Below, piece by piece: positions 1-64,000 of a stretch of 64,000 bases of DNA (position 1 is the first letter of the stretch; each line of letters opens with the position of its first letter). The stretch spans positions 124,001 to 188,000 of the forward strand of contig NZ_JAIELN010000002.1 of the NCBI RefSeq assembly GCF_019753045.1, in the 5' to 3' direction. The notes under the pieces are model-generated. The model was not told where the DNA came from. It did no database searches and saw only the letters and a program-made list of their open reading frames with translations. A program made the position numbers and the translations under genes. The DNA comes from Hyphomicrobium sp. (lineage in GTDB: Bacteria > Pseudomonadota > Alphaproteobacteria > Rhizobiales > Hyphomicrobiaceae).

Positions 1-1779
1 GTTGCCGAAGGCGCAGCGATCAATACGGCCGTCACGATCGCAGCCGTTCTTTTCATTCTTTGGCTGGCACTCAGATCGGGTCGCATCATCTTCGCCGTTC
101 TCGTCAGCCTCTTCTCCGGACTCGCGATGACGGGCGCGCTGGGTCTCTACCTCGTCGGCGCACTCAACCTTATCTCGGTAGCGTTCGCGGTGCTGTTCGT
201 CGGTATCGGTGTCGATTTCGGCATCCAGTTCTCGGTCAGATACCGCCACGAGCGCTTCAACAAACATGGTCTCCGCGACGCGTTGATCGCAGCGGGCAAG
301 AACGCCGGGAAACCTTTGGCGCTCGCAGCGGCGGCGACGACAGCGGGCTTCTACGCATTTCTGCCGACCGATTACCGCGGCGTATCCGAGCTTGGCCTCA
401 TTGCCGGCAGCGGCATGATTATCGCGTTCCTGACGAGCATCACTTTCTTGCCGGCGATGCTCTCCGTTCTGAATCCTCCAGGCGAGCCGCACGACGTCGG
501 CTACCAGTCGCTCGCGCCGGTAGATCGATTCATGGCGCGCCACCGCCACATCATTCTTGCGCTGACGGCGATCGGCGTCGTCGCCGGATTGCCGCTTCTG
601 ACCAAGCTCGAGTTCGATTTCAATCCGATCAACTTGCGCAGCAACAAGGTGGAATCGGTCTCGACCTTCAACGATCTGATGCGCGATCCTTTGACCGCTC
701 CGAACACGATCGAGATCTTGACGCCGAACCTCACCGACGCGAAAGCGCTGGCAGCAAAGCTCGATAAGCTGCCGGAAGTCGGCCATACGATAACGCTAGC
801 GAGCTTCGTGCCGGAGCATCAGGACGAAAAGCTGGCCATCATCAGAGACGCGGCGGACCTGCTCGGCCCGACCATCGAGCCCGACGAAATCGCGGCAACG
901 CCGACGGACGCCGAAACGCAGACGACGCTGCGAGATACCGCCAAGGCGTTTGAGGACGTCAGCAAATTGCCGGGCGCACCGGCCCTCGCCACCCACATGG
1001 CGGCGACGCTTCGCAAACTCGCGGACGCGCCGGCTGACGCGCGGGCAAAGGTCGAAAAGGCGCTGCTCGACGGTCTGAAACTGCGTCTCGCGCAAATTCG
1101 CGCGGCCCTCAAGGCTGAGCCGGTAACGCTCGAGAATCTGCCGACTGAGATCATTGCCGACTGGATAACGGCCGATGGCCGAGCCCGGGTCGAGATCGGG
1201 CCGAAGGGCGACGGAAACGACAACGCAAACCTCCGCCGCTTTGCGTCTGCCGTGCTCGCCGTTACGCCCGAAGCAACCGGCGTGCCGATCCTCATTCAGG
1301 AATCGGCGAAGACGGTTGTGCGCTCGTTCATTCAGGCGGGCTTGCTGGCGCTCGTTTCGATAACGATCATCCTGTTCGTCGCCCTGCGCCGCATCTCGGA
1401 CGTGCTGCTGACGCTCGTGCCGCTATTGCTCGCCGGCGTCGTGACGCTCGAACTGTGCGTGCTGCTCAAGCTACCGCTGAATTTCGCGAACATCATTGCG
1501 CTGCCTGTGCTGCTCGGCGTCGGCGTCGCATTCAAGATCTATTACGTGCTCGCTTGGCGCGAAGGCGAAACGAGCTTGCTGGCATCGCCGCTGACGCGCG
1601 CAGTGATGTTCAGCGCCATGACGACGGCCGTTGCGTTCGGCAGCTTGTTCTTCTCAAGTCATCCCGGAACGTCGAGCATGGGTGAGCTGCTTGCACTCTC
1701 GCTCGTCACGACGCTCGCGGCGGCGGTGCTCTTTCAGCCGATCCTGATGGGGCCGCCACGTAACAAGAAGGAAGGCTGA
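1..1779 (+). CDS. hpnN: Hopanoid-associated RND transporter HpnN (5'-truncated)
   Basis: The reading frame is open from base 1 to a TGA at 1777-1779, so the start lies left of the window; about 592 codons are present. Visible features are repeated hydrophobic segments, a first cluster containing the stretch GVDFGIQFSVRYRHER, a long soluble periplasmic-type domain (about bases 540-1310) and a second set of membrane helices ending near the C-terminus. That is the arrangement of the MMPL/RND superfamily. The HpnN subgroup is known to move hopanoids from the inner to the outer membrane. The assignment to HpnN rests on both the sequence style and the adjacent hpnJ and hpnI genes. It converges with hpnJ, and a shared terminator-like structure lies between them. 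Confidence 0.9.
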   Translation, partial: VAEGAAINTAVTIAAVLFILWLALRSGRIIFAVLVSLFSGLAMTGALGLYLVGALNLISVAFAVLFVGIGVDFGIQFSVRYRHERFNKHGLRDALIAAGKNAGKPLALAAAATTAGFYAFLPTDYRGVSELGLIAGSGMIIAFLTSITFLPAMLSVLNPPGEPHDVGYQSLAPVDRFMARHRHIILALTAIGVVAGLPLLTKLEFDFNPINLRSNKVESVSTFNDLMRDPLTAPNTIEILTPNLTDAKALAAKLDKLPEVGHTITLASFVPEHQDEKLAIIRDAADLLGPTIEPDEIAATPTDAETQTTLRDTAKAFEDVSKLPGAPALATHMAATLRKLADAPADARAKVEKALLDGLKLRLAQIRAALKAEPVTLENLPTEIIADWITADGRARVEIGPKGDGNDNANLRRFASAVLAVTPEATGVPILIQESAKTVVRSFIQAGLLALVSITIILFVALRRISDVLLTLVPLLLAGVVTLELCVLLKLPLNFANIIALPVLLGVGVAFKIYYVLAWREGETSLLASPLTRAVMFSAMTTAVAFGSLFFSSHPGTSSMGELLALSLVTTLAAAVLFQPILMGPPRNKKEG

Positions 1780-1792
1780 CGAGGTCTCGAAA

Positions 1793-1856
1793 GACAGACG
1801 GCGCCGGTGGGAAACTCCGGCGCCGCGTCACATGCTAATTCGCACTGTCTGTTTTT
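1793..1856. terminator. Candidate bidirectional terminator between hpnN and hpnJ
   Basis: A perfect 9-bp stem (CGGCGCCGG at 1799-1807 with CCGGCGCCG at 1817-1825) sits inside a wider pair ACAGAC (1793-1798) and GTCTGT (1847-1852). The latter is followed by a T run on the + strand. The convergent position fits termination of both hpnN and hpnJ; the T run is short, so strength is uncertain. Confidence 0.5.
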
Positions 1857-1865
1857 ACTGATGCG

Positions 1866-3290
1866 TTACGCGGCGTTGCGGCGTTCACGCAGGAACTGGA
1901 AGAATTCGACGCCCTCGCGGAGGCGCCGCTTCATCATGTCGGGCTGCGTTATCATCTCGCCGACGATCGAAGCAATCTTCGGCACCCGGAAGTAGAACTT
2001 GCGATAGAAGTCCTCGACCGAAGAGAAGATCTCGGTGTGTGACAGACCGGGATAGTGCAGCGGCGCGATCTGGATGCCGTTATCGTTGATGAGTTCGGCA
2101 TTGTCGACGTCGAGCCAGCCGTTCTCGGACGCCTGCTTGTAGAGAAACGTGCCCGGATAGGGCGCCGCGAGCGAGACCTGGATCGTGTGGGGGTTGATCC
2201 GCGTCGCGAACTTGATGGTCTCCTCGATCGTCTCCTTCGACTCTCCCGGAAGTCCGAGGATGAAGGTGCCGTGGATCTTGATGCCGAGTTCGTGGCAGTC
2301 CTTCGTGAACTTCTCCGCGACCTCGACCCGCATGCCCTTCTTGATGTTGTGCAGGATCTGCTGGTTGCCGCTCTCGTAACCGACGAGCAGCAGACGCAGG
2401 CCGTTGTCCTTGAGCACCTTCAGCGTCTCGCGCGGCACGTTCGCCTTGGCATTGCACGACCAGGTGACGCCGAGCTTGCCGAGTTCCCTGGCGATTGCTT
2501 CCGCGCGCGGCAGGTCGTCGGTGAAGGTATCATCGTCGAACATCAGCTCTTTCATCTGCGGGAACGCCTTGAGGATGTATTTCACTTCCTCGATGACGTG
2601 CCCGACGGAGCGGGTCCGATAGCGATGGCCGCCAACGGTCTGAGGCCACAGGCAGAACGTGCAGCGGCTCTTGCAGCCACGCCCCGTGTAGAACGAGATG
2701 TACGGGTGCTTCAGGTAGCCGATGAAGTAATTTTCCATCACGAGGTCGCGCTTGTAGACCGGCGTAACGAAGGGCAGCGTGTCCATGTCGTGCATCACGG
2801 GGCGGTCCTCGTTGTGCACGATGACGCCCTGCGCGTTGCGGTAGGAAAGACCCTTGATGTCACTCCACGCCATGCCGTCAGCGACGTCCTTGATCGTGAA
2901 ATCGAACTCATTGCGGGCAACGAAGTCGACAATCGGCGCGTCCACTAAGCTTTCGTTGGACTGCACCGCAACCTTGGCGCCGATCAAACCAACCTTGAGG
3001 TTCGGGTTGGTCGCCTTCATCGCCTCGATGACTTTGACGTCGGAATCAAACGACGGCGTCGAGGTGTGCAGCACCGCGAGGTCGTAATCGCGCACTTGGG
3101 CGAGAACATCCTGCAGGCTGGTACGATGCGGCGGCGCATCGATGAGCTTGGAATTCTCGACCAGCGCGGCCGGTTGCGCCAGCCAAGTTGGATACCAGAA
3201 CGACTGGATTTCGCGGCGTGCCTGATATCGAGATCCTGCTCCGCCGTCGAAGCCGTCAAATGAAGGAGCCTGCAAAAATAGTGTGCGCAT
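1866..3290 (-). CDS. hpnJ: Hopanoid biosynthesis radical SAM protein HpnJ
   Basis: The product is 474 residues. The N-terminal part (about 1-150) looks like a cobalamin-binding-type fold. A radical SAM core follows, with the CxxxCxxC cluster motif at Cys206, Cys210 and Cys213 (GRGCKSRCTFC). HpnJ is known from Burkholderia work to be needed for the cyclitol ether head group of bacteriohopanetetrol, acting after HpnI and the deacetylase HpnK. The gene follows hpnI with a 12-base gap on the same strand, so the two are probably one operon. No hpnK is visible beside them; it could lie left of the window. Length and motif agree with the family. Confidence 0.93.
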   Translation of the reverse strand: MRTLFLQAPSFDGFDGGAGSRYQARREIQSFWYPTWLAQPAALVENSKLIDAPPHRTSLQDVLAQVRDYDLAVLHTSTPSFDSDVKVIEAMKATNPNLKVGLIGAKVAVQSNESLVDAPIVDFVARNEFDFTIKDVADGMAWSDIKGLSYRNAQGVIVHNEDRPVMHDMDTLPFVTPVYKRDLVMENYFIGYLKHPYISFYTGRGCKSRCTFCLWPQTVGGHRYRTRSVGHVIEEVKYILKAFPQMKELMFDDDTFTDDLPRAEAIARELGKLGVTWSCNAKANVPRETLKVLKDNGLRLLLVGYESGNQQILHNIKKGMRVEVAEKFTKDCHELGIKIHGTFILGLPGESKETIEETIKFATRINPHTIQVSLAAPYPGTFLYKQASENGWLDVDNAELINDNGIQIAPLHYPGLSHTEIFSSVEDFYRKFYFRVPKIASIVGEMITQPDMMKRRLREGVEFFQFLRERRNAA

Positions 3291-3302
3291 CGTGGGCGCC
3301 TT

Positions 3303-4436
3303 TCATATCGGCTTAACAGTCCCATCGGCGCCGACGCTGTAGCGGCGGCCCCTCCAACTGACAGCTCCGGGCGCGTAGCTCGCGACGAACACCGCAAAGC
3401 TCAACAAGTCGCGCAAAGGTGTGAACCAAATCGAACTCTTTCCCCCACCGGGCAGTCGCTCAACTTGTAACGGAACCAAAAGGCGGCACGCAAGCGTTCC
3501 CAAAACGATCATCCACGCTATGACGTTGAAGCCACTCAAAGGCAACGCAGCAAGCGCAAATGGCAGCGGATGAGTAATGACGGAACCGGCATAACCGACT
3601 GGGTCGACGAGTCTTATCGTCCGCGCCCATCGAAGCTCATGTGCGAGAAGCGCGGCAAATGAGTCTTCCGAAAAAGTATGCCCGACTGTGAAAGGCGCTA
3701 TCGCGACTTTCAGGCCTTTTCGACGGACGGCGTCGCCCATCGCGTAGTCATCGGCCAACGTGTTGGCGAAGGCTTCGAATCCTCCGATCTCGGCGAGCGT
3801 GTTCCGGCGTATCGCAATCGTCGATCCGAAACATGGCTTCGCGAGTCCGAACTGAACGCCGACGAGCACGCTCGGAAGAAAATGCTGATCGACTGCTGCG
3901 GCCGCGAGTCGCGACCAGAACCCTCCGATCGCGCATCCGCGATAAAGGCACGTGACGAGTCCAACTTCGGGTTGCTGTAACGTGGCGACGACATCCCGGA
4001 CGTAGGTATCATCGACGCGCATATCGCTGTCGCTGAGAATTAGAACGTCGTGCGGCGCGGTGGGAAAAATGTTGAGAACGTTAGAGATCTTCGGATTGCC
4101 GCCGGCACTCCGGGAGGATGTAACAAGTTCGATATCCGCGGCAGGAAACTGCTCTTCAAGGTTGCGCACGACGGCTATCGCCGGGTCGGCGGCATTCTGA
4201 ACGCCGAATAGTATTTTAACTTCGCCCGGGTAGTTCTGCTGAAGAAACGATCCGAGGTTGGCGCAAAGACCTGGTTCAGCGCCGTAAAGCGGCTTGATCA
4301 GCGCGACATTTTCCGATCGCTCCAAAATCGACTTGGGCCGGTGTGCAAATCGTGCCACCAAGAGAGCAGCCAATATGGCGTAAGCGCTGCCGATAAAGGC
4401 AACGAGGGTGCATACAAGCCACAGACAGGACGTCAT
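3303..4436 (-). CDS. hpnI: Hopanoid glycosyltransferase HpnI
   Basis: A 377-residue membrane glycosyltransferase of the ceramide glucosyltransferase (GT21-like) type. It has an N-terminal hydrophobic segment, a DSD metal/nucleotide-sugar motif in ILSDSDMRVD near residue 135, the ADDYAMGD acidic motif, the RWARTIR segment corresponding to the (Q/R)xxRW motif, and C-terminal hydrophobic stretches. HpnI is known to add N-acetylglucosamine to bacteriohopanetetrol. It is the first gene of the hpnI-hpnJ pair and is transcribed away from the mlaA-type gene; the 113 bases between them hold the divergent promoters. Confidence 0.92.
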   Translation of the reverse strand: MTSCLWLVCTLVAFIGSAYAILAALLVARFAHRPKSILERSENVALIKPLYGAEPGLCANLGSFLQQNYPGEVKILFGVQNAADPAIAVVRNLEEQFPAADIELVTSSRSAGGNPKISNVLNIFPTAPHDVLILSDSDMRVDDTYVRDVVATLQQPEVGLVTCLYRGCAIGGFWSRLAAAAVDQHFLPSVLVGVQFGLAKPCFGSTIAIRRNTLAEIGGFEAFANTLADDYAMGDAVRRKGLKVAIAPFTVGHTFSEDSFAALLAHELRWARTIRLVDPVGYAGSVITHPLPFALAALPLSGFNVIAWMIVLGTLACRLLVPLQVERLPGGGKSSIWFTPLRDLLSFAVFVASYAPGAVSWRGRRYSVGADGTVKPI

Positions 4437-4549
4437 TCTGACGTTACTTTCTGGTTTGACCTGGGGGAAAGCCGACTGGCATCAGTCGGTAAGCTAGCGT
4501 TTTGCATGCGGCTGCGATAGATCTGAGGTTGCTCGGCCGTGGGGCCAGC

Positions 4550-5518
4550 ATGGGGGAATATCGGGAATTGAAAGTCACTGCCATCCTGAACTGGGTCGGC
4601 TGTATTTTAGTCGGTGTGGGCCTGTCGGCCTGCGCGAGCACCTCTGCGCCTTCAATTTCCGCACAGCATCTGGCGTCGGCCGAATACGATTCAGAACCGA
4701 AAGCCATCGCTGACCCCAACGAAAAGTTCAATCGCTCGGTGTTCGAGGCCAACCAGGATTTCAATCACGACGTCCTGTATCCGGTCGCCAAGTCCTATAA
4801 CGAGAACGTGCCTGAGCCCGTCCGCGATCGCATCGACGCGTTCACGACGAACCTCTCCGAGCCGATGGTGTTTGCGAATAACATCTTGCAGCTCCGGCTC
4901 GAGGCTGCCGCGACGACATTTGGTCGTTTCGCCGTCAATTCGACGCTCGGTCTCGGCGGCCTGTTCGACGTTGCGGTAACGCAAGGCATGACTCACCAGT
5001 CCGGCGACTTCGGACAAACGATGTATGTCTGGGGCTACAGGGATAGCGCTTATCTGGTGCTGCCGATCATTGGCCCGACAAACGTCAGAGACGCAATCGG
5101 CACCGGCGTCGAATTTGCCGCGCAAATACCGGCCGGCGCTTTGATTCCGACGAAGGCCGCAACGCTTGCCAGCCGTGTCAATCTCGCGGGAAGCGTGACC
5201 AGTCCGCTGTCGAACCTGAGCAAAGTCGAAGATATGCAGACGCTCGAGGAAAGCTCGATCGACTTCTATTCGATGCTGCGCAGCGTGACGGACCAGAAGC
5301 GTCAGGCGGAACTCCAGGAAGCTTTGGAAACGAGCGCTTTAACGGGCACGCCCAAGCCGCCCGATCCCAACGCGATCGAGCCGGTTATGACGATCGTCTC
5401 GTCGCCGACGATGCTCGAAAAACGACGGATGACCGACGTCCCGAAGATGTCGAGCGCTTCCGATCATGGCGGTTCGATCGTTGTCGTTGGCCCGCCGACG
5501 CCAATCGAGGCGCACTAA
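4550..5518 (+). CDS. mlaA: MlaA/VacJ family outer-membrane lipoprotein
   Basis: About 322 residues. A lipoprotein signal ends in the lipobox LSAC, so the mature N-terminus would be that Cys (residue 28 from this start). The following sequence, with DPNEKFNRSVFEANQ and later GDFGQTMYVWGY and YLVLPIIGP, is typical of MlaA/VacJ, which removes phospholipids from the outer leaflet of the outer membrane. The start is uncertain. An ATG at 4502 lacks a ribosome site, ATG 4550 is used here, and a TTG at 4568 is well placed behind GGGGGAA and would give a compact signal peptide. Its partner role with the MlaC-like HpnM gene at 5747-6382 is inferred from context. Confidence 0.88.
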   Translation: MGEYRELKVTAILNWVGCILVGVGLSACASTSAPSISAQHLASAEYDSEPKAIADPNEKFNRSVFEANQDFNHDVLYPVAKSYNENVPEPVRDRIDAFTTNLSEPMVFANNILQLRLEAAATTFGRFAVNSTLGLGGLFDVAVTQGMTHQSGDFGQTMYVWGYRDSAYLVLPIIGPTNVRDAIGTGVEFAAQIPAGALIPTKAATLASRVNLAGSVTSPLSNLSKVEDMQTLEESSIDFYSMLRSVTDQKRQAELQEALETSALTGTPKPPDPNAIEPVMTIVSSPTMLEKRRMTDVPKMSSASDHGGSIVVVGPPTPIEAH

Positions 5519-5746
5519 GTCCACCAAGCACTTTGCCCGGCAGGACGTGCCGTGCGGAAGCCATACGGTCCGCCGTTTTCACAACGTGAAGAGGCCTGAT
5601 CCGTTTCGGATAGCCCACTCGCTGAACGCTCGAAGCATTTGGGTGGAGCGGCGGGCGAAAAAGCCGTCGCACGAAGGTGGGTAACAAGCAAAAGTATGTT
5701 GTGCGACCGGCCCGATCGCAATCAGGCCGGCCACGAATTCGCGAAA

Positions 5747-6382
5747 TCAGCTCCCCGATAACAGCTTGTCGCCTTGCTTCTTGAGCGAGGCGATGAGGGC
5801 ATCGGGTCCGCCCGCATTCAGTATCGACGAGAACTCCGCGCGGCGGCTTGCGAGCTCGCTGATCGTGCCGTCGAGATAGACGTCGACGATCTTCCATTGC
5901 GGCCCAGTCTTGCGCATCAAGTAGTTGATCGCGACAGGTTTGCCGTTGCTCTGCACGATCCGGGTTTTCACCATTTTGTCGGTCGGCGGCCGGTCGGTGA
6001 TCTCGGCGATCTCGAACGTTTCGCCCGAAAAACCGTCAAATCGTTTCGCGTATGTCGCGACCATCATGCGCGCGAATGCTTCTGTAACGGCAGCTTGTTG
6101 CTCGGGCCGAAACGTCTCCCAGCTTCGGCCGACTGCCACGCGGGACATCGATCCGATGTCGTACGTTGAGGCCAGAACTGGCGCGAGCGCTTCATAGCGG
6201 CCCTGCACGCCAAGGGCCTGCGCCTGCTTCATCGTATCGAGAAGCTTGGCGTTCAGTCCGTTGATCGTTTTCTCCGGCGCATCGGCCGCTTGCGCGTGCG
6301 CAAACTGAGGTGTGGCGAGAAGCGCCGTCATCAAAGCGACGATCGACGCGCTCAAAACACGTAATTTTCTGGCCGGGACCAT
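5747..6382 (-). CDS. hpnM: Hopanoid-associated MlaC/Ttg2D-like protein HpnM
   Basis: The chosen ATG at 6382 follows a strong ribosome site (AGGGGAGGGG) and gives 211 residues with a clear Sec signal peptide ending at AHA. The mature protein has the toluene-tolerance/MlaC (periplasmic phospholipid-binding) look, including the segments YDIGSMSRVAVGRSW, AINYLMRK and WKIVDVYLDG. HpnM is the name for family members found in hopanoid clusters, and the neighbours (hpnN, hpnJ, hpnI, mlaA-like, dxs) support this. A longer in-frame extension up to 6472 is rejected because it lacks a signal peptide at its own N-terminus. It converges with the mlaA-type gene and diverges from dxs. Confidence 0.88.
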   Translation of the reverse strand: MVPARKLRVLSASIVALMTALLATPQFAHAQAADAPEKTINGLNAKLLDTMKQAQALGVQGRYEALAPVLASTYDIGSMSRVAVGRSWETFRPEQQAAVTEAFARMMVATYAKRFDGFSGETFEIAEITDRPPTDKMVKTRIVQSNGKPVAINYLMRKTGPQWKIVDVYLDGTISELASRRAEFSSILNAGGPDALIASLKKQGDKLLSGS

Positions 6383-6637
6383 TGCCCCTCCCCTGATTGA
6401 TTTCAAATACCGTTCGCCATCGGCGAGTCTCCCGCGGCGGGAACGTCTCCTAGGTTGACACGGTGGCGGCATTTAGCCGTTACACTCGCAGGTGTTTGCC
6501 ATTTGTGAGGCTTGGCTGCAACACTTCCCCGCAGAGTCCGATCCGTTTCGCATGTTCCATTTTTTGCGCCGTGTCATGGGTTCATATTTAGAATGGTTGT
6601 GGACTCGGGCAGAGACGGTTTGGGGGGAGTTCGGTCT

Positions 6638-8572
6638 ATGGATGCAGTAGTACCTCGGGTATCCAAAACACCGCTTTTGGACCAGGTGGATACGCCTGCC
6701 GATCTTCGGCAACTGTCGGAACAAGAACTTCCGCAGCTCGCCGCAGAACTCCGCGCGGAACTCATTGATGCCGTATCGCAGACTGGCGGCCACCTTGGCG
6801 CAGGACTGGGCGTCGTCGAGCTGACGGTCGCGTTGCACTATCTTTTCGATACGCCGAACGATCGCCTGATCTGGGACGTCAGTCACCAATCGTATCCGCA
6901 TAAAATCCTGACCGGCCGTCGCAGCCGGATGAGGACGCTGCGTCAGCCCGGCGGCCTTTCCGGATTCACGAAGCGCACTGAGAGCGACTACGATCCGTTC
7001 GGCGCAGCTCACTCATCGACATCGATCTCCGCCGGCCTCGGAATGGCTGTTGCGCGCGAATTGTCGGGCGGCACGAACAACGTCATCTGCGTGATAGGCG
7101 ACGGCGCCATGAGCGCCGGCATGGCCTACGAAGCTATGAACAACGCGGGCGCTCGCAACGAACGGCTTATCGTCATCCTGAACGACAACGACATGTCGAT
7201 CGCCCCGCCGACGGGCGCGCTGTCGTCATATCTTGCCCGGATTACCTCGAGCGACTCGTACTTTTACGTTCGCGACATCGCCAAGCAGCTGGCGAAGAGA
7301 CTGCCCAAAAGCTGGGAACGTCGCGCCGCGCGCGTCGAGGAATATACGCGCAGTCTCTGGCAGGGCGGCGCCTGGTTCGAGGAACTCGGACTTCATTACG
7401 TCGGGCCCATCGATGGCCACGATCTGAACCAGCTGTTGCCGGTCTTGAAAAACGTTCGCGACGCCGGCGATGGCCCAATCCTCGTTCATGTCGTGACGCA
7501 GAAGGGCAAGGGCTACGCGCCCGCCGAAGCCTCGGCAGACAAATATCATGGCGTCGCGAAATTCAACGTCGTGACCGGCGTGCAGGCGAAGCCCTCAGCG
7601 TCGGCGCCGTCCTATACGCGCGTCTTCGCCGACAGCTTGATCGCCGAAGCCAAGAAAGACGAGAAGATCGTCGCCATCACCGCGGCAATGCCCGATGGCA
7701 CGGGTCTTGATATCTTCGGCCGCGAATTTCCGGATCGGACGTTCGACGTCGGCATTGCCGAGCAGCATGCCGTGACCTTTGCGGCAGGGCTCGCCACCGA
7801 AGGCATGAAGCCTTTTGCCGCGATCTACTCGACGTTTTTGCAGCGTGGCTATGATCAGGTCGTGCACGACGTCGCGCTGCAGAGCCTGCCGGTGAGATTT
7901 GCAATCGATCGCGCGGGGTTTGTCGGCGCGGACGGCGCGACCCACGCCGGAACGTTCGATCTGGCTTACCTCGGTTGCTTGCCGAACATGGTCATCATGG
8001 CGGCAGCCGACGAGGCCGAGCTGAAGCACATGGTCGCCACTGCCGCTTCGATCGACGATCGCCCGAGTGCGTTCCGTTATCCCCGCGGCGAAGGAACAGG
8101 CGTCGCGATGCCCGAAGTCGGCATCCCGCTCGAAATCGGCAAAGGCCGCGTTTTACGCGAGGGATCGACGATTGCGCTCCTCTCGTTCGGCACGCGCCTG
8201 CAAGAGACCATGAAAGCAGCCGATCAACTGGCGGCGCTGGGCCTCTCCGCAACAGTCGCAGACGCGCGCTTCATGAAGCCCCTCGATACCGAACTCATCC
8301 GGCAACTTGCCGAAAATCACGATGTTCTCGTGACGATCGAAGAAGGCTCGGTCGGCGGTTTCGGTAGCCATGTTCTGCATTATCTGGCGGAGAACGGACT
8401 GCTCGATCGCGGGCTCAAGGTGCGCTCGAAGGTCATGCCGGATGTCTTCGTGGATCAGGACAAGCCCGAGGTCATGTATCAACGTGCGGGGCTCTCGGCC
8501 CAAGGCATCGTCGAGACGGTCCGCGACGCCCTCCAAATGAACAAGGCAAAGGCCGTCCGCGGTCGCGCCTAG
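6638..8572 (+). CDS. dxs: 1-deoxy-D-xylulose-5-phosphate synthase
   Basis: 644 residues from the ATG at 6638, which follows a G-rich ribosome site (GGGGGGAG). The enzyme condenses pyruvate and glyceraldehyde 3-phosphate to DXP, the entry step of the MEP isoprenoid pathway. Visible hallmarks are [14 protein letters not shown] near the N-terminus, the thiamine diphosphate motif [18 protein letters not shown], the central [15 protein letters not shown] segment, and the [15 protein letters not shown] pyrimidine-domain motif. Length matches the family. Its position beside hopanoid genes fits supply of isoprenoid precursor to hopanoids. Confidence 0.96.
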
Positions 8573-8632
8573 GTCCGTCGAAAAACGCGAGCGCTCGCTG
8601 TAAGCAATACAGCGGCGCCTGTCCGAAACAGC

Positions 8633-8920
8633 TTAGCGCTTCGTTTTATCGGGTTTCTTGTCGGCCGCAGTGTCCGGCGGTCCGTCGATGACCTTGCGGC
8701 AAGCCGGGCTCAATTTCTTGATATTGCGATTGAGGCACGCGACGATGCGGTCTTCGCTCGGGATGTCCCAGAAACAAAGGCTGAGCACGTCCGGGGTGCA
8801 GGCAGATTGCTCTTCAGCTGTTCCGCTATGAGCAAACGCCGCGGGAGAATGAGCGAAGGTGATCAGCACTCCCGCAATGCAGACGACGAGCAAGTTCGGA
8901 ATTAGAATTTTGCGTCGCAC
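8633..8920 (-). CDS. Small secreted cysteine-rich protein (paralogue 1)
   Basis: The GTG at 8920 behind GAGGACGG is preferred; it gives about 95 residues beginning directly with a signal peptide that ends at AFAHS. A TTG at 8953 would extend it. The mature part has the pattern CTPDVLSLCFWDIPSEDR, then IVACL and LSPACRKV, with four cysteines. This resembles the cysteine-rich repeat seen in many small periplasmic proteins of rhizobia. It is a tandem paralogue of 8964-9242 and probably co-transcribed with it. Function unknown. Confidence 0.7.
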   Translation of the reverse strand: MRRKILIPNLLVVCIAGVLITFAHSPAAFAHSGTAEEQSACTPDVLSLCFWDIPSEDRIVACLNRNIKKLSPACRKVIDGPPDTAADKKPDKTKR

Positions 8921-8963
8921 GGTTCCGTCCTCGCAAGAACTGTCGTTTCTCAAGTAGCGGGGC

Positions 8964-9242
8964 TCAACGTGCCTCGCGCGATTTGCGTGATGCCGGCTCT
9001 CCCGACATTACCGCACGGCAGGCCGGGCTGAGCTTGGCAAGATGCCGGTTCAAACACGCGACGATGCGGTCTTCGTTGGGAATTTGCGCCGAGCAGAGGC
9101 GGAACACGTCCGGTGTGCACGCATCTTGCTCCTCTTGCGTGCCGCTGTGGGCGAAGCTCTCGCTCGCAACCGCGAATATCAGCGCGAAGCCCGCCAGTGC
9201 CAGCGATGCGTTGAGCAATCCCGAAGTCTTCGCTTTTCTCAT
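8964..9242 (-). CDS. Small secreted cysteine-rich protein (paralogue 2)
   Basis: 92 residues from an ATG at 9242 preceded by GAGAG. It has a signal peptide ending at SFAHS and the same four-cysteine pattern as its neighbour (CTPDVFRLC, then IPNEDRIVACLNRH and LSPACRAV). The shared spacing of Cys and the HSGT(A/Q)EEQ start of the mature protein show recent duplication. Probably periplasmic with two disulfides. Function unknown. Confidence 0.72.
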   Translation of the reverse strand: MRKAKTSGLLNASLALAGFALIFAVASESFAHSGTQEEQDACTPDVFRLCSAQIPNEDRIVACLNRHLAKLSPACRAVMSGEPASRKSREAR

Positions 9243-9380
9243 GATCTCTCACTGATGAAAGGGAAGTGTTTTCGGCATATGCCCATCGGGCGTGGTCGGA
9301 CTAAGGCAAACGAGCCCATAAACGACCCGGAAAAGTCGCAACGATGAACATTTTGTGGCTGGCGGGTTTCCACTCACGCC

Positions 9381-9836
9381 TTAAGGCGCAGTTCCGGACG
9401 GCGGCGTCGTTGCAGCCGGTTGCTCAGCCGCGGGCGGCGCGCTTGCCGGAGGTTCGGTGTTCGATGTCGAGCTTGGTGGCGCAGACGGGGGAGCAGCACT
9501 CTCCGCAACCGCCGCCGAACGGACTTCACAAAGCGTCGCCGAATCGAGCGAGGCCTTGTTCATGAAGGCCCAATTCGCGAATGCGACGTAGCACACCGCA
9601 ACGGCGTCTTTGTTCTGGAGGGTAACGACCACGTTGTCCGTCTTGACCTTTTCGGTCACCCGCTTGGCGACCTCGAGAGGTATGAGCGTCACGGATTTCA
9701 CCTCGAAGCCTTCGCCGAGGAGCGCAGTAAACGAGGACTGCATGCGCTCGTCCGCCGAAGCCTGGGTGGAAAACGATCCCCCAATGGCGGCAAACGTGAT
9801 GGCGGCGATTGCGAGTCCGGGGCCAATGCTGCGCAT
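9381..9836 (-). CDS. Hypothetical secreted protein with Pro/Ser/Ala-rich tail
   Basis: ATG 9836 follows GAGGA and is preferred over the ATG at 9863, which has no ribosome site. The product is 151 residues: a signal peptide ending at ASADE, a folded part of about 90 residues with two cysteines (VAVCYVAFANWAF and ATLCEV), and a low-complexity tail rich in Pro, Ala, Ser and Thr that may span the periplasm or cell wall. No family recognised. Same strand as the two cysteine-rich genes but 138 bases upstream of them. Confidence 0.6.
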   Translation of the reverse strand: MRSIGPGLAIAAITFAAIGGSFSTQASADERMQSSFTALLGEGFEVKSVTLIPLEVAKRVTEKVKTDNVVVTLQNKDAVAVCYVAFANWAFMNKASLDSATLCEVRSAAVAESAAPPSAPPSSTSNTEPPASAPPAAEQPAATTPPSGTAP

Positions 9837-9981
9837 GAGATCCTCACTGCTCTTTTGGGGCATCCGTTAGTCCGTAAAAACGTCACTACTACGGCGCCGC
9901 ACCCCCCTCAATAACACAACGCGAGGCGCGACCTCAGACTTGGGGACAAGAACGGCCGGGAGGCCGCATCTCGACTTCGCT

Positions 9982-10854
9982 CTAACCGCGCATTTCGTCG
10001 GGATAAAATATAGCAACCGGCGCGGCGTAGTCCGGGGGCGCAAGGCTCGAGGCGATTTCTTCGCCGCCCTTGAGGAAATCCGGAAGGAGATGCGTGTGTG
10101 CTCCGGGCGGAGACAGCTCGCCCGGCAAAGGAATTTTCGCGAACACTTCGATGCGCGCCGCCGCACTCTCGACCACGCGGGTCGGGCTGGAGGAAAGGAC
10201 CTGCATGCCGATCGCTTTCATCACATCCGCCCAGTGACGGCCGGCATTATCAGACAGTGCGGACAGAAGAGCATCGTCGCTCGTGCGAACGCAGAACCGG
10301 CTGTTCTTCCGGCCGATGCCATAATCGAAAAGCTGCTCCGCTTTGTGCTCGGCATCGATCGCATCCGAGTCGGAACCAAGCGGCGTAAGCACCGACGTCG
10401 AACGGATCGCGGCGCGCGCCTTGGGCAGACCGAGAACAATCGGTCCGCCTTCGGAAAAGGCAAAAGCCCTGACTTTGTCGCTGACGCGCAGACGGAACGA
10501 AGCATCCGGCGCGCGTGCGACGAGCGAATCCTGCTCGAGATCAACGCTTATCGTCCGCCCGCTTGTGCAAGGAAATTCCGCGACAGCCCCCGGCGCACCG
10601 GTACACCAGGTCCCGCGCCGCGCCTCGACGGTATCGCGCGCCCAATTGAGGAGTTCGTCACGTGTCCACGGCAGCAAGCGCACGCGAACCGAGAGTGCCG
10701 AAAGCCGGCTCGGCAACGTCAGCCAAACCGCGTCCCGCTGACCTTCGCTCATCGAGATCCAATTACCGATCTCGGTGCCGGTGCGGCCACATCCGAGACA
10801 GTAACCCGAGGCATCGTCGAGCTTGCAGATGCCAATGCATGGCGAATGACGCAT
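9982..10854 (-). CDS. DUF1289-type protein with long C-terminal region
   Basis: 290 residues from the ATG at 10854. The N-terminus carries the DUF1289 cysteine motif CxxxC-x8-CxxC (Cys6, 10, 19, 22), followed by GNWISMSEGQRDAVW, which is typical of that family. Most DUF1289 proteins are under 100 residues; here about 230 more residues without a recognised domain follow. The cysteines may bind Zn or Fe-S, which is inference. It is the next gene downstream of cbtA on the same strand (106-base gap), so it could belong to the cobalamin-riboswitch operon. Confidence 0.75.
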   Translation of the reverse strand: MRHSPCIGICKLDDASGYCLGCGRTGTEIGNWISMSEGQRDAVWLTLPSRLSALSVRVRLLPWTRDELLNWARDTVEARRGTWCTGAPGAVAEFPCTSGRTISVDLEQDSLVARAPDASFRLRVSDKVRAFAFSEGGPIVLGLPKARAAIRSTSVLTPLGSDSDAIDAEHKAEQLFDYGIGRKNSRFCVRTSDDALLSALSDNAGRHWADVMKAIGMQVLSSSPTRVVESAAARIEVFAKIPLPGELSPPGAHTHLLPDFLKGGEEIASSLAPPDYAAPVAIFYPDEMRG

Positions 10855-10960
10855 CAGGGACAAACGGCTTTCGATCGGAAGAGGGGACGAAAATCAAATT
10901 GCAACGGAGGCGGCAAACTATGCGCGCCCCCGCTTTGCATTCTGAACGTCGGCACGCAAG

Positions 10961-11731
10961 TCAGCGCGCAAAGCGTTCGCGACTGCCGACTACGAGCCAG
11001 CCGAACAGCAATCCTATTGCAGCCCAGAGGATAGCCTGCGTACCCAACGCCGCGATGCGGAAGTTCCAAAGCAGATCTGCAGGATACTTCTCAGGCACCT
11101 CGTTGATCGCCGGCAGCGCGTAGGCTGCAATTGCGACCAGCACAAGATAAACGCCAGCCCCGAGGATGGATGCGTTCCAGCCGCCGAGCTTTTCGAACGC
11201 CTGCCGTCCGAAGCTTACCGCAATTGCCAGCGCCATGAGCGAAAAGACAAGCATCGCGAAATAAAGCTGCGTGCGATAGCCGATTGTCTCGCCTTGTCCG
11301 ACCGCAGGCGGATTCGCCGGGTACTTGAGGTAAGGCACGAAGTACAGCACCAGAAAGCCGATCGCTGCGAGCACGAGCGCGGTGCTACGTGGGGGCAGAT
11401 GAAGAAGGCGGCCGCTGATGAATGCATAAGCAAGGGCGAAAAGGCCGCCAAGCGCCGTCCCGTAGACTGCGACGCCGACTAGAAGTCCGGCGCCCGCCTG
11501 CACCTCGCGGCTGACGAGCTCGGGCTCATCGGCGGCCTCGGCATTCCCATCGTGCGAGTGCTCCGCCTGCGCTTCCGCCGCCCCGGAATGCGAATGGGTG
11601 TGAGAATGCCCTTGTTCCTCTAGCGCGATGGCGCGCTCGACCTGCGGCTCTCCGATGATCTTGGCAAACCCGAATGCCAATAGGCTAGCCATCAGCCCGG
11701 CCAGCATGCCGCGCAGTAGCAATTGTCCCAT
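10961..11731 (-). CDS. cbtA: Cobalt transporter subunit CbtA
   Basis: 256 residues with several membrane helices, beginning MGQLLLRGMLAGLMASLLAF, followed by a His-rich loop (GHSHTHSHSG and EHSHDG) that should bind Co2+ or Ni2+. Then come helices including GLFALAYAFISGRL and FLVLYFVPYLKYPANPPAVG, characteristic of CbtA. CbtA and CbtB are predicted from comparative genomics to be cobalt transporters under B12 control. Here cbtB lies immediately upstream and a cobalamin riboswitch precedes both. Confidence 0.9.
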   Translation of the reverse strand: MGQLLLRGMLAGLMASLLAFGFAKIIGEPQVERAIALEEQGHSHTHSHSGAAEAQAEHSHDGNAEAADEPELVSREVQAGAGLLVGVAVYGTALGGLFALAYAFISGRLLHLPPRSTALVLAAIGFLVLYFVPYLKYPANPPAVGQGETIGYRTQLYFAMLVFSLMALAIAVSFGRQAFEKLGGWNASILGAGVYLVLVAIAAYALPAINEVPEKYPADLLWNFRIAALGTQAILWAAIGLLFGWLVVGSRERFAR

Positions 11732-11752
11732 AACTGCAAAACTCCGGCGATC

Positions 11753-11962
11753 TTAATGGCAGGGGAAGCCGAGCAGATGGCGTCCGTCGTGCACAAATTC
11801 GTGCACATACATGCTGTTGAAGATCGACATGGCGCCTTCTTCGATACCCACGAAGTACATGGCGAGAATGAACAGCAGCCCGGCAAAGACGGCCCAGGGC
11901 AAAATTTCTTTGAGAGGAATGGGCGCTGCAGAGGTGCCGGAGATGATTGCAGACTGTGACAT
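11753..11962 (-). CDS. cbtB: Cobalt transporter subunit CbtB
   Basis: 69 residues from the ATG at 11962, which follows the ribosome site AAGGAGGC; a longer frame to 12016 is rejected because it would run through the riboswitch. One membrane helix is followed by the His-rich C-terminus with the pattern VHEFVHDGRHLLGFPCH, the signature of CbtB. It is the first gene of the operon and is separated from cbtA by 21 bases. The His residues likely coordinate cobalt at the membrane surface. Confidence 0.9.
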   Translation of the reverse strand: MSQSAIISGTSAAPIPLKEILPWAVFAGLLFILAMYFVGIEEGAMSIFNSMYVHEFVHDGRHLLGFPCH

Positions 11963-12004
11963 GAGAAAGTGCCTCCTTGGGATTACGCGTCCCGTTTTAA
12001 GCTT

Positions 12005-12125
12005 TGCGGTAATCACAGGAGGGTCTGACTTTCGGTGGACGCAACGAACGTCCCCAAATTACAGTGGCGCGACCGTGCCGGAATCACACCGGCTTCCTGC
12101 CTATGATGATGCGTCGGTCACCTTA
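12005..12125 (-). promoter_or_regulatory. Cobalamin riboswitch upstream of cbtBA
   Basis: Read on the minus strand, the sequence holds the core of the cobalamin (B12) element: AGGCAGGAAGCCGGTG, then CCACTGTAA (B12-box region), then AAGTCAGACCCTCCTG closing the aptamer. The closing box is at about 12016-12031 and the opening AGGCAGGAAGCCGG at about 12089-12103. The element ends about 45-55 bases before the cbtB start, leaving room for an expression platform. Repression of cobalt uptake by adenosylcobalamin is the expected effect. Confidence 0.88.
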
Positions 12126-12165
12126 AGCCCGGCCACAATTTTGTCAATGTAAGCACTCGGCCAGC

Positions 12166-12726
12166 ATGCAGTCTCGCCTGACATTCATCGCCAACGCCTC
12201 GACCCCGGCGGTCAGGGCGGCCGCTTTTCCCCTTGATGAGGGCATTGACGAATTCGGGAGGCGAGATGCCGCGGCTCTCGCAAAGGCGATGCCCCGTTCG
12301 AGGGTCGTCCTGACGAGCCCGGCCGCCAGGGCGATCGAAACGGCAACCGCGCTCGGATTCGAGGCCGCGATCGACGAAGGGCTGCGTGACCTGGATCTCG
12401 GTCGCTGGGCCGGTCGCACGCTGAATAGCATTGCAAGCGCCGAGCCGGAGGCTCTCGAAAGCTGGCTTTCTGATCCGGGCGCTGCCCCGCACGGCGGCGA
12501 AACAGTCGGCGACCTCATCGCGCGATCTGCAAATTGGCTGAATGACGTGTTGCCGCGACAGGAAAATGTTATCGCAATTACGCATCCGGCAGTCATTCGA
12601 GCTGCACTCCTCGCAGCGATCAAGGCAGGGCCGGAATCGTTTTGGCATATAGATATCGGGCCATTGAGTGTCGTGGAGCTGAGTTCCAACGGGCTGCGGT
12701 GGACGGTAAGAGCAATCAAAAATTGA
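12166..12726 (+). CDS. Histidine-phosphatase-like protein, catalytic His replaced
   Basis: 186 residues with the layout of the phosphoglycerate mutase/histidine phosphatase superfamily. It has an N-terminal beta strand where R-H-G is expected, LTSPAARAIETA, LDLGRWAGR, GGETVGDL, and the second catalytic His in ITHPAVIRA. The N-terminal position reads FIANAST: Asn10 stands where the phospho-accepting His normally is. AAC versus CAC is a single-base difference. Relatives near cobalamin genes, including CobC-like phosphatases, keep that His. The gene is divergent from the riboswitch-controlled cbtBA operon. It may be inactive, have a changed function, or be under decay. Confidence 0.8.
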   Translation: MQSRLTFIANASTPAVRAAAFPLDEGIDEFGRRDAAALAKAMPRSRVVLTSPAARAIETATALGFEAAIDEGLRDLDLGRWAGRTLNSIASAEPEALESWLSDPGAAPHGGETVGDLIARSANWLNDVLPRQENVIAITHPAVIRAALLAAIKAGPESFWHIDIGPLSVVELSSNGLRWTVRAIKN

Positions 12727-12995
12727 GCGTTGCGCGGTGTGGGAACTGCGCGGTCGCCAAGAATTCAAGCGTCTATTTTAACGCTGAGTTATCCGCACAC
12801 AGACAGTCATCGGCGCCATGTGTCCCGGAATATAGGTCTCGATAAGATTCCCGATACTCTAGGGTTTCATACCCGATTGTCGGGAAAAACCGGCGCGTGC
12901 ACTAATCGTCATGTGCAAATTGCCGGCACCGCTCTCGTCTCCCTGAATTCTGGTGTCGACGCGCGAACTGAGCGCCCAAGTTAAGCGAGGACAAT

Positions 12996-14717
12996 ATGGT
13001 CAGGATGAAAAGTAGCCACGCGCGTGCGGCGGCCCTGACGGCGTTGCTTGCATTTTCTGCATTGCCCGCATCCGCCCAGGAAATCGAACACCACAAGACC
13101 GAGAAGGCAAAACCAGCGGCACCTGCTCCAACCGTCACTCAGGAAATGCTGACGAATGCCGGAAGCGACGCAAAACAGTTCCTGCATACGAACGCCAATT
13201 ACGAGCAGACCCGCTTCTATCCGGGCAAACAGATCAATGCCTCGAACGTCTCGAAGCTTCGCCCGGCATGGATCTTCCAGATGGACGTGAGAGAGTCGCT
13301 CGAGACATCGCCGATCATCGTCGGCGAAGTCATGTACGTCACGACGTCGTTCGATCACGTCTATGCGCTCAATGCCAAGACTGGCGAGGAATACTGGCAC
13401 TACAAGCACAAGATGGGCCCGATCACGACGTACTGCTGCGGCCCAAACAATCGCGGCGTCGCGGTGCTTGGCGACAAAGTCTATTTCGCAACGCTCGACG
13501 CCAAGCTCGTTGCCCTCGATGCAAAAACCGGCAGCCTCGTCTGGGAGACGGAGATCGCGGATCCGGAATTGGGCTACAGCGAAACAATGGCGCCATCGGC
13601 CGTCAACGGCAAGATCTTGATCGGCACGAACGGCGGTGAATACGGTATCCGCGGCTTTTTCCGCGCGTATGACGCCAACACCGGCAAGCTGGTCTGGAAT
13701 TTCGATACGGTCCCGGAAGATTCGGTTGGCGTTTGGGCGACAAAGGATGCGAGCGGCCACGATATGCATCGCGACATCGCGGCTGAAAAAGCGCAACTCG
13801 CAAAGACCGGCGATCCATACAAAACGCTCGGAGGCGGGGTCTGGCAGAATCCGGCTGTCGATCTCAAGTTGAACCGGATCTACTTTGTGGTCGGCAACCC
13901 GTCACCTGATCTCGACGGTTCGAAACGGCCTGGCGACAATCTCTATACGGACTCGCTTGTCGCGCTCGACCTCGATACCGGCAAATACGTTTGTCACTTC
14001 CAGTACATCCCCCACGACGTTTGGGATCTCGATTCTGTTAGTCCGCCCATTCTGATCGACGTCAAAGACAAGGATGGCAAAACCGTACCGGGCGTAGTCC
14101 ACGCCGGAAAGACGGGATACGTCTACGTCAACAAACGCGACGACTGCGGCATTATCCGAATCTCGGATGTGATGGTGGCTCAGGAGAACTTCTGGACACT
14201 TCCGACTCCCAAGGGTGCGCGGATGCTGCCCGGAGCAAACGGCGGCGTCGAATGGTCACCAATGGCGGTCAATCAGAGGCTCAATCTTACCTACGCCGTG
14301 AACCTTCACCAGCCGATGACGTATCAGGTCCAGACGAGTCCCTATCCGGAAGGGAAGCTCTGGCTCGGCGGTGCCTTCAAAGTGATCCCGGGTGAAGAGC
14401 AATTCGGCAATGTCTCGGCGGTTAACTACAACACCGGTAAGATCAAGTGGCAGGTGCAGACACCACAGCCGATGATGGGAGGCGTGCTCGCAACCGCTGG
14501 CGACCTCGTATTCACCGGCGAGGCGAATGGTTGGTTCCGCGCCTACGACGCCGAAAGCGGCAAGATCCTGTGGTCGTTCCAGTCCGGCGCCGGTGTCAAC
14601 GCTCCGCCGTCGGCATATGCGATCGACGGCAAGGAATACGTCGTCGTCGGCGCCGGCGGAAACACGCAGATCGATTTCAAGCGCGGCAACAATATTATCG
14701 CCTTCACGCTTGACTGA
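12996..14717 (+). CDS. PQQ-dependent alcohol dehydrogenase, lanthanide-type motif
   Basis: 573 residues from an ATG behind GAGGA, with a Sec signal peptide ending at ASAQE; a periplasmic quinoprotein with beta-propeller (W-motif) repeats such as [11 protein letters not shown] and [11 protein letters not shown]. Active-site features are the vicinal disulfide Cys147-Cys148, Glu215 in GGEYGIRGF, Asn301 in VGNPSPD, and the catalytic Asp344 in DVWDLDS. Two residues after that Asp is a second Asp (Asp346). XoxF, ExaF and PedH have an Asp at this position to bind lanthanides, whereas Ca-dependent MxaF has Ala. It is not a close XoxF or MxaF by eye; the substrate alcohol is unknown. The adjacent cytochrome c is the likely electron acceptor. 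Confidence 0.88.
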
Positions 14718-14807
14718 TCGAACGTGGATGGCTCGGAAGGACCGCATAGGATCCCTGCCGAGCATCCGTTCAAATGCATGACCAGACCGGTCAACCGGAG
14801 ATCAGAA

Positions 14808-15416
14808 ATGATGAGTGCGATGCGATCGGCCCAAATCGCGATTGCCGGCATCGTTGCGGCATTCCCGCTTGTTCCAACGGCAGTGTCAGCCGCGAGCGTC
14901 GAGGAAAACGCTCAGACCTGCGCGGGTTGTCACGGCGAGAACGGCGTCCCCCAAGCGAAAACCACGCCCATCATTTGGGGACAGAATGAGGGCTACCTCT
15001 ACATCCAGCTGCGCGACTTCAAGAGCGGCGCGCGGAAGAGCGATCAAATGTCTGCCGTCGTCGCAAGCCTCGAGAAGGCTGATTTCAAGGCTTTGGCCGC
15101 TCACTTCGCTGGCCTGAAGTGGCCAATCCTCGGCCAGCCGTCACCACCGAAGGATGCGGCGAAGGCGGCGCTGACAGTCATCGGCTCGGTTGGCTGCACC
15201 TCGTGCCATCTCGATCAATTTCAAGGTGACGGTACGACGGCGCGACTTGCCGGCCAGCAGTCCGAATATCTGTTCAATACCATGACTGCATTTCGCGACG
15301 GATCACGCGCCAATAATCCCGGCATGTCGGATCTCATGAAAGCAGTGCAGCCGTCCGACATCAAACCCCTCGCTGAGTATCTTGCGAGCCTTCAGGTCGT
15401 CGGCGGTCAACAGTGA
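14808..15416 (+). CDS. Dihaem c-type cytochrome
   Basis: 202 residues from the ATG at 14808 behind CCGGAG; an upstream in-frame extension to 14724 is rejected because the signal peptide begins here and ends at VSAAS. Two haem-binding CxxCH motifs are present (CAGCH and CTSCH), each followed by a Met-containing segment, as in cytochrome c4-type tandem domains. It follows the PQQ dehydrogenase by 90 bases on the same strand. The inferred role is to carry electrons from the dehydrogenase to the terminal oxidase. Confidence 0.88.
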   Translation: MMSAMRSAQIAIAGIVAAFPLVPTAVSAASVEENAQTCAGCHGENGVPQAKTTPIIWGQNEGYLYIQLRDFKSGARKSDQMSAVVASLEKADFKALAAHFAGLKWPILGQPSPPKDAAKAALTVIGSVGCTSCHLDQFQGDGTTARLAGQQSEYLFNTMTAFRDGSRANNPGMSDLMKAVQPSDIKPLAEYLASLQVVGGQQ

Positions 15417-15425
15417 GTGATACCG

Positions 15426-16355
15426 CTAGCTGACTGCGAGTTTCCTGCGCAGAGCATCGCTGGCGGCGAGGTCGGCCGCAGTCTTTCCGGTGGAGTCGCG
15501 CAACGTCTTGTCCGCGCCGCGAGCGAGGAGAACGTCGACGGCCTTCTCGTGTCCGAGCGACGCCGCGATCATCAACGCCGTGCGCCCGCGGTTGTCCTTC
15601 TCGTTGATGCGTGCGCCGTGATCGATCAGAATCGCGAGTACGTCCGCTACGTCGTTCGAGCCCGCCGCATCTTCATGCCCTGCGGCCCACATCAGAGCCG
15701 TTAGATCGTTGCCGTATCGGGCGTTGACGTCGACGGCATGATCGAGAAGCAAATTCACGACGGGAGGGAAGCCGCGGGCAACCGCGTAGCATATCGGCGC
15801 CTTGCCGGTCGCATCGGCTTTTTTGGGATCGGCGCCTTCGTCGAGCAGCAGCCGGATGACTCGCGCATTACCGGCAAACGATGCTGCTGCGATCGGCGTC
15901 AGACCCGTTCGACCGGGAAGGTTCACGTCCGCACCATGCGCGACGAGAGCTTGCACGGCGGAAGGATTGTCGTTCTCTGAAGCCGCAAAGAGTGCGGTTC
16001 CTCCATCAAGATCGCGGGCATTGATATCCGCGCCGTGTGCGAGGAAGAGCTCCACAATATCCGTATGCCCGGTCCTTGCCGCGTGCGTGAGCGGCATCGC
16101 GCCGGAGCGATCGCGTGACGCGAGCGAAGCGCCATCGTCGAGCAGTCTACGAGCGAGTTGGATACAGCCTTTGTCGGCCGCAGCGGCAAGTGCAGCGTTG
16201 ATTTCCAGCGGTCCGGCTGCCTGCTCTATCTGAGCATAATGTTGCTCCTGTTCCTGACAGACGCGCACTTTTGCGAGTGCATTGCTGGCTGAGCCAATGC
16301 AGCAGGAAGCAGCGATAAAGGCCGTGGTTGCCAAAGCGCGGAGACTATGAGGCAC
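15426..16355 (-). CDS. Periplasmic ankyrin-repeat protein
   Basis: 309 residues from a GTG at 16355, with a signal peptide ending near ALAKV. The rest is a run of ankyrin repeats of about 33 residues, for example SGAMPLTHAARTGHTDIVEL, GGTALFAASENDNPSAVQAL, TGLTPIAAASFAGNARVIRL and RGRTALMIAASLGHEKAVDV. It is a protein-interaction scaffold outside the cytoplasm. It converges with the cytochrome gene with only 9 bases between stops, so a link to the PQQ system is possible but unproven. Confidence 0.85.
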   Translation of the reverse strand: MPHSLRALATTAFIAASCCIGSASNALAKVRVCQEQEQHYAQIEQAAGPLEINAALAAAADKGCIQLARRLLDDGASLASRDRSGAMPLTHAARTGHTDIVELFLAHGADINARDLDGGTALFAASENDNPSAVQALVAHGADVNLPGRTGLTPIAAASFAGNARVIRLLLDEGADPKKADATGKAPICYAVARGFPPVVNLLLDHAVDVNARYGNDLTALMWAAGHEDAAGSNDVADVLAILIDHGARINEKDNRGRTALMIAASLGHEKAVDVLLARGADKTLRDSTGKTAADLAASDALRRKLAVS

Positions 16356-16381
16356 GGGGTAGGCTCCATTGCCGGAGCCCC
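16355..16381 (-). promoter_or_regulatory. Hairpin covering the ribosome site of the ankyrin gene
   Basis: On the minus strand GGGGCTCC pairs with GGAGCC and the following CCCC. The GGAG that would be the Shine-Dalgarno and the bases just before the GTG start are inside the stem. This could limit translation or act as a switch; it may also be chance in GC-rich DNA. Confidence 0.3.
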
Positions 16382-16385
16382 ATAT

Positions 16386-16679
16386 TTAGCCCCGGAACCC
16401 CTTCGATTTCCACTGTTCGTATTGGACCCGCGCGAGCTTGTAGGCGTCCGGTATCGAAAGCGCCCAGACGAATAGCCCCAATGCGAATCGCCCGATTATC
16501 GACCTGTCCGGCGGGGCGATCTGCCAGGTGATGAGCGCCAGCAGCAGCGTAAACATCGCGAACATAAATCCGCGCTGCTGTTGGCCAATTGCGACGTGTC
16601 CCATGCCGGGGAGCACGATGGCGAGAGCGAGAACCAGATAGGGGTTCATCGGCTTGCGCTCGACTTGCAGTGCATTCAT
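16386..16679 (-). CDS. Small membrane protein, unknown
   Basis: 97 residues with two or three hydrophobic segments (LVLALAIVLPGMGHVAIG, FAMFTLLLALITWQIA, FALGLFVWALSIPDAY). The G-x-GH-x3-GQ..RG pattern after the first helix resembles small TM2-like membrane proteins. It starts inside the stop codon of the upstream gene (ATGA overlap at 16676-16679), so it is translationally coupled to it. Function unknown. Confidence 0.7.
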   Translation of the reverse strand: MNALQVERKPMNPYLVLALAIVLPGMGHVAIGQQQRGFMFAMFTLLLALITWQIAPPDRSIIGRFALGLFVWALSIPDAYKLARVQYEQWKSKGFRG

Positions 16680-17356
16680 GCGGCAGACTCCAGCTTGACG
16701 TTGAGAAGGAGGTACTCGATTTCGAGCACCGCCGCGATGATGTCCTCAAGCCCTTCAGGGTCGAGTTGCGCGCCTTCGAAGACGATTTGCCGGAGAATGA
16801 GATGGGCGCCGCGCTTGCCTTCCGCAAGCTGGCGCATGATGCGGACGCCGCGCGGGGTGACGGCGATTTCCTTGAAATGGGGGTCGCGAAGAAGGGTCGC
16901 CACGTAAGGCGCGATCCGATCGAGAACGTGACGGGCGCCCGGGCCATCGCCCCTGATAAGGCACACGTCCGGAAAGTTTTCAGGCGGCGCCAGCCGTTCG
17001 TTGAAGTGGTCGGTTAGCGAAAAATAGTCCGCGCCCGATTGTCGGACGAGGATTGCGACGCTCCCCTCGACTGGCAGTTTGCGCTTCAAGGTGACGTCGA
17101 GCCAAAGCTGCGGCAAGCGGCGAAACGTCAGTGTGTCGGGAACGAGCGAGACGCGGAACGAGCGTCCGCGAAATTTCCCTTCCATCTTCGGAAAGCCGCA
17201 AGGGTCGATTTCGACCTTCGGCGTTTCGAGAACGTTCAGGGAAGGATCGAGCATGGAATGACGGGCGGCTGCGGCCACTCGCGCCTCGCGGCGACCGAAC
17301 AGGACGAGAATTGAAACTGCCGCGGCCAACAGCAAAGCAGCGAGTTCAGGAGGCAT
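16676..17356 (-). CDS. Membrane-anchored hypothetical protein
   Basis: 226 residues: an N-terminal helix (PELAALLLAAAVSILVLFG), then a soluble domain of about 200 residues with no motif I recognise. The soluble part contains KVEIDPCGFPKMEG and HFKEIAVTPRGVRIMRQL and ends in a hydrophobic, acidic helix. It is the first gene of a two-gene unit with the small membrane protein that overlaps its stop. The conserved-looking composition argues for a real gene; no function is assigned. Confidence 0.7.
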   Translation of the reverse strand: MPPELAALLLAAAVSILVLFGRREARVAAAARHSMLDPSLNVLETPKVEIDPCGFPKMEGKFRGRSFRVSLVPDTLTFRRLPQLWLDVTLKRKLPVEGSVAILVRQSGADYFSLTDHFNERLAPPENFPDVCLIRGDGPGARHVLDRIAPYVATLLRDPHFKEIAVTPRGVRIMRQLAEGKRGAHLILRQIVFEGAQLDPEGLEDIIAAVLEIEYLLLNVKLESAA

Positions 17357-17371
17357 GAATGGTTCTCACTC

Positions 17372-17407
17372 GAAAAAGAGGTGGCGCATCGCGAAGATGC
17401 GCCACCT
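17372..17407 (-). terminator. Strong intrinsic terminator of the permease operon
   Basis: A perfect 12-bp stem (AGGTGGCGCATC at 17379-17390 with GATGCGCCACCT at 17396-17407, five-base loop) is followed on the minus strand by CTTTTTC. It lies 8 bases after the stop of the APC permease gene. Confidence 0.88.
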
Positions 17408-17414
17408 TGGGACC

Positions 17415-18800
17415 TCAGTAACCTACCGGCCGCGGCCAGTTCATCGTGAACTGGTCGCCGCGGCGAACGTACTTGTAGCGGTGGAAATGGAACCAGAGCG
17501 AAGCGACGATGAAGAACACCATCATCGCGACGAGCTGGGTGCCATACCCGAGGAACACTGCGAAGTACGTCGTGGAGCAGATAGCCAGTAGCACAAGAGC
17601 CGGCAGCGGATGGAACGGATGCACGTATCCGCGCTTGATCGAGTCAAGCGGCCACATCCGCCGGAAGAAGATCACCTGGATCGACATGTACGTGTATTCG
17701 AGCAGACCTGACAGGATCGAGAATGTGATCACCTGATCAAGCGGCGCGAAGTACGCGAAGATCAACGCCACAGGCACGAGGAACACGATCGCCCGGAATG
17801 GCGTCCTGTTCTTCGGATGCACGGCGCCGAACCAGGTCGGCAGGTACCGGTCGCGACCCATCGAGAACCATGCTCGCGATGCGTCGTTGATGCAGCCGTT
17901 AGCCGAAGCCAGCGTCGAGAACATCGTGCCGATGAAGAGCAGCACCATCAACGGCGTCGAGTTCGTCAGCCGTGCGGCATCGAATAGCGGCGTCGTTGCT
18001 TGGCCGAGGTATTCCCACGGCATCAAGCCTGAGCAGAGGTACCACGTCATCGTTGCGGCGATGAGCAGCGTCATAATGCCGGTCATCGTTCCGAGCGGCA
18101 GAGATCGTGCCGGTGACCGGACTTCTTCGGCCGCCTGACACGTTCCTTCGATACCCAGATAGTACCAGAGACCGAAGTGCAGTGATGCCAGGACGCCGAT
18201 CCAGCCATATGGGAGTCCGTTCAGGATTTCCTTATGGTTGAGCAACTCGGTGGACCACGGCTTCACACCCATGAACAGGATGACGACGGCGATGAACGCA
18301 ATGGCGGTGAGGATCAGGTTCACCGTCAAGGTCGCGTAGACGCCCCGGTAGTTGAGCCAGGCCAAAAACACGATAGTCAAGACGATGAACGGCTTGTCGT
18401 GAGCTTCCGCGAATCCGGCCATTTGTCCCACTGTTTGGACGAGATAGCCGAGCGTGATGGCATTCGCGGCTTCAAGCATCGTGTATGCGAACACGAGGTA
18501 GAGGCCGACGTTGAACGCCATCAACGGTCCGATGATGTGTTTCGACTGCGCATATTGACCGCCAGCGGCAGCGACGGTGGACGTCACTTCCGAGTCGATC
18601 ATGGCGACGCAGGTGTAAAGAAGGCCTGCAGCCCAGCAGGCGATAAGAGCGGCGATGGCGCCGCCCTTGCCGACGGCGAAGTTCCACCCCATGTACTCGC
18701 CGACGAGCACGATACCGACGCCTAGTGCCCACACATGCGCGGGGCCCAGCACGCGGAGAAGAGAAATTTTCTCTCCGTGAACAGCAGTTGTTTGAGTCAC
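17415..18800 (-). CDS. APC-superfamily permease, ethanolamine/amino-acid permease-like
   Basis: 461 residues with about 12 membrane helices. The N-terminal helix contains GPAHVWALGVGIVLVGEY, and later VAAAGGQYAQSKHI and GIEGTCQAAEEVRSPARSLP match the conserved loops of APC transporters of the ethanolamine permease group. It starts at a GTG inside the stop of the upstream small gene (GTGA overlap at 18797-18800) behind AAGGGGGAC, so translation is coupled. It is the last gene of a four-gene operon with three small membrane proteins, an unusual setting for an APC carrier, which normally acts alone. Substrate unknown; small amines would fit a methylotroph but that is speculation. Confidence 0.88.
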   Translation of the reverse strand: MTQTTAVHGEKISLLRVLGPAHVWALGVGIVLVGEYMGWNFAVGKGGAIAALIACWAAGLLYTCVAMIDSEVTSTVAAAGGQYAQSKHIIGPLMAFNVGLYLVFAYTMLEAANAITLGYLVQTVGQMAGFAEAHDKPFIVLTIVFLAWLNYRGVYATLTVNLILTAIAFIAVVILFMGVKPWSTELLNHKEILNGLPYGWIGVLASLHFGLWYYLGIEGTCQAAEEVRSPARSLPLGTMTGIMTLLIAATMTWYLCSGLMPWEYLGQATTPLFDAARLTNSTPLMVLLFIGTMFSTLASANGCINDASRAWFSMGRDRYLPTWFGAVHPKNRTPFRAIVFLVPVALIFAYFAPLDQVITFSILSGLLEYTYMSIQVIFFRRMWPLDSIKRGYVHPFHPLPALVLLAICSTTYFAVFLGYGTQLVAMMVFFIVASLWFHFHRYKYVRRGDQFTMNWPRPVGY

Positions 18801-18982
18801 TTATGTCCCCCTTGATGTGGTGGGTCGATGACGAGCGCATCATCGGTTTCGCCTTCCTTGGAGGAAGTCAGAAGGTCTTCACTGTATGCACGATTGGTCT
18901 TGATCGTATCGAAGAGCATGTAGAGACCAAGCAAGATCGACAGGGCCCAGGCCCCGTATTCGAGGAGTTGCCAATTATCCAT
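18797..18982 (-). CDS. Single-helix small membrane protein of the permease operon
   Basis: 61 residues: one membrane helix (GAWALSILLGLYMLFDTI) and a charged cytoplasmic-type tail (EDLLTSSKEGETDDALVI, ending HQGGHK). It overlaps the start of the APC permease by four bases and follows the 131-residue gene by nine bases. Tight packing suggests a subunit or chaperone of the permease. No family recognised. Confidence 0.75.
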   Translation of the reverse strand: MDNWQLLEYGAWALSILLGLYMLFDTIKTNRAYSEDLLTSSKEGETDDALVIDPPHQGGHK

Positions 18983-18991
18983 TTAGGAGAC

Positions 18992-19387
18992 TCACTTTTT
19001 GCCGAAACGTTCTTCGATGACTTCGATGTATTCTCTCTTCGAGAACGCAAACAGCAGCATGAAATAGCCGATCACGACGATTGCAGTGATGGCGAGTTCA
19101 AGCGGGCTGAAGCTGTAATCAAATCTTGACGTGATGAGCGGAGCAGCGGTGTCCGGATGAAAGCCGAGCTTTTCCCATTGTGCAGATTGCACTGCATTCT
19201 GGCCGAGTCCGGCCCACGTCGACTTGTCGGCAACCGTAACATCGACTTTGCCGCCGCCGGCGAGCTTCAGGTAGAGAGGAGTGAAGAGAGCGGCGAACAC
19301 GAGTACGAGTAGGAAGAGACTGTCGAAAAGCTGCCCGAAAGCAGATTGTTTTGGAGGTTCGTAATGAGGCTTTTCCACGGTTCCCAC
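18992..19387 (-). CDS. Two-helix membrane protein of the permease operon
   Basis: 131 residues. One helix near residues 24-44 (LFLLVLVFAALFTPLYL) and another near 98-116 (LAITAIVVIGYFMLLFAF) flank a soluble loop of about 50 residues, probably periplasmic, with KVDVTVADKSTWAGLGQNA. The C-terminus is charged (SKREYIEVIEERFGKK). It lies between the other two small genes with gaps of 3 and 9 bases. No family recognised; a partner of the permease is the best inference. Confidence 0.75.
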   Translation of the reverse strand: MGTVEKPHYEPPKQSAFGQLFDSLFLLVLVFAALFTPLYLKLAGGGKVDVTVADKSTWAGLGQNAVQSAQWEKLGFHPDTAAPLITSRFDYSFSPLELAITAIVVIGYFMLLFAFSKREYIEVIEERFGKK

Positions 19388-19390
19388 CTA

Positions 19391-19687
19391 TCAGCTGTAA
19401 GATTTTTTCTTCGCTAGATCGATGTAGTGCAGATCTAGCCCGTAGATTTCTTCACGCTCCTCACTGAGATGCGCGACCATCGCCAAGATGGCGGCGGTAT
19501 TGAATAGAAGGACGAGCCCGCCAAAGACTGCGAGCGTCCAAACAACCTGCGGGTCGCCCAGGTAGTCTTTCACTTCAACGAAGACGAAGGCGTAGAGCGC
19601 CCACAGAACGGCAACCGCAACCAGTGACCATGCGCGGTCACCGGAGAATTTGCCGGCGATGCGAGGATCGGTATTCAACTTTTGCAT
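19391..19687 (-). CDS. Two-helix membrane protein, first gene of the permease operon
   Basis: 98 residues from the ATG at 19687, which follows a near-perfect ribosome site (AAAGGAGGG); the upstream extension to 19726 is rejected. Two helices (WSLVAVAVLWALYAFVFV and VWTLAVFGGLVLLFNTAAIL) are joined by a short loop with KDYLGDPQ; the tail HYIDLAKKKSYS is basic. It begins the operon that ends with the APC permease. No family recognised. Confidence 0.78.
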   Translation of the reverse strand: MQKLNTDPRIAGKFSGDRAWSLVAVAVLWALYAFVFVEVKDYLGDPQVVWTLAVFGGLVLLFNTAAILAMVAHLSEEREEIYGLDLHYIDLAKKKSYS

Positions 19688-20049
19688 TTTCCCTCCTTTT
19701 AGCGTTGGGGCGCTTGTCGATCGCAATTTGCCGATCGAAGCATTGATGCGATCAATGCCGGGATCGGCTCGACGTCCGCTCGCCCCTTAGAGTGGGTTAC
19801 TTGCTGCGACATTTAGTGACGCAGGGAGGCGGCTCGTCGTCAACATTTTTTCGTATGACGAAACATGAATTCGATGATGCGGTGCGCAAAATCATGCTGC
19901 ACAGCAGCATGCATAATCAATAAAATCATGCACTTAGCGCGAGTGCACCGCAAACGCGCGACGTGAGTTTAAGCAACGTGACTTTTAATTGCTGGTCAGC
20001 ATGCCTCGCATTTGAGCTTTTTTATTCAAAGCTCTGAGGCCGCGGATAT
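19688..20049. promoter_or_regulatory. Gene-free region with two inverted repeats
   Basis: No gene is supported in this 362-base gap. It should hold the promoter of the permease operon (reading left). Two palindromes stand out: GCATTGAT-gcg-ATCAATGC at 19740-19758, about 50 bases before the first gene of that operon, and CATGCTG-N5-CAGCATG at 19893-19911. AAAATCATGC occurs twice (near 19888 and 19922). The first palindrome is well placed to be an operator. Confidence 0.45.
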
Positions 20050-22020
20050 TCATCGAAGAATGCGTGCGGCTAATGCTGTCGCAACGAGATGAGGTTTGAT
20101 CTTGCCAACCGACGTGGAGGTTCGGCCGGAAAAAATGAACCTCAGAAGATGCGCTTTCGACTGTGCGGAATTCTCGAACTCGAGACCGAATCCGTGCTCC
20201 GTCTTCCGTCGGATGCAGGCGTCGATCGAAACGTCCGCAAAGCGCACGCGAACGGGACTTCCGATACGTAAGGGCGGTTCTCCGACAAGATGGATGCCGC
20301 TGACTGAAACGTCCGAAGCGTAGAATTCGTACGAAACTCCGCCGGCGCTTATCGTCACCGGCACTCGAACATCGAACCGCTCGCCGTTGCGTCGCTGCTG
20401 CTGTTCGCTGCAAACGTAGCAGCAGAGAGTGAGGACGATGATATTGTACCAGCTCCAGAACAGCGCGATGGCGCTGGATTCAGCGAGCGGCCGAGATGGA
20501 TCGATAAGAAAGGCATTGGCAATTCCGATTGCGGTCAAGGCGAGCAAAACACCGAATATTCGAAGAAGCGGCCATTGAATGAATTGCTTGCTTCGATCGC
20601 CCCCCTTGGCGGTCACTTTGAACTTCTGACCCTTCGGTCTCAGAAGTCCGGATACGACGCCCTTCAAGACTTCGGTCGAGCACAGCATTTGATAGAGATC
20701 TGACATCAGCGGAATCACGCGCCCGTCGGTCAGCCATAGGAAAATACCAATTTGCGCGGCAAGAAACGGTGCGAGATACCAGATCGCATCGATGACGTTG
20801 GCGTGAACCGCTTCGATCCCGAGTAGCAGGTAGAGCGCCGGCACGATGACGCTGAGCACGCGAAATAGATGGGTCGCCGACCAGTGCAAGAACGTCTCGC
20901 AGAGCATAATGCGATCGACGAAAGGAAGCCCGTTCCCGATTTTCAACGGACCGCTTGGGCCACGGCAGATCTGCACGAAGCCGAGGCACCAACGGGCGCG
21001 CTGACCGGTGTACTCCGCAAGCCCTTCTGGCGCGAGACCGAGCGAAAGCACTTCGTTCAAATAGACCGTGCCGAAACCTTTCTCACGCAGGCGCAGCGAC
21101 ACGAGATAATCTTCGGTCACGGAATCGGTCGGGAAACCGCCAATGCTTTGCAGCGCGTCGAACCTGATGATCGATGACGTTCCGCAGCAGAATGCGGCAC
21201 CCCAGGCGTCCTTCGACGCCATGACGATATCGAAGAAGAAGCGTTGCTCGTCCGGCCACACGCGGGTCAATGCCAGATTGCTTTGGATGGGATCTGGATT
21301 GAAGAAGTGCTGCGGCGTCTGCACGACACCCACGGTGGAGTCGAGCGCGAGAGACAGCCCCCGTGTAAGAAATTCGGGGAGCGGCACGAAATCGGCATCA
21401 AGGATCGAGATGAAATCCGGTTTCTCGTCGAGCGCGGCAAGCTTCTTCAATGCCGCGTTGATGTTGCCGGCCTTCGCGTGCGCGTTGTCGTTCCGCGTCA
21501 GATAACCGACGTTATGGCGCTCACAAAGCGCCTGTAGCCACGGCCTGCGCCCGTCGTCGCAAACCCACACCCGGAAGTTCGGATAGTTGATCGCCAGCGT
21601 TCCGATGATCGTGCGCTCGAGAATGTTCTCGTCTTCGTTATAGGTGCAGATGAGAACGTCGACTTTCGGCAGCTTCGGCAGGGCGAGCAACTTCGGAACG
21701 TTCCGGTTGGCTTCTGCGGTGCGGTTGCGCGTGCGTGTCAGGAAGATCTGCGATGCCGTGGCGCCGACCATGGTGATGGCTTCGACGGCCGTGAAGAGGA
21801 AGCCGACCATGAAGTCGACCGGATTGCTCACGGAAGGGATGGTGTTGAACATCCGCCACGTCATGTACCGCCAGCCGAGGCCGACGCAGATGACGATGGC
21901 GACAGTTCTGACTACCGTATTGTTTCGGTTGACCCACGGAAGTATCGCCGCCGCAAGCAAGCCGATGATCAATGCCGGCATCAACGCATCGAGATAGCTC
22001 ATTCCTGAAGCGGACGTCAT
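20050..22020 (-). CDS. Processive polysaccharide synthase with PilZ domain (BcsA/BgsA-like)
   Basis: 656 residues. After N-terminal helices comes a GT2 domain with the processive-synthase signature: DDG (155-157), DAD (208-210), TED (302-304) and QRARW (340-344). Helices follow, then a C-terminal PilZ domain with both c-di-GMP motifs intact: RxxxR (Arg544, Arg548) and DxSxxG (Asp570, Ser572, Gly575). The catalytic part resembles cellulose synthase. The partner gene is HlyD-like and there is no bcsB, bcsZ or bcsC, which instead recalls the rhizobial mixed-linkage beta-glucan BgsB-BgsA pair or alginate Alg8/Alg44. The product is probably a c-di-GMP-activated linear glycan; which one is unresolved. 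It follows its partner by 12 bases. Confidence 0.85.
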   Translation of the reverse strand: MTSASGMSYLDALMPALIIGLLAAAILPWVNRNNTVVRTVAIVICVGLGWRYMTWRMFNTIPSVSNPVDFMVGFLFTAVEAITMVGATASQIFLTRTRNRTAEANRNVPKLLALPKLPKVDVLICTYNEDENILERTIIGTLAINYPNFRVWVCDDGRRPWLQALCERHNVGYLTRNDNAHAKAGNINAALKKLAALDEKPDFISILDADFVPLPEFLTRGLSLALDSTVGVVQTPQHFFNPDPIQSNLALTRVWPDEQRFFFDIVMASKDAWGAAFCCGTSSIIRFDALQSIGGFPTDSVTEDYLVSLRLREKGFGTVYLNEVLSLGLAPEGLAEYTGQRARWCLGFVQICRGPSGPLKIGNGLPFVDRIMLCETFLHWSATHLFRVLSVIVPALYLLLGIEAVHANVIDAIWYLAPFLAAQIGIFLWLTDGRVIPLMSDLYQMLCSTEVLKGVVSGLLRPKGQKFKVTAKGGDRSKQFIQWPLLRIFGVLLALTAIGIANAFLIDPSRPLAESSAIALFWSWYNIIVLTLCCYVCSEQQQRRNGERFDVRVPVTISAGGVSYEFYASDVSVSGIHLVGEPPLRIGSPVRVRFADVSIDACIRRKTEHGFGLEFENSAQSKAHLLRFIFSGRTSTSVGKIKPHLVATALAARILR

Positions 22021-22032
22021 GCCGGCGCCCGC

Positions 22033-23499
22033 TCAATGCATGCCGGAGAAGGCAGCCGCGCTGGCGGTGTCGAATTGCACGAGCCCCGACCGCCCGATGC
22101 GGCAGTCGGCGTGCTTCAGGAGATCCGGGAAGCGCAAGGTGACGTGATAGGGTTCGCGACTGAGCGCATTTTGCTGGATCGCGCTGTTGGATGCGACGGC
22201 TGCGAGACCGTTCAAGCTGACGAGCGTGCCCGTCAGCTCTTCTCCCCCGTCTCGCGGTTTGAATGTCGCCGTCTGTCCGACAGCCAGTCTTTGATAGGCG
22301 GTTTCGCTGACGCTCGCCGTCACCAGCGCGCTTCCGCAATCGAGAAGCTTCACGAGATCCTGACCGGCATTGACGTGTTCGCCCGGCGCAGTCAGCATTT
22401 CCCACACGCGCCCGTTTACGGTTGAGCGGATCTCGACTTTCGCAAGTTCGTCGCGGCGCCCTTGTTCCTTGACGAGTTCCGCGTCGAGGCTTTCGAGCTC
22501 GGCCCTGGTGCCGACGAGACGCGCCTGCACGTCGGACAGCTCGAGCGAAACTTCCATCTTCCGCTGTGCGGATTGAGGCGTATCGTTATAGCTGTCGCCG
22601 ACGTACGTTCCCTTCTTCGCGGCTTCGAGTTCGACGAGCATGCCCTTGAGGCGCTCGGCGTGTCCTTTGACCGTCTGCTCCGCGACACGGGCGTCGCCGG
22701 CGGCCTTATCGAGAAATGCCTGGCTCACGGCGTCTGTCTTGCGCAAGGTTTCGGCTCTCTTCAGCGCATCCGACGCAACGGAATGCTGCGCCTCTGCGGC
22801 CGCCATATCCGTGTCCGCCTGGCGTAACCGTTGCTCGAGCTGTTCGATGCGCCCGATGCGAAAGCGCTCCTGCTGCAGCGAGAGTTCATTGAGGCTGGCA
22901 AGGAGAAGCTGCTTCTTTCCTTCGAGCGCGCCGATCGTCGTTCTGAGTTGGTTGCGATCTCTCATCAGGTTCGCAAGGTGCGAGGAGTCGGCCCGCGGAT
23001 TGCGGACGACGAGAATGTTTTGATCGACACGGAACATGCTGCCGACATCGGTGTCGGCGTCCGCCATGCTGACCTCGCCCTCGATCGGGGCCCTGAGCGT
23101 TATCACCCGTGCATTGACGACCGCTTCGGTGCTTGTCGTTGCGAGTAAGCGCTGAACTGGCAGCCAGCCAAGTCCCAACGCGAGAGCGATCGCCACGAGA
23201 GATTTGATGATTGTCGCGGGCCGGAAATTGGCTGGCAACGAAACGGTTCTGGCGGCCTTCGCGGGCTTCTCGGCGGGTTCGGCAACCGGCGTGACGCTGG
23301 GTTCCGGATGTTCGCTCGGGCTGCCGTTCCGCCAGTTTTTTGCGACGGATTCGAGATAGGCGATTTGGACGTCCGTCGTGAACTCGCTCTCCCGCGCCGC
23401 TTCGAGTTCAGCAACGTCCGGCGACTCGGGCAACGCTGACACGAGCAGCCTTGGAGACCGGGAGCTAACTGCTTTGCCAGGGAAGGGATTCGACGACAT
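22033..23499 (-). CDS. HlyD/membrane-fusion partner of the polysaccharide synthase
   Basis: 488 residues. A cytoplasmic N-terminus of about 110 residues, one helix (SLVAIALALGLGWLPVQ) and a periplasmic adaptor part follow. That part has a lipoyl-like half (APIEGEVSMADADTDVGSMF), a long coiled-coil hairpin rich in Glu, Arg, Leu and Ala, and the second half near VNGRVWEMLTAPGEHVNAGQ. It is the first gene of the pair with the PilZ synthase. Its role is inferred to be export of the nascent glycan across the periplasm, like BgsB or the adaptor part of Alg44. It diverges from the iron-receptor region. Confidence 0.85.
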   Translation of the reverse strand: MSSNPFPGKAVSSRSPRLLVSALPESPDVAELEAARESEFTTDVQIAYLESVAKNWRNGSPSEHPEPSVTPVAEPAEKPAKAARTVSLPANFRPATIIKSLVAIALALGLGWLPVQRLLATTSTEAVVNARVITLRAPIEGEVSMADADTDVGSMFRVDQNILVVRNPRADSSHLANLMRDRNQLRTTIGALEGKKQLLLASLNELSLQQERFRIGRIEQLEQRLRQADTDMAAAEAQHSVASDALKRAETLRKTDAVSQAFLDKAAGDARVAEQTVKGHAERLKGMLVELEAAKKGTYVGDSYNDTPQSAQRKMEVSLELSDVQARLVGTRAELESLDAELVKEQGRRDELAKVEIRSTVNGRVWEMLTAPGEHVNAGQDLVKLLDCGSALVTASVSETAYQRLAVGQTATFKPRDGGEELTGTLVSLNGLAAVASNSAIQQNALSREPYHVTLRFPDLLKHADCRIGRSGLVQFDTASAAAFSGMH

Positions 23500-23651
23500 G
23501 GGCCACGCGATCCATTTGGATGATGCACCGCATACGGTAAATGCAAATGGATAACGTTATGCTGAGGATTTGATTTAATTACTTCTTACGGACGACCGAA
23601 AGAGAGACGTTCAGATCCTTGCAAAGCGTAGATGCACGCGCACCGCGCCAT

Positions 23652-23858
23652 CTATCTCTCCCGACCGAAGGCCATCAGGACTAGCCGATCTACAACCGTC
23701 TCCACCGGCTTCTGAGTCGGCAGGAGCGCCACCAAGCCGGTTTCGCGGGATACCAGAAAGTCGAAATTTCCTATAGAAACCGGCGTTTTCGTCATTTGTT
23801 GACTAACGTCGTACACTTTAATAATGTGCATCATCCCGGTCTGAGGCCGGGTCTTCAT
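23652..23858 (-). CDS. Small hypothetical protein upstream of the TonB receptor
   Basis: 68 residues from the ATG at 23858, which follows a good ribosome site (GGGAGG with six-base spacing). It has no signal peptide. The sequence is IIKVYDVSQQMTKTPVSIG, then FDFLVSRETGLVALLPTQ, then a helix VVDRLVLMAFGRER. It is divergent from the TonB-dependent receptor, a place where small haem-uptake proteins such as HemP/HmuP often occur, but the sequence does not clearly match them. Function unknown. Confidence 0.5.
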   Translation of the reverse strand: MKTRPQTGMMHIIKVYDVSQQMTKTPVSIGNFDFLVSRETGLVALLPTQKPVETVVDRLVLMAFGRER

Positions 23859-23967
23859 TGTGTGCGCCTCCCGGGGGGAGGTTCCGCAAGGGGAGGAGGC
23901 AAGCCCGCCTTGAGCGCAAACAGCGCCCAGCCAGCCAGCCCGTAACAATTGGGAAACATGGGGGACT

Positions 23968-26274
23968 ATGGCGATGGCTGTGCGTGGGTTTGATGTAATC
24001 AGTTCGAGATCAATACGTGTCGGGGCGTCCGGGCCGTCTCACGCGCGCGGATCATTCGGTAAAGCCGCTCTCGCGCTCACGGCATCGGCCGCAGCGCTGA
24101 CGCTGGCTGGCACGGCATTCGCGCAGGAAACGCAGTTGCCGGGCATCAATGTCCAGGGCGCTCAAGCGAAGAAAGCCAGCGCGCCGAAAAGCAAGCCAAA
24201 GCCGAAGCCCGTTCAGGCTGCTCAGTCGGAGTCTGTTGCTCCGCCGCCGGCCGCCAGCGAGGGCGCAGGCGTCGCGCCGTCAGACGTTCCCTACAATACG
24301 CCAGCTGGAATCAGCGTCGTAACGTCAAGCGACCTGAACACATACGGCGGAACGGATCTCAATAACGCACTCCGCTCCCAGCCGGGCACGTTCACGCGAA
24401 TGAACCCGCAGAATGCCGGTATGGCTGTCAACATTCGCGGCTTCGAAGGATCCGGCCGCGTGAATACGTTGATTGACGGCGTGCAGCAGAACTTCGGATT
24501 CACCGGCCACGAAGCACAGGGCTTCACTTATATCGATCCGGGTCTTGTCGCGGGCATGGACATCGCGCGCGGCGCCGTGACGACCGCTGGTGGAACCGGC
24601 GCGCTTGCAGGCGTTGCAAATCTCCGGACGCTCGACGTCCAAGACATCCTCCGGCCGGGCCAGAATGTCGGCGGCTTTGTAACGACCACCTGGGGAAGCA
24701 ATAATGTCGGCTTCTCCGAAACGGCTGCAGCCGCAGCACAAACGCGCGGCATCGGCATTGCTGCTGCCATCAGCCATCGCGACCCAGGCAACTACAAAAA
24801 TGGCGACGGAGTAGTAATTCCGGAAACAGGCCAGGACCTCACGTCAGGCCTGTTCAAAGTGAACCTGCGGCCCACCGATGATCAGACGTTGCGTTTCGGC
24901 GGCGTGATCTACGACAACGACTTCTTCGCCAACTCGTATAATCAGAATGTTCGCCAGCAAACCTACACGGCCAAGTACGCGTACAATCCGAAAGGCAACG
25001 ACCTGATCGATTTCAGGCTCAACGGTTACTACAACGACGTTGCGATGAAGTACGGGGCGGATGCCACGCCGACCGTCGGAACCCCGCCGAAGGGGACTGC
25101 CTGGGGCCGCGTTATCGAAGATACGGGTCTTGGCATGGATATCTCGAATATCTCGCGCTTCTATCTTGGCGGCATTCGCGTGAAGTCGGAGTACGGCTAC
25201 GAATTCTTCGGCGATAACGTCGAAGCCTACAATCGCTTTCAGCCTGCGGCGGCTGGCGGCGTCAATCCGTCGGGCTACAAATCAAAGAGCGCCGTATTCT
25301 CCGAAACGACCTTCTCGAAGGGCATCTTCGATCTGATCGTCGGTCTGAAGTACGATATGTACGGTATCAATGGCAGCGGCACTGCACCCGCGGTCCCATT
25401 GCCCCCCGGCGTCGATCCTGGCCCCTACAAAGTGGATAAAGACGGCGGAGCCTTCGACCCGAAGGTGACGCTCGCTGCGCAGGTCACCGATTGGCTGCAG
25501 CCTTACATCACCTATTCCGAGACCATGCGCTCGCCGACCGCTGCGGAGCTGTTCATCGGCGGCAACCATCCGGGCGGCGGCGGAAGAATTTCGTTCGTGC
25601 CCAATCCGTTTCTTGGTCCGGAAAGCCAGCGGGGCATCGAAGTCGGCGCCAACATCAAGCAGGACGGAATTTTCACGCCCACCGACGCCTTCCGCATGAA
25701 GGTCGATTATTATCAGATGGACGTCGAAGACTACGTCGCCGCATGCGCCACGACGGGCGGCCAGATGTACTTCTGCAATACGCCCGGCAATTCGACTGTT
25801 CAGGGTGTCGAACTGCAGGGAACATACGATGCCGGCTATGTCTTCGCGGGTCTCAGCTATACCTACACACATACCGATCTGCCGGCACAAACGGATGGCC
25901 TCGGCGCTCATAGCTACCTTCCCGAGCACACGGTTGTCGCTTCAGGCGGCGTGCGCCTGCTCGACCAAAGGGTGACTCTTGGTGGCCGGATCTCTTACTT
26001 CTCCGAAAGCGACGTCGGCACGCAAAATGTCGGAGGCTTTTACGCCAGCCAATTCATGCCTGGGTACACGCTCGTAGATTTCTTCTCGAGCTACAAAGTC
26101 ACCGAGACGTTGGAGGTTGGGTTCAACATCAACAACGTCTTCGACAAAGAATACACAGGCGCGCTGAGCACGCCATTCTTCGATGGCCCGAACTGCTACG
26201 GCTCGAATCTTCCGGGCTGCAACGCTTCAGGAATGGGCCGCACCTTCTTCCTGACGGCCAAGGCGCAGTTCTGA
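23968..26274 (+). CDS. TonB-dependent receptor, haem/haemoglobin-type
   Basis: 768 residues; a second ATG at 23974 is an equally good start. A long signal peptide ends at AFAQE. It is followed by a Lys/Pro/Ala-rich linker, the plug domain (TPAGISVVTSSDL, NIRGFEGSGRVNTLIDGVQQN) and a 22-strand-type barrel ending in the aromatic residue Phe (FFLTAKAQF). The segment SETMRSPTAAELF with NPFLGPESQRGIEVG corresponds to the FRAP-NPNL region of haem/haemoglobin/transferrin receptors. Ligand assignment to haem is inference. A tonB-type gene follows 97 bases downstream of the stop. Confidence 0.88.
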   Translation: MAMAVRGFDVISSRSIRVGASGPSHARGSFGKAALALTASAAALTLAGTAFAQETQLPGINVQGAQAKKASAPKSKPKPKPVQAAQSESVAPPPAASEGAGVAPSDVPYNTPAGISVVTSSDLNTYGGTDLNNALRSQPGTFTRMNPQNAGMAVNIRGFEGSGRVNTLIDGVQQNFGFTGHEAQGFTYIDPGLVAGMDIARGAVTTAGGTGALAGVANLRTLDVQDILRPGQNVGGFVTTTWGSNNVGFSETAAAAAQTRGIGIAAAISHRDPGNYKNGDGVVIPETGQDLTSGLFKVNLRPTDDQTLRFGGVIYDNDFFANSYNQNVRQQTYTAKYAYNPKGNDLIDFRLNGYYNDVAMKYGADATPTVGTPPKGTAWGRVIEDTGLGMDISNISRFYLGGIRVKSEYGYEFFGDNVEAYNRFQPAAAGGVNPSGYKSKSAVFSETTFSKGIFDLIVGLKYDMYGINGSGTAPAVPLPPGVDPGPYKVDKDGGAFDPKVTLAAQVTDWLQPYITYSETMRSPTAAELFIGGNHPGGGGRISFVPNPFLGPESQRGIEVGANIKQDGIFTPTDAFRMKVDYYQMDVEDYVAACATTGGQMYFCNTPGNSTVQGVELQGTYDAGYVFAGLSYTYTHTDLPAQTDGLGAHSYLPEHTVVASGGVRLLDQRVTLGGRISYFSESDVGTQNVGGFYASQFMPGYTLVDFFSSYKVTETLEVGFNINNVFDKEYTGALSTPFFDGPNCYGSNLPGCNASGMGRTFFLTAKAQF

Positions 26275-26370
26275 TCGGTCGTTGAACGACATCGAGAAAC
26301 TACTCACCGGCGGGGTTCTGCTCTGCCGGTGTTTCGCACAAAGCAGGGTTCACCAGGGAGACGAGCGAAA

Positions 26371-27462
26371 TTGACGTTCCTTGAACGCCACGATCGTCGG
26401 CCGCGAGAAACGCGCTCGTCGGACTTCCAACCCCGCGCGTTCGAACCTTGGCCCACACAAGGCAACGTCGTCCCGTTTGCTTTCGACAAGGCCGCAGGCA
26501 ACGAGCGGAGGGCACAGGATCGTGCACCGGTAGCAGTGGCAAAAGCGCCGGTCGAACCCCAGCCTGCGCAACGCGAGTCGCGCAAGATCCTGATGGCCAC
26601 AATCATCGTTTCCGCAGCCGTCCACGCGGCAGCGATTGCGTCGGTCATGTCGGGCGACGCAGGCGAGCAGTTCGGTACGCTGTCGAGCAAGTCCGATACG
26701 TTCAGTCTCTCCACCACCCAATCGATCGTTCTCGAGTCGATCTCTTCCCACGAGGTCGATATGGCGTCCGCGGCTTCTGCAGACTCCCAGGCCGGAAGCG
26801 TGCAAGCGGCGGAATCCGCGCCTCAGGAACTGACGGAAATTAAGGAAACGCCTCTCACCGACCAGCCCCCGCCGAAGCCGATCAAGGTCGCCGACGTGAC
26901 GCCGTCGGCACTCGCGCCGACAGAAGAGCCGTTGCCGGTTCTGCGCGGCGGCGGCGAGCCTGACGCGTCCAGCGCCATCAAGGCCGAAGAGATCTCTGAA
27001 AACCCGGTCGAAGAAGCGCCCGAAGAGATCGAGACCAAAGAGGACGCCGCCGCAAAGGCCAAGCGGGAAGAGAAGGTCGAAAAAGAGCGCAAGATCGAGC
27101 AGGCTCAATCGCATCAGCAGGTCGCGGGCAGCTCGGCGTCGCGGTCGAGCACGGCCCATGCCGCTGTCGATGGCCGCGTTTCCGCCAGCGCTGGTAACGC
27201 TCTGAGCTACGCTGCTGGCGTCCGCGCACAAGTGGAGCGCAACAAACCGTCCGGGAACGGTTTACGCGGGACGGTTCGCGTGTCGTTCGGCATCGATGCG
27301 TCGGGCGAATTGAGATACGTCAGACTTTCGGAATCGTCGGGCAGCGCCAAGCTCGATGAAGTTGCGCTGGATGCCGTGCGCCGGGCAGCCCCATTCGGCG
27401 AACCGCCTTCCGGCCTGTCGCCAACGCAACTCGCGTACGTCATTCCGTTCTTTTTCCGCTGA
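26371..27462 (+). CDS. tonB: TonB family energy transducer
   Basis: About 363 residues from a TTG at 26371 behind AGGGAGACGAG; a GTG at 26329 is possible but has no ribosome site. It has a cytoplasmic N-terminus of about 75 residues, longer than usual, one helix (IIVSAAVHAAAIASV), a long periplasmic spacer rich in Pro, Glu and Lys, and a C-terminal TonB domain with RGTVRVSFGIDASGELRYV and LDEVALDAVRRAAPF. It transmits proton-motive force to the receptor just upstream. No exbB or exbD is present in the window. Confidence 0.88.
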   Translation: MTFLERHDRRPRETRSSDFQPRAFEPWPTQGNVVPFAFDKAAGNERRAQDRAPVAVAKAPVEPQPAQRESRKILMATIIVSAAVHAAAIASVMSGDAGEQFGTLSSKSDTFSLSTTQSIVLESISSHEVDMASAASADSQAGSVQAAESAPQELTEIKETPLTDQPPPKPIKVADVTPSALAPTEEPLPVLRGGGEPDASSAIKAEEISENPVEEAPEEIETKEDAAAKAKREEKVEKERKIEQAQSHQQVAGSSASRSSTAHAAVDGRVSASAGNALSYAAGVRAQVERNKPSGNGLRGTVRVSFGIDASGELRYVRLSESSGSAKLDEVALDAVRRAAPFGEPPSGLSPTQLAYVIPFFFR

Positions 27463-27560
27463 CGTCAGGACTGTCGGCCGGCAAATACGCCCTCAAACGG
27501 GGCTGGCCGCGTTTAAGCAAATACGGCCATCTCCGTACACCGAACCTAAACCAGAAACGA

Positions 27561-27591
27561 CGAGAGCACCCGAATGGCTCGGGTGCTCTCG
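27561..27591. terminator. Perfect 13-bp hairpin between convergent genes
   Basis: CGAGAGCACCCGA (27561-27573) pairs exactly with TCGGGTGCTCTCG (27579-27591) around a five-base loop. It lies between the tonB stop and the end of the convergent gene at 27622. T runs on either side are weak, so it is a likely but not certain bidirectional terminator. Confidence 0.65.
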
Positions 27592-27621
27592 GTAATTCTT
27601 GTTGAAGCCTGGAGCCTATTT

Positions 27622-28014
27622 CTAGACGAGGGCTTCCTCCTTCTCGGCTGTTTCGCTCGTGGGCAATGTCAGCGGACGCTCGATTTGCGTATCGCAAACA
27701 CGCGCCACGACGCCTGGTCCGAGGGCCTGAAGCGTTATCACCCGGCCATTACTGAAGCGGACGGCGTCCCGGTGGAATGGACCGTCCACCTGCGTGAACG
27801 TCGTCAGTTCCCGGTCCGATACGTCTGCATGCTCTTGAATGAACGAGGAAATGCCGGAAAGTTGGAGTTCCATGTCGCACGCCATGCAAATAGCGACCGA
27901 CTGATCACCGCGGGCTACAAAACCCACGGTACCGCTCGGGAACTTATTGCTGATGTACTCTTCGCCCCGTCGGGCCGGCCTGCTCTGAAACATCTCTAGA
28001 GAATAGTCGCACAT
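27622..28014 (-). CDS. Conserved-type hypothetical protein (MCDYSL start)
   Basis: 130 residues from the ATG at 28014, which follows GAGG; a start four codons earlier is less likely. The N-terminus MCDYSLEMFQSRPARRGEEY recalls a group of short uncharacterised proteins in Hyphomicrobiales. One internal CMACDMEL segment could bind metal. No signal peptide. Function unknown. Confidence 0.65.
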   Translation of the reverse strand: MCDYSLEMFQSRPARRGEEYISNKFPSGTVGFVARGDQSVAICMACDMELQLSGISSFIQEHADVSDRELTTFTQVDGPFHRDAVRFSNGRVITLQALGPGVVARVCDTQIERPLTLPTSETAEKEEALV

Positions 28015-28105
28015 GTCTGACCTCATCAGTTTGTGCCTCTATCTCGAAAAACCGGGACCGGACTTCTAAGTTCCGGCAGTGCACCACCATTTCAAATGAA
28101 AGGGT

Positions 28106-28996
28106 TCAGGGCAGAACCTTCCATCGCTTGAACCAATTTTCAGCCTGTATCCACGCATCCTTGGCGGCCGCCTCATGGTAACTGGGACGGTAATCAGCAT
28201 GAAAACCATGGGGCGCGCCCGGATAGATTTTGAATTCGGCGGTTTTGCCCGCAGCCGCTAACGCAGCCTTCATCATATCCACTTGCTCCGGCGGGATTCC
28301 CTGATCGTCGCCCCCGTAAAGGCCCAAGACCGGCGCCTTCATCTCGGAAGCCAGCTCGATCGGACTCTTGGGCCACAGCCCTTTTTGCCCGGCGGGGTCG
28401 ACGAGGGAACCGTAGAATGCCACCCCTGCCTTCACGTCCGGATTGGTGGCGGAATAAACCCACACGGTGCGGCCGCCACGGCAAAATCCTAAAATGCCGA
28501 GCTTCTCTGCGTCCCCGCCTTGGGCTTTGGCCCAGCGGACGGCTGCATCCAAATCGGAGATAAGCTGTGCATCGGGCTTCGAATTGACGAGCGGCATCAG
28601 GTCTTTGGTGTCGCTGATCTTCGTCAAGTCGCCGAGCCTGAAGTAATAGTCCGGAGCGACGGCAAAAGCGCCGAGCTTGGCAAGCCGCCGCGCTACGTCC
28701 TTGATATACTCATGAAGACCGAAGACCTCCATCGCGACCAGAACAATGGGCGGATTATGCGCGCCCGCAGGTTTCGCATAATAGGCCGGCATAACGCCGT
28801 CCGCCGTGTCGATTTTTGCAATTCCGGTATCTAGTCCTGCCGAGCTGGTCGTGATGGGGTTCGCGCGCACAGGGCCGGCCGCAAGCGTGTAGCCCGCAGC
28901 GGCCGCCGCAGACGCCGTCATAAAGCGCCGCCTCGAAAGATATGCGCGCCGAATGAGTCCGATGAAGTCCGAGGCGATTTGCGGGTGAGCGGCCAT
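28106..28996 (-). CDS. Dienelactone hydrolase family protein with Tat signal
   Basis: 296 residues from the ATG at 28996. The N-terminus carries a twin-arginine motif (SRRRFMTASAAAAA), so the protein is exported folded. The alpha/beta hydrolase core has the dienelactone-hydrolase triad: Cys in GFCRGG, Asp in GGDDQGIP and His in APHGFHAD, plus the family Glu in AMEVFGLHEYI. Family members hydrolyse dienelactones or related esters. The natural substrate here is unknown; nearness to the aromatic-acid-type exporter genes may hint at aromatic metabolism. Confidence 0.85.
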   Translation of the reverse strand: MAAHPQIASDFIGLIRRAYLSRRRFMTASAAAAAGYTLAAGPVRANPITTSSAGLDTGIAKIDTADGVMPAYYAKPAGAHNPPIVLVAMEVFGLHEYIKDVARRLAKLGAFAVAPDYYFRLGDLTKISDTKDLMPLVNSKPDAQLISDLDAAVRWAKAQGGDAEKLGILGFCRGGRTVWVYSATNPDVKAGVAFYGSLVDPAGQKGLWPKSPIELASEMKAPVLGLYGGDDQGIPPEQVDMMKAALAAAGKTAEFKIYPGAPHGFHADYRPSYHEAAAKDAWIQAENWFKRWKVLP

Positions 28997-29142
28997 ATCA
29001 GCATTCCTTTCACACACTGTCAGTCTACATCGATATGGGCCCTTCGGCTTTTCACGATATATTGGACGATGAGGCGGCGGAATGACGACGGCCGGTCTGA
29101 CGAGATTACGCGTCGTTGCGCCGAACCTTTTCAGCCGATTGG

Positions 29143-30009
29143 TTAGGGATTGATAACCACTGTCGCCGTGCGGCCAGCCACGAGCCGCAACCCTTCCGGA
29201 ATATGGTCGAGTGCGATCCGCACAGGAATACGCTGCGCGAGACGCACCCAGCTGAAGGTCGGATTGACGTTGGCGAGCAGGTTCGTGCCATCGGTTCTGT
29301 CGCGATCTTCAATACCGCCTGCGATGCTTTCGACGTGGCCGATGATGTCCCGATCTTCACCCATCATATGGACCGTCGCCCGGTTGCCCACGCGGATGAG
29401 CGGCAATTTCGTTTCTTCGAAATAGCCGTCGACGTGCAGAGAGTCCTGATCGATGAGCGCAGCGACGCCCTTGCCGGCGGTAACGTAATTGCCGGGCTTC
29501 AAATCGAAGTTCGTAATCGGACCGTTGACCGACGCGCGAACTTCGGACCGCTCGAGATTGAGCTTCGCCACGTCTCGGTCAGCCTCTGCGCGATGCAGGT
29601 CCGCTTCGGCTTTGGCTTCGATTGCGGTCACCTGTTCGACCTTCTGCTGGCTTACCGCGATGTTGCTCATGTTGTGGTAACGCACGAGATCCTTTTGGGC
29701 AGCGTCGAGCGTCGCCTTCTCGCCCTCGACATTGGCTTCGGCCTGTCGCAGTGCCAGCTCAAAACGGTCGCGGTCGATGCGGAAGAGAATGTCTCCCTTT
29801 TTCACGGCTTGGTTGTCACGCACGAGAACTTCGGTGACGAGGCCGGATACGTCGGGGGCAATCTCAATGATATCGGCTCGGACGCGTCCGTCGCGGGTCC
29901 ACGGCTCGAGTTCATAATGGACCCAAAGCCGCCATCCGATGAATATGGCGAACCCAACAATCACGAGTGTTGCGATCAAGCGGCCGAGTTTGGCCAATAG
30001 GGAAGTCAT
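29143..30009 (-). CDS. HlyD-family adaptor of an AaeA-type exporter
   Basis: 288 residues from an ATG that overlaps the stop of the DUF1656 gene by one base (TAATG). It has one N-terminal helix, a lipoyl half (IIEIAPDVSGLVTEVLVRDN), a coiled-coil hairpin, and a beta-barrel part with FDLKPGNYVTAGKGVAALID and SLHVDGYFEETKL. This matches AaeA/EmrA-type membrane fusion proteins. It is the last gene of a three-gene efflux operon with DUF1656 and FUSC proteins. Confidence 0.88.
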   Translation of the reverse strand: MTSLLAKLGRLIATLVIVGFAIFIGWRLWVHYELEPWTRDGRVRADIIEIAPDVSGLVTEVLVRDNQAVKKGDILFRIDRDRFELALRQAEANVEGEKATLDAAQKDLVRYHNMSNIAVSQQKVEQVTAIEAKAEADLHRAEADRDVAKLNLERSEVRASVNGPITNFDLKPGNYVTAGKGVAALIDQDSLHVDGYFEETKLPLIRVGNRATVHMMGEDRDIIGHVESIAGGIEDRDRTDGTNLLANVNPTFSWVRLAQRIPVRIALDHIPEGLRLVAGRTATVVINP

Positions 30010-30215
30010 TAGTAATCCTTCGTAAGAAGCAGAACGCTCAGGCCGAGCAGGCAAACAAAAACAGCAAGATTGAAAAGCGATTGATGCCAGACGAAGCGGT
30101 AGACACCGGCGTAGCGCAGGCAGCGTGAGAGGACGGCCATCCCCAAATAGGCAACGATGGCGCAAACAAGAATGGACGGCACGAAGACACCGAAGATGCT
30201 GATCTCTGGGTTCAT
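30009..30215 (-). CDS. DUF1656 (AaeX-like) small membrane protein
   Basis: 68 residues with two hydrophobic segments, starting NPEISIFGVFVPSILV, the usual opening of DUF1656 proteins. It overlaps the FUSC gene by four bases (ATGA) and the adaptor gene by one, so all three are translationally coupled. In Escherichia coli the equivalent AaeX is encoded with the aromatic acid exporter AaeAB; its own role is unclear. Confidence 0.88.
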   Translation of the reverse strand: MNPEISIFGVFVPSILVCAIVAYLGMAVLSRCLRYAGVYRFVWHQSLFNLAVFVCLLGLSVLLLTKDY

Positions 30216-32245
30216 TCGGCAGCCTCCAAAAATTCGGGCGCATCCGGCAAGTCGGGCGGCGGCAAAACTCGCGGGAAGAGACTGCGCCTCAAGCCGACAA
30301 GTCCAAGGAGCGCCTTACGCGCGGAAGTGCCCTGCTCGTTGCGCACGGCCGCGAGGGCGCCGTTAATCGCGGTCAGCAGAAGATCCGACCCCTGAGCCTC
30401 ATGGCCGCCGCGGTAGTGCCGCTTCAGCCTGATGAGAACGGCATCGACTCTGCGTCGCGAATACGTCGTGAGATCTGAGCGCGCACGCCGAAGGTCGACG
30501 ATATTGAAGCCTTGCCGCAATTGACCGATCGCATCGGGGAGCATGTGACCGGCGGCCTTCGCGCGCGGCGCCAAGAGTACTAGCCGGTCGAGCATCAGTC
30601 CCGTCAAACGCCCATCATCGGAAGAGTCTTTGGAATTTGCGATCTCCGAGAGCGTCGCCCTGTTCGCCTTTGCGAGGCGTCGAATGCTCAATTCAGCACC
30701 GACTGCGCGCAACAGCGATGTCATGACAGCCGCAAGACCGACACCGGACGTCGTTGCGATGCTCAAATTTATGAATGCGGCGGCATCGACGTTGAAGGTA
30801 ACCTGGAGACCGAGCGTCGCCATGAAATTGATGCCCAGCGAAAGACCGATCAGCAACGTTTCGGGCTTTGATATGAACAACCCCGTCGTCAAAAGCGCCG
30901 GCGCCAACACCAGAACAAGTGTTTCGAAGTTGTGCACGTGCGGAAGAATGCCGAACACGTATACGCCAGCTGAGATCGCGGCGATCACGGCCCACTTGGC
31001 GAAGGCCACAATGGACGGCACCGGATTGTCCTGAGCCGCAAACAGTGCTCCCGCGACGGCGGCCATCATGGCTGCCGCTCCGCCTTCCGGCCATGCAAGC
31101 AAGATCCAGAAAGTGCAGCACACGATGATGGTCGCGAAGCTGACGATGGCGGAAGCGAGCGCCAAGCCGCGGTCGCGATGGCGCACTGGATTGGCAAGAT
31201 CTGCAATCCGGTAAGCGAAATCGTTCGGACGAGGCTCGGTGTTCCCTTCCATGGCAGCCATCACGTGCTGACAATCGCCGCGGATCGCAACGAGATCGCG
31301 CAGCCGCATCAGGAGCGTGAGCTCGATGAGGTCTCGCCACGTCCGTGAAGCCGGGTGGCCCTCAATGCGCGCATCGATATCCTTGCGAAGAACGTCGACA
31401 TCCTGCGGCGTGGCCGAATGCTCCGGTGTCAGCCAACGCTCCGTGCGCTCGATAAGAGCATGTACCGCACGTGATGCACCGCCGAGCGAAGCAAGCTCGC
31501 GCATCCCGTCGGAAATGGATGACAATATTGGGAGCAGCATCAGCATTCGCGGCCGAATTTCTTGGATGAGGCGCGGCAGTTCCGGATGTCCCCCCGCATC
31601 GTAGTTGAGATGGCTCGCGAGATTTTCGATTTCTCCCGTATCGGCTGCGAGGCGCAGGCGATGGGCATCGGCTTCAGATCCAGACTTCGCTTCGAGGGAA
31701 TCGCGCGAACTGGCGTCGGCGCTCATCAGCCAGGACTTCAGTCTTTGAGCGACGGCCGTAACGACAGGCCGAGGAAACACGACGCTCGAAACCACGGCGG
31801 CGCAGACGATGCCAAGGATGATTTCCTCCGCACGCGACAGCGCCACATCAAAAATAGTGTCGGGAGCATCGACTGTCGGAAAGCCGATCAGCGCGGCGGT
31901 ATAGCCGGCGAGCAAGAACACGTAGCTTCTCGGCGTGCGATCGAGCAGAGAAATATAGAGACAAACCGTTGTCCAGATGGCCATGCCGAGCACGAGCAAG
32001 ACCGGTGCGTTTGCGAGGTTGGGAACCATGACGACGGCCGCGGTCGCGCCAATCACCGTTCCGAGAACGCGAAAGATGGCCTTCGATCGCGTCGCGCCCG
32101 ATAGCGGATTGGACGCGATATAGACAGTGGCAACGGCCCAGTAGGGGTTCGGGAGCGCAATCCAAAGACTGATCAGCAGCGCCAGCACGGCGGCCGCGAA
32201 CGTCTTGATGGAGAACAGCCATTGTTGTGGTGTGGGCAAGCCCAT
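30212..32245 (-). CDS. FUSC-family aromatic-acid-type exporter (AaeB-like)
   Basis: 677 residues in the two-module layout of FUSC proteins: about six helices at the N-terminus (starting near FAAAVLALLISLWIALPNPYW), a soluble stretch of about 200 residues, a second helix cluster (from about 350), and a cytoplasmic C-terminus. Known relatives (AaeB) export hydroxylated aromatic acids with an AaeA-type partner, which is encoded here downstream. The operon is divergent from a TetR gene, which is its probable regulator. Confidence 0.88.
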   Translation of the reverse strand: MGLPTPQQWLFSIKTFAAAVLALLISLWIALPNPYWAVATVYIASNPLSGATRSKAIFRVLGTVIGATAAVVMVPNLANAPVLLVLGMAIWTTVCLYISLLDRTPRSYVFLLAGYTAALIGFPTVDAPDTIFDVALSRAEEIILGIVCAAVVSSVVFPRPVVTAVAQRLKSWLMSADASSRDSLEAKSGSEADAHRLRLAADTGEIENLASHLNYDAGGHPELPRLIQEIRPRMLMLLPILSSISDGMRELASLGGASRAVHALIERTERWLTPEHSATPQDVDVLRKDIDARIEGHPASRTWRDLIELTLLMRLRDLVAIRGDCQHVMAAMEGNTEPRPNDFAYRIADLANPVRHRDRGLALASAIVSFATIIVCCTFWILLAWPEGGAAAMMAAVAGALFAAQDNPVPSIVAFAKWAVIAAISAGVYVFGILPHVHNFETLVLVLAPALLTTGLFISKPETLLIGLSLGINFMATLGLQVTFNVDAAAFINLSIATTSGVGLAAVMTSLLRAVGAELSIRRLAKANRATLSEIANSKDSSDDGRLTGLMLDRLVLLAPRAKAAGHMLPDAIGQLRQGFNIVDLRRARSDLTTYSRRRVDAVLIRLKRHYRGGHEAQGSDLLLTAINGALAAVRNEQGTSARKALLGLVGLRRSLFPRVLPPPDLPDAPEFLEAAE

Positions 32246-32321
32246 CGAAGTTCCTAGAAACCGAAGGGCATACCTCGCGGCTTAAAGTTAGATCTTGAAT
32301 ATTTCGTCTGTTGCATATAAA

Positions 32322-32335
32322 TGACCGTGCAGTCA
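32322..32335. promoter_or_regulatory. Palindromic candidate TetR operator
   Basis: TGAC-N6-GTCA, flanked by AAA on one side and CTTT on the other, lies in the 199-base divergent gap between the FUSC operon and the TetR gene. Its position, 77 bases before the FUSC start and 110 before tetR, fits control of both promoters by the TetR protein. Confidence 0.55.
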
Positions 32336-32444
32336 CTTTTGTCAAGGTGCGCAATGACGCTCAGCATGCATCCAATGCATGGGTCATAATCGCAAAACGA
32401 AGGGCTCGGCGGCCAAGGCTCGCGCGGGCGGAACATGAGGTCAC

Positions 32445-33113
32445 ATGCAGAAGGCTGCACAACAGGAGACGCGTCCGGCTGGCCGCCGTGCGCCGGTCGT
32501 TCGCCGCCGCGGCACGAGCCCCGAGAAAACGGCCCAAACGCGGCAGACGATTGTCGATGCGGCACTGGCGGAGTTCCTCGAAAAAGGTTTTGCCGATGCC
32601 ACGATAGAAAGTGTTGCAAAGCGCGCGGGCGTCGCGAAAGGACTGATCTATCGCTACTTCGAAGCCAAGGAGGCGCTCTTCTCGGCTGTGGTTCAGCAGG
32701 AAATCGTCCACGCGCACATCGATGTTGACGATTCGAAGAAGGCGGCCGGCGAGGGCGTCGAAGCGTTCTTGCGGCGGACACTAGTCCCGTCCATTCACAA
32801 CATCGAAAAGAAGAGCCGCGCCGACATCGCCAGCGTCGTGATTGCGGAGGGCGCGAGATTTCCGGCGCTCGTCGAAATTTATCGCCGCGATGTGATCGAT
32901 CCGCTCGTGCAGAAGATCAAGCGTCTCGCGCTTTCGGCCAAAAAGTCGGGAGAACTCGTCGACGATCGCCTCGTCAAGAATCCTCATTTTCTTTTGGCTC
33001 CTATTTGGGCAGGTATCGTCATCAATAAATTTCTGGATAAATCCAATCCGGTCGATATCGGTGAGATGTTTGAAACACAACTCGACATGATCTTTTCCAG
33101 CAACGAGAGATGA
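32445..33113 (+). CDS. TetR/AcrR family regulator
   Basis: 222 residues. After a basic N-terminal extension of about 30 residues comes the TetR helix-turn-helix: TIVDAALAEFLEKGFADATI, then VAKRAGVAKGLIYRYFEAKE. A ligand-binding helical domain follows. It is divergent from the AaeAXB-like exporter and so probably represses it until a toxic compound binds. The next gene, an LLM-class enzyme, starts inside its stop codon (ATGA), so the two are coupled. Confidence 0.9.
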   Translation: MQKAAQQETRPAGRRAPVVRRRGTSPEKTAQTRQTIVDAALAEFLEKGFADATIESVAKRAGVAKGLIYRYFEAKEALFSAVVQQEIVHAHIDVDDSKKAAGEGVEAFLRRTLVPSIHNIEKKSRADIASVVIAEGARFPALVEIYRRDVIDPLVQKIKRLALSAKKSGELVDDRLVKNPHFLLAPIWAGIVINKFLDKSNPVDIGEMFETQLDMIFSSNER

Positions 33114-34168
33114 CAGGAGACGGCTTGGAAGTTGGCATCGACAGTTTTGCGGCAATTATGCCGGGCACCGCGGATGAGACACTGTCGCCTGCCGGCCGGA
33201 TCGCCAATCTCATTGAAGAAATCGAAACGGCCGACCGGGCTGGGCTCGACGTATTCGGCATCGGCGAGCACCATCGGCCCGAGTTTCTCGATTCAGCGCC
33301 AGCCGTTATCCTAAGCGCCGCCGCAACGCGAACCAAAACCATCCGGCTGACGAGCGCCGTCACGGTCTTAAGCGCGGCCGATCCGGTGCGTGTTTTTCAA
33401 GAGTTCGCAACGCTCGATCTGATTTCAAAAGGCCGCGCCGAGCTGGTCGTTGGCCGGGGTTCGTTCGGCGAAGCCTATCCCTTATTCGGGTTGCGCTTCG
33501 ACGATTACGATGCGTTGTTCGTCGAGAAGCTCGAACTGCTGCTGCAGATACGCGCCAACACGCAAGTGCATTGGTCGGGAAAATTCCGCCCCGAACTTAC
33601 CGGACAGGGCATCTATCCGAGGCCATATCAATCCGAACTTCCCGTGTGGCTGGGTGTCGGCGGCACGAGGCAATCCTTCGTTCGTGCCGGTCTCCTCGGG
33701 TTGCCCTTGATGGTTGCAATAATCGGCGGCGAATTTCGCCGTTTCCGCCCGCTTGTCGATCTCTATCGCGAGGCGTGGCGCCGCGCCGGTCATCCAGAAG
33801 AGCGCCAAAGAGTGGGAGTTCATGCTCTCGGTTTCGTCGCCAAGAGTTCGGCCGAGGCAAGAGACACATTCTTTCCCGGGTGGTCACACATGTTCACCCG
33901 AATCGGACGCGAGCGAGGATGGCCGCCGGTCACGCGCGCTCAGTTTGATGCCATGTGCGGTCCCGGCGGCGCATTCCTGGTTGGCGATCCAGAAACAGTT
34001 GCGCAGAAGATGATCGAAGCGAGCGCCGATCTCGGCGGCGTGTCGCGATTCACGTTCCAGATGAGCTCCGCGTCAACGGAAAACCAAGCGATGTTGAAAT
34101 CGATAGAGCTTCTCGGAACTGAGGCTGCTCCTATCGCGCGCGAAGGCCTCAGTACTGCTTCCCGATGA
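33110..34168 (+). CDS. LLM-class flavin-dependent oxidoreductase
   Basis: 352 residues of the luciferase-like (F420/FMN TIM-barrel) type. Visible features are AGLDVFGIGEHHRPEF near residue 45, ILSAAATRTKTIRLTSAVTV, VGRGSFGEAYPLFG, and WLGVGGT toward the middle. It starts at an ATG overlapping the TetR stop; a TTG at 33125 behind AGGAG is an alternative. Such enzymes are mostly FMN-dependent monooxygenases; the substrate is unknown. Its 3' end overlaps the convergent gene 34149-35216 by about 20 bases. Confidence 0.85.
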   Translation: MTGDGLEVGIDSFAAIMPGTADETLSPAGRIANLIEEIETADRAGLDVFGIGEHHRPEFLDSAPAVILSAAATRTKTIRLTSAVTVLSAADPVRVFQEFATLDLISKGRAELVVGRGSFGEAYPLFGLRFDDYDALFVEKLELLLQIRANTQVHWSGKFRPELTGQGIYPRPYQSELPVWLGVGGTRQSFVRAGLLGLPLMVAIIGGEFRRFRPLVDLYREAWRRAGHPEERQRVGVHALGFVAKSSAEARDTFFPGWSHMFTRIGRERGWPPVTRAQFDAMCGPGGAFLVGDPETVAQKMIEASADLGGVSRFTFQMSSASTENQAMLKSIELLGTEAAPIAREGLSTASR

Positions 34169-35216
34169 TATCCTGAAGCGATTGTGGCAACCACGGTTCG
34201 CTTTTGGGCGGCTTCTCCGCTTGAAGAACAGGCTCCTCTGGCGGCGGTGGATTACCCAGGAAAAAGAGCAGCGGAGGAAGTGCAGGCTTCTCCTGCTCGA
34301 CGATCACTGTTTCGACAACAACCGGCGCCGGCCGATTGATCCGGGGAGCACGCCGGGAATAGGCAAGGACCCTGCTTTTCCGGCTTTCAGCGGGACGCTT
34401 GGTCTGGACGAGAGGACCGACGGCCGGATCATCGTTCTGAGCAGCAATGCCGCCGAACCCTTCCGGAAAGCTCGCAAACTCGACATTCGTCTTGAACGAC
34501 GCCTGCGGGCTGTCGGGCAAATCGGCGATTGCGTAATCCTGACTGTTGAACGGCAGACTCCAGCGTCTTTCGTCCATCACGATCGCGGGCAACGCGGTGC
34601 TGCTTGCTTGCGTCGCAGTTTCCGCCGCCGTCTCGGGGGCCGCCGGCGAAGGAGTGTCCGAACCAGCGTAAGCGGCCGGCGGTGCTTCGGTCGTCGCTGC
34701 CTCAGCTGTTACCGCGGAGAAGTCTTCGCGGTTCGGGTGAAAAGAGACGGTCTGCAACGCCAACTGTTGCCGCAAGCCCTCGGCAAAGCTCAGGCGATCT
34801 TCCAATATGAAATTGGGTGGCTCGATTTTCGCCGTACGAGGCAATCGGTTTGGCGCGAATGCGAATGCGAGCGGAACCAATAGAAAAATAAGCGCGACCC
34901 GCGCGGCGAGCTCCGCATTTTTTGGGCGCCACCGCTCGAACGAAAGTCCGGCGAAGCGTTGGCTTAGATGATCTCTCCAAGCGTCGACACTCCAACCGTC
35001 GAAGATTTTGGCAAAGGTCGAGCCAGCTGTGACGGGCGCCGGGGCAACATCGGCTGGTGGATCAGCTTGTGCATCATCGGTAGAGGCGCTGAGAAAAACA
35101 GGAAAGTCGCGCTGCTCGGTATGGAATTCGCTGGATTCCGCCGGTCGCGCAAAGCGCAGCTCGCGAAGCCGCCGTACGGTGTCGCTGCCATTGTCTTTAT
35201 GACCGTCGGCCGCCAC
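34149..35216 (-). CDS. Membrane-anchored Pro/Ala-rich hypothetical protein
   Basis: About 355 residues from a GTG at 35216 behind AGGAAA; a TTG at 35267 is possible but lacks a ribosome site. The N-terminal 110 residues look cytoplasmic. One helix follows (VALIFLLVPLAFAFAPN), then a long low-complexity periplasmic part rich in Pro, Ala, Ser and Glu. It ends in PPLLFFLGNPPPPEEP and a short terminal segment. The topology resembles TonB-like or cell-wall spanning proteins but no domain is recognised. It faces away from the polysaccharide export genes. Confidence 0.6.
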   Translation of the reverse strand: MAADGHKDNGSDTVRRLRELRFARPAESSEFHTEQRDFPVFLSASTDDAQADPPADVAPAPVTAGSTFAKIFDGWSVDAWRDHLSQRFAGLSFERWRPKNAELAARVALIFLLVPLAFAFAPNRLPRTAKIEPPNFILEDRLSFAEGLRQQLALQTVSFHPNREDFSAVTAEAATTEAPPAAYAGSDTPSPAAPETAAETATQASSTALPAIVMDERRWSLPFNSQDYAIADLPDSPQASFKTNVEFASFPEGFGGIAAQNDDPAVGPLVQTKRPAESRKSRVLAYSRRAPRINRPAPVVVETVIVEQEKPALPPLLFFLGNPPPPEEPVLQAEKPPKSEPWLPQSLQDIIGKQY

Positions 35217-35719
35217 GTGGTGAGTTTCCTGATTAAAGAAATGCTCGATTGGGCTGTAAATTAGCAAAAAATGCGATGTGCTTCTGAAAGCAATAGACCG
35301 CGAAATAAATCGTTGCAGAGGTATTACTCAGCAGGGTTGACGGATTCTTGCCAACGTTCAGTGTACAGCGTATAATTTATTTTAAAGGCCGATCTTGTCC
35401 GTCTGACGGCCGTTCAGCGAAGCCATTCTCGCATATCAGAAGTTGAAACCGGTGACGGGCCGGCGGATCGAGTGTCCACAGGTGGCATCAAAATATGGTT
35501 GACCGCAGAGGTTGTTGTCTGCGACAAGCGCTATGAACGAATGAAGAATTGTTCGTATCTGCGGTTGAATAGCCGCTGACCTGAAAGCGGGTGAACATGT
35601 TTCACCCGTTGTTCGGAAGATTTTCTCCCTAGCCAAATATGAACGTGACGGAATCGTCTGCCCGCCGGCAGACAGAAAACCGCGGTCTGTGCTCACCAAA
35701 CATCGCAAGCTGATAGCGA
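35217..35719. promoter_or_regulatory. Gene-free region upstream of the polysaccharide export operon
   Basis: About 500 bases without a convincing gene and visibly more AT-rich than its surroundings. It contains the inverted repeat CGGGTGAA-N5-TTCACCCG at 35588-35608, which could be an operator, and a TATAATTTATTTTA stretch near 35369. It should contain the promoter for the wzm-wzt operon to the right. Confidence 0.45.
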
Positions 35720-36571
35720 GTGGATTGTCCTATTTCACAATCTGAGCAAACCCGCGTTCTTGTCCTCGAAGCATCGCGGACCGAGCGGAATTACTGGTCC
35801 GACCTTTGGCATTATCGCGAGCTGTTTGCCATCCTTGCCTGGCGCGACGTCGCGGTGCGCTACAAACAGACGGTCATGGGTGTCGCCTGGGCAATCGTCC
35901 GGCCGCTGGTGACGATGATCATCTTCACAATCGTGTTCGGCAAGCTCGCGAAACTTCCGAGCGACGGGGATGTGCCGTATCCCATCCTCGTGTTCGCCGG
36001 CATGCTTCCGTGGTTCCTGTTTTCGAGCATTCTGAGCGAAGCTTCGAACAGCCTCATAAGCAACGCCAGCCTGATCAGTAAGGTCTATTTCCCGCGCCTG
36101 ATCGTGCCGGTGTCCGCAGGTGTCGTCGCGCTCGTCGATTTCATGATCAACCTCGCAATCCTTTTTGGCTTGATGGCGTGGTATGAGTTTGTACCGGGCT
36201 GGCACATTGTGTTTCTTCCCGCGTTTATTGCGTTTGCCGTCGTGGCGAGCCTTGGACCGGCGCTCTTCATCACAGCGCTGAACGTCAAATACCGTGACGT
36301 CCGGTATGCGATCCCCTTTGCGATCCAGTTTGGCCTCTACGTTTCGCCAGTGGGCTTCTCGAGCGAGATCATCCCCGCGGATATGCGGTTCCTTTACAGT
36401 CTCAACCCGGTCGTCGGCGTTATTGATGGATTTCGTTGGAGCCTTCTCGGAGGCGAGAGCCAGCTCTACATCCCGGGTTTTTTGGCGAGCCTCGGCGTTA
36501 CGGCTTTTATGATGTGGTACGGGCTCAGATACTTTCGCGGCGCCGAACGTGCATTCGCGGATCTCGTGTAA
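35720..36571 (+). CDS. ABC-2 polysaccharide export permease (Wzm-type)
   Basis: 283 residues from a GTG start. A short cytoplasmic N-terminus with YWSDLWHYRELFAILAWRDV is followed by VRYKQTVMGVAWAIVRPLVT, the amphipathic entry motif of the Wzm/KpsM group. About six helices follow, then FITALNVKYRDVRYAIPF and PVGFSSEIIP. It forms the membrane part of an exporter of lipid-linked O-antigen or similar glycan. The ATPase gene follows 12 bases later. Confidence 0.92.
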   Translation: MDCPISQSEQTRVLVLEASRTERNYWSDLWHYRELFAILAWRDVAVRYKQTVMGVAWAIVRPLVTMIIFTIVFGKLAKLPSDGDVPYPILVFAGMLPWFLFSSILSEASNSLISNASLISKVYFPRLIVPVSAGVVALVDFMINLAILFGLMAWYEFVPGWHIVFLPAFIAFAVVASLGPALFITALNVKYRDVRYAIPFAIQFGLYVSPVGFSSEIIPADMRFLYSLNPVVGVIDGFRWSLLGGESQLYIPGFLASLGVTAFMMWYGLRYFRGAERAFADLV

Positions 36572-36583
36572 GGCTTCGTTCCG

Positions 36584-37852
36584 TTGAGGAGAGACGTCGT
36601 CATACGCGCCGAACACCTCGGCAAGCGTTACGTCATCGGACACCACGCCCCGCGCGAGCGTTACAGCTCGCTGCGTGATGTGGTGGCGCGCACGACAACG
36701 CGATTTTTGCGCACGGCAGTTGACGTTGCGCGGGGCCGTCAGCTCATTTCAGGTGATGAAATAGAGGAATTCTGGGCGCTGAAGGATGTCTCGTTCGAGC
36801 TCAAGCGCGGCGATGTCGTCGGGGTCATCGGCCGCAACGGAGCGGGAAAATCGACGCTTCTGAAGGTGCTGTCACGCATTACAGCACCGACGAGCGGCAG
36901 GGTTGAAATCAAGGGGCGCATCGCGAGCCTGCTGGAAGTCGGCACAGGCTTTCATCCCGAACTGACCGGGCGAGAAAACATCTTCCTCAATGGCGCCATC
37001 CTCGGCATGAGGCGCGCCGAGATCGAACGAAAGTTCGATGAAATCGTAGCGTTCGCGGAAGTCGAGAAATTCCTCGACACGCCGGTGAAGCGCTACTCCA
37101 GTGGCATGTATGTGCGCTTGGCTTTCGCTGTCGCGGCCCACCTGGAGCCGGAAATTCTCGTTGTCGATGAAGTGCTGGCGGTTGGCGACGCCGAATTTCA
37201 GAGGAAATGTCTCGGCAAGATGAAGGATGTCGCGGGACAAGGGAGAACAGTCATCTTCGTCAGCCACAACCTCGCAGCAGTCAAAGCTCTGTGTACCCGA
37301 AGCATTCTCCTCAGAACCGGCCGTGTCGAATGCGACAGTTCAGTCGATGCTGTCATCAAGCGATACGTCAGTGCGAGTGATGCTGCTCATTCGATTTCGT
37401 TTGATGAGAATAAAGGGCGGCCCGCGATCTCGGCGATCGAGGTGAGTAGCGAGGCGCTCGTCGCACGCGACTTGATCGTCGACATCCATTTTGTGTCGCC
37501 CCGGCCGCTGCACACCGCAGTCGGCGGCCTTGTGCTGCGAGCCGATACCGGCGAGCCCGTCTGGGGCTCCAACAGCCGGTTTCATCCAAGCGTAAAGATC
37601 GTCAAAGGCCTCACGCACGGAGTTCTGCGATGCGAAGCACGCCGATTACCAATTCGCTCCGGCCGGTATTCCCTGTCGGCATGGCTCGGCGATTGGCACG
37701 AGGACTATGACGCCAGGATCGATGTTTTGAGTTTCGTCATCGGAGAGGAAGACGCGCACGTCCTACGCCCGCCGGTATCCGCAGTGGGTCACCTTGATTG
37801 GCCAGCGGAATGGGGCACGGCCGAAGCGGCGTCCGTGCTTCCCGCTGCTTGA
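36584..37852 (+). CDS. ABC polysaccharide export ATPase with C-terminal domain (Wzt-type)
   Basis: 422 residues, start TTG. The Walker A is GRNGAGKS (83-90), the signature region YSSGMYVRLAF (from 171) replaces the canonical LSGGQ, as is usual in Wzt, and the Walker B is ILVVDE (191-196). About 170 extra residues follow the ATPase. In O9a-type systems this C-terminal domain binds the modified non-reducing end of the glycan and so selects the cargo. The methyltransferase and glycosyltransferases downstream are consistent with a capped chain. Confidence 0.92.
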   Translation: MRRDVVIRAEHLGKRYVIGHHAPRERYSSLRDVVARTTTRFLRTAVDVARGRQLISGDEIEEFWALKDVSFELKRGDVVGVIGRNGAGKSTLLKVLSRITAPTSGRVEIKGRIASLLEVGTGFHPELTGRENIFLNGAILGMRRAEIERKFDEIVAFAEVEKFLDTPVKRYSSGMYVRLAFAVAAHLEPEILVVDEVLAVGDAEFQRKCLGKMKDVAGQGRTVIFVSHNLAAVKALCTRSILLRTGRVECDSSVDAVIKRYVSASDAAHSISFDENKGRPAISAIEVSSEALVARDLIVDIHFVSPRPLHTAVGGLVLRADTGEPVWGSNSRFHPSVKIVKGLTHGVLRCEARRLPIRSGRYSLSAWLGDWHEDYDARIDVLSFVIGEEDAHVLRPPVSAVGHLDWPAEWGTAEAASVLPAA

Positions 37853-37896
37853 GCCGTGAGAATTTTCCCACCATCATATCCCGTCGAGATCCTCCC

Positions 37897-38646
37897 ATGA
37901 GAGACATTCCATACAACCACCAGAACAACCTGCATTCGCTTTCCGGCGCGAGGCATGCGCTGGCGTATCTTCTATCCGTGAACGAATTCTCGAGCCTTCT
38001 GGATGTTGGTGCAGGGGTTGGAAACTGGCTGCGTGCCGCGCGCGAGATGGGCATCGATGATGTGCTAGGTATCGACGGCGTTGCGGCGAATTTGGCAGAT
38101 CTTCATGTCGAAGCCAGTCGCATCAGGGTCTTTGACTTACGCGAACCGGTGTGGCTTGGAAGACGTTTCGACGTCGTGCTTTGTCTCGAAGTTGCGGAGC
38201 ATCTTCACGAGGAATGGGCGGCTACGCTGGTGCGGACTCTCTGCACGCACGGAGAGGTTATATTCTTCTCCGCTGCAGCACCGGGCCAGCACGGTGAGCA
38301 TCATGTGAATTGCCGTTGGCCGACATACTGGCAAGCCCTATTCAACGAGCGTGGCTTCGCGTGCCGGGACGATGTGCGTCCTATGATCTGGAACGACAGC
38401 ATGATCGAGCCTTGGTACCGGCAGAATATCTTTTCCGCGCGCTTCGATCCCGGATACGCAGGCAAGGAGCCGCGCATCCAGCACCTCATTCATCCCGAAA
38501 TGACATCACATATGGATTTTCCCGACTCGCCCATCGCGAAGCGGCATCTGGATCTCTCTCAAGGCAAGTATCACCCGTCTCATTATTTGCGCCTGCTCAA
38601 CCGATCCGTAGGCAAACGCTTCGGAATGCGGCTGCCAATTCGCTGA
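37897..38646 (+). CDS. Class I SAM-dependent methyltransferase
   Basis: 249 residues from the ATG at 37897; a longer frame back to 37798 overlaps the ATPase gene and is rejected. The SAM motif I is LLDVGAGVGNWLRAA, then VLGIDG, and the post-motif FDVVLCLEVAEHLHEEW. It lies between the exporter ATPase and two glycosyltransferases, so a role in methylating the surface glycan, perhaps as a chain terminator, is inferred. Confidence 0.82.
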   Translation: MRDIPYNHQNNLHSLSGARHALAYLLSVNEFSSLLDVGAGVGNWLRAAREMGIDDVLGIDGVAANLADLHVEASRIRVFDLREPVWLGRRFDVVLCLEVAEHLHEEWAATLVRTLCTHGEVIFFSAAAPGQHGEHHVNCRWPTYWQALFNERGFACRDDVRPMIWNDSMIEPWYRQNIFSARFDPGYAGKEPRIQHLIHPEMTSHMDFPDSPIAKRHLDLSQGKYHPSHYLRLLNRSVGKRFGMRLPIR

Positions 38647-38680
38647 TGTACGAGGGCCGCATCGCCTGATAGGAACCGAA

Positions 38681-39715
38681 GTGTCGAACGGCATCTCCGT
38701 CGTTATTTGCGCGCACAATAGCGCGGAGCGTATTCCGCCAACGATCCAGGCGCTCGCGCGATGCAAAGCGGAATTTCCGGTCGAGATCATTCTCGTCGAC
38801 AATAATTCGAGCGACGACACGGAGGCGCGTGCGAAGGCCGCCTGGAACGATTGCGGAAACGTCCGCTTCGCTTTCACAATCATCAGGGAATCGCAGGCCG
38901 GCTTGTCGTACGCGCGCCGCGCTGGAACGCGTGCCGCGTCGTTTGACGTCATACTGTTCTGTGACGACGATAATTGGCTCGCCGAAGACTACCTGATCAA
39001 CGCTGTGAGGATCATGCAGGATCCCACAATCGGGGCGGCAGGCGGCTGCTCGACTCCGGCGAACCCGGATGGCCTGCCGCCCTGGTTTTATACCTTCTCC
39101 TGGGGATTCGCAGTCGGCGTTCCGATATCGAGAATTGCGCATCTGCCCGATGAACCGGAAACGGAAAGACAGGTTGATGCCCTTTGGGGTGCCGGCCTCG
39201 TCACGCGGCGAGATCTCATCGCGTATCTATACACGCTACCAGGGTTTCCCGTGCTGAGCGGGCGGAAAGGCGAGAAGCTGCTGTCGGGAGAAGATATTGA
39301 GATATCCGCTTGTGTGGCCTGCGCCGGATACAAATTGATTTTCAGCGAAAGACTGCGGTTCAAGCATGCCATCGCGCCGTCGCGGCTGACGACAGCTTAT
39401 GCGAAACGCCTTTTCGCAAGCTTCGAAGAGGGGTTTGCAGTCACCGGTCAATACACGAAGATCATCGCGGCTTTCGAAGCTCCGTCGCGCGCGGCGGCTG
39501 TTGGCTGTGCTCGTATAGCCAAGCACGTTCTGCTTCTCAGACTGACACGAGAAACGTTTCTGTCGCTGCTCGCGGCGCTGCGCTTGCCCGGATTGATGAC
39601 AAGCGATCAGAGGCAAATCTATCGAACGGTGCAGAGCGTTCGTGCGCATGGTTCCGTGCAGCACAAGCCCGTGCGGTCGGCACTGCGAAACGTAGCGTCC
39701 GAAAACCCGGCTTAG
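38681..39715 (+). CDS. GT2 family glycosyltransferase
   Basis: 344 residues from a GTG behind AGGAA. It has a GT-A fold start (ISVVICAHNSAERIPPTIQAL), IILVDNNSSDDT, and the metal motif CDDDNWLAEDYL. The C-terminal part is helical and not membrane-spanning in a clear way. It should add a sugar to the glycan exported by the neighbouring ABC system; donor and acceptor are unknown. Confidence 0.88.
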   Translation: MSNGISVVICAHNSAERIPPTIQALARCKAEFPVEIILVDNNSSDDTEARAKAAWNDCGNVRFAFTIIRESQAGLSYARRAGTRAASFDVILFCDDDNWLAEDYLINAVRIMQDPTIGAAGGCSTPANPDGLPPWFYTFSWGFAVGVPISRIAHLPDEPETERQVDALWGAGLVTRRDLIAYLYTLPGFPVLSGRKGEKLLSGEDIEISACVACAGYKLIFSERLRFKHAIAPSRLTTAYAKRLFASFEEGFAVTGQYTKIIAAFEAPSRAAAVGCARIAKHVLLLRLTRETFLSLLAALRLPGLMTSDQRQIYRTVQSVRAHGSVQHKPVRSALRNVASENPA

Positions 39716-39738
39716 CGCCGCGTAGATCCGGGGTAACG

Positions 39739-41112
39739 TTGAACGTCCTCGCCATCGAACGGCCGTCTATCTCCGGCGTTCAGACATGTCTTCACTTGGT
39801 CGGAGCTTCGAGCGTCACGGGTGGCGGAGGCTCGAATACGTTCGTGCGCGCGCTGGCGAGGCGCCAGGCCAATCTCGGTTGGAAGCCGATCGTTGTCCTC
39901 AATCAAGCGAACGGAGATTGTGCGGCCCCGTCACTTCCTATCGTGCCGCCTGAGCGAAATACCTCAACGCTGGACATGCGCGTGCTGCCGCCAGTTCTGG
40001 GGACGGACCGAAAAGCTTATTATGCGCGCCGCCCGAACGCCGCGCCTGGAGTGCGCGAATTATTTGCCGAGACAATGCCCGCCGTCGTGCACTTCCATAC
40101 CCTCGGTCTCGCGGCCGGCATGTTGCACCTCGAGGCCGCGAAGGCGATCGGAGCTCGAACAATCGTAACCTACCACACCGGAGGCATTTCCTGCCCGCAA
40201 ACCGCGTTGCTCGAGAACGGGTTCTCGCCCTGCGACGGACGCCTTGAGATTGCTCGCTGCACGCGCTGCCGTCTGGCAAATCGCGGCATGCCGGTGAAAC
40301 TTGCAGAGCTTCTCGCGCGAATCGAAGTCGGAGAGGGCAGTGGGGGCGACGAGTCCATCATCGGTCGCCTCATCTCATCGCGTTCGATGACAAAAGCTTT
40401 TATCGCTTCGTTTCAATCGGCGATCGAGTTGATAGATGTCTTCCACATCCAGTCACGGTGGATCGCTGACGTCCTTCGCCGGAACGGCGTGCCCGACGAT
40501 AAAATGGCGTTCGTCGAGATGGGAGTCTCGCAAGAGCCTGTCGCGGCCGGTGACCACATTTGCGAAGCATTCAATGATGCGCGGCCTTTGCGGTTGGTGT
40601 TCGCGGGGCGATGCAGCGACGTCAAGGGAGTAGAGACGATTCTCGGCGCCTTGAAACAAATTGATAAACAGGCGCCAGTATCTATCTCACTGCTTGGATC
40701 GGGCTGGGACTCTGATTACGGAAGGCGCCTGTTCGGGCCATTTACGGGAGACAAAAGACTGCTCGCGCCGCGGGTTGTTGCTGCGGAGCAAATGCTCCAC
40801 GAGCTCGTTACGCATGACGCCTGCCTGGTGCCGTCGGTGTGCCTGGAGACGGGGCCGCTAGCCGTCTATGAGGCTATGGCCGCGGGACTTCCGGTGATCG
40901 GCAGTCGCCTGGGCGGCATATCGGAGCGAATTCGCGACACAGTCGATGGGTTGTTATTCTCGCCCGGAAACGCAACGGAGCTAGCGAAGACAATTGAGTA
41001 CGTTCTCGCCGCACCGGGCGAGCTCCGTAAGCTCCGCCGCAATATTCGCCCGCAACGTACCTTCGATGATATGGCGCGGGAGCTCGATGCGATTTATCGG
41101 GGTCGCAACTAA
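39739..41112 (+). CDS. GT4 family glycosyltransferase
   Basis: 457 residues from a TTG at 39739; an open frame extends back to 39310 but lies over the previous gene and is rejected. The GT-B fold is shown by an N-terminal nucleotide-fold start (LNVLAIERP), a glycine-rich loop (TGGGGSNTFVRALARR), the second-half motif RLVFAGRCSDVKGVETIL, and the donor-site EAMAAGLPVIGSRLGG. A cysteine-rich insert (CPQTALLENGFSPC and CTRCRLA) in the middle is unusual and might bind metal. It is the last gene of the polysaccharide cluster. Confidence 0.87.
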   Translation: MNVLAIERPSISGVQTCLHLVGASSVTGGGGSNTFVRALARRQANLGWKPIVVLNQANGDCAAPSLPIVPPERNTSTLDMRVLPPVLGTDRKAYYARRPNAAPGVRELFAETMPAVVHFHTLGLAAGMLHLEAAKAIGARTIVTYHTGGISCPQTALLENGFSPCDGRLEIARCTRCRLANRGMPVKLAELLARIEVGEGSGGDESIIGRLISSRSMTKAFIASFQSAIELIDVFHIQSRWIADVLRRNGVPDDKMAFVEMGVSQEPVAAGDHICEAFNDARPLRLVFAGRCSDVKGVETILGALKQIDKQAPVSISLLGSGWDSDYGRRLFGPFTGDKRLLAPRVVAAEQMLHELVTHDACLVPSVCLETGPLAVYEAMAAGLPVIGSRLGGISERIRDTVDGLLFSPGNATELAKTIEYVLAAPGELRKLRRNIRPQRTFDDMARELDAIYRGRN

Positions 41113-41133
41113 AAAGCCGGGCGTATTCCCGGC
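41111..41133 (-). terminator. Hairpin with T run on the minus strand
   Basis: GCCGGG (41116-41121) pairs with CCCGGC (41128-41133). The five A residues just before it become TTTTT after the stem on the minus strand. No minus-strand gene ends here, so it would stop antisense transcription entering the polysaccharide operon, or be accidental. Confidence 0.35.
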
Positions 41134-41234
41134 GTTGCCGCGGAACCACGCCGTGGCGGAAGGGTTTGCAGATCGATTGAGGCGGGCCGGATTCACCAGA
41201 TCGGATCCGCGTACTCGAAAGGATCTAAGCACCT

Positions 41235-41681
41235 ATGTCGCGTGTCGTTGGCATCGACCATATTTCCGTCCGCGTGAGCGATTTCTCGAAATCGAAGGCC
41301 TTCTACAGCGGGCTCTTTGAATTTCTCGAATTCGAAGTATTGGACGAATACGACGACTCGATTGGCTGGACGAACGGGAAAACACGATATTGGATTTCCC
41401 AAGCCGACGCCGTAGGACGAAAGCACAAGCACAGAACCGGCGACGTAGGGCTGCACCACTACGCGTTCCAGCTGCGCAACAGAAAGGACGTCGACGATCT
41501 CCAAACATACTTGAAGAAGCATGACGTCACGATCGTGGATCCTGCCGATGAGTATTACGACGATTACTATGCAGTTTTCTTTCTCGACCCCGATGGCATC
41601 AAGCTCGAGGGCATGAAATACGGCGAAAAGCACGAAAAAGCCGAGACGAAACATGGGAGTAATGCAGCGGCCAAGAAATGA
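41235..41681 (+). CDS. VOC/glyoxalase-like protein
   Basis: 148 residues from an ATG behind AAGGA. The vicinal-oxygen-chelate fold is indicated by IDHISVRVSDFSKSKAFYSG at the start, LHHYAFQL in the middle and the closing FFLDPDGIKLEGMKYG; His9, the His of LHHYAF and the Glu of KLEG would be metal ligands. The tail is Lys-rich. Substrate unknown; it sits between the polysaccharide and ergothioneine genes. Confidence 0.85.
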   Translation: MSRVVGIDHISVRVSDFSKSKAFYSGLFEFLEFEVLDEYDDSIGWTNGKTRYWISQADAVGRKHKHRTGDVGLHHYAFQLRNRKDVDDLQTYLKKHDVTIVDPADEYYDDYYAVFFLDPDGIKLEGMKYGEKHEKAETKHGSNAAAKK

Positions 41682-41804
41682 AGCCGCTACGTCTGTTCGC
41701 TATTGCAGCGGGTTAGGGAACCATCCAGGATAGAATGGCGTTTGACGGTTTGGTCTCAGCGGTCTGCGCGCGGCGGCGCGGGTTAGAAATCCAGAGAATT
41801 TCGT

Positions 41805-43139
41805 TTGGAACATCCTGCGGCCGGTAAGGCTCCCCCGAACCAAGGCAACGTCTCGTTTTCGCAATCTGATGGCGAGACTAGTGCGCCCGTCAGCGAAGCG
41901 CTGGAAGCTCGTCTGTTCGAGACGCGGCAACACTCTCTTCGCCTCGCCGAACCGCTGTCGGCTGAAGATATGGTGGTGCAAGCGTCCGACGATGTTAGTC
42001 CCACCAAATGGCATTTGGCGCATGTAACTTGGTTTTTCGAGAATTTCGTTTTAAGGCCGCACTTGGCCGATTACCAGGTCTTCGACGACAACTTCAATTA
42101 CTGCTTTAACTCTTATTACGAAACGCTAGGGCCGCGCCATCCGCGTCCCAAGCGCGGGATGCTGACGCGGCCAACGTCGGAGAGAGTCTTCGCTTATCGT
42201 GAGTACGTCGACGATGGTCTTCGCCGTCTTCTCGCGCGAGAAGATATCGATCGTGATGAAGTCAACCGGCTCGTTGAAATCGGCATCAACCACGAGCAGC
42301 AACATCAAGAACTGCTGCTCACCGATATTCTTGCGCTCTTTTCATCTAATCCGTTGCGCCCCGCCTATCAGGCGCAACCCGTGGGGCTCGATACCGCCGA
42401 ACCAACACCGCTGAGCTGGACACAATTCACGGGCGGTATCGTAGGAATAGGTCATTCCGGCGAAGGCTATTCATGGGACAACGAGCTGCCGTCGCACGAC
42501 GCATTGGTGCAGCCGTTCAAGCTCGCGAATAGGTTGGTGACCAACGCCGAATGGCTCGCATTCATGGAAGACGGCGGCTACGCGACGCCAACGTTGTGGC
42601 TGGCGGACGGCTGGTCGGCAATCAATCGCGAGGGTTGGGAAAGCCCGCTCTATTGGGAGAGAACAGACGGCGGCTGGTCACAGATGTCGCTCCAGGGGTT
42701 GCTTCCCGTCGTGCGCGCCGAGCCCGTTACGCACATCTCCTATTACGAGGCTGATGCGTTCGCGCGGTGGGCCGGCAAACGTTTGCCGACGGAATTCGAA
42801 TGGGAAGTCGCGGCCAACTCGACATCCAAGCACACGGCGAAATCGCCCGACGTGCTGCGACCACAAAGAAGCGATGCCTCGCAGGGTGCCGGGCCGAAGC
42901 AGCTATTTGGCCAGGTCTGGCAATGGACGGCAAGCGCATATCTTCCCTATCCGGGGTATCGGCCGCCGGCGGGTGCGATAGGCGAATACAACGGAAAATT
43001 CATGGTTGGACAGCATGTCCTGCGCGGGTCGTCGTGTGCCACGCCGTCCGGTCATTCGCGCGCGACGTATCGCAACTTCTTTTATCCCCATCAGCGCTGG
43101 CAGTTCCTCGGCTTGCGCCTCGCGGCGGAGGGTGAGTAA
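41805..43139 (+). CDS. egtB: Ergothioneine biosynthesis sulfoxide synthase EgtB
   Basis: 444 residues from a TTG start with only a weak ribosome site. An N-terminal DinB-like iron-binding part has KWHLAHVTWFFENFVL and the histidine cluster INHEQQHQELL. A C-terminal FGE-sulfatase domain has FTGGIVGIGHSGEGY, LPTEFEWEVAA and FGQVWQWTASAY. EgtB oxidatively couples trimethylhistidine (hercynine) to a thiol. The stop overlaps the egtD start by one base, so the two are coupled. The thiol donor cannot be told from sequence by eye. Confidence 0.93.
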   Translation: MEHPAAGKAPPNQGNVSFSQSDGETSAPVSEALEARLFETRQHSLRLAEPLSAEDMVVQASDDVSPTKWHLAHVTWFFENFVLRPHLADYQVFDDNFNYCFNSYYETLGPRHPRPKRGMLTRPTSERVFAYREYVDDGLRRLLAREDIDRDEVNRLVEIGINHEQQHQELLLTDILALFSSNPLRPAYQAQPVGLDTAEPTPLSWTQFTGGIVGIGHSGEGYSWDNELPSHDALVQPFKLANRLVTNAEWLAFMEDGGYATPTLWLADGWSAINREGWESPLYWERTDGGWSQMSLQGLLPVVRAEPVTHISYYEADAFARWAGKRLPTEFEWEVAANSTSKHTAKSPDVLRPQRSDASQGAGPKQLFGQVWQWTASAYLPYPGYRPPAGAIGEYNGKFMVGQHVLRGSSCATPSGHSRATYRNFFYPHQRWQFLGLRLAAEGE

Positions 43140-44104
43140 TGCGTCACATGCCAACGCTTGAAAGGTTGCCGGCGAGCGATACGGCGATCTCTGACGATTT
43201 CGGGCTGAGCGTCATCGAAGGATTGTCGCGAACGCCGAAAACACTTCCGTGCCGCTATTTTTATGACGCGCGCGGTAGCAGCCTGTTTGAGGAAATCACG
43301 CAGCTTCCTGAATATTACCCGACGCGGACCGAGATCGGAATCCTCGAAGCATGTGCCTCGGAGATCGTTGCGGGATTTTCTACCGGCGACGTACTTCTCG
43401 AATTTGGTTCAGGCTCGAGCATCAAGACCGAGATCCTCCTCGATCGCGTCGCTGATCGGGTCGTCTATGTTCCGCTCGATGTTTCCGAGGCGGCGTTGGC
43501 TGACGCCGCCGCTCGACTGGTGGATCGCTATCCCGCACTGGAAATCCGGCCGATCGTTGCCGATTTTTCGAAGCTGGTGACGCTGCCAGAGGAGTTTGCG
43601 AATTCGCGCATAACGGGATTTTTTCCGGGATCGACCATAGGAAACCTGTCGCCAAAGGAAGCGGTAGGCCTGCTGTCGAACTTCAGGAAAGTTCTGGGAC
43701 AGAGCGGACGGCTGATCATCGGCGTCGATTTGAAGAAAGATCCGAGCGTCCTTATTCGCGCCTACAACGACGCGGCCGGTGTCACCGCCGACTTCAATTT
43801 GAACCTGCTCGTGCGCATCAATCGCGAACTCGGCGGCACGTTCGATCCGGAAGCGTTCCGCCATAAGGCTCTCTATAATCCTCGTGCAGGCCGCATCGAA
43901 ATGCATCTCGTGACGGATTGCGCGCAGGACATCATCGCTTGCGGCCGTCCGTTTCATTTCGCGCCCGGCGAAAGCATCCATACTGAGAATTCATATAAGT
44001 ATACGGTTCGGGAGTTCCGTGATCTTGCCGAGAGCGCCGGCTGGAAGGCCAATCGCGTTTGGACCGACGCGGAGAAGCAATTCAGCGTTCACGAGCTGAT
44101 TTGA
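43139..44104 (+). CDS. egtD: L-histidine N-alpha-methyltransferase EgtD
   Basis: 321 residues, the usual EgtD length. It has the family hallmarks LPCRYFYDARGSSLFEEITQ, PEYYPTRTE, the SAM-binding LLEFGSGSSIKTEILLD, and FFPGSTIGNLSPKEA. EgtD trimethylates histidine to hercynine, the first step of ergothioneine synthesis. It is translationally coupled to egtB. EgtC and EgtE are not in the window; in several proteobacteria EgtB and EgtD suffice with a general lyase. Confidence 0.94.
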   Translation: MRHMPTLERLPASDTAISDDFGLSVIEGLSRTPKTLPCRYFYDARGSSLFEEITQLPEYYPTRTEIGILEACASEIVAGFSTGDVLLEFGSGSSIKTEILLDRVADRVVYVPLDVSEAALADAAARLVDRYPALEIRPIVADFSKLVTLPEEFANSRITGFFPGSTIGNLSPKEAVGLLSNFRKVLGQSGRLIIGVDLKKDPSVLIRAYNDAAGVTADFNLNLLVRINRELGGTFDPEAFRHKALYNPRAGRIEMHLVTDCAQDIIACGRPFHFAPGESIHTENSYKYTVREFRDLAESAGWKANRVWTDAEKQFSVHELI

Positions 44105-44291
44105 CGACAGTTCAGCGCGCCGCGTGTGGACTATTTCCCTGTTTTTGCCGAATTCTGCACGCGTCAGCACCCTCCGGCGGACGACTAATACGCCGCGCGT
44201 CAGCGTCCGGTTCCCTGCGTCGTGGAACTTAATGACGCGTCAAGGCATTGACGAAGGCTTATCGGGAACAGCTCACCTCACGGAGGATCAC

Positions 44292-44546
44292 ATGCTTGCC
44301 CCAGAATCGATTCTTGCCTGGATAGTTATCGGTGCAATCGCGGGTTGGCTCGCGGGTCTTCTCGTCAAGGGGTATGGCTTCGGATTGATCGGCAATATCA
44401 TCGTCGGCATTCTCGGCGCCGGTGTCGCCGGCATTCTCGCGCAAAGCATGGGGCTTTATACGGAATCGACAGCCGGGAACATCGTAGCCGCCGTTGTCGG
44501 ATCGCTGATCCTTCTCTTCGTTGTGGGACTGGTGCGACGCGCATAA
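44292..44546 (+). CDS. GlsB/YeaQ/YmgE family membrane protein
   Basis: 84 residues from the ATG at 44292 behind GGAGGA; the longer open frame to 44124 lacks a ribosome site. Three hydrophobic, Gly-rich helices are present (WIVIGAIAGWLAGLLV, LIGNIIVGILGAGVAGIL, IVAAVVGSLILLFVV), the standard build of this stress-associated family. A strong terminator follows 25 bases after the stop. Confidence 0.92.
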   Translation: MLAPESILAWIVIGAIAGWLAGLLVKGYGFGLIGNIIVGILGAGVAGILAQSMGLYTESTAGNIVAAVVGSLILLFVVGLVRRA

Positions 44547-44571
44547 GATCAATCGAGGCGTGAATGAAAGG

Positions 44572-44604
44572 CGTGCGGCCGATTTTTCGGCCGCACGTTT
44601 TTTT
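44572..44604 (+). terminator. Intrinsic terminator
   Basis: A perfect 11-bp GC-rich stem (CGTGCGGCCGA with TCGGCCGCACG, four-base loop) is followed directly by seven T residues. It ends transcription of the GlsB-type gene. Confidence 0.95.
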
Positions 44605-44727
44605 ATTCTGACTTATCTTTGGAAGCTTCGAAACACTCAGTGCTTATCCACAACGACGTTTTGGCAAAGCAGGAACTGACATGACGACCATGCCGTTTTT
44701 TTCAGGAACGGAAAAAGGAAAGCCGCC

Positions 44728-44829
44728 ATGACGCCGAACCTCTTGCCGCTTGAAATTATTCTCGCCCTGCAGTCGATAGCGGGTGCAATTATTTGCTGGA
44801 TCCTGGTCTTCGGGTCGAAGGACGGATGA
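44728..44829 (+). CDS. 33-residue single-helix protein
   Basis: ATG 44728 follows AAAAGGAAAG at good spacing and encodes MTPNLLPLEIILALQSIAGA plus a hydrophobic continuation and the charged end SKDG. It is a single predicted membrane helix. It runs from within a short region with no other + gene and overlaps the convergent gene 44789-45073 by 41 bases. Function unknown. Confidence 0.5.
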   Translation: MTPNLLPLEIILALQSIAGAIICWILVFGSKDG

Positions 44830-45073
44830 TATCGCGACGGGTATCGCCTCTGTGCGCCTGCTCGACATCGTGCAAGCGGTTGAGCCGCTCGAGGATCGGC
44901 CGAGACGTCATCCAATCCATATCTTCTTGCAGGACTTCCTTCAGAGGTTCGGTCACGCGATCTTTGAAGATCTCGATCCAGTGCTTCTGACGCTCGTCAG
45001 CGAGCACGAACTCTGACCGCTTTCGCGGAAGACGCCGGTTACTCAAATTACTCAAACTCACGGTCATACTCAC
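44789..45073 (-). CDS. Hypothetical cytoplasmic protein
   Basis: 94 residues, basic and hydrophilic, with RQKHWIEIFKDRVTEPLKEV and ERLNRLHDVEQAHRGDTR. It starts inside the stop codon of the upstream gene (overlap 45070-45073), which supports both as a real coupled pair. No family recognised. Confidence 0.5.
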   Translation of the reverse strand: MSMTVSLSNLSNRRLPRKRSEFVLADERQKHWIEIFKDRVTEPLKEVLQEDMDWMTSRPILERLNRLHDVEQAHRGDTRRDIIRPSTRRPGSSK

Positions 45074-45339
45074 TGGGATGTTCCAAACGGCTGCAAATTT
45101 TCAACCGGCCAGACGAAATAGCCATTCGCGGTAACTCCGCGAAGTATCGGTTCCGGGTCTACTCCGAAGGGCGTCACTTCCTGTATGCCCAATGGGAATT
45201 CACCTCTGAAATTCCATCGGCAAATTGTGGGATGCGGTAAGTTTCGCCCCTCGCGATCCAGCGTCACGGCGATCAGTGTGCGAGCCGAATTGACGAATAA
45301 ATACGCCTTCCGGGCGTCGTCCTGTTCGCACTCACTCAT
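45070..45339 (-). CDS. Hypothetical cytoplasmic protein, coupled to the next gene
   Basis: 89 residues from the ATG at 45339 (an upstream start at 45366 is possible). The sequence has a beta-rich look: RKAYLFVNSARTLIAVTLD, PTICRWNFRGEF and ANGYFVWPVENLQPF. Its stop overlaps the following gene by four bases. Function unknown. Confidence 0.55.
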   Translation of the reverse strand: MSECEQDDARKAYLFVNSARTLIAVTLDREGRNLPHPTICRWNFRGEFPLGIQEVTPFGVDPEPILRGVTANGYFVWPVENLQPFGTSQ

Positions 45340-45421
45340 AATGGTTAAATCCTCAGGGTGTCGCATCGGCTCCTTCGGCCGGGACTACGCGAAATAGGCT
45401 GCAGCCTCACGGCCCACCCCC

Positions 45422-45741
45422 AAGGGCAACAAAGGATCATGGAATTGGTTCCACGCGGACGCTGAAACGGGTCAGCGCGGATATTTGCTGACGAGCGAAG
45501 ATCGCTATCTCAAGCCATACGAGATCGCCATCGGGGATATCGGGCAACGCCTCAAAGATGTTCGGGCGGCCTTTTACGGGAATTAGCGGAGACCATTAGC
45601 GCGTCCAAAGCAGGCAAGCCGTCTGAAGCTCTGGATTTCGTCAAGAGCGAACGTGGCAAGGATCTGATGGATCGCATCCGCGTCTTGATCGGCGAGGCAT
45701 TCCAGCGCGTATTCGATATGCGGCGCATCATGCGGCAATGA
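45422..45741 (+). pseudogene. Remnant of a CHASE3 sensor histidine kinase
   Basis: Two adjacent frames carry two consecutive parts of a CHASE3 sensor domain. The first (to a TAG at 45584-45586) reads DAETGQRGYLLTSEDRYLKP and onward; the second (45589 to TGA 45739-45741) reads SEALDFVKSERGKDLMDRIR. CHASE3 domains have exactly the ETGQRGYLLTGD and later RG(K)xLMDxIR elements in this order. There is no start codon, no upstream membrane helix and no kinase domain, so only a frameshifted fragment remains. It lies just upstream of two receiver genes that may once have been partners. Confidence 0.75.
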
Positions 45742-45905
45742 TCGAATTGCCAGCCCGTTATATCGTCCTCAGGCACAATTGCGCATGGAGCAACAATATT
45801 GCGTATACGGAGCAGCTTGGTTTAATTCATGGCGCAAACCATTCACGGGAACTGATCTGGCGCCACGCCGTTTAGCGTTACGCGCGTGGGAGAACGGCAA
45901 TCGAA

Positions 45906-46316
45906 CTGGCACCTGCAGGAAAGGGTGAGGGCCTCACACAGAGTTCGATACTCGTTGTGGAGGATGAGATCCTTATTCGCCTGCACTTGGCAGAGGAATT
46001 GCGGGCCGCTGGATATGTGGTCGTCGAAGCAACCGACAGCCGTGAAGCGATGACTGTGTTGACGAGCCGTGATGATATTGGGCTCGTGCTGACGGATATA
46101 CGCATGCCGGGAAACTTTGACGGCGTGGCTCTTGGCCGTTGGATCCGCACCAAATTTCCGGAAGTCAAAATCGTACTCGTCTCTGCAGAGTTATATGCCG
46201 AAAATTTCATGGAGTTCGACGGCGGCTTCACGAAGCCGGTTCGCGTCAATGAACTGGTGCGTCGCGTGCGGCAATTGCTACCTCAAGCGGAACACGGCGA
46301 TTCGCGCAGTCGTTAA
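45906..46316 (+). CDS. Stand-alone response regulator receiver, start unclear
   Basis: A complete receiver domain: acidic pair in VVEDE, phospho-acceptor Asp in LVLTDIRMPG, Ser in LVSAE and Lys in FTKPV. No output domain. The first conventional start (GTG 45957) falls inside beta strand 1 (ILVVEDE), so translation must begin upstream. The only in-frame candidate after the preceding stop is a CTG at 45906 or a rarer start. The true start may have been lost along with the degraded kinase upstream. Confidence 0.7.
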   Translation: MAPAGKGEGLTQSSILVVEDEILIRLHLAEELRAAGYVVVEATDSREAMTVLTSRDDIGLVLTDIRMPGNFDGVALGRWIRTKFPEVKIVLVSAELYAENFMEFDGGFTKPVRVNELVRRVRQLLPQAEHGDSRSR

Positions 46317-46322
46317 AGATGC

Positions 46323-46733
46323 GTGAAACCTGATGCCAAAAACCCAAGCCTCGCAACGGTATTGATCGTGGATGATGCCGTGCTGGTCCGGATGCCGATC
46401 GCGACTTACCTGCGCGATTGCGGTTACCGGGTAATTGAAGCCGCGAGCAGCGATGAGGCGCTGCTCGTTCTGCAACACCATTCGTCGGTTGACGTTCTGT
46501 TCAGCGACGTCGACGTGCCTGGCGCCATCGACGCGTTTGGTCTTTCTCAATGGGCTCGGAAAAACCGTCCGGAGATAAAAGTCGTTTTGGCAGGTTCTCC
46601 GAAAACCGCTGCGAAGGCGGCGGGCAAGCTCTGCGAAGAGGGGCCCCATCTTGCAAAGCCGTACGAACCCGACGCGGTCGAAGATTACATTCGCCGGCTG
46701 TTAGCCCTTCAAAGCGTCGGCGAGCCCAGCTAG
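46323..46733 (+). CDS. Stand-alone response regulator receiver
   Basis: 136 residues from a GTG six bases after the previous stop. Receiver hallmarks are VLIVDDA, the Asp in LFSDVDVPG, and the Lys in LAKPYEPD; the Thr/Ser switch position reads VVLAGSPK. No output domain, as in single-domain regulators such as CheY or DivK. It is tandem with the preceding receiver and shares its general layout, so duplication is likely. The cognate kinase is not visible apart from the broken CHASE3 fragment. Confidence 0.82.
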   Translation: MKPDAKNPSLATVLIVDDAVLVRMPIATYLRDCGYRVIEAASSDEALLVLQHHSSVDVLFSDVDVPGAIDAFGLSQWARKNRPEIKVVLAGSPKTAAKAAGKLCEEGPHLAKPYEPDAVEDYIRRLLALQSVGEPS

Positions 46734-46922
46734 CGGTACGCATGAGTGGCCCCAAATCCGCCCGCCGTCATTTTCACGAATTTCGGTCTCCCGATGGATG
46801 ACGTCGTGGCACAGCTTGATCAATCGCCTCACGATGGTGGATGAGCGTACCGTCGCGCCTTGCGGACAATCGGGTATGCGCAGTAAATGCAATTATCCAT
46901 GGGCTAACGCGGCGAATCTCAC

Positions 46923-47087
46923 ATGACATTTTTCACCGCCTATTTCGAAGCAATCGACATCATCGCGATCCTTGCGTGCGTTGCGCTGGTCCTTGCGGCG
47001 TTTGTCCGGCGCGAAAACATTTGGCTGGGCGTCCTCGCCGTTGTCGTTATCCTATGGGCCGTAACAAGAATATTCCACATCGTCTAA
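46923..47087 (+). CDS. 54-residue two-helix membrane protein
   Basis: Starts at ATG 46923 and encodes two hydrophobic segments (AIDIIAILACVALVLAAFV and WLGVLAVVVILWAVTRIF) separated by RRENI. No clear ribosome site precedes it. The hydrophobic pattern with a positive-charge turn is unlikely in random sequence, so it is listed with moderate confidence. Function unknown. Confidence 0.45.
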   Translation: MTFFTAYFEAIDIIAILACVALVLAAFVRRENIWLGVLAVVVILWAVTRIFHIV

Positions 47088-47546
47088 ACGGCCTTTTCTG
47101 CGAATTCAGTGGAAGCATCGCAGTGCGGCGAGCTGCGATCTGGACTTTGCTTGCTCGAAGATGCAACTCGACAAAGGCTTTTGACGGCGATCGCATATTT
47201 CGAGGAGCCGCATCGAAAGAATGTTGAAGGCCGTGCGAGCCGTAAGAAAATTTCTTTGATCGCACGAAACGTCTTGCTCCACATTCGGGGCGCGCGCGAT
47301 GACGCCCGAAGCCTCCGCATCCGCAACAAGCTCTTCCAGGCTTTTGCTTGGGGATGACGCGCCGAAGGATCGCCCGCGCTAGATGCCGGGAAGAGCGCGC
47401 CAAGGCCGCAAGAAGTCACTTGCCTGCTTTGATGAGAGCGATCGGATGCTATAACTTTTTTCCATCGGCCACCGCTGGGGCGGGCGCTTCTTGTTCCGCC
47501 TTCCAGCCGATCATCGTCAGAACCAAACTGCACTAGAGGATATCGC
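47088..47546. other. Region without a convincing gene
   Basis: A 459-base stretch before tex. One frame (GTG 47109 to 47357) could encode 82 residues with TRQRLLTAIAYFEEPHRKN, but it lacks a ribosome site and any family likeness. Antisense frames look like shadows. Nothing else is seen; the tex promoter should lie at its right end. Confidence 0.4.
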
Positions 47547-49847
47547 TTGGACTCGATCAACACCCGCATCGCCAAAGAGCTTAACGTTCAGGTTAGCCAA
47601 GTAACGGCCGCCGTCGAACTCCTCGGCGATGGCGCGACTGTGCCGTTCATCGCACGTTATCGCAAAGAGAAGACCGGCGGCCTCGATGATACGCAGTTGC
47701 GCAAGCTCGAAGAGCGCCTTGGATACCTGACCGAACTCGAAGGCCGGCGCGCTGCGGTGCTCAAGAGCATGACCGAACAAGGCAAGCTCACGCCGGAACT
47801 CGAACGAGCACTCCGCGCGGCCGATACCAAGGTCGAACTGGAAGACCTCTACGCACCGTTCAAACCCAAGCGGCGAACAAAAGCTCAAATCGCGCGCGAA
47901 GCCGGACTTGAACCTCTGGCCGGCGCGCTGATCGCCAATCCGTCGCTCGATCCATCGAGAGAGGCAGAAAAGTTCGTCGCTGCCGATAAGGGCGTGAGCG
48001 ATGCCAAGACGGCGCTGGATGGCGCGCGTTTCATTCTCATCGAGCGGATGACTGAGAACGCCAAGCTCGTCGGCGATTTGCGCCAGTGGCTTTGGTCGAC
48101 AGGGCTTGTCACGTCGAAAGTGCTGAAAGGCAAAGAAACCGAAGGGGCCAAATTTTCCGATTACTTCGATTTTCGTCAGGCGGCCCGCCAAATCCCGTCG
48201 CATCGCGCCTTGGCACTTTTGCGTGGCCGCAACGAAGGATTTCTCGACCTCGATCTCGATGTCGAATTGGAGCCGGGACAGCCGCATCCCGCCGAAGCAA
48301 AAATCATGACGGCGTTCAACATTGCCGAGCGTAATCGCGCAGCCGACAAATGGCTGATCGAAACGGCCAAGCTCGCCTGGAAAACCCGATTGCATGGCTC
48401 GCTTGCCGCCGATCTTTTGGCGCGCATAAAGGAAGACTCCGACACTGCCGCCATCGGCGTTTTCAAAACGAACCTCAAGGATCTCTTGCTGGCGGCGCCC
48501 GGTGGAGCGCGCGTGACGATGGGGCTTGATCCCGGCATACGCACCGGCGTCAAGGTCGCCGTCGTCGATCAGACCGGCAAGGTTCTCGAGACCACAACCG
48601 TCTATCCCCACGAGCCGCGCAACGATTGGAACGGCGCACTGGCTACTCTGGCCGCGCTCAGCATGAAACATAAGGTCGATATCATCGCCATCGGCAATGG
48701 AACCGCGAGCCGTGAAACGGACAAGCTTGCCGGCGACTTGATGAAGAAAATGCCAGACCTCAAGCTCACGAAAGTGATGGTCTCGGAAGCGGGCGCGTCC
48801 GTCTATTCCGCATCCGAGATCGGTGCACAAGAGTTTCCGAACCTCGATGTTTCTCTGCGCGGCGCCGTGTCGATCGCACGCCGTTTGCAGGATCCGTTGG
48901 CGGAACTCGTGAAAATCGAACCGAAAGCCATCGGCGTTGGCCAATATCAGCACGACGTCAACCAGACCGAGCTTGCGCGTTCACTCGATGCCGTGGTCGA
49001 GGATTGCGTGAACTCCGTTGGTGTCGATATCAATATGGCGTCGGCGCCGCTGTTGGCGCGCGTTGCCGGACTGAACGCAACGATCGCAAGCAATATCGTC
49101 TTGCACCGGAACGAGAACGGCGCCTTCAAGAGACGTACGGAAATCAAAAAAGTCGCGCGCCTCGGGCCGAAAGCCTACGAGCAGGCGGCTGGCTTCTTGC
49201 GCATCGCGAATGGTGCCAACCCGCTCGATGCTTCCGCGGTTCACCCGGAGGCTTACGAGGTTGTCGAGCGCATCGCAAAAGAGATGAAGCGGCCGATCAA
49301 GGCGATGATTGGCGACAGCGCCTTTCTGAAGTCTCTGAACCCCAAGCAGTTCGCCGACGAGCGCTTCGGTACGCCGACCGTTGTGGACATTCTGGCCGAG
49401 CTCGAAAAACCCGGCCGCGATCCCCGTCCCGAGTTCAAGACCGCCGAGTTCAAGGAGGGCGTCGAGAAAATCGCGGATTTGCGACCAGGCATGATGCTCG
49501 AGGGTGTGGTGACGAATGTGACGGCGTTCGGCGCCTTCGTCGATGTTGGCGTGCATCAAGACGGGCTGGTCCACATATCGGAACTCGCCGACAAGTTCGT
49601 GAAGGATCCGCGCGAGGTGGTCAAAGCAGGCGACGTGGTGAAGGTTCGCGTGAAAGACGTCGACGTCGACCGCAAGCGCGTGGCGCTCACGATGAAGTCC
49701 GGAGCAATCGAGACTCACTCGCCCCCGCGCGATCCCCGTTCCGATGTCCGTCGCTCAAACACACCAGTGTCGAGCACGAAAGTTCCCGAGGGAGAATCGG
49801 CACTCGCCGCAGCTCTCCGCCGCGCACGCGAATCTGGAAAGAGCTGA
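47547..49847 (+). CDS. tex: Transcription accessory protein Tex
   Basis: 766 residues from a TTG behind GAGGAT. The Tex order is visible. An N-terminal helical part has [21 protein letters not shown] YqgF/RNase H-like domain has LGLDPG-type [16 protein letters not shown] near 325-345. Helix-hairpin-helix segments ([20 protein letters not shown]) follow, and a C-terminal S1 RNA-binding domain ([20 protein letters not shown], about 650-720). Tex is a conserved RNA-binding factor linked to transcription and RNA quality control. The short tail after S1 is basic. Confidence 0.95.
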
Positions 49848-49883
49848 GGAGATCGCGCAGCATCCCTTCCGCGGTTGAGGCCT

Positions 49884-50786
49884 TCAGCCCTGGCCTAATT
49901 CGAACTTCTTGTAGTGCTCGAGAATGAATGCCTCGAAGGCCTTGGCCGCCGGTTTGAGCCGCTCGATCGGCGGTGTCGTGACGTAATAGGGATGCGCCAT
50001 TGGAACGGTTTGGTTCGTCAATCGAACCAAACGGCCTTCTCTGAGATCGGTGCCGATCGTCAGCATATCCCCCATGGCGATCCCGGCTCCCGCGCGGGCG
50101 GCCTGGATCGTCAGGTGAGCGCCATCGAAATATATGCCTCTCATCAGGCTTGGGATGGCGACACCGCAGCTGATGAACCAGCGAGTCCACGTATCGGTGT
50201 TGTGCTCGTGGATGATGGTGTAATCAAGCAGATCCTTCGGCCGCACATTCTTCTGATGCGCGATGGAGAGCCGCGGACTGCAGACCGGAAAAAAATCGGA
50301 CTGCCCGAGCAGCGTCACGCGCCGTCCCGCCTGCTCCGCGCTACCGTATGAAATCGCAATATCCGGATGCTCGATTGGGCTCGGTTGATGCCAGGGGTTC
50401 GTCATCATCCTTATCTTGACCCGCGGAAACATGAGGATGAACTCGCCAATGAGTTCCGCCAGCCAATTCGCGCCGAGACCCGGCACGCTCACGATAACAA
50501 GATTGCCCTCGAACTCTTGGCCTCTGAACTCTGCGATGGCGCCGGAGATGCGATCAAATCCGGCTTGAACCGCCTCCAGAAGGCGGTCGCCTGCGTCGGT
50601 GAGCTTCATCGGGCGCGTCGTGCGATCGAAGAGAACGACCCCAAGTTGGTCTTCAAGGCCTCTGATGTGATGACTGATCGCTGCGTGCGTTACGCCAAGT
50701 TCGTCGGCGGCCAAAGTGAGGCTCTTGAATTGCGCAGCGGCCTCGAAAGCTCGGAAAGCGTGGAGGGGCAGTCGCGATCTCTTCAT
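49884..50786 (-). CDS. LysR-type transcriptional regulator
   Basis: 300 residues from the ATG at 50786 behind GGAG; the extension to 50846 is rejected. The N-terminal helix-turn-helix is of GcvA style: LPLHAFRAFEAAAQFKSLTL, then ELGVTHAAISHHIRGLEDQL and LFDRTTRPMKLTDAG. A periplasmic-binding-like effector domain follows. It is divergent from the guanidino/ABC/SDR operon with about 157 bases between starts, so it is the likely activator of that operon. Confidence 0.9.
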   Translation of the reverse strand: MKRSRLPLHAFRAFEAAAQFKSLTLAADELGVTHAAISHHIRGLEDQLGVVLFDRTTRPMKLTDAGDRLLEAVQAGFDRISGAIAEFRGQEFEGNLVIVSVPGLGANWLAELIGEFILMFPRVKIRMMTNPWHQPSPIEHPDIAISYGSAEQAGRRVTLLGQSDFFPVCSPRLSIAHQKNVRPKDLLDYTIIHEHNTDTWTRWFISCGVAIPSLMRGIYFDGAHLTIQAARAGAGIAMGDMLTIGTDLREGRLVRLTNQTVPMAHPYYVTTPPIERLKPAAKAFEAFILEHYKKFELGQG

Positions 50787-50943
50787 CTGCCTATTCTCCG
50801 GGCATCGACGAAATGTGCCTGCATAGTTTCCCTGCAGATGGCCCATTGTAAATTCAGTTTACACAGGACGGATATTTTTCTCAATTGCAGCAAGTTCATT
50901 TGCATTTAGCCTGGGCGTGAAGAAACGCCGATGGGACGGGACA

Positions 50944-51885
50944 ATGCCAGCAGACGGTCAGTTGAATGAGACGTTGACGAAAGAGCAGGGGGCCAACAGC
51001 GGCGACGCGCAACTCCAGTGGGGCATCACTGCGCAAACCGGCGTTCTCACCGATGTCCTGCTCGGAAAACCCGACTATTTCGAATGGACCAAGCTCAACG
51101 CGATTTCAGATGTGGCCCAGGAAAACCAGGAGCGCATGGGCTACGTCTTCGACAAGCAGAAGGCCATGCGTCAGCACCGTCAGATGGTCGACATCTACGA
51201 GGCCAATGGCGTCCGCTGTCACTTCGTTGAAGCCGACGAGGGCCTGAAGGCGAGCGTATTTACCCGCGATTCAAGCTTCATGACGCCATGGGGCGCCGTC
51301 GTCGCAAGCATCCAGACGCCGCCGCGCCGCCGGGACTATGCCGTGGTCTCCGAATTCTATCGCAACGCCGGCGTTCCAATTTGGAAATGGGTCACGGCCG
51401 GTCACTTCGAAGGCGGCGATTTCGTCATCCTGAAGCCGGGCGTCGCTCTTCTTGGATACTCCGGTAGCCGCTCGACCAAGGAAGGCGCTGAGCAGGTCGC
51501 GGGCTGGATAAGAGATAAAGGATGGGAAGTCTTCGTCGTGCCGATCCCGCACCAGTTCGTGCATATGGATGCCGTTGTCGTAATGCTCGAGAAAGGCCTC
51601 GCGCTGATCTGCGAAGACGCACTACCGGCATACGCCCTCGACTTCATCAAATCGAAGCACGGGATCAAATCCATCCGCGTCGAATACGCTGACTGCGTCC
51701 AGCTCGGCGGCAATCTCGTCAGCTTGGGCAACAAGCGCGTGCTCTCGATGGCACATAATCTCAACGTCAATGCGCGCCTGAAGGACGAAGGCTTCGAGGT
51801 GTTCGCGGTCGACTATGACATGTTCGCGCTCGGCGGTGGCGGCGTCCACTGTTCGTGCCACGAGCTGAGACGGCTACCGGAATGA
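50944..51885 (+). CDS. Guanidino-modifying enzyme (amidinotransferase/DDAH-like)
   Basis: 313 residues from the ATG at 50944; a GTG nine codons earlier is possible. It has the five-bladed propeller guanidino enzyme pattern: FTRDSSFMTPWGAVV (from 106), EGGD (156-159), catalytic His207 in VHMDA, and active-site Cys303 in GGGVHCSCHELRR. Known members convert dimethylarginine to citrulline and dimethylamine, arginine to citrulline, or agmatine-type compounds. Which one this is cannot be told by eye. It is the first gene of an operon with a polyamine-type ABC importer and two dehydrogenases, so it probably cleaves an imported guanidino or similar compound. Confidence 0.83.
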   Translation: MPADGQLNETLTKEQGANSGDAQLQWGITAQTGVLTDVLLGKPDYFEWTKLNAISDVAQENQERMGYVFDKQKAMRQHRQMVDIYEANGVRCHFVEADEGLKASVFTRDSSFMTPWGAVVASIQTPPRRRDYAVVSEFYRNAGVPIWKWVTAGHFEGGDFVILKPGVALLGYSGSRSTKEGAEQVAGWIRDKGWEVFVVPIPHQFVHMDAVVVMLEKGLALICEDALPAYALDFIKSKHGIKSIRVEYADCVQLGGNLVSLGNKRVLSMAHNLNVNARLKDEGFEVFAVDYDMFALGGGGVHCSCHELRRLPE

Positions 51886-51954
51886 GGACGGCGCAAACAA
51901 GCACGCAAGTCTAACGCAAGGATCTTCGAAAATCTTTTTGACGAGGGGGGACGG

Positions 51955-53100
51955 ATGAAGTCGGATACTGCAAAGCCTGATGGTGTAACGCGCGTTCTGC
52001 AATACGTCTCTCTCGATCGCCGCCAGTTGCTGAAAGGCGCTGCTGGTCTTGGGCTTGTGGGAGCGGCAGGGTTGCGTAGCGGCACGGCATCCGCCGCGAC
52101 CGCGCTCAAGTACCTCGGTTGGGAAGGCTACGATTCGTTTCTGGCTGCAGGCGATTTCGGCAAGTCCGATGGTTTGACCTTGCAAAAGACGTTCATATCG
52201 AGCGCCGACGAGGTCATCGCAAAGCTGCGGCTCGGATCGTCACAACTCGACATCTGTACGCCCTACTTCATTCACGATGGCTTTCTCGCCGAGCAGGGAA
52301 TGCTGGAGCCGATCGATCTCGCCAAGATTCCGAACTTTTCGAAGATCAACGCCACGATCCTCCGCTACTGCGAGCCGAACATGAAGGTGAAGGACCATTG
52401 GTACGCGGTGCCGATGACCTATGGCTCGATCTGCATGCTCTACAACGCCGATCTCGCGGCCACGCCGACGTCGTGGACGGACATGCTTAAGCCTGAATAC
52501 AAAGGAAAATGTGCGATCACCGCAGACTACGTCGGCAACATCTTTGCCTGGGCGCGCGTCGCGGGCATCGAGCAGCCGAACCGGATGACGAAAGCCGAGC
52601 TGACAAAGGTCACCGATCTGCTGATCGATCTCAAGCGCAATCACTTGCGCACGATAGCGCCAAGTTATGGCGATCTGGTTCAGCTTCTGTCGAGCAAGGA
52701 AGTGGTCATCAGTCAGGGTTGGGAGCCCGTACCGACCTGGGTCGGCGAAGCCGCGAAGATCAAGGTCGCCTATCCCAAGGAAAAGAGCATGGGCTTCATC
52801 GAGGGGTATGCCATCGGCAAGGGCGCCGCTCACGTCGATGAGGCGCATCGCTTCATCAACAATGCTCTATCGAAGGACGGACAGCTCGCCGGTGCGACCG
52901 CGAACTCGATGCCGGTTGTAACCGATGAAGCCATGCAGGCGACGGACGCGGCGAACAAAGCCATTTACGACTACGACCATCTTGACGACTATCTGGCCCA
53001 AAAGACGATGATTGTTCCGATGTATCCGCTCGAGAGCAACGGCGACTTGGCTATCTGGGACAATTATCAGGAAGCATGGGAGAAGGTGCTCAAGAGTTGA
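51955..53100 (+). CDS. ABC transporter substrate-binding protein, polyamine (PotD) type
   Basis: 381 residues. The N-terminus has a twin-arginine-like signal (DRRQLLKGAAGLGLVG) and a cleavage region near ASAAT. The mature protein resembles PotD/PotF-type binding proteins: LKYLGWEGYDS, LDICTPYFIHDGFLAEQGML, YAVPMTYGSICMLYN and MGFIEGYAIGKGAAH. It follows the guanidino enzyme by 69 bases, and its stop overlaps the ATPase start by one base. Ligand unknown; a cationic polyamine or guanidine is inferred. Confidence 0.9.
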   Translation: MKSDTAKPDGVTRVLQYVSLDRRQLLKGAAGLGLVGAAGLRSGTASAATALKYLGWEGYDSFLAAGDFGKSDGLTLQKTFISSADEVIAKLRLGSSQLDICTPYFIHDGFLAEQGMLEPIDLAKIPNFSKINATILRYCEPNMKVKDHWYAVPMTYGSICMLYNADLAATPTSWTDMLKPEYKGKCAITADYVGNIFAWARVAGIEQPNRMTKAELTKVTDLLIDLKRNHLRTIAPSYGDLVQLLSSKEVVISQGWEPVPTWVGEAAKIKVAYPKEKSMGFIEGYAIGKGAAHVDEAHRFINNALSKDGQLAGATANSMPVVTDEAMQATDAANKAIYDYDHLDDYLAQKTMIVPMYPLESNGDLAIWDNYQEAWEKVLKS

Positions 53101-54167
53101 TGTTGTCCGCAAGTGAGCACACGCCGCTATTGCGACTAACTGGAATTTCCAAGTCCTTCGGCACCCAAGCGGCGCTTCATCCGCTCGATCTGTCGGTCGC
53201 TCGCGGAGATTTCGTGGCGCTGCTTGGGCCTTCAGGTTGCGGCAAGACCACACTTCTTCGCGTCATCGGCGGCTTTCTTCGTTCCGACCAGGGAAGGGTC
53301 GAGATCAACGGCGCGGATGTGACGGACCTGGGTCCCGAGCAACGGCCAACGAATATGGTGTTTCAAGGATACGGGCTCTTTCCCCACATGACTGTGCGGC
53401 AGAATGTTGCCTATGGCCTGAAGATCGCGCGCACTCCGGCTGAGAAGCTGAGCCAGGCCGTGGGCGAGATACTCGAAATGATGCACATTTCTGGGCTCTC
53501 CGACCGTCTGCCGCGCGCGCTTTCCGGCGGTCAGCAACAGCGCGTCGCGCTGGCGCGCGCACTCGTCATGAAGCCGAGCGTTCTTCTGCTGGACGAGCCG
53601 CTGGCCGCACTCGATCTACAACTCCGCAAGTCCATGCAAATCGAATTGCGGAATCTTCATCGCGAGATCGGCGGCACCTTCATCTGCGTGACGCATGACC
53701 AGGGTGAGGCGATTGCGCTGGCCAACCGCGTCGCCGTGATGAACGCGGGGCGGATCGTTCAAGAGGGAACACCGGAAGACATCTATCAGCGCCCCTCGAA
53801 CGCCTTCGTTGCGGGCTTCGTCGGCGAAAGCAACATCCTTTCACTAACGCGGCAATCCGGAAGCTGCCTCTTGGCGGGCAATATCATTCCATCGTCCGGG
53901 CCCGATGGCACAGTCGCGATGATGATCAGACCCGATGACATAAGCTTGGTTGAGGTCAAGCCGGCGGCCGACATCTCGCTATACGGACAACTCACCGACG
54001 CCGTCTTCATGGGCGACCATGTGAAGCTGATCGTTGCGGCCGAGACGGGCGATATGCTCACGGTGCATCGGTCTCGTCAGGCATGGCACAGCGACCCGAT
54101 CGAAAGTGGCAAGCGAATATTTGCGTCTTGGTCGCGCGATGCCTGCCACATTCTGGAACAGTCATGA
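53100..54167 (+). CDS. ABC transporter ATPase, PotA type
   Basis: 355 residues from the ATG at 53100, which overlaps the previous TGA. Walker A GPSGCGKTTLL, Q-loop VFQGYGLFPHM, signature LSGGQQQRVALARAL, Walker B VLLLDEPLAALD, switch His in VTHDQ, and a C-terminal TOBE domain. Its 3' end overlaps the first permease gene by four bases. It powers the importer encoded by the four adjacent genes. Confidence 0.93.
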   Translation: MLSASEHTPLLRLTGISKSFGTQAALHPLDLSVARGDFVALLGPSGCGKTTLLRVIGGFLRSDQGRVEINGADVTDLGPEQRPTNMVFQGYGLFPHMTVRQNVAYGLKIARTPAEKLSQAVGEILEMMHISGLSDRLPRALSGGQQQRVALARALVMKPSVLLLDEPLAALDLQLRKSMQIELRNLHREIGGTFICVTHDQGEAIALANRVAVMNAGRIVQEGTPEDIYQRPSNAFVAGFVGESNILSLTRQSGSCLLAGNIIPSSGPDGTVAMMIRPDDISLVEVKPAADISLYGQLTDAVFMGDHVKLIVAAETGDMLTVHRSRQAWHSDPIESGKRIFASWSRDACHILEQS

Positions 54168-55015
54168 GCAGCATACGGTCGCGAGATGTGGCAGCCGTTG
54201 CTCCGTCCTTCCTTGTCTGGACGGGATTTTTCTTCGCGCCGATCCTCTATCTCTTGGTCGTGAGCTTCTGGAGAGTTCGCCAGTACAAACTCGTGACCGA
54301 TGCGAGTTTCGACAATTATCTTCTCGCAGCCGGCGAATATCGCCATGCTATCGTTTTCACCTTGGTTCTCGCTGCGCTTGTTGGTGTCGTGACGACGGTT
54401 TTCGCGTTCGCGATGGCCTACATGATCCGCTTTCACGCAGGCCGCTTCGGAAACGTCCTGCTGTTTATCGCGTTGACCACCCTGTTTGGCGGTTATCTTG
54501 TCAAAATCTACGCGTGGAAGGGGCTGCTGGGTTCAACCGGCATCATCAATCAGGCATTGCTTGCAGCCGGGCTCATCTCCGAGCCGATCTCGTGGTTTCT
54601 CTATAGCCCTTTCGCGGTCGTCATAACGCTCGTGCACTTCCTGCTGCCCTACGCACTCCTGCCGATCAATGCAGCGCTTCGGGGCGTCGACGATGCGCCG
54701 ATAGAAGCAGCGCGCGATCTCGGCGCGCGCCCTTCGAGAATTTTGATCGACGTGATCCTGCCCCAGTGTGAGCGGGGCATTCTAACCGCGTTCGCGCTCG
54801 CGTTTTTCGTCAGCGCCGGGGATTACGTCACGCCGCAACTGGTCGGCGGAACGGATACGTTCATGATCGGAAACTTCATTCAAAGCCAGTTCGTCAACCG
54901 CATGAACGCGCCAGTCGGCGCAGCCCTCGCGTTTGCCACGCTTCTAATGACGTTGTTCGTCGTAGCGCTGGTCTCGCTGCTTTACCGCCGCATATTGAAG
55001 GCGTGCGCGACATGA
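54164..55015 (+). CDS. ABC transporter permease, PotB type
   Basis: 283 residues from the ATG at 54164 (ATGA overlap with the ATPase stop). Six or so helices and the EAA loop (PIEAARDLGARPSRILIDVI followed by LPQ) typical of binding-protein-dependent permeases. It pairs with the next gene. Confidence 0.92.
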   Translation: MSSIRSRDVAAVAPSFLVWTGFFFAPILYLLVVSFWRVRQYKLVTDASFDNYLLAAGEYRHAIVFTLVLAALVGVVTTVFAFAMAYMIRFHAGRFGNVLLFIALTTLFGGYLVKIYAWKGLLGSTGIINQALLAAGLISEPISWFLYSPFAVVITLVHFLLPYALLPINAALRGVDDAPIEAARDLGARPSRILIDVILPQCERGILTAFALAFFVSAGDYVTPQLVGGTDTFMIGNFIQSQFVNRMNAPVGAALAFATLLMTLFVVALVSLLYRRILKACAT

Positions 55016-55785
55016 CCCTGCGCACTGCCTGTTGGTGGACATTTGGGATCTTATCGGCGGCTTTTCTCGTCGCGCCGCTCGCGTTGGTTGTCGCGTTCTC
55101 GTTCGGTGAGAACCCGCACGCGACGCTACCCTTCGGAAATCCCACGCTGCAATGGTATCGCGAGCTCTTTGCGGGAGACGACTTCCTGGCCGCGCTTCGC
55201 AACAGCGCGATCGTAACGTCCTGCGTGGGTATGTTGTCGGCGGTACTCGGAACAGCGGCCGCCTTCGGCTTTACCGCCATCGATCGGAAGGTGTCGCGAT
55301 TGGGCGTCCAATTGATCTCGCTTCCCGTGATGCTGCCGCCGCTCGTGCTTGCCTTGGCGCTCGCCACGGCGTTTTCTGCGACCCGCATCCCCTTAGGGCT
55401 CGGCACCGTCATCCCGAGTCACCTCATCTTCACCCAGCCGTTCGTTCTCCTGATCATCTACGCGCGCCTGACCTCGTTCGACCGCTCCCTCATCGACAGC
55501 GCCCGCGATCTTGGAGCCTCGTCGCTGCAGATTTTCTGCACGATAACGCTGCCGCTGATCGCCCCGAGCCTCATCGGCGCGACGCTTCTCGCGATGGCAA
55601 TCTCGCTCGACGATTTCGTCATCACGTTCTTCACGATCGGCGGCGGGATGACGCTACCCACCTTGATCTGGGGAATGCTGCGAACGCACCTGGACCCGAC
55701 AATCAACGCGCTCGGCACGCTGGTGCTCGTCCTGACGCTTGGGCTCAGCGTCATTGCGTTCAAACTCACGCGCTACAGAGGCTGA
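55012..55785 (+). CDS. ABC transporter permease, PotC type
   Basis: 257 residues from the ATG at 55012, overlapping the previous stop (ATGA); a GTG at 55003 is an alternative. It has about six helices and the EAA-type loop LIDSARDLGASSLQIFCTIT. The C-terminal helix run matches PotC. The first dehydrogenase gene begins three bases after its stop, so the enzymes are part of the same operon as the importer. Confidence 0.92.
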   Translation: MTLRTACWWTFGILSAAFLVAPLALVVAFSFGENPHATLPFGNPTLQWYRELFAGDDFLAALRNSAIVTSCVGMLSAVLGTAAAFGFTAIDRKVSRLGVQLISLPVMLPPLVLALALATAFSATRIPLGLGTVIPSHLIFTQPFVLLIIYARLTSFDRSLIDSARDLGASSLQIFCTITLPLIAPSLIGATLLAMAISLDDFVITFFTIGGGMTLPTLIWGMLRTHLDPTINALGTLVLVLTLGLSVIAFKLTRYRG

Positions 55786-55788
55786 CGA

Positions 55789-56565
55789 ATGGTCAAATTC
55801 GCCTTCGAAGGAAAGTCAGTCCTGATCACCGGAGCAAGCCAGGGCATTGGTTTGGCAGTCGCTGAAGCATTCGCAGACGCTGGCGCGGACATTTGCATAC
55901 TCGCAGAGAACGACGGCATTCACCGCGCAGGTGCAGATCTCGAGAAGCGCTTCGGGCGGCCGGTCCGGGCACTCCAATGCGATATCTCCGATCAGGAGCA
56001 GGTGCGAACGTCGCTCGCCGGTATCGAACGCTTTGACGTCGTCATCAACAACGCCGGATATCAGCCGGCGACGCCAATTTCGGCGGCCAATGACAAAGTC
56101 GATGCCGAATTCCGCAAAGTTATCGATGTGAACGTCATGGGCACCTACTACGTCACGCGCGAAGCGCTTCCGCGTATTCCCCGAGGTGGCTCCATCATCA
56201 TTACTGCTTCAATATGGGGTCGAACGGGCGCTGCGGGATATTCTGGCTATGCCGCCTCGAAGCACGCCGTTGTGGGTTTCATGCGATCACTCGCCATGGA
56301 GCTCGGCCGCGAAGGCATCATTGTCAACGCCGTTTGCCCAGGCTTGGTTGAGACGGAAGGCGCGATGTGGACCATCCGAGACGAGGCGGCAGTAACCGGC
56401 GCCTCGGTAGAAGCAGTGATTGAAAGCCATCTGCGCGGTCAGCCGATACCGGGCGTCATGCCGACAACGACAATTGCGCCGATGTACCTTTTTCTGGCTT
56501 CGGAGGCGGCCGCGGATATCACCGGCCAATGCTTCGGCGTCGATCGTGGCAGTTTCATTGGTTGA
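55789..56565 (+). CDS. Short-chain dehydrogenase/reductase (first)
   Basis: 258 residues, classical SDR. The cofactor motif is ITGASQGIGLAV, then VINNAGYQP, and the catalytic Ser in ITASIWG with Tyr and Lys in YAASK. The C-terminal segment ITGQCFGVDRGSFIG is standard. It follows the ABC permease by three bases. The substrate is an alcohol or ketone derived from the imported compound, by inference. Confidence 0.9.
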   Translation: MVKFAFEGKSVLITGASQGIGLAVAEAFADAGADICILAENDGIHRAGADLEKRFGRPVRALQCDISDQEQVRTSLAGIERFDVVINNAGYQPATPISAANDKVDAEFRKVIDVNVMGTYYVTREALPRIPRGGSIIITASIWGRTGAAGYSGYAASKHAVVGFMRSLAMELGREGIIVNAVCPGLVETEGAMWTIRDEAAVTGASVEAVIESHLRGQPIPGVMPTTTIAPMYLFLASEAAADITGQCFGVDRGSFIG

Positions 56566-56580
56566 TGGGGGAGAGACGCT

Positions 56581-57360
56581 TTGGACCGGTTGAGCGGTAA
56601 GGTCGCAATCGTAACGGGTGCGGCGGCAGGAATAGGCCTCGCGACGGCAAAAGTCTTCGCGCGCGAGGGCGCCTCGGTGATGATGACCGATTGTGATACG
56701 GTCTCGGGAGAGGCCGCCGCGAGGGAACTGGCGCGTTTCGGCACCGTCCATTTTGAACAGCACGACGTTGCGAGCGAAGCCAATTGGCGCCTGATCATCA
56801 ATGCGACGATGCAGCGTTTCGGACCGCCGAATATTCTGGTGAACAACGCCGGCATCCAGCTTACGCGAGGATTGGAGGAGACGACGCTCGACGACTGGCG
56901 CCGGGTGTTCAGCGTCAATGCCGAGGGCACCTTCATCGGAACCCGCGTTGCAGTCGAGAGCATGAAGGATCGCGGCGGCTCGATCATCAACGTGTGCTCG
57001 ACGTACTCGATGGTCGCGGACGGATTGAACGCCGCCTATTGCGCGTCCAAAGCAGCATCGCGGCATTTCACGAAGGCTGCAGCTCTCTACTGCGCCGATA
57101 GGAAATACAATATTCGTGTCAACGCGGTTCATCCGGGTGTGGTGATGACTCCGATGCTGGAGCGCGAGATCGCCGCGGTGACGGCAGATCGCGGCTTGCC
57201 GGATACCAGCGCCGTCGAAAGCGAATGGGGCCGCATTTGTCCGCTGGGAATCGGCGAAGCCAGCGACATCGCGGATGGCATTCTCTATCTCGCTTCGGAT
57301 GAATCGAAGTACGTGACAGGCAGCGATCTCGTAATCGACGGCGGCCACATTATTCGCTAG
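56581..57360 (+). CDS. Short-chain dehydrogenase/reductase (second)
   Basis: 259 residues from a TTG behind GGGGGAGAG. The cofactor motif is VTGAAAGIGLATA, with an acidic residue in MMTDCDT suggesting NAD preference, then LVNNAGIQ, and catalytic Ser in VCSTYS with YCASK. It is 15 bases after the first SDR. Similar size but clearly different sequence, so the two likely act on successive or stereochemically distinct intermediates. Confidence 0.9.
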   Translation: MDRLSGKVAIVTGAAAGIGLATAKVFAREGASVMMTDCDTVSGEAAARELARFGTVHFEQHDVASEANWRLIINATMQRFGPPNILVNNAGIQLTRGLEETTLDDWRRVFSVNAEGTFIGTRVAVESMKDRGGSIINVCSTYSMVADGLNAAYCASKAASRHFTKAAALYCADRKYNIRVNAVHPGVVMTPMLEREIAAVTADRGLPDTSAVESEWGRICPLGIGEASDIADGILYLASDESKYVTGSDLVIDGGHIIR

Positions 57361-57414
57361 CCGCGCGCGCTACCTCCGCCGCCCATCCGGCGTCGCTTCA
57401 AGATAGACACGTCC

Positions 57415-58317
57415 CTACAGGCGTGGAAACTCGCTCTCCGGCAGACCTTCCTCGTAGTAGGGAAGCCGAATGCGACGGGGCTGATAGCTGCCTTCTTCAG
57501 TGACTTTCCTGACGTGGGCAGCAATCTCGTCCAGCCGCGCAAACCAGACGTTGCCGCGCGCCTGCATAGTCTCCACCATCCGCGCAATGCCATCGAGACG
57601 CGCAGGACGGCCGCTGACCCATGGATGCCAAACGCCGACCCAAAGTCCGCCGTAGCGATACGCCGCTTCGAAATCGGCCATGTAGACCGCACACGCTTCG
57701 TCCGGTGACCGTATCGTCATCTGATAGCCGAAGTCCGTCGCGTGGACGTATTGCGGCCAATCGTCGAGCGACCAATGAGATGGAATCTCCACGAACGAGC
57801 CGCCGGCGGCATCCACAAGATGAGGCACATCGTCGGTCATCAGCGAGGCGTCATATTCGAAACCATGCCGGACGAGCATCTCCGCCGTGTAGCGTGAGAA
57901 ATTATAAATGGGCGCGCGAAACCCGCGCGGCTTCTGCCCCGTGATGCTGACCATGGTCTCCAGCGCTCGTACGAAGAACGCCTCCTGCTCCTCGCGCGGC
58001 AGCTGATTGTAGTTCTCGTGGATGTAGCCGTGATGGCCGATTTCGTGACCGTCCGCGAGGATCTGCTCGACGAGATGCGGATAGGTCTTCATGCACCACG
58101 CCGGATAGAAGAAGGTCTGCTTCAATCCGAGATCGCGATAAAGGCGCAGGATACGAGGCACGGCAATTTCGTCGTAACGCATCCAGGAAGTGGTCGCCAC
58201 GAGATCGGGAACGCGATTGCGATGTTCTAGGTGCAGCGGGCTTTCGGAGTCGATATCGAACGTCAGGGCGACCGCGCATCGAGCCCCATTCGGCCAGGGA
58301 ACCGGGTTCTCGATCAT
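57415..58317 (-). CDS. CE4/PuuE-type polysaccharide deacetylase family amidohydrolase
   Basis: 300 residues. NodB-homology motifs: the acidic pair in TFDIDSES (Asp21, Asp23), the metal site HGYIH (His96, His100) in GHEIGHHGYIHEN, FRAPIYNFS, and the late WHPW. The short signal-less N-terminus and the motif variants fit cytoplasmic PuuE allantoinase or cyclic-imidase relatives rather than chitin deacetylases. It converges on the SDR operon with 54 bases between stops, and may be part of the same breakdown pathway although transcribed separately. Confidence 0.82.
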   Translation of the reverse strand: MIENPVPWPNGARCAVALTFDIDSESPLHLEHRNRVPDLVATTSWMRYDEIAVPRILRLYRDLGLKQTFFYPAWCMKTYPHLVEQILADGHEIGHHGYIHENYNQLPREEQEAFFVRALETMVSITGQKPRGFRAPIYNFSRYTAEMLVRHGFEYDASLMTDDVPHLVDAAGGSFVEIPSHWSLDDWPQYVHATDFGYQMTIRSPDEACAVYMADFEAAYRYGGLWVGVWHPWVSGRPARLDGIARMVETMQARGNVWFARLDEIAAHVRKVTEEGSYQPRRIRLPYYEEGLPESEFPRL

Positions 58318-58489
58318 GGTGATGCGTTGCCCGCCAATTTTCCGGTATCCATCGAACTATTCCCCCCGGGTGTCGTGAGCTCGTGCCGAGATTTGTGACC
58401 CTAGCGTCCCCGCGATACGAGCGTCTATCCTAACTCGACGCGGCCCCATCGCAATTGAGAAAGTTCCCAGCGTATTGTGAGTGAAACTT

Positions 58490-60339
58490 TCAACGGCCGG
58501 TCGATGTGCGGCCACGTCGCATTGTCGCTCGTCGTGAGTTCCAGTCCGCACATTCTTCGGACATGCCTTTGTAGAGCGTGAGATTATAGGCGGAATTGAT
58601 GAGGGAGACGTGGCTGAAGGCTTGCGGAAAATTGCCCATCTGATGCTTCGAGACGGGATCATATTCCTCGGCGAGAAGTCCGACATCATTGCAGAGTGCC
58701 ACGAGACGTTCGAACATTGCTTCCCCCTCGTCGACGCGGCCCTGCATGACAAGATTGTCTACAAACCAGAAGCTGCACGCGAGGAACGCGCCTTCACCGG
58801 GTGGCAAGCCATCTTCAGTCTCGGTCGTCGCGTAGCGGTAGATCAATCCGTTGCGTAGAAGACGGCGTTCGATCGCTTCGACAGTGCCCTCTATTCGCGG
58901 GTCGGACGGCGGCAAGAAGCCGACGATCGGAAGTAACAACAGGCTCGCGTCGAGAAACTTCGAGCCATAGGCCTGCACAAAACTGTTCAGTTCGGTGTCG
59001 AAGCCGTTGCAACAGACGTCGTTGTGAATTTCGTCGCGCAACGCGCGCCATCGATCCAGAGGTGCCTCTTCGCCGTGCGCCTCGGCCCACCTCACCATAC
59101 GATCGAACGCGACCCATGCGAGGACTTTCGAATGCACGAAATGCTGTCGGGGCCCTCGCACTTCCCAAATCCCTTCGTCGGGCTGGCGCCAGGCCGTTTC
59201 GAGGTGATCAAGGAGCGCGAGAGAGATTGCGTGCCAACGATCCGCAGGGGGTAATCCGTGCGCACGGGCTTGGTAGATGGCATCGGTGATCTCGCCGTAA
59301 ACGTCGAGTTGGAGTTGAGTAGCGGCGGCGTTTCCGACTCGGACAGGGCGTGTGCCCCGGAAGCCAGGCAGCCATTCGACCTCCCATTCCTGCAGACGAC
59401 GCTTGCCATTGATCCCGTACATGATCTGAAGTTGATCCGGGCTGCCTGCGATGGCCCGAACAAGCCAATCGCGCCAGTCGCGCGCTTCTTCGTAGTAGCC
59501 GGCGCTTCCGAGAGCGAGCAGTGTCAACGTCGCGTCGCGCAACCAGCAGAACCGATAGTCCCAGTTCCGGACGCCGCCCTCTTGCTCCGGCAGTGATGTC
59601 GTAGGGGCAGCGACGATGCCGCCGGTTGGAGCATAGGTTAAGCCTTTCAATACGGTGAGCGAGCGTTTGACGAGGGGTGTCCAAGTCCTGCGGAAACGCA
59701 GCGACTTGACCAGGCACGCCAATATGCTTCCGTGCTTTTGAGTGCGCCCTCAGGGTCCACCCCATCGGGCGGCTTGCGCTGTGAGGGACCGTAGCTCAAA
59801 ACGAAGGGCACATTTTCACCTGCAGAAACGTGAAAGTCTGCGACTGTCGTTAGCTCCTCTCCACGCAAATCCACCGGCGCTCGCAGAATGACCATGTCGG
59901 GGCCGGCGATCGCACGGAGACTCTCGTCGAAACGTTCGACCCACGGGACAAAGGCGCCATACTCGAAGCGAACAATGAACTCCATATGCAGGGGGACATT
60001 CCCTTCGACACCGCGGACGATGCGGACCAGATCCGCGCTCTCGTCGTGCGGCGGCATGAAATCTATGAGTTCTGCGGTCCCACACGCCGTTTCGAATGTC
60101 GTGACGAGAACCTGAGAGCTGTCGATATACCGGCGTGTGATCCGCTTGGCAGGTGCTTTCGGCGCGATGAGCCATCGTCCGTGCTCGGGATTTCCCAAGA
60201 GAGCGGCAAAGCACGCACTGGAGTCGAAACGCGGCCAGCAAAGCCAATCGATCGAACCATTGCGTCCGACCAAAGCGGCAGATTCGCAGTCGCTGATCAG
60301 CGCGTAATCTTCTATCCACAGGGCATCAGGTTGGGACAT
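58490..60339 (-). pseudogene. GH15 glucoamylase/trehalase-like gene with a frameshift
   Basis: From the ATG at 60339 the frame encodes a GH15 N-terminal domain (MSQPDALWIEDYALISDCES, GRNGSIDWLCWPRFDSSACF) up to STEAYWRAWSSRC and then leaves the family after about 213 residues, stopping at 59647. The following GH15 catalytic part (TWTPLVKRSLTVLKGLTYAP, NWDYRFCWLRDATLTLLALG, and on to 58490) is in another frame. Joining the frames near 59690 restores the expected spacing (a Trp nine residues before RTW), which a single missing base explains. Either a recent inactivation or an error in the sequence. The gene overlaps the stop of the upstream glucosidase gene by 14 bases. Confidence 0.82.
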
Positions 60340-62506
60340 GTTCCACACCTCCGACGGACGCGAGTGTGGCGAGCGCGGCCTTTTCGACGGCTGCGGCATT
60401 CCCCTTGAGAACCTCGAACTGGGTTTCTCTTCCATCTCGCCAGAAGTGGATATCGAACCGCGCTCGCCCGAGCCGCAAGTCCTTCAGCGTGATATCGGGC
60501 AACCAATCGGGCAGGACGGGATCGACGTAAATTTTGCCGCGAGGAGCGTCCTGCTGCAGTCCTAATAGCGCTTGAAGCAGCAGAAACGGCGTGCCCGCCG
60601 CCCAGGCTTGCGGGACATTGGCGCCGAGATATTGAACCGCGAAGCCATCCTCCTCGCGCTGCAGTCCACCATAAAGCTCCGGAAGTTGGTTCAAAAGGAA
60701 ATGACTCGCCGCGCCGCTCACTTCCCGGGCGACCAGGGCGGCTTCGCGCGGAAAGCCATATCGCTTCATGCCGAGCGCGATGAGGGAATTATCGTGCGGC
60801 CAGACAGCGCCCGTCTGGTAATCATATGGGTTAAACGATGGATGATCCGCCGATAGCGTGCGGATGCCCCAGCCCGAAAGCATGTCCTTGCGCATCAAAC
60901 GTTTTACGACCTGCTCTGCTCGCTCCGGCGCGATGATGCCCGACCAGAGACAGTGTCCCACGTTGGAAGCGACCGTCAGGACCTTCTTCTTTTCGCCGTC
61001 GAGCGCCAGGGCATAGAAGCCCAACTCCTCATCCCAGAAATCTTCGTTGAACTTTTGGAACAGGCGGTGCGCCTTCCGGCGCAAGACGCCGGCGCGCCGG
61101 CCATTGTCGAATGCTTCGTAGATCTCGGCCATCCGAAGCCATGCATCGTAAACGTAGCCCTGCAATTCGCAGAGTGCCTTGGGTCCCTCGACCAGAGTCC
61201 CGTCGGGATAAACAATCGAATTACCGGCGTCCTTCCAGCTCATGTTTTCGTAACCGGCGGATGAGCGCGTCTGGTATTCCTGAAATCCATCGCCGTCGCG
61301 ATCACCGTATTTATCGATCCAGTCGAGGCAGGCTTCTGCGGTGGGAAGAAGTCGCTCGATAAGATCCGCGTCACCACTCGCCCGCCAGGCGGCATGCAGT
61401 GCCACGAGATATAGCGGCGTAGCGTCGGCCGTGCCATAATACGGCGTATGCGGAATTTGGCGAAAATGGGCCAGCTCTCCGTAGCGAAGTTCGTGCAGAA
61501 TTTTCCCCGGTTCCGCGTCGCGATAATCATCACGTTCATGCGCTTGGTACTGCGCCAAGACGTCGAGCGTTCCTTCTGCGAATTCGGGATAGACGATCAT
61601 GGTCTGCAACGAAGCGATCAATGTATCGCGGCCGAATAAAGTCAGGAACCAAGGCAAACCCGCTGCGGGAACAAATACCATTCCGCTTGTTCCCTTGAGC
61701 GGCAACCGCAGCGCTGCCATATCGAGTACGCCTTGATTGAAGTTTCGGTAGAACTCCTCGTTGCTGGTCACGATCTTGAGAACTGTGGTTTGCCATTCAG
61801 AAATTTTCTGGGAGTGGCGCGCCTCGCTGCTTGTGTCGATGCACCCGCGCGGCGCAAGAATGCGTTCCTTCCCGTCAATGAATTCGTAGTACAGACAGCG
61901 ATGCCAAACGTCGCCCGGCTTTAAGGCGATCTCGAAAGTCAGCCGGCCATTGGCGTAGACGGCATGTTCACCGTCGCCGGCGTCCGCTCGCACGATAATT
62001 TCGCGATGGAAATCTCTATTCCGGTAACTGTCGTGGACCATCTGTCTCTGCGGCGACCACGTCGTCGTTATAGAGCCGCGACGAACGACAGCGTTGGCTT
62101 TCACTTCGAATATGTCGGCGAAATCCGCGCGAATGGCGATTTCCAAGTTGAAGCGGACGGCTCCGAGTCCATTGTTGGAGACGTAGATGTCTTCGTGCAT
62201 TCCTCCTTCGATATGACGGCCGATGAGTAAACCCAGCGTGCGGGCCGCGATGGGTCCGTCTTCGGTCATGAAGCTCGGGTTCGTCGCGTGGATGCGAGCG
62301 GCGTGAGACGCCACGGCGCCGCCGTTCAGCAGATCCCATTTCTCGCCGTTTACGTAGATCGCCCACGTACTGATGAGCCGGGTATCGCGGAAATAGAGTC
62401 CGTGGTTGCCGGGAGATTTCACTTGGCCATCGGGACGCGTGACGAAAACCGTCTGCCCCTGATGAATGGCAATTTGGGCCGGACCGACCTGTACTTTGAA
62501 CGACAT
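60326..62506 (-). CDS. Amylo-alpha-1,6-glucosidase-like (glycogen debranching family) protein
   Basis: 726 residues. The N-terminal domain (GLYFRDTRLISTW, then a beta-rich part) is the glycogen-debranching N-terminal type. The C-terminal (alpha/alpha)6 barrel contains GLPWFLTLFGRDTLIASLQT, ENMSWKDAGNSI, YVYDAWLRMAEI and YQTGAVWPHDNSLIALGM, typical of the GDE-C family. Carboxylates in FGRD, WKDAG and WPHD are probable active-site residues. It is co-oriented with and overlaps the GH15 gene, so the two form an alpha-glucan unit. The divergent transketolase lies 189 bases upstream. Confidence 0.88.
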   Translation of the reverse strand: MSFKVQVGPAQIAIHQGQTVFVTRPDGQVKSPGNHGLYFRDTRLISTWAIYVNGEKWDLLNGGAVASHAARIHATNPSFMTEDGPIAARTLGLLIGRHIEGGMHEDIYVSNNGLGAVRFNLEIAIRADFADIFEVKANAVVRRGSITTTWSPQRQMVHDSYRNRDFHREIIVRADAGDGEHAVYANGRLTFEIALKPGDVWHRCLYYEFIDGKERILAPRGCIDTSSEARHSQKISEWQTTVLKIVTSNEEFYRNFNQGVLDMAALRLPLKGTSGMVFVPAAGLPWFLTLFGRDTLIASLQTMIVYPEFAEGTLDVLAQYQAHERDDYRDAEPGKILHELRYGELAHFRQIPHTPYYGTADATPLYLVALHAAWRASGDADLIERLLPTAEACLDWIDKYGDRDGDGFQEYQTRSSAGYENMSWKDAGNSIVYPDGTLVEGPKALCELQGYVYDAWLRMAEIYEAFDNGRRAGVLRRKAHRLFQKFNEDFWDEELGFYALALDGEKKKVLTVASNVGHCLWSGIIAPERAEQVVKRLMRKDMLSGWGIRTLSADHPSFNPYDYQTGAVWPHDNSLIALGMKRYGFPREAALVAREVSGAASHFLLNQLPELYGGLQREEDGFAVQYLGANVPQAWAAGTPFLLLQALLGLQQDAPRGKIYVDPVLPDWLPDITLKDLRLGRARFDIHFWRDGRETQFEVLKGNAAAVEKAALATLASVGGVEHVPT

Positions 62507-62695
62507 CGAAGAAGCCAGCGAGAGAGGTTGTGGCTTTTAGAAAGCCGCCACGTCTGGAACGAGTTGAGCCCCGATCCGTTTCCCCCCTAGACGTCGATCA
62601 ATGTGGCGGCTGTCGTGCCGGCCCTGTTCGTAAGGTCTGTTTTTCAGCCTGCTCCAGCTGCCGCCATTCGACGAATAGTCTTCTGGATCTGCCCA

Positions 62696-64000
62696 ATGAG
62701 CCGCGGCACCGCAACAAAACCACAAGTTTCGCCATTTGAACTTAATATCGATGATGTGTGCATCAATACGATCCGCACGTTATCCATGGACGCCGTGCAA
62801 AAGGCGAACTCCGGTCATCCCGGCACGCCAATGGCTCTGGCGCCCCTCGTTTATACTCTTTGGCAGCGCTTTCTGCGCTTCGATCCCGACAATCCAGGTT
62901 GGCCCAATCGGGATCGCTTTGTTTTATCGAACGGCCACGCCTCGATGCTTCTCTACGCTATTCTGCATCTCGCAGGAGTGAAAGAGCGCGACGCCAAAGG
63001 AGGTAGACCGGACGGCTTAGCCGTCACGTTGGAAGATATAAAAGCCTTCCGCCAGCTCGACAGCAAATGTCCGGGACACCCGGAGTATGGCCGCACGACC
63101 GGCGTCGAAGCGACGACGGGGCCGCTAGGGCAGGGCTGCGGCATGAGTGTGGGCATGGCTCTCGCGGGGAAGTGGTTGGCGAAGAAGTTCAATAAGCCCG
63201 GCCTCACCATATTCGACTACGATGTTTTCACGGTCTGCGGCGACGGCGATATGATGGAAGGCGTCGCGAGCGAAGCAGCCTCGCTCGCCGGTCATCTGAT
63301 GCTCGGCAATCTTTGCTGGATCTATGACAACAATCGCGTGACCATCGAGGGCCACACGGATCTCGCTTTTAGCGAAAACGTCGGCGCCCGCTTTCTGAGC
63401 TACGGTTGGAACGTCGACCGCGTAGGCGATGTTAACGACACCGAAAGGCTTGCGCAGGCGCTGACGAAATTCCGCGAGACGCCCGATGTTCCGTCGTTGA
63501 TTATCGTCGACAGCCATATTGGCTACGGCGCTCCGCACAAGCACGATACCAGCGCGGCGCATGGCGAACCGCTAGGCGAGGAAGAAGTTCGTCTGGCAAA
63601 ACGCAGCTACGGTTGGCCAGAGGATGCGACGTTCCTTGTCCCGGATGGTGTAACGAAGCATTTCGAGACGGGTATCGGGGCGCGCGGCAAACAAGCCTGG
63701 CAAGCTTGGAACAAAATTCTCAAAGACTTCAGAACCAAGTATTCCGAGCTCTCTGCGGAATACGACCTGCTCGAATCCATGGGCTTACCGCAAGGATGGG
63801 ATGCGGATCTCCCGAGCTTTCCTGCCGACGCAAAAGGCCTGGCAACACGCGCCTCTGGAGCCAAGGCATTAAACGCGATCGCTGCGCATGATCCACTCCT
63901 CATCGGCGGCGCTGCCGACCTTGCTCCCTCGACGAAAACCAACATCGAGGGCGGCGGCGACGTCGAGGCAAACAACTACAGCGCGCGGAATTTGCATTTT
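62696..64000 (+). CDS. tkt: Transketolase (3'-truncated by window end)
   Basis: The frame opens at ATG 62696 and runs without a stop to 64000 (435 codons, gene incomplete). Thiamine diphosphate and family motifs are plain: KANSGHPGTPMALAPLVYTL, FVLSNGHASMLLYAILHLAG, GHPEYGRTTGVEATTGPLGQ, and the TPP motif GDGDMMEGVASEAASLAGHL. Transketolase works in the pentose phosphate and assimilatory cycles. A conventional ribosome site is not clear before 62696; a GTG at 62756 would be too short at the N-terminus. It is divergent from the glucosidase gene. Confidence 0.92.
   Translation, partial: MSRGTATKPQVSPFELNIDDVCINTIRTLSMDAVQKANSGHPGTPMALAPLVYTLWQRFLRFDPDNPGWPNRDRFVLSNGHASMLLYAILHLAGVKERDAKGGRPDGLAVTLEDIKAFRQLDSKCPGHPEYGRTTGVEATTGPLGQGCGMSVGMALAGKWLAKKFNKPGLTIFDYDVFTVCGDGDMMEGVASEAASLAGHLMLGNLCWIYDNNRVTIEGHTDLAFSENVGARFLSYGWNVDRVGDVNDTERLAQALTKFRETPDVPSLIIVDSHIGYGAPHKHDTSAAHGEPLGEEEVRLAKRSYGWPEDATFLVPDGVTKHFETGIGARGKQAWQAWNKILKDFRTKYSELSAEYDLLESMGLPQGWDADLPSFPADAKGLATRASGAKALNAIAAHDPLLIGGAADLAPSTKTNIEGGGDVEANNYSARNLHF

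What the first reader, a model, noticed from the sequence alone, without database searches (positions are those of the whole stretch)
17415..19687. APC permease encoded with three small membrane proteins in one coupled operon
APC-superfamily carriers normally work as single polypeptides. Here a 461-residue permease is preceded by three small membrane proteins (98, 131 and 61 residues; two, two and one helices). The gaps are 3 and 9 bases with a GTGA overlap, and one strong terminator ends the unit. The tight coupling suggests fixed stoichiometry, so the small proteins may be accessory subunits of a multi-component amine or amino-acid transporter. I do not recognise the small families.
Basis: partly seen in the sequence, partly recalled or inferred. 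Interest (0 to 1): 0.62.

Follow-up and report, generated by a model that had tools for sequence, protein, structure and literature searches.

The report
Methylamine permease with small membrane subunits
A bacterial gene cassette seems to build a methylamine importer from one carrier protein plus three tiny membrane proteins, with two further helper-like proteins, and the set stays together across many bacteria, which points to an unstudied multi-part transporter.

Summary
The four genes are real and lie as described, but the conserved unit has six genes: S98, S131, S61, the APC permease, then m226 and m97 behind a terminator-like hairpin. All six, same order and strand, occur in 75 of 79 named-genome loci, 31 of 33 further loci and 12 of 12 plasmid records; the six shortfalls lie at contig or fetched-stretch ends. 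Of 398 genomes across the phylum the same 14 carry S131 and the permease. The permease fails the models for TmoP and ethanolamine permease. N-methylglutamate pathway genes adjoin it in 39 of 79 loci, methylamine dehydrogenase genes in others. All 29 permease-bearing genomes of 100 carry gmaS, as do 23 of the other 71. Best reading: a methylamine importer, an APC carrier with dedicated small membrane subunits. Substrate and physical complex are inferred, not shown. m226 has a TtfA/CCDC47-like predicted fold, suggesting a carrier cofactor or assembly factor.

The parts
19391..19687 (-). S98: 98-aa protein, two membrane segments, conserved tail (IYGLDLHYID), cytosolic by charge rule; unnamed family
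   Evidence: alignment of 18; only scattered weak Pfam matches; present also in the split mau-type copies
18992..19387 (-). S131: 131-aa protein, membrane helix 16-39, small domain about 47-89 (best-modelled part), membrane helix 95-128; unnamed family
   Evidence: alignment of 22; AF2 pLDDT 80.7, pTM 0.44; no PDB fold match below E 8.6
18797..18982 (-). S61: 61-aa protein, one membrane segment, conserved tail (SEDLLTSS[KR]EGE), cytosolic by charge rule; GTGA overlap with the permease
   Evidence: (4-base overlap in 22 of 27 loci with both genes; starts chosen by script); not found in the two mau-type copies
17415..18800 (-). APC-superfamily permease, proposed methylamine importer; helix 1 reads VLVGEYMGWN
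   Evidence: PF00324, PF13520 above cut-off; mean column identity 84%
17379..17407 (-). terminator-like hairpin (12 pairs, then CTTTTT) between permease and m226; perhaps an attenuator rather than the end of the unit
16676..17356 (-). m226: N-terminal membrane helix plus soluble domain with a TtfA/CCDC47-like predicted fold; possible carrier cofactor or assembly factor
   Evidence: pLDDT 86.5, pTM 0.84; no Pfam match for this member at E<=1; one of 15 members hits YbjN at 0.079
16386..16679 (-). m97: 97-aa protein with three membrane segments, 4-base overlap with m226; weakly DUF6677-like (below cut-off)
   Evidence: 4-base overlap in 21 of 26 loci; DUF6677 in 11 of 15 members, best E 0.0016
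19849..19863 (.). TTTCGTATGACGAAA palindrome upstream of S98: exact form of TTTCGTN3ACGAAA in 6 of 8 aligned same-genus loci, one mismatch in the other 2; only exact site in the genome: candidate operator
   Evidence: (8 of 25 upstream regions aligned)

Best explanation
The locus encodes a dedicated monomethylamine (methylammonium) importer of the APC superfamily that works as a multi-part membrane complex. The 461-residue carrier brings the amine across the inner membrane, to be used by the cytoplasmic N-methylglutamate pathway (GmaS/Mgs/Mgd) or as a nitrogen source or signal. S98 and S131 are core accessory subunits that pack on the carrier, S61 is a single-helix subunit made by translational coupling to it, and m226 with m97, perhaps made at lower level behind the hairpin, assist as a TtfA/CCDC47-like membrane-anchored cofactor or assembly factor. 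Shown here: gene set, conservation, linkage, co-occurrence, predicted fold of m226. Inferred: substrate, direction, physical complex, roles of each small protein, attenuation.
For: (1) Fixed set: six genes, same order and strand, in 75 of 79 named-genome loci, 31 of 33 further loci, 25 of 33 relatives' loci, 12 of 12 plasmid records; S131 and permease in the same 14 of 398 phylum genomes. (2) Methylamine context: NMG-pathway genes within the 7-kb flanks in 39 of 79 loci, mau genes in 2 more; NMG genes in 16 of 33 further 19-kb (or shorter) stretches; islands on P. aminophilus pAMI6 and S. meliloti pSymB; two mau clusters with MauA and MauB by Pfam. (3) In the same 29 genomes GmaS lies within 15 kb of 12 of 33 permease copies against 3 of 64 other APC genes (Fisher p about 1e-4). 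(4) All 29 permease-bearing genomes of 100 (own included) carry GmaS at 58% identity or more; 23 of the other 71 do. The own genome has mgdABCD-regulator-mgsABC-gmaS on another contig. (5) Helix 1: an acidic residue follows VLVG in 124 of 125 segments matching the motif (Glu in 123), as in one annotated ethanolamine permease. In the profile alignment Val33-Gly34 stand opposite Thr43-Gly44 of GkApcT, which contact the substrate carboxylate (PMC5803215, passages), and Glu35 opposite the next residue: consistent with, not proof of, an amine lacking a carboxylate. (6) S98 and S131 are kept in two split mau-type copies in which S61, m226 and m97 were not found.
Against: 38 of 79 loci have no NMG or mau gene within their flanks, and the own GmaS is on another contig. 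GmaS occurs without a detected permease in 23 of 71 genomes (one of them, G004, has the small genes at a contig end), so the pathway does not need it. One S131-bearing genome, G062, lacks a close GmaS, though its cassette is cut by a contig end. Methylamine dehydrogenase is periplasmic (PMC5023228, passage), so mau-linked copies need no import for oxidation; the two mau-type copies have Asn and Asp in place of the Glu. The helix-1 alignment has a one-residue gap, so the Glu is not simply in the place of Thr43. An Amt-type carrier sits near the cassette in 2 of 36 relatives' rows and in none of 79 and is called the methylamine transporter in Pseudomonas C5pp (PMC8292978, passage). No transport or interaction data. 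The loci sets overlap (133 distinct permease segments in 152) and are related, so counts are not independent.
Confidence: 0.48

Rival explanations
1. Same complex, different amine: the carrier imports another small amine or a pathway product (dimethylamine, ethanolamine, trimethylamine, or gamma-glutamylmethylamide/N-methylglutamate), or exports surplus methylamine/ammonium.
For: The nearest curated model is ethanolamine permease TIGR00908 (176.4 bits, cut-off 381.75). tmoP, tmm or dmm-like genes stand near the cassette in loci without NMG genes nearby (L098, L123, L128; L217-L219, L226, L231, L234, L235; the dmm names were given from their place in L153, not tested).
Against: What NMG- and mau-linked copies share is methylamine itself: two unrelated oxidation routes. 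TMAO has its own permease, TmoP, in the same islands. Helix 1 speaks weakly against an amino acid.
Confidence: 0.24
2. The permease works alone; the small proteins are co-expressed but independent membrane proteins (envelope or regulatory factors needed under methylamine growth).
For: No fold or family match ties the small proteins to a carrier beyond isolated weak hits. The closest solved relative, GkApcT, purified without its chance partner MgtS had a similar initial rate but took up less in all (PMC5803215, passages).
Against: Identical presence in the phylum sample, start-stop overlap of S61 with the permease in 22 of 27 loci, and retention of S98 and S131 when the cassette is split.
Confidence: 0.2
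3. A transceptor: the carrier with its small partners senses methylamine at the membrane and signals, rather than serving bulk import.
For: In both mau-type copies a response regulator and a histidine kinase gene follow the permease directly; oxidation there is periplasmic; the conserved charged tails of S61, S98 and S131 face the cytosol by charge rule.
Against: In the six-gene form the recurrent regulator gene nearby is a soluble HTH-cupin protein (25 of 79 loci; family of one member); kinases were not searched for there.
Confidence: 0.08

Closest known systems
Ethanolamine permease (Eat, TIGR00908, APC superfamily)
   Same: Nearest curated model; helix 1 with a GEYFGW motif in the one annotated Eat compared
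   Different: 176.4 bits of the 381.75 needed; 30% identity to that Eat; HMMs of the five partner proteins found nothing in its 7.3-kb stretch
TmoP, TMAO permease of methylated-amine islands (NF053774)
   Same: APC protein in the same islands
   Different: Separate family: the neighbouring 601-aa APC meets NF053774 (834.8 of 690), P0001 does not match it at E<=1 and aligns to that APC only at E 0.095
GkApcT with MgtS (5OQT/6F34)
   Same: APC carrier with a bound single-helix protein; best PDB sequence match
   Different: MgtS comes from the E. coli expression host; here the partners are encoded with the carrier and conserved
Carriers with small membrane subunits: ActP-YjcH, SSS with DUF4212, TRAP DctQ (recalled, not tested)
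   Same: Secondary carrier with small dedicated membrane proteins
   Different: Other carrier superfamilies; no member of the S98 or S131 alignments matched those small families at E<=0.1, one S131 member hit TctB at 0.068 and one BCCT at 0.00025; S61 was scanned for one member only
Amt/MEP methylammonium transporters
   Same: Also linked to NMG genes (gmaS-mgsABC-amt, PMC8292978 passage; L160)
   Different: Different Pfam family (PF00909) from the permease (PF00324/PF13520)
TtfA (MmpL3 partner, 6T84) and CCDC47 (multipass translocon)
   Same: m226: N-terminal membrane helix plus domain of similar fold (Z 11.4, rmsd 3.4, 152 aligned to 6t84; Z 11.7, rmsd 4.3, 203 aligned to 7tm3_4); TtfA is an essential partner of a transporter (PMC6593404, passages)
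   Different: 8-12% identity, no sequence match; that chains 7tm3_4, 6w6l_7 and 9i78_4 are CCDC47 is recalled; PMC7505659 passages say that 6W6L's translocon holds CCDC47 with a large globular cytosolic domain

Membership tests
APC superfamily (PF00324 / PF13520) | whole-protein score above the Pfam gathering score | tested here: met
   100.1 of 24.6 and 94.1 of 27
Ethanolamine permease TIGR00908 | equivalog score 381.75 | tested here: not met
   176.4 bits
TmoP NF053774 | equivalog score 690 | tested here: not met
   no match at E<=1 for P0001, while the neighbouring APC on pAMI6 scores 834.8
Multi-subunit secondary carrier | accessory genes inherited with the carrier | tested here: met
   same 14 of 398 genomes
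Multi-subunit secondary carrier | accessory proteins bound to the carrier and needed for transport | not testable with these tools
   needs co-purification and deletions
Methylamine-utilisation gene set (NMG pathway) | co-occurrence and linkage with gmaS | tested here: met
   29 of 29 permease genomes have GmaS; 12 of 33 copies within 15 kb against 3 of 64 control APCs; not linked in the window's own genome
Methylamine importer | transport of methylamine | not testable with these tools
   inferred from context and, weakly, helix 1
Amt/MEP ammonium transporter | PF00909 match | tested here: not met
   not among Pfam matches of P0001 at E<=1
TtfA / CCDC47-like (m226) | shared fold with N-terminal membrane anchor | tested here: met
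   Foldseek E 6.6e-4 to 6t84; Z 10.1-11.7 to four chains, next row Z 7.4; predicted model, so similarity of fold only
TtfA / CCDC47-like (m226) | sequence homology | tested here: inconclusive
   profile found no PDB sequence at E<=10

The most novel reading that the evidence does not exclude
The last two genes encode a bacterial counterpart of the eukaryotic PAT intramembrane chaperone: m226, a single-helix protein with a CCDC47/TtfA-like cytosolic domain, and m97, a protein of 97 residues with three membrane segments, translationally coupled to it (Asterix, the CCDC47 partner, is recalled to be a three-helix protein of about 106 residues), devoted to assembling one multi-subunit APC carrier. 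The fold of m97 was not tested.
Probability: 0.1. Interest if true: 0.88.

Novelty: new variant of a known kind. Interest (0 to 1): 0.6.

Why it matters
To my knowledge (recall, plus the ten searches listed) the importer of methylamine in Gram-negative methylotrophs is poorly defined, though the enzymes of both oxidation routes are known. A conserved gene set makes the question directly testable by deletion. It would also be an APC carrier with encoded small partners that are inherited as strictly as the carrier, and it offers bacterial proteins (m226/m97) for studying TtfA/CCDC47-like factors. In the six records seen with gene tables (pAMI6, pAA01 and four others) the five partner genes are annotated only as hypothetical protein, or not at all.

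Tried and rejected
S61-permease fusion: in S. meliloti Ak57 the two share one open frame, but an alignment of eight records shows that this strain differs from its close relatives by one extra base at the junction; not used as evidence.

TmoP identity: excluded by NCBIfam and BLASTP.

Early reading of S131 paralogs as an electron-transfer part (L052, L055): dropped when wider fetches showed a permease and S98 in the same mau clusters.

Neighbour clusters were used only as leads: the ORF picker kept some antisense frames; counts rest.

Helix 1: my first wording put Glu35 in the place of Thr43/Gly44 of GkApcT; on re-reading, the alignment puts Val33-Gly34 there, with a one-residue gap, and Glu35 next to them. 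I mended this and lowered the main confidence from 0.50 to 0.48 and raised the other-amine rival from 0.22 to 0.24.

Promoter scan: chance level. No sigma-54-like site by one strict pattern in 25 upstream regions. The palindrome was not found upstream of the own NMG genes (one two-mismatch site, 0.93 expected).

No PDB sequence match for S131, S61, m226, and only chance-level ones for S98 and m97; no PDB fold match for S131 (one row, E 8.6). One of 22 S131 members hit BCCT at E 0.00025; I take it for a chance match of membrane helices, not tested.

Literature: ten searches; no listing or passage seen describes this cassette. Read were abstracts, passages or single sections only. The abstract of PMC5023235 says that amino-acid permeases respond to methylamine in Methyloversatilis universalis; its Table 3 names none, so I could not tie them to this cassette. 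Zhu 2014 and the 7TM3 paper were not held.
Full report
What is there. The window lies in a Hyphomicrobium: its same-genus group includes G001, whose contig (1,323,007 bases) equals in length that of H. facile DSM 1565. On the minus strand S98, S131, S61 and a 461-aa APC permease follow one another with gaps of 3 and 9 bases and a GTGA overlap. Hydropathy gives 2, 2 and 1 membrane segments. All six genes show dN/dS of 0.40 or less against four relatives.

The unit is six genes. tblastn and own HMMs show that two more genes, m226 and m97, follow. All six, in one order and on one strand, are present in 25 of 33 relatives' loci, 75 of 79 named-genome loci, 31 of 33 further loci and 12 of 12 plasmid records. 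The named-genome scan kept the best 80 of 474 relatives, so it favours close ones. The sets overlap: 152 permease segments, 133 distinct; they must not be added. Of the 14 incomplete loci, 11 end at a contig or fetched-stretch end (L051 and L246 are one contig). The other three are real: a second copy in G012 without m226/m97 (L040), and two mau-linked copies (L052/L158, L055/L157). In those two, S98 lies beside the permease, S131 at the far end of the mau genes, and S61, m226 and m97 were not found. Two permease copies on short contigs, G048:C44 and G013:C129, were not fetched as such. Outer flanks differ between lineages. The cassette also occurs in betaproteobacteria: Paraburkholderia caribensis and a MAG labelled Rhodocyclaceae, L126.

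Co-inheritance. In 398 genomes spread over the phylum S131 occurs in 14 and the permease (E<=1e-60) in 14, the same 14. In 100 genomes (own and relatives) the permease has a clean identity gap: 33 copies at 65-100%, everything else at 31% or less. S131 is in 31 of 100, permease in 29; the two extra, G004 and G062, are cut by contig ends. In an order sample S131 occurs in 44 of 297 genomes, 11 of 122 genera. In a class sample of 385 genomes S131 occurs in 6 (permease not searched there). Genomes of one genus are related, so these are not independent events.

Neighbours. P. aminophilus pAMI6 has the cassette divergent from a glutamine-amidotransferase/GXGXG/FMN-glutamate-synthase/glnT-type row (mgsABC-gmaS), with soxBDAG-type (mgd) genes and TmoP nearby (the methylamine role of such genes on pAMI6 is stated in PMC4543880, passages; I did not map old locus tags to new ones). 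S. meliloti pSymB has cassette, gmaS/mgs-type row, regulator and sox-type genes in a row by annotation. In the 79 loci, NMG genes lie within the 7-kb flanks in 39 and mauA/B in 2 more; in the 33 further loci NMG genes lie near 16, and tmoP or dmm-like genes alone near 7. In G019 and G089 the mau-linked copies are confirmed by methylamine dehydrogenase light- and heavy-chain matches. Control: in the 29 permease genomes, GmaS lies within 15 kb of 12 of 33 permease copies and of 3 of 64 other APC genes (p about 1e-4, coordinates); two of these three lie within 11 kb of the cassette itself. Co-occurrence with GmaS: 29 of 29 against 23 of 71, not corrected for kinship. In the window's own genome the NMG genes are complete but on another contig. 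MADH is periplasmic and the two oxidation routes are non-orthologous (PMC5023228, abstract and one passage); the common element of the two contexts is methylamine.

The carrier. It belongs to the APC superfamily by Pfam and fails the ethanolamine-permease and TmoP equivalog models. Nearest solved relative by sequence is GkApcT. In the profile alignment Val33-Gly34 stand opposite Thr43-Gly44 of GkApcT, which contact the carboxylate of the bound alanine (PMC5803215, passages), after a one-residue gap, and the conserved Glu35 follows. Glu follows VLVG in 123 of 125 motif-matching segments, Asn and Asp in the two mau-type copies; one annotated ethanolamine permease shares the Glu. So the Thr is lost and an acidic residue sits beside the carboxylate site: this fits an amine without a carboxylate, but it is a weak inference from alignment.

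The helpers. m226 (AF2 pLDDT 86.5, pTM 0.84) resembles TtfA and chains of the multipass translocon, above a gap to rows at Z 7.4 and below, among them type III secretion chaperones. TtfA has an N-terminal membrane helix and is an essential partner of the MmpL3 transporter (PMC6593404, passages). So a carrier cofactor or assembly factor is the likeliest role; that is inference from fold. Of 26 loci looked at between permease and m226, pAMI6 has a 1-base gap; of the 25 folded, 24 show a strong hairpin by eye and L049 none that is clear. I read it as attenuation, untested.

Regulation. A gene like the HTH-cupin regulator of L153 lies near the cassette in 25 of 79 loci (Pfam domains for one member) and in the own NMG cluster. 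A palindrome TTTCGTN3ACGAAA upstream of S98 is exact in 6 and one mismatch off in 2 of eight aligned loci and has one exact site in the genome.

Judgement. The linkage and co-occurrence are strong. That this is one transport system for a methylated amine I hold likely; monomethylamine as substrate about 0.62, physical subunits about 0.65, the full statement 0.48 (0.50 before the helix-1 alignment was re-read). No listing or passage seen in ten searches describes the cassette; subscription papers are largely outside the library.

Noticed in passing
window 19849-19863: TTTCGTATGACGAAA palindrome upstream of S98, kept in relatives (exact in 6 of 8 aligned), single exact site in the genome; its regulator is unknown.
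   Followed up: partly
L048 (G051), L068 (Hyphomicrobium sulfonivorans S1; same permease sequences as L048), L071 (Hyphomicrobium sp. D-2): The permease is duplicated in tandem behind one set of small genes, next to mau genes.
   Followed up: no
L157:14197-16277, L158:4428-6592: A response regulator and a histidine kinase gene directly follow the mau-linked permease (Pfam).
   Followed up: partly
L160:11189-12906: An AmtB (PF00909) followed by an ORF of 78 aa without Pfam match, right after the six-gene cassette and NMG genes.
   Followed up: partly
window 20050-23499: Cellulose-synthase-like glycosyltransferase with PilZ domain plus HlyD-like protein upstream, beside the cassette in only some of the relatives' loci.
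   Followed up: no
window 12996-15416: PQQ-dehydrogenase-like gene and a c-type cytochrome downstream on the other strand (Pfam).
   Followed up: no
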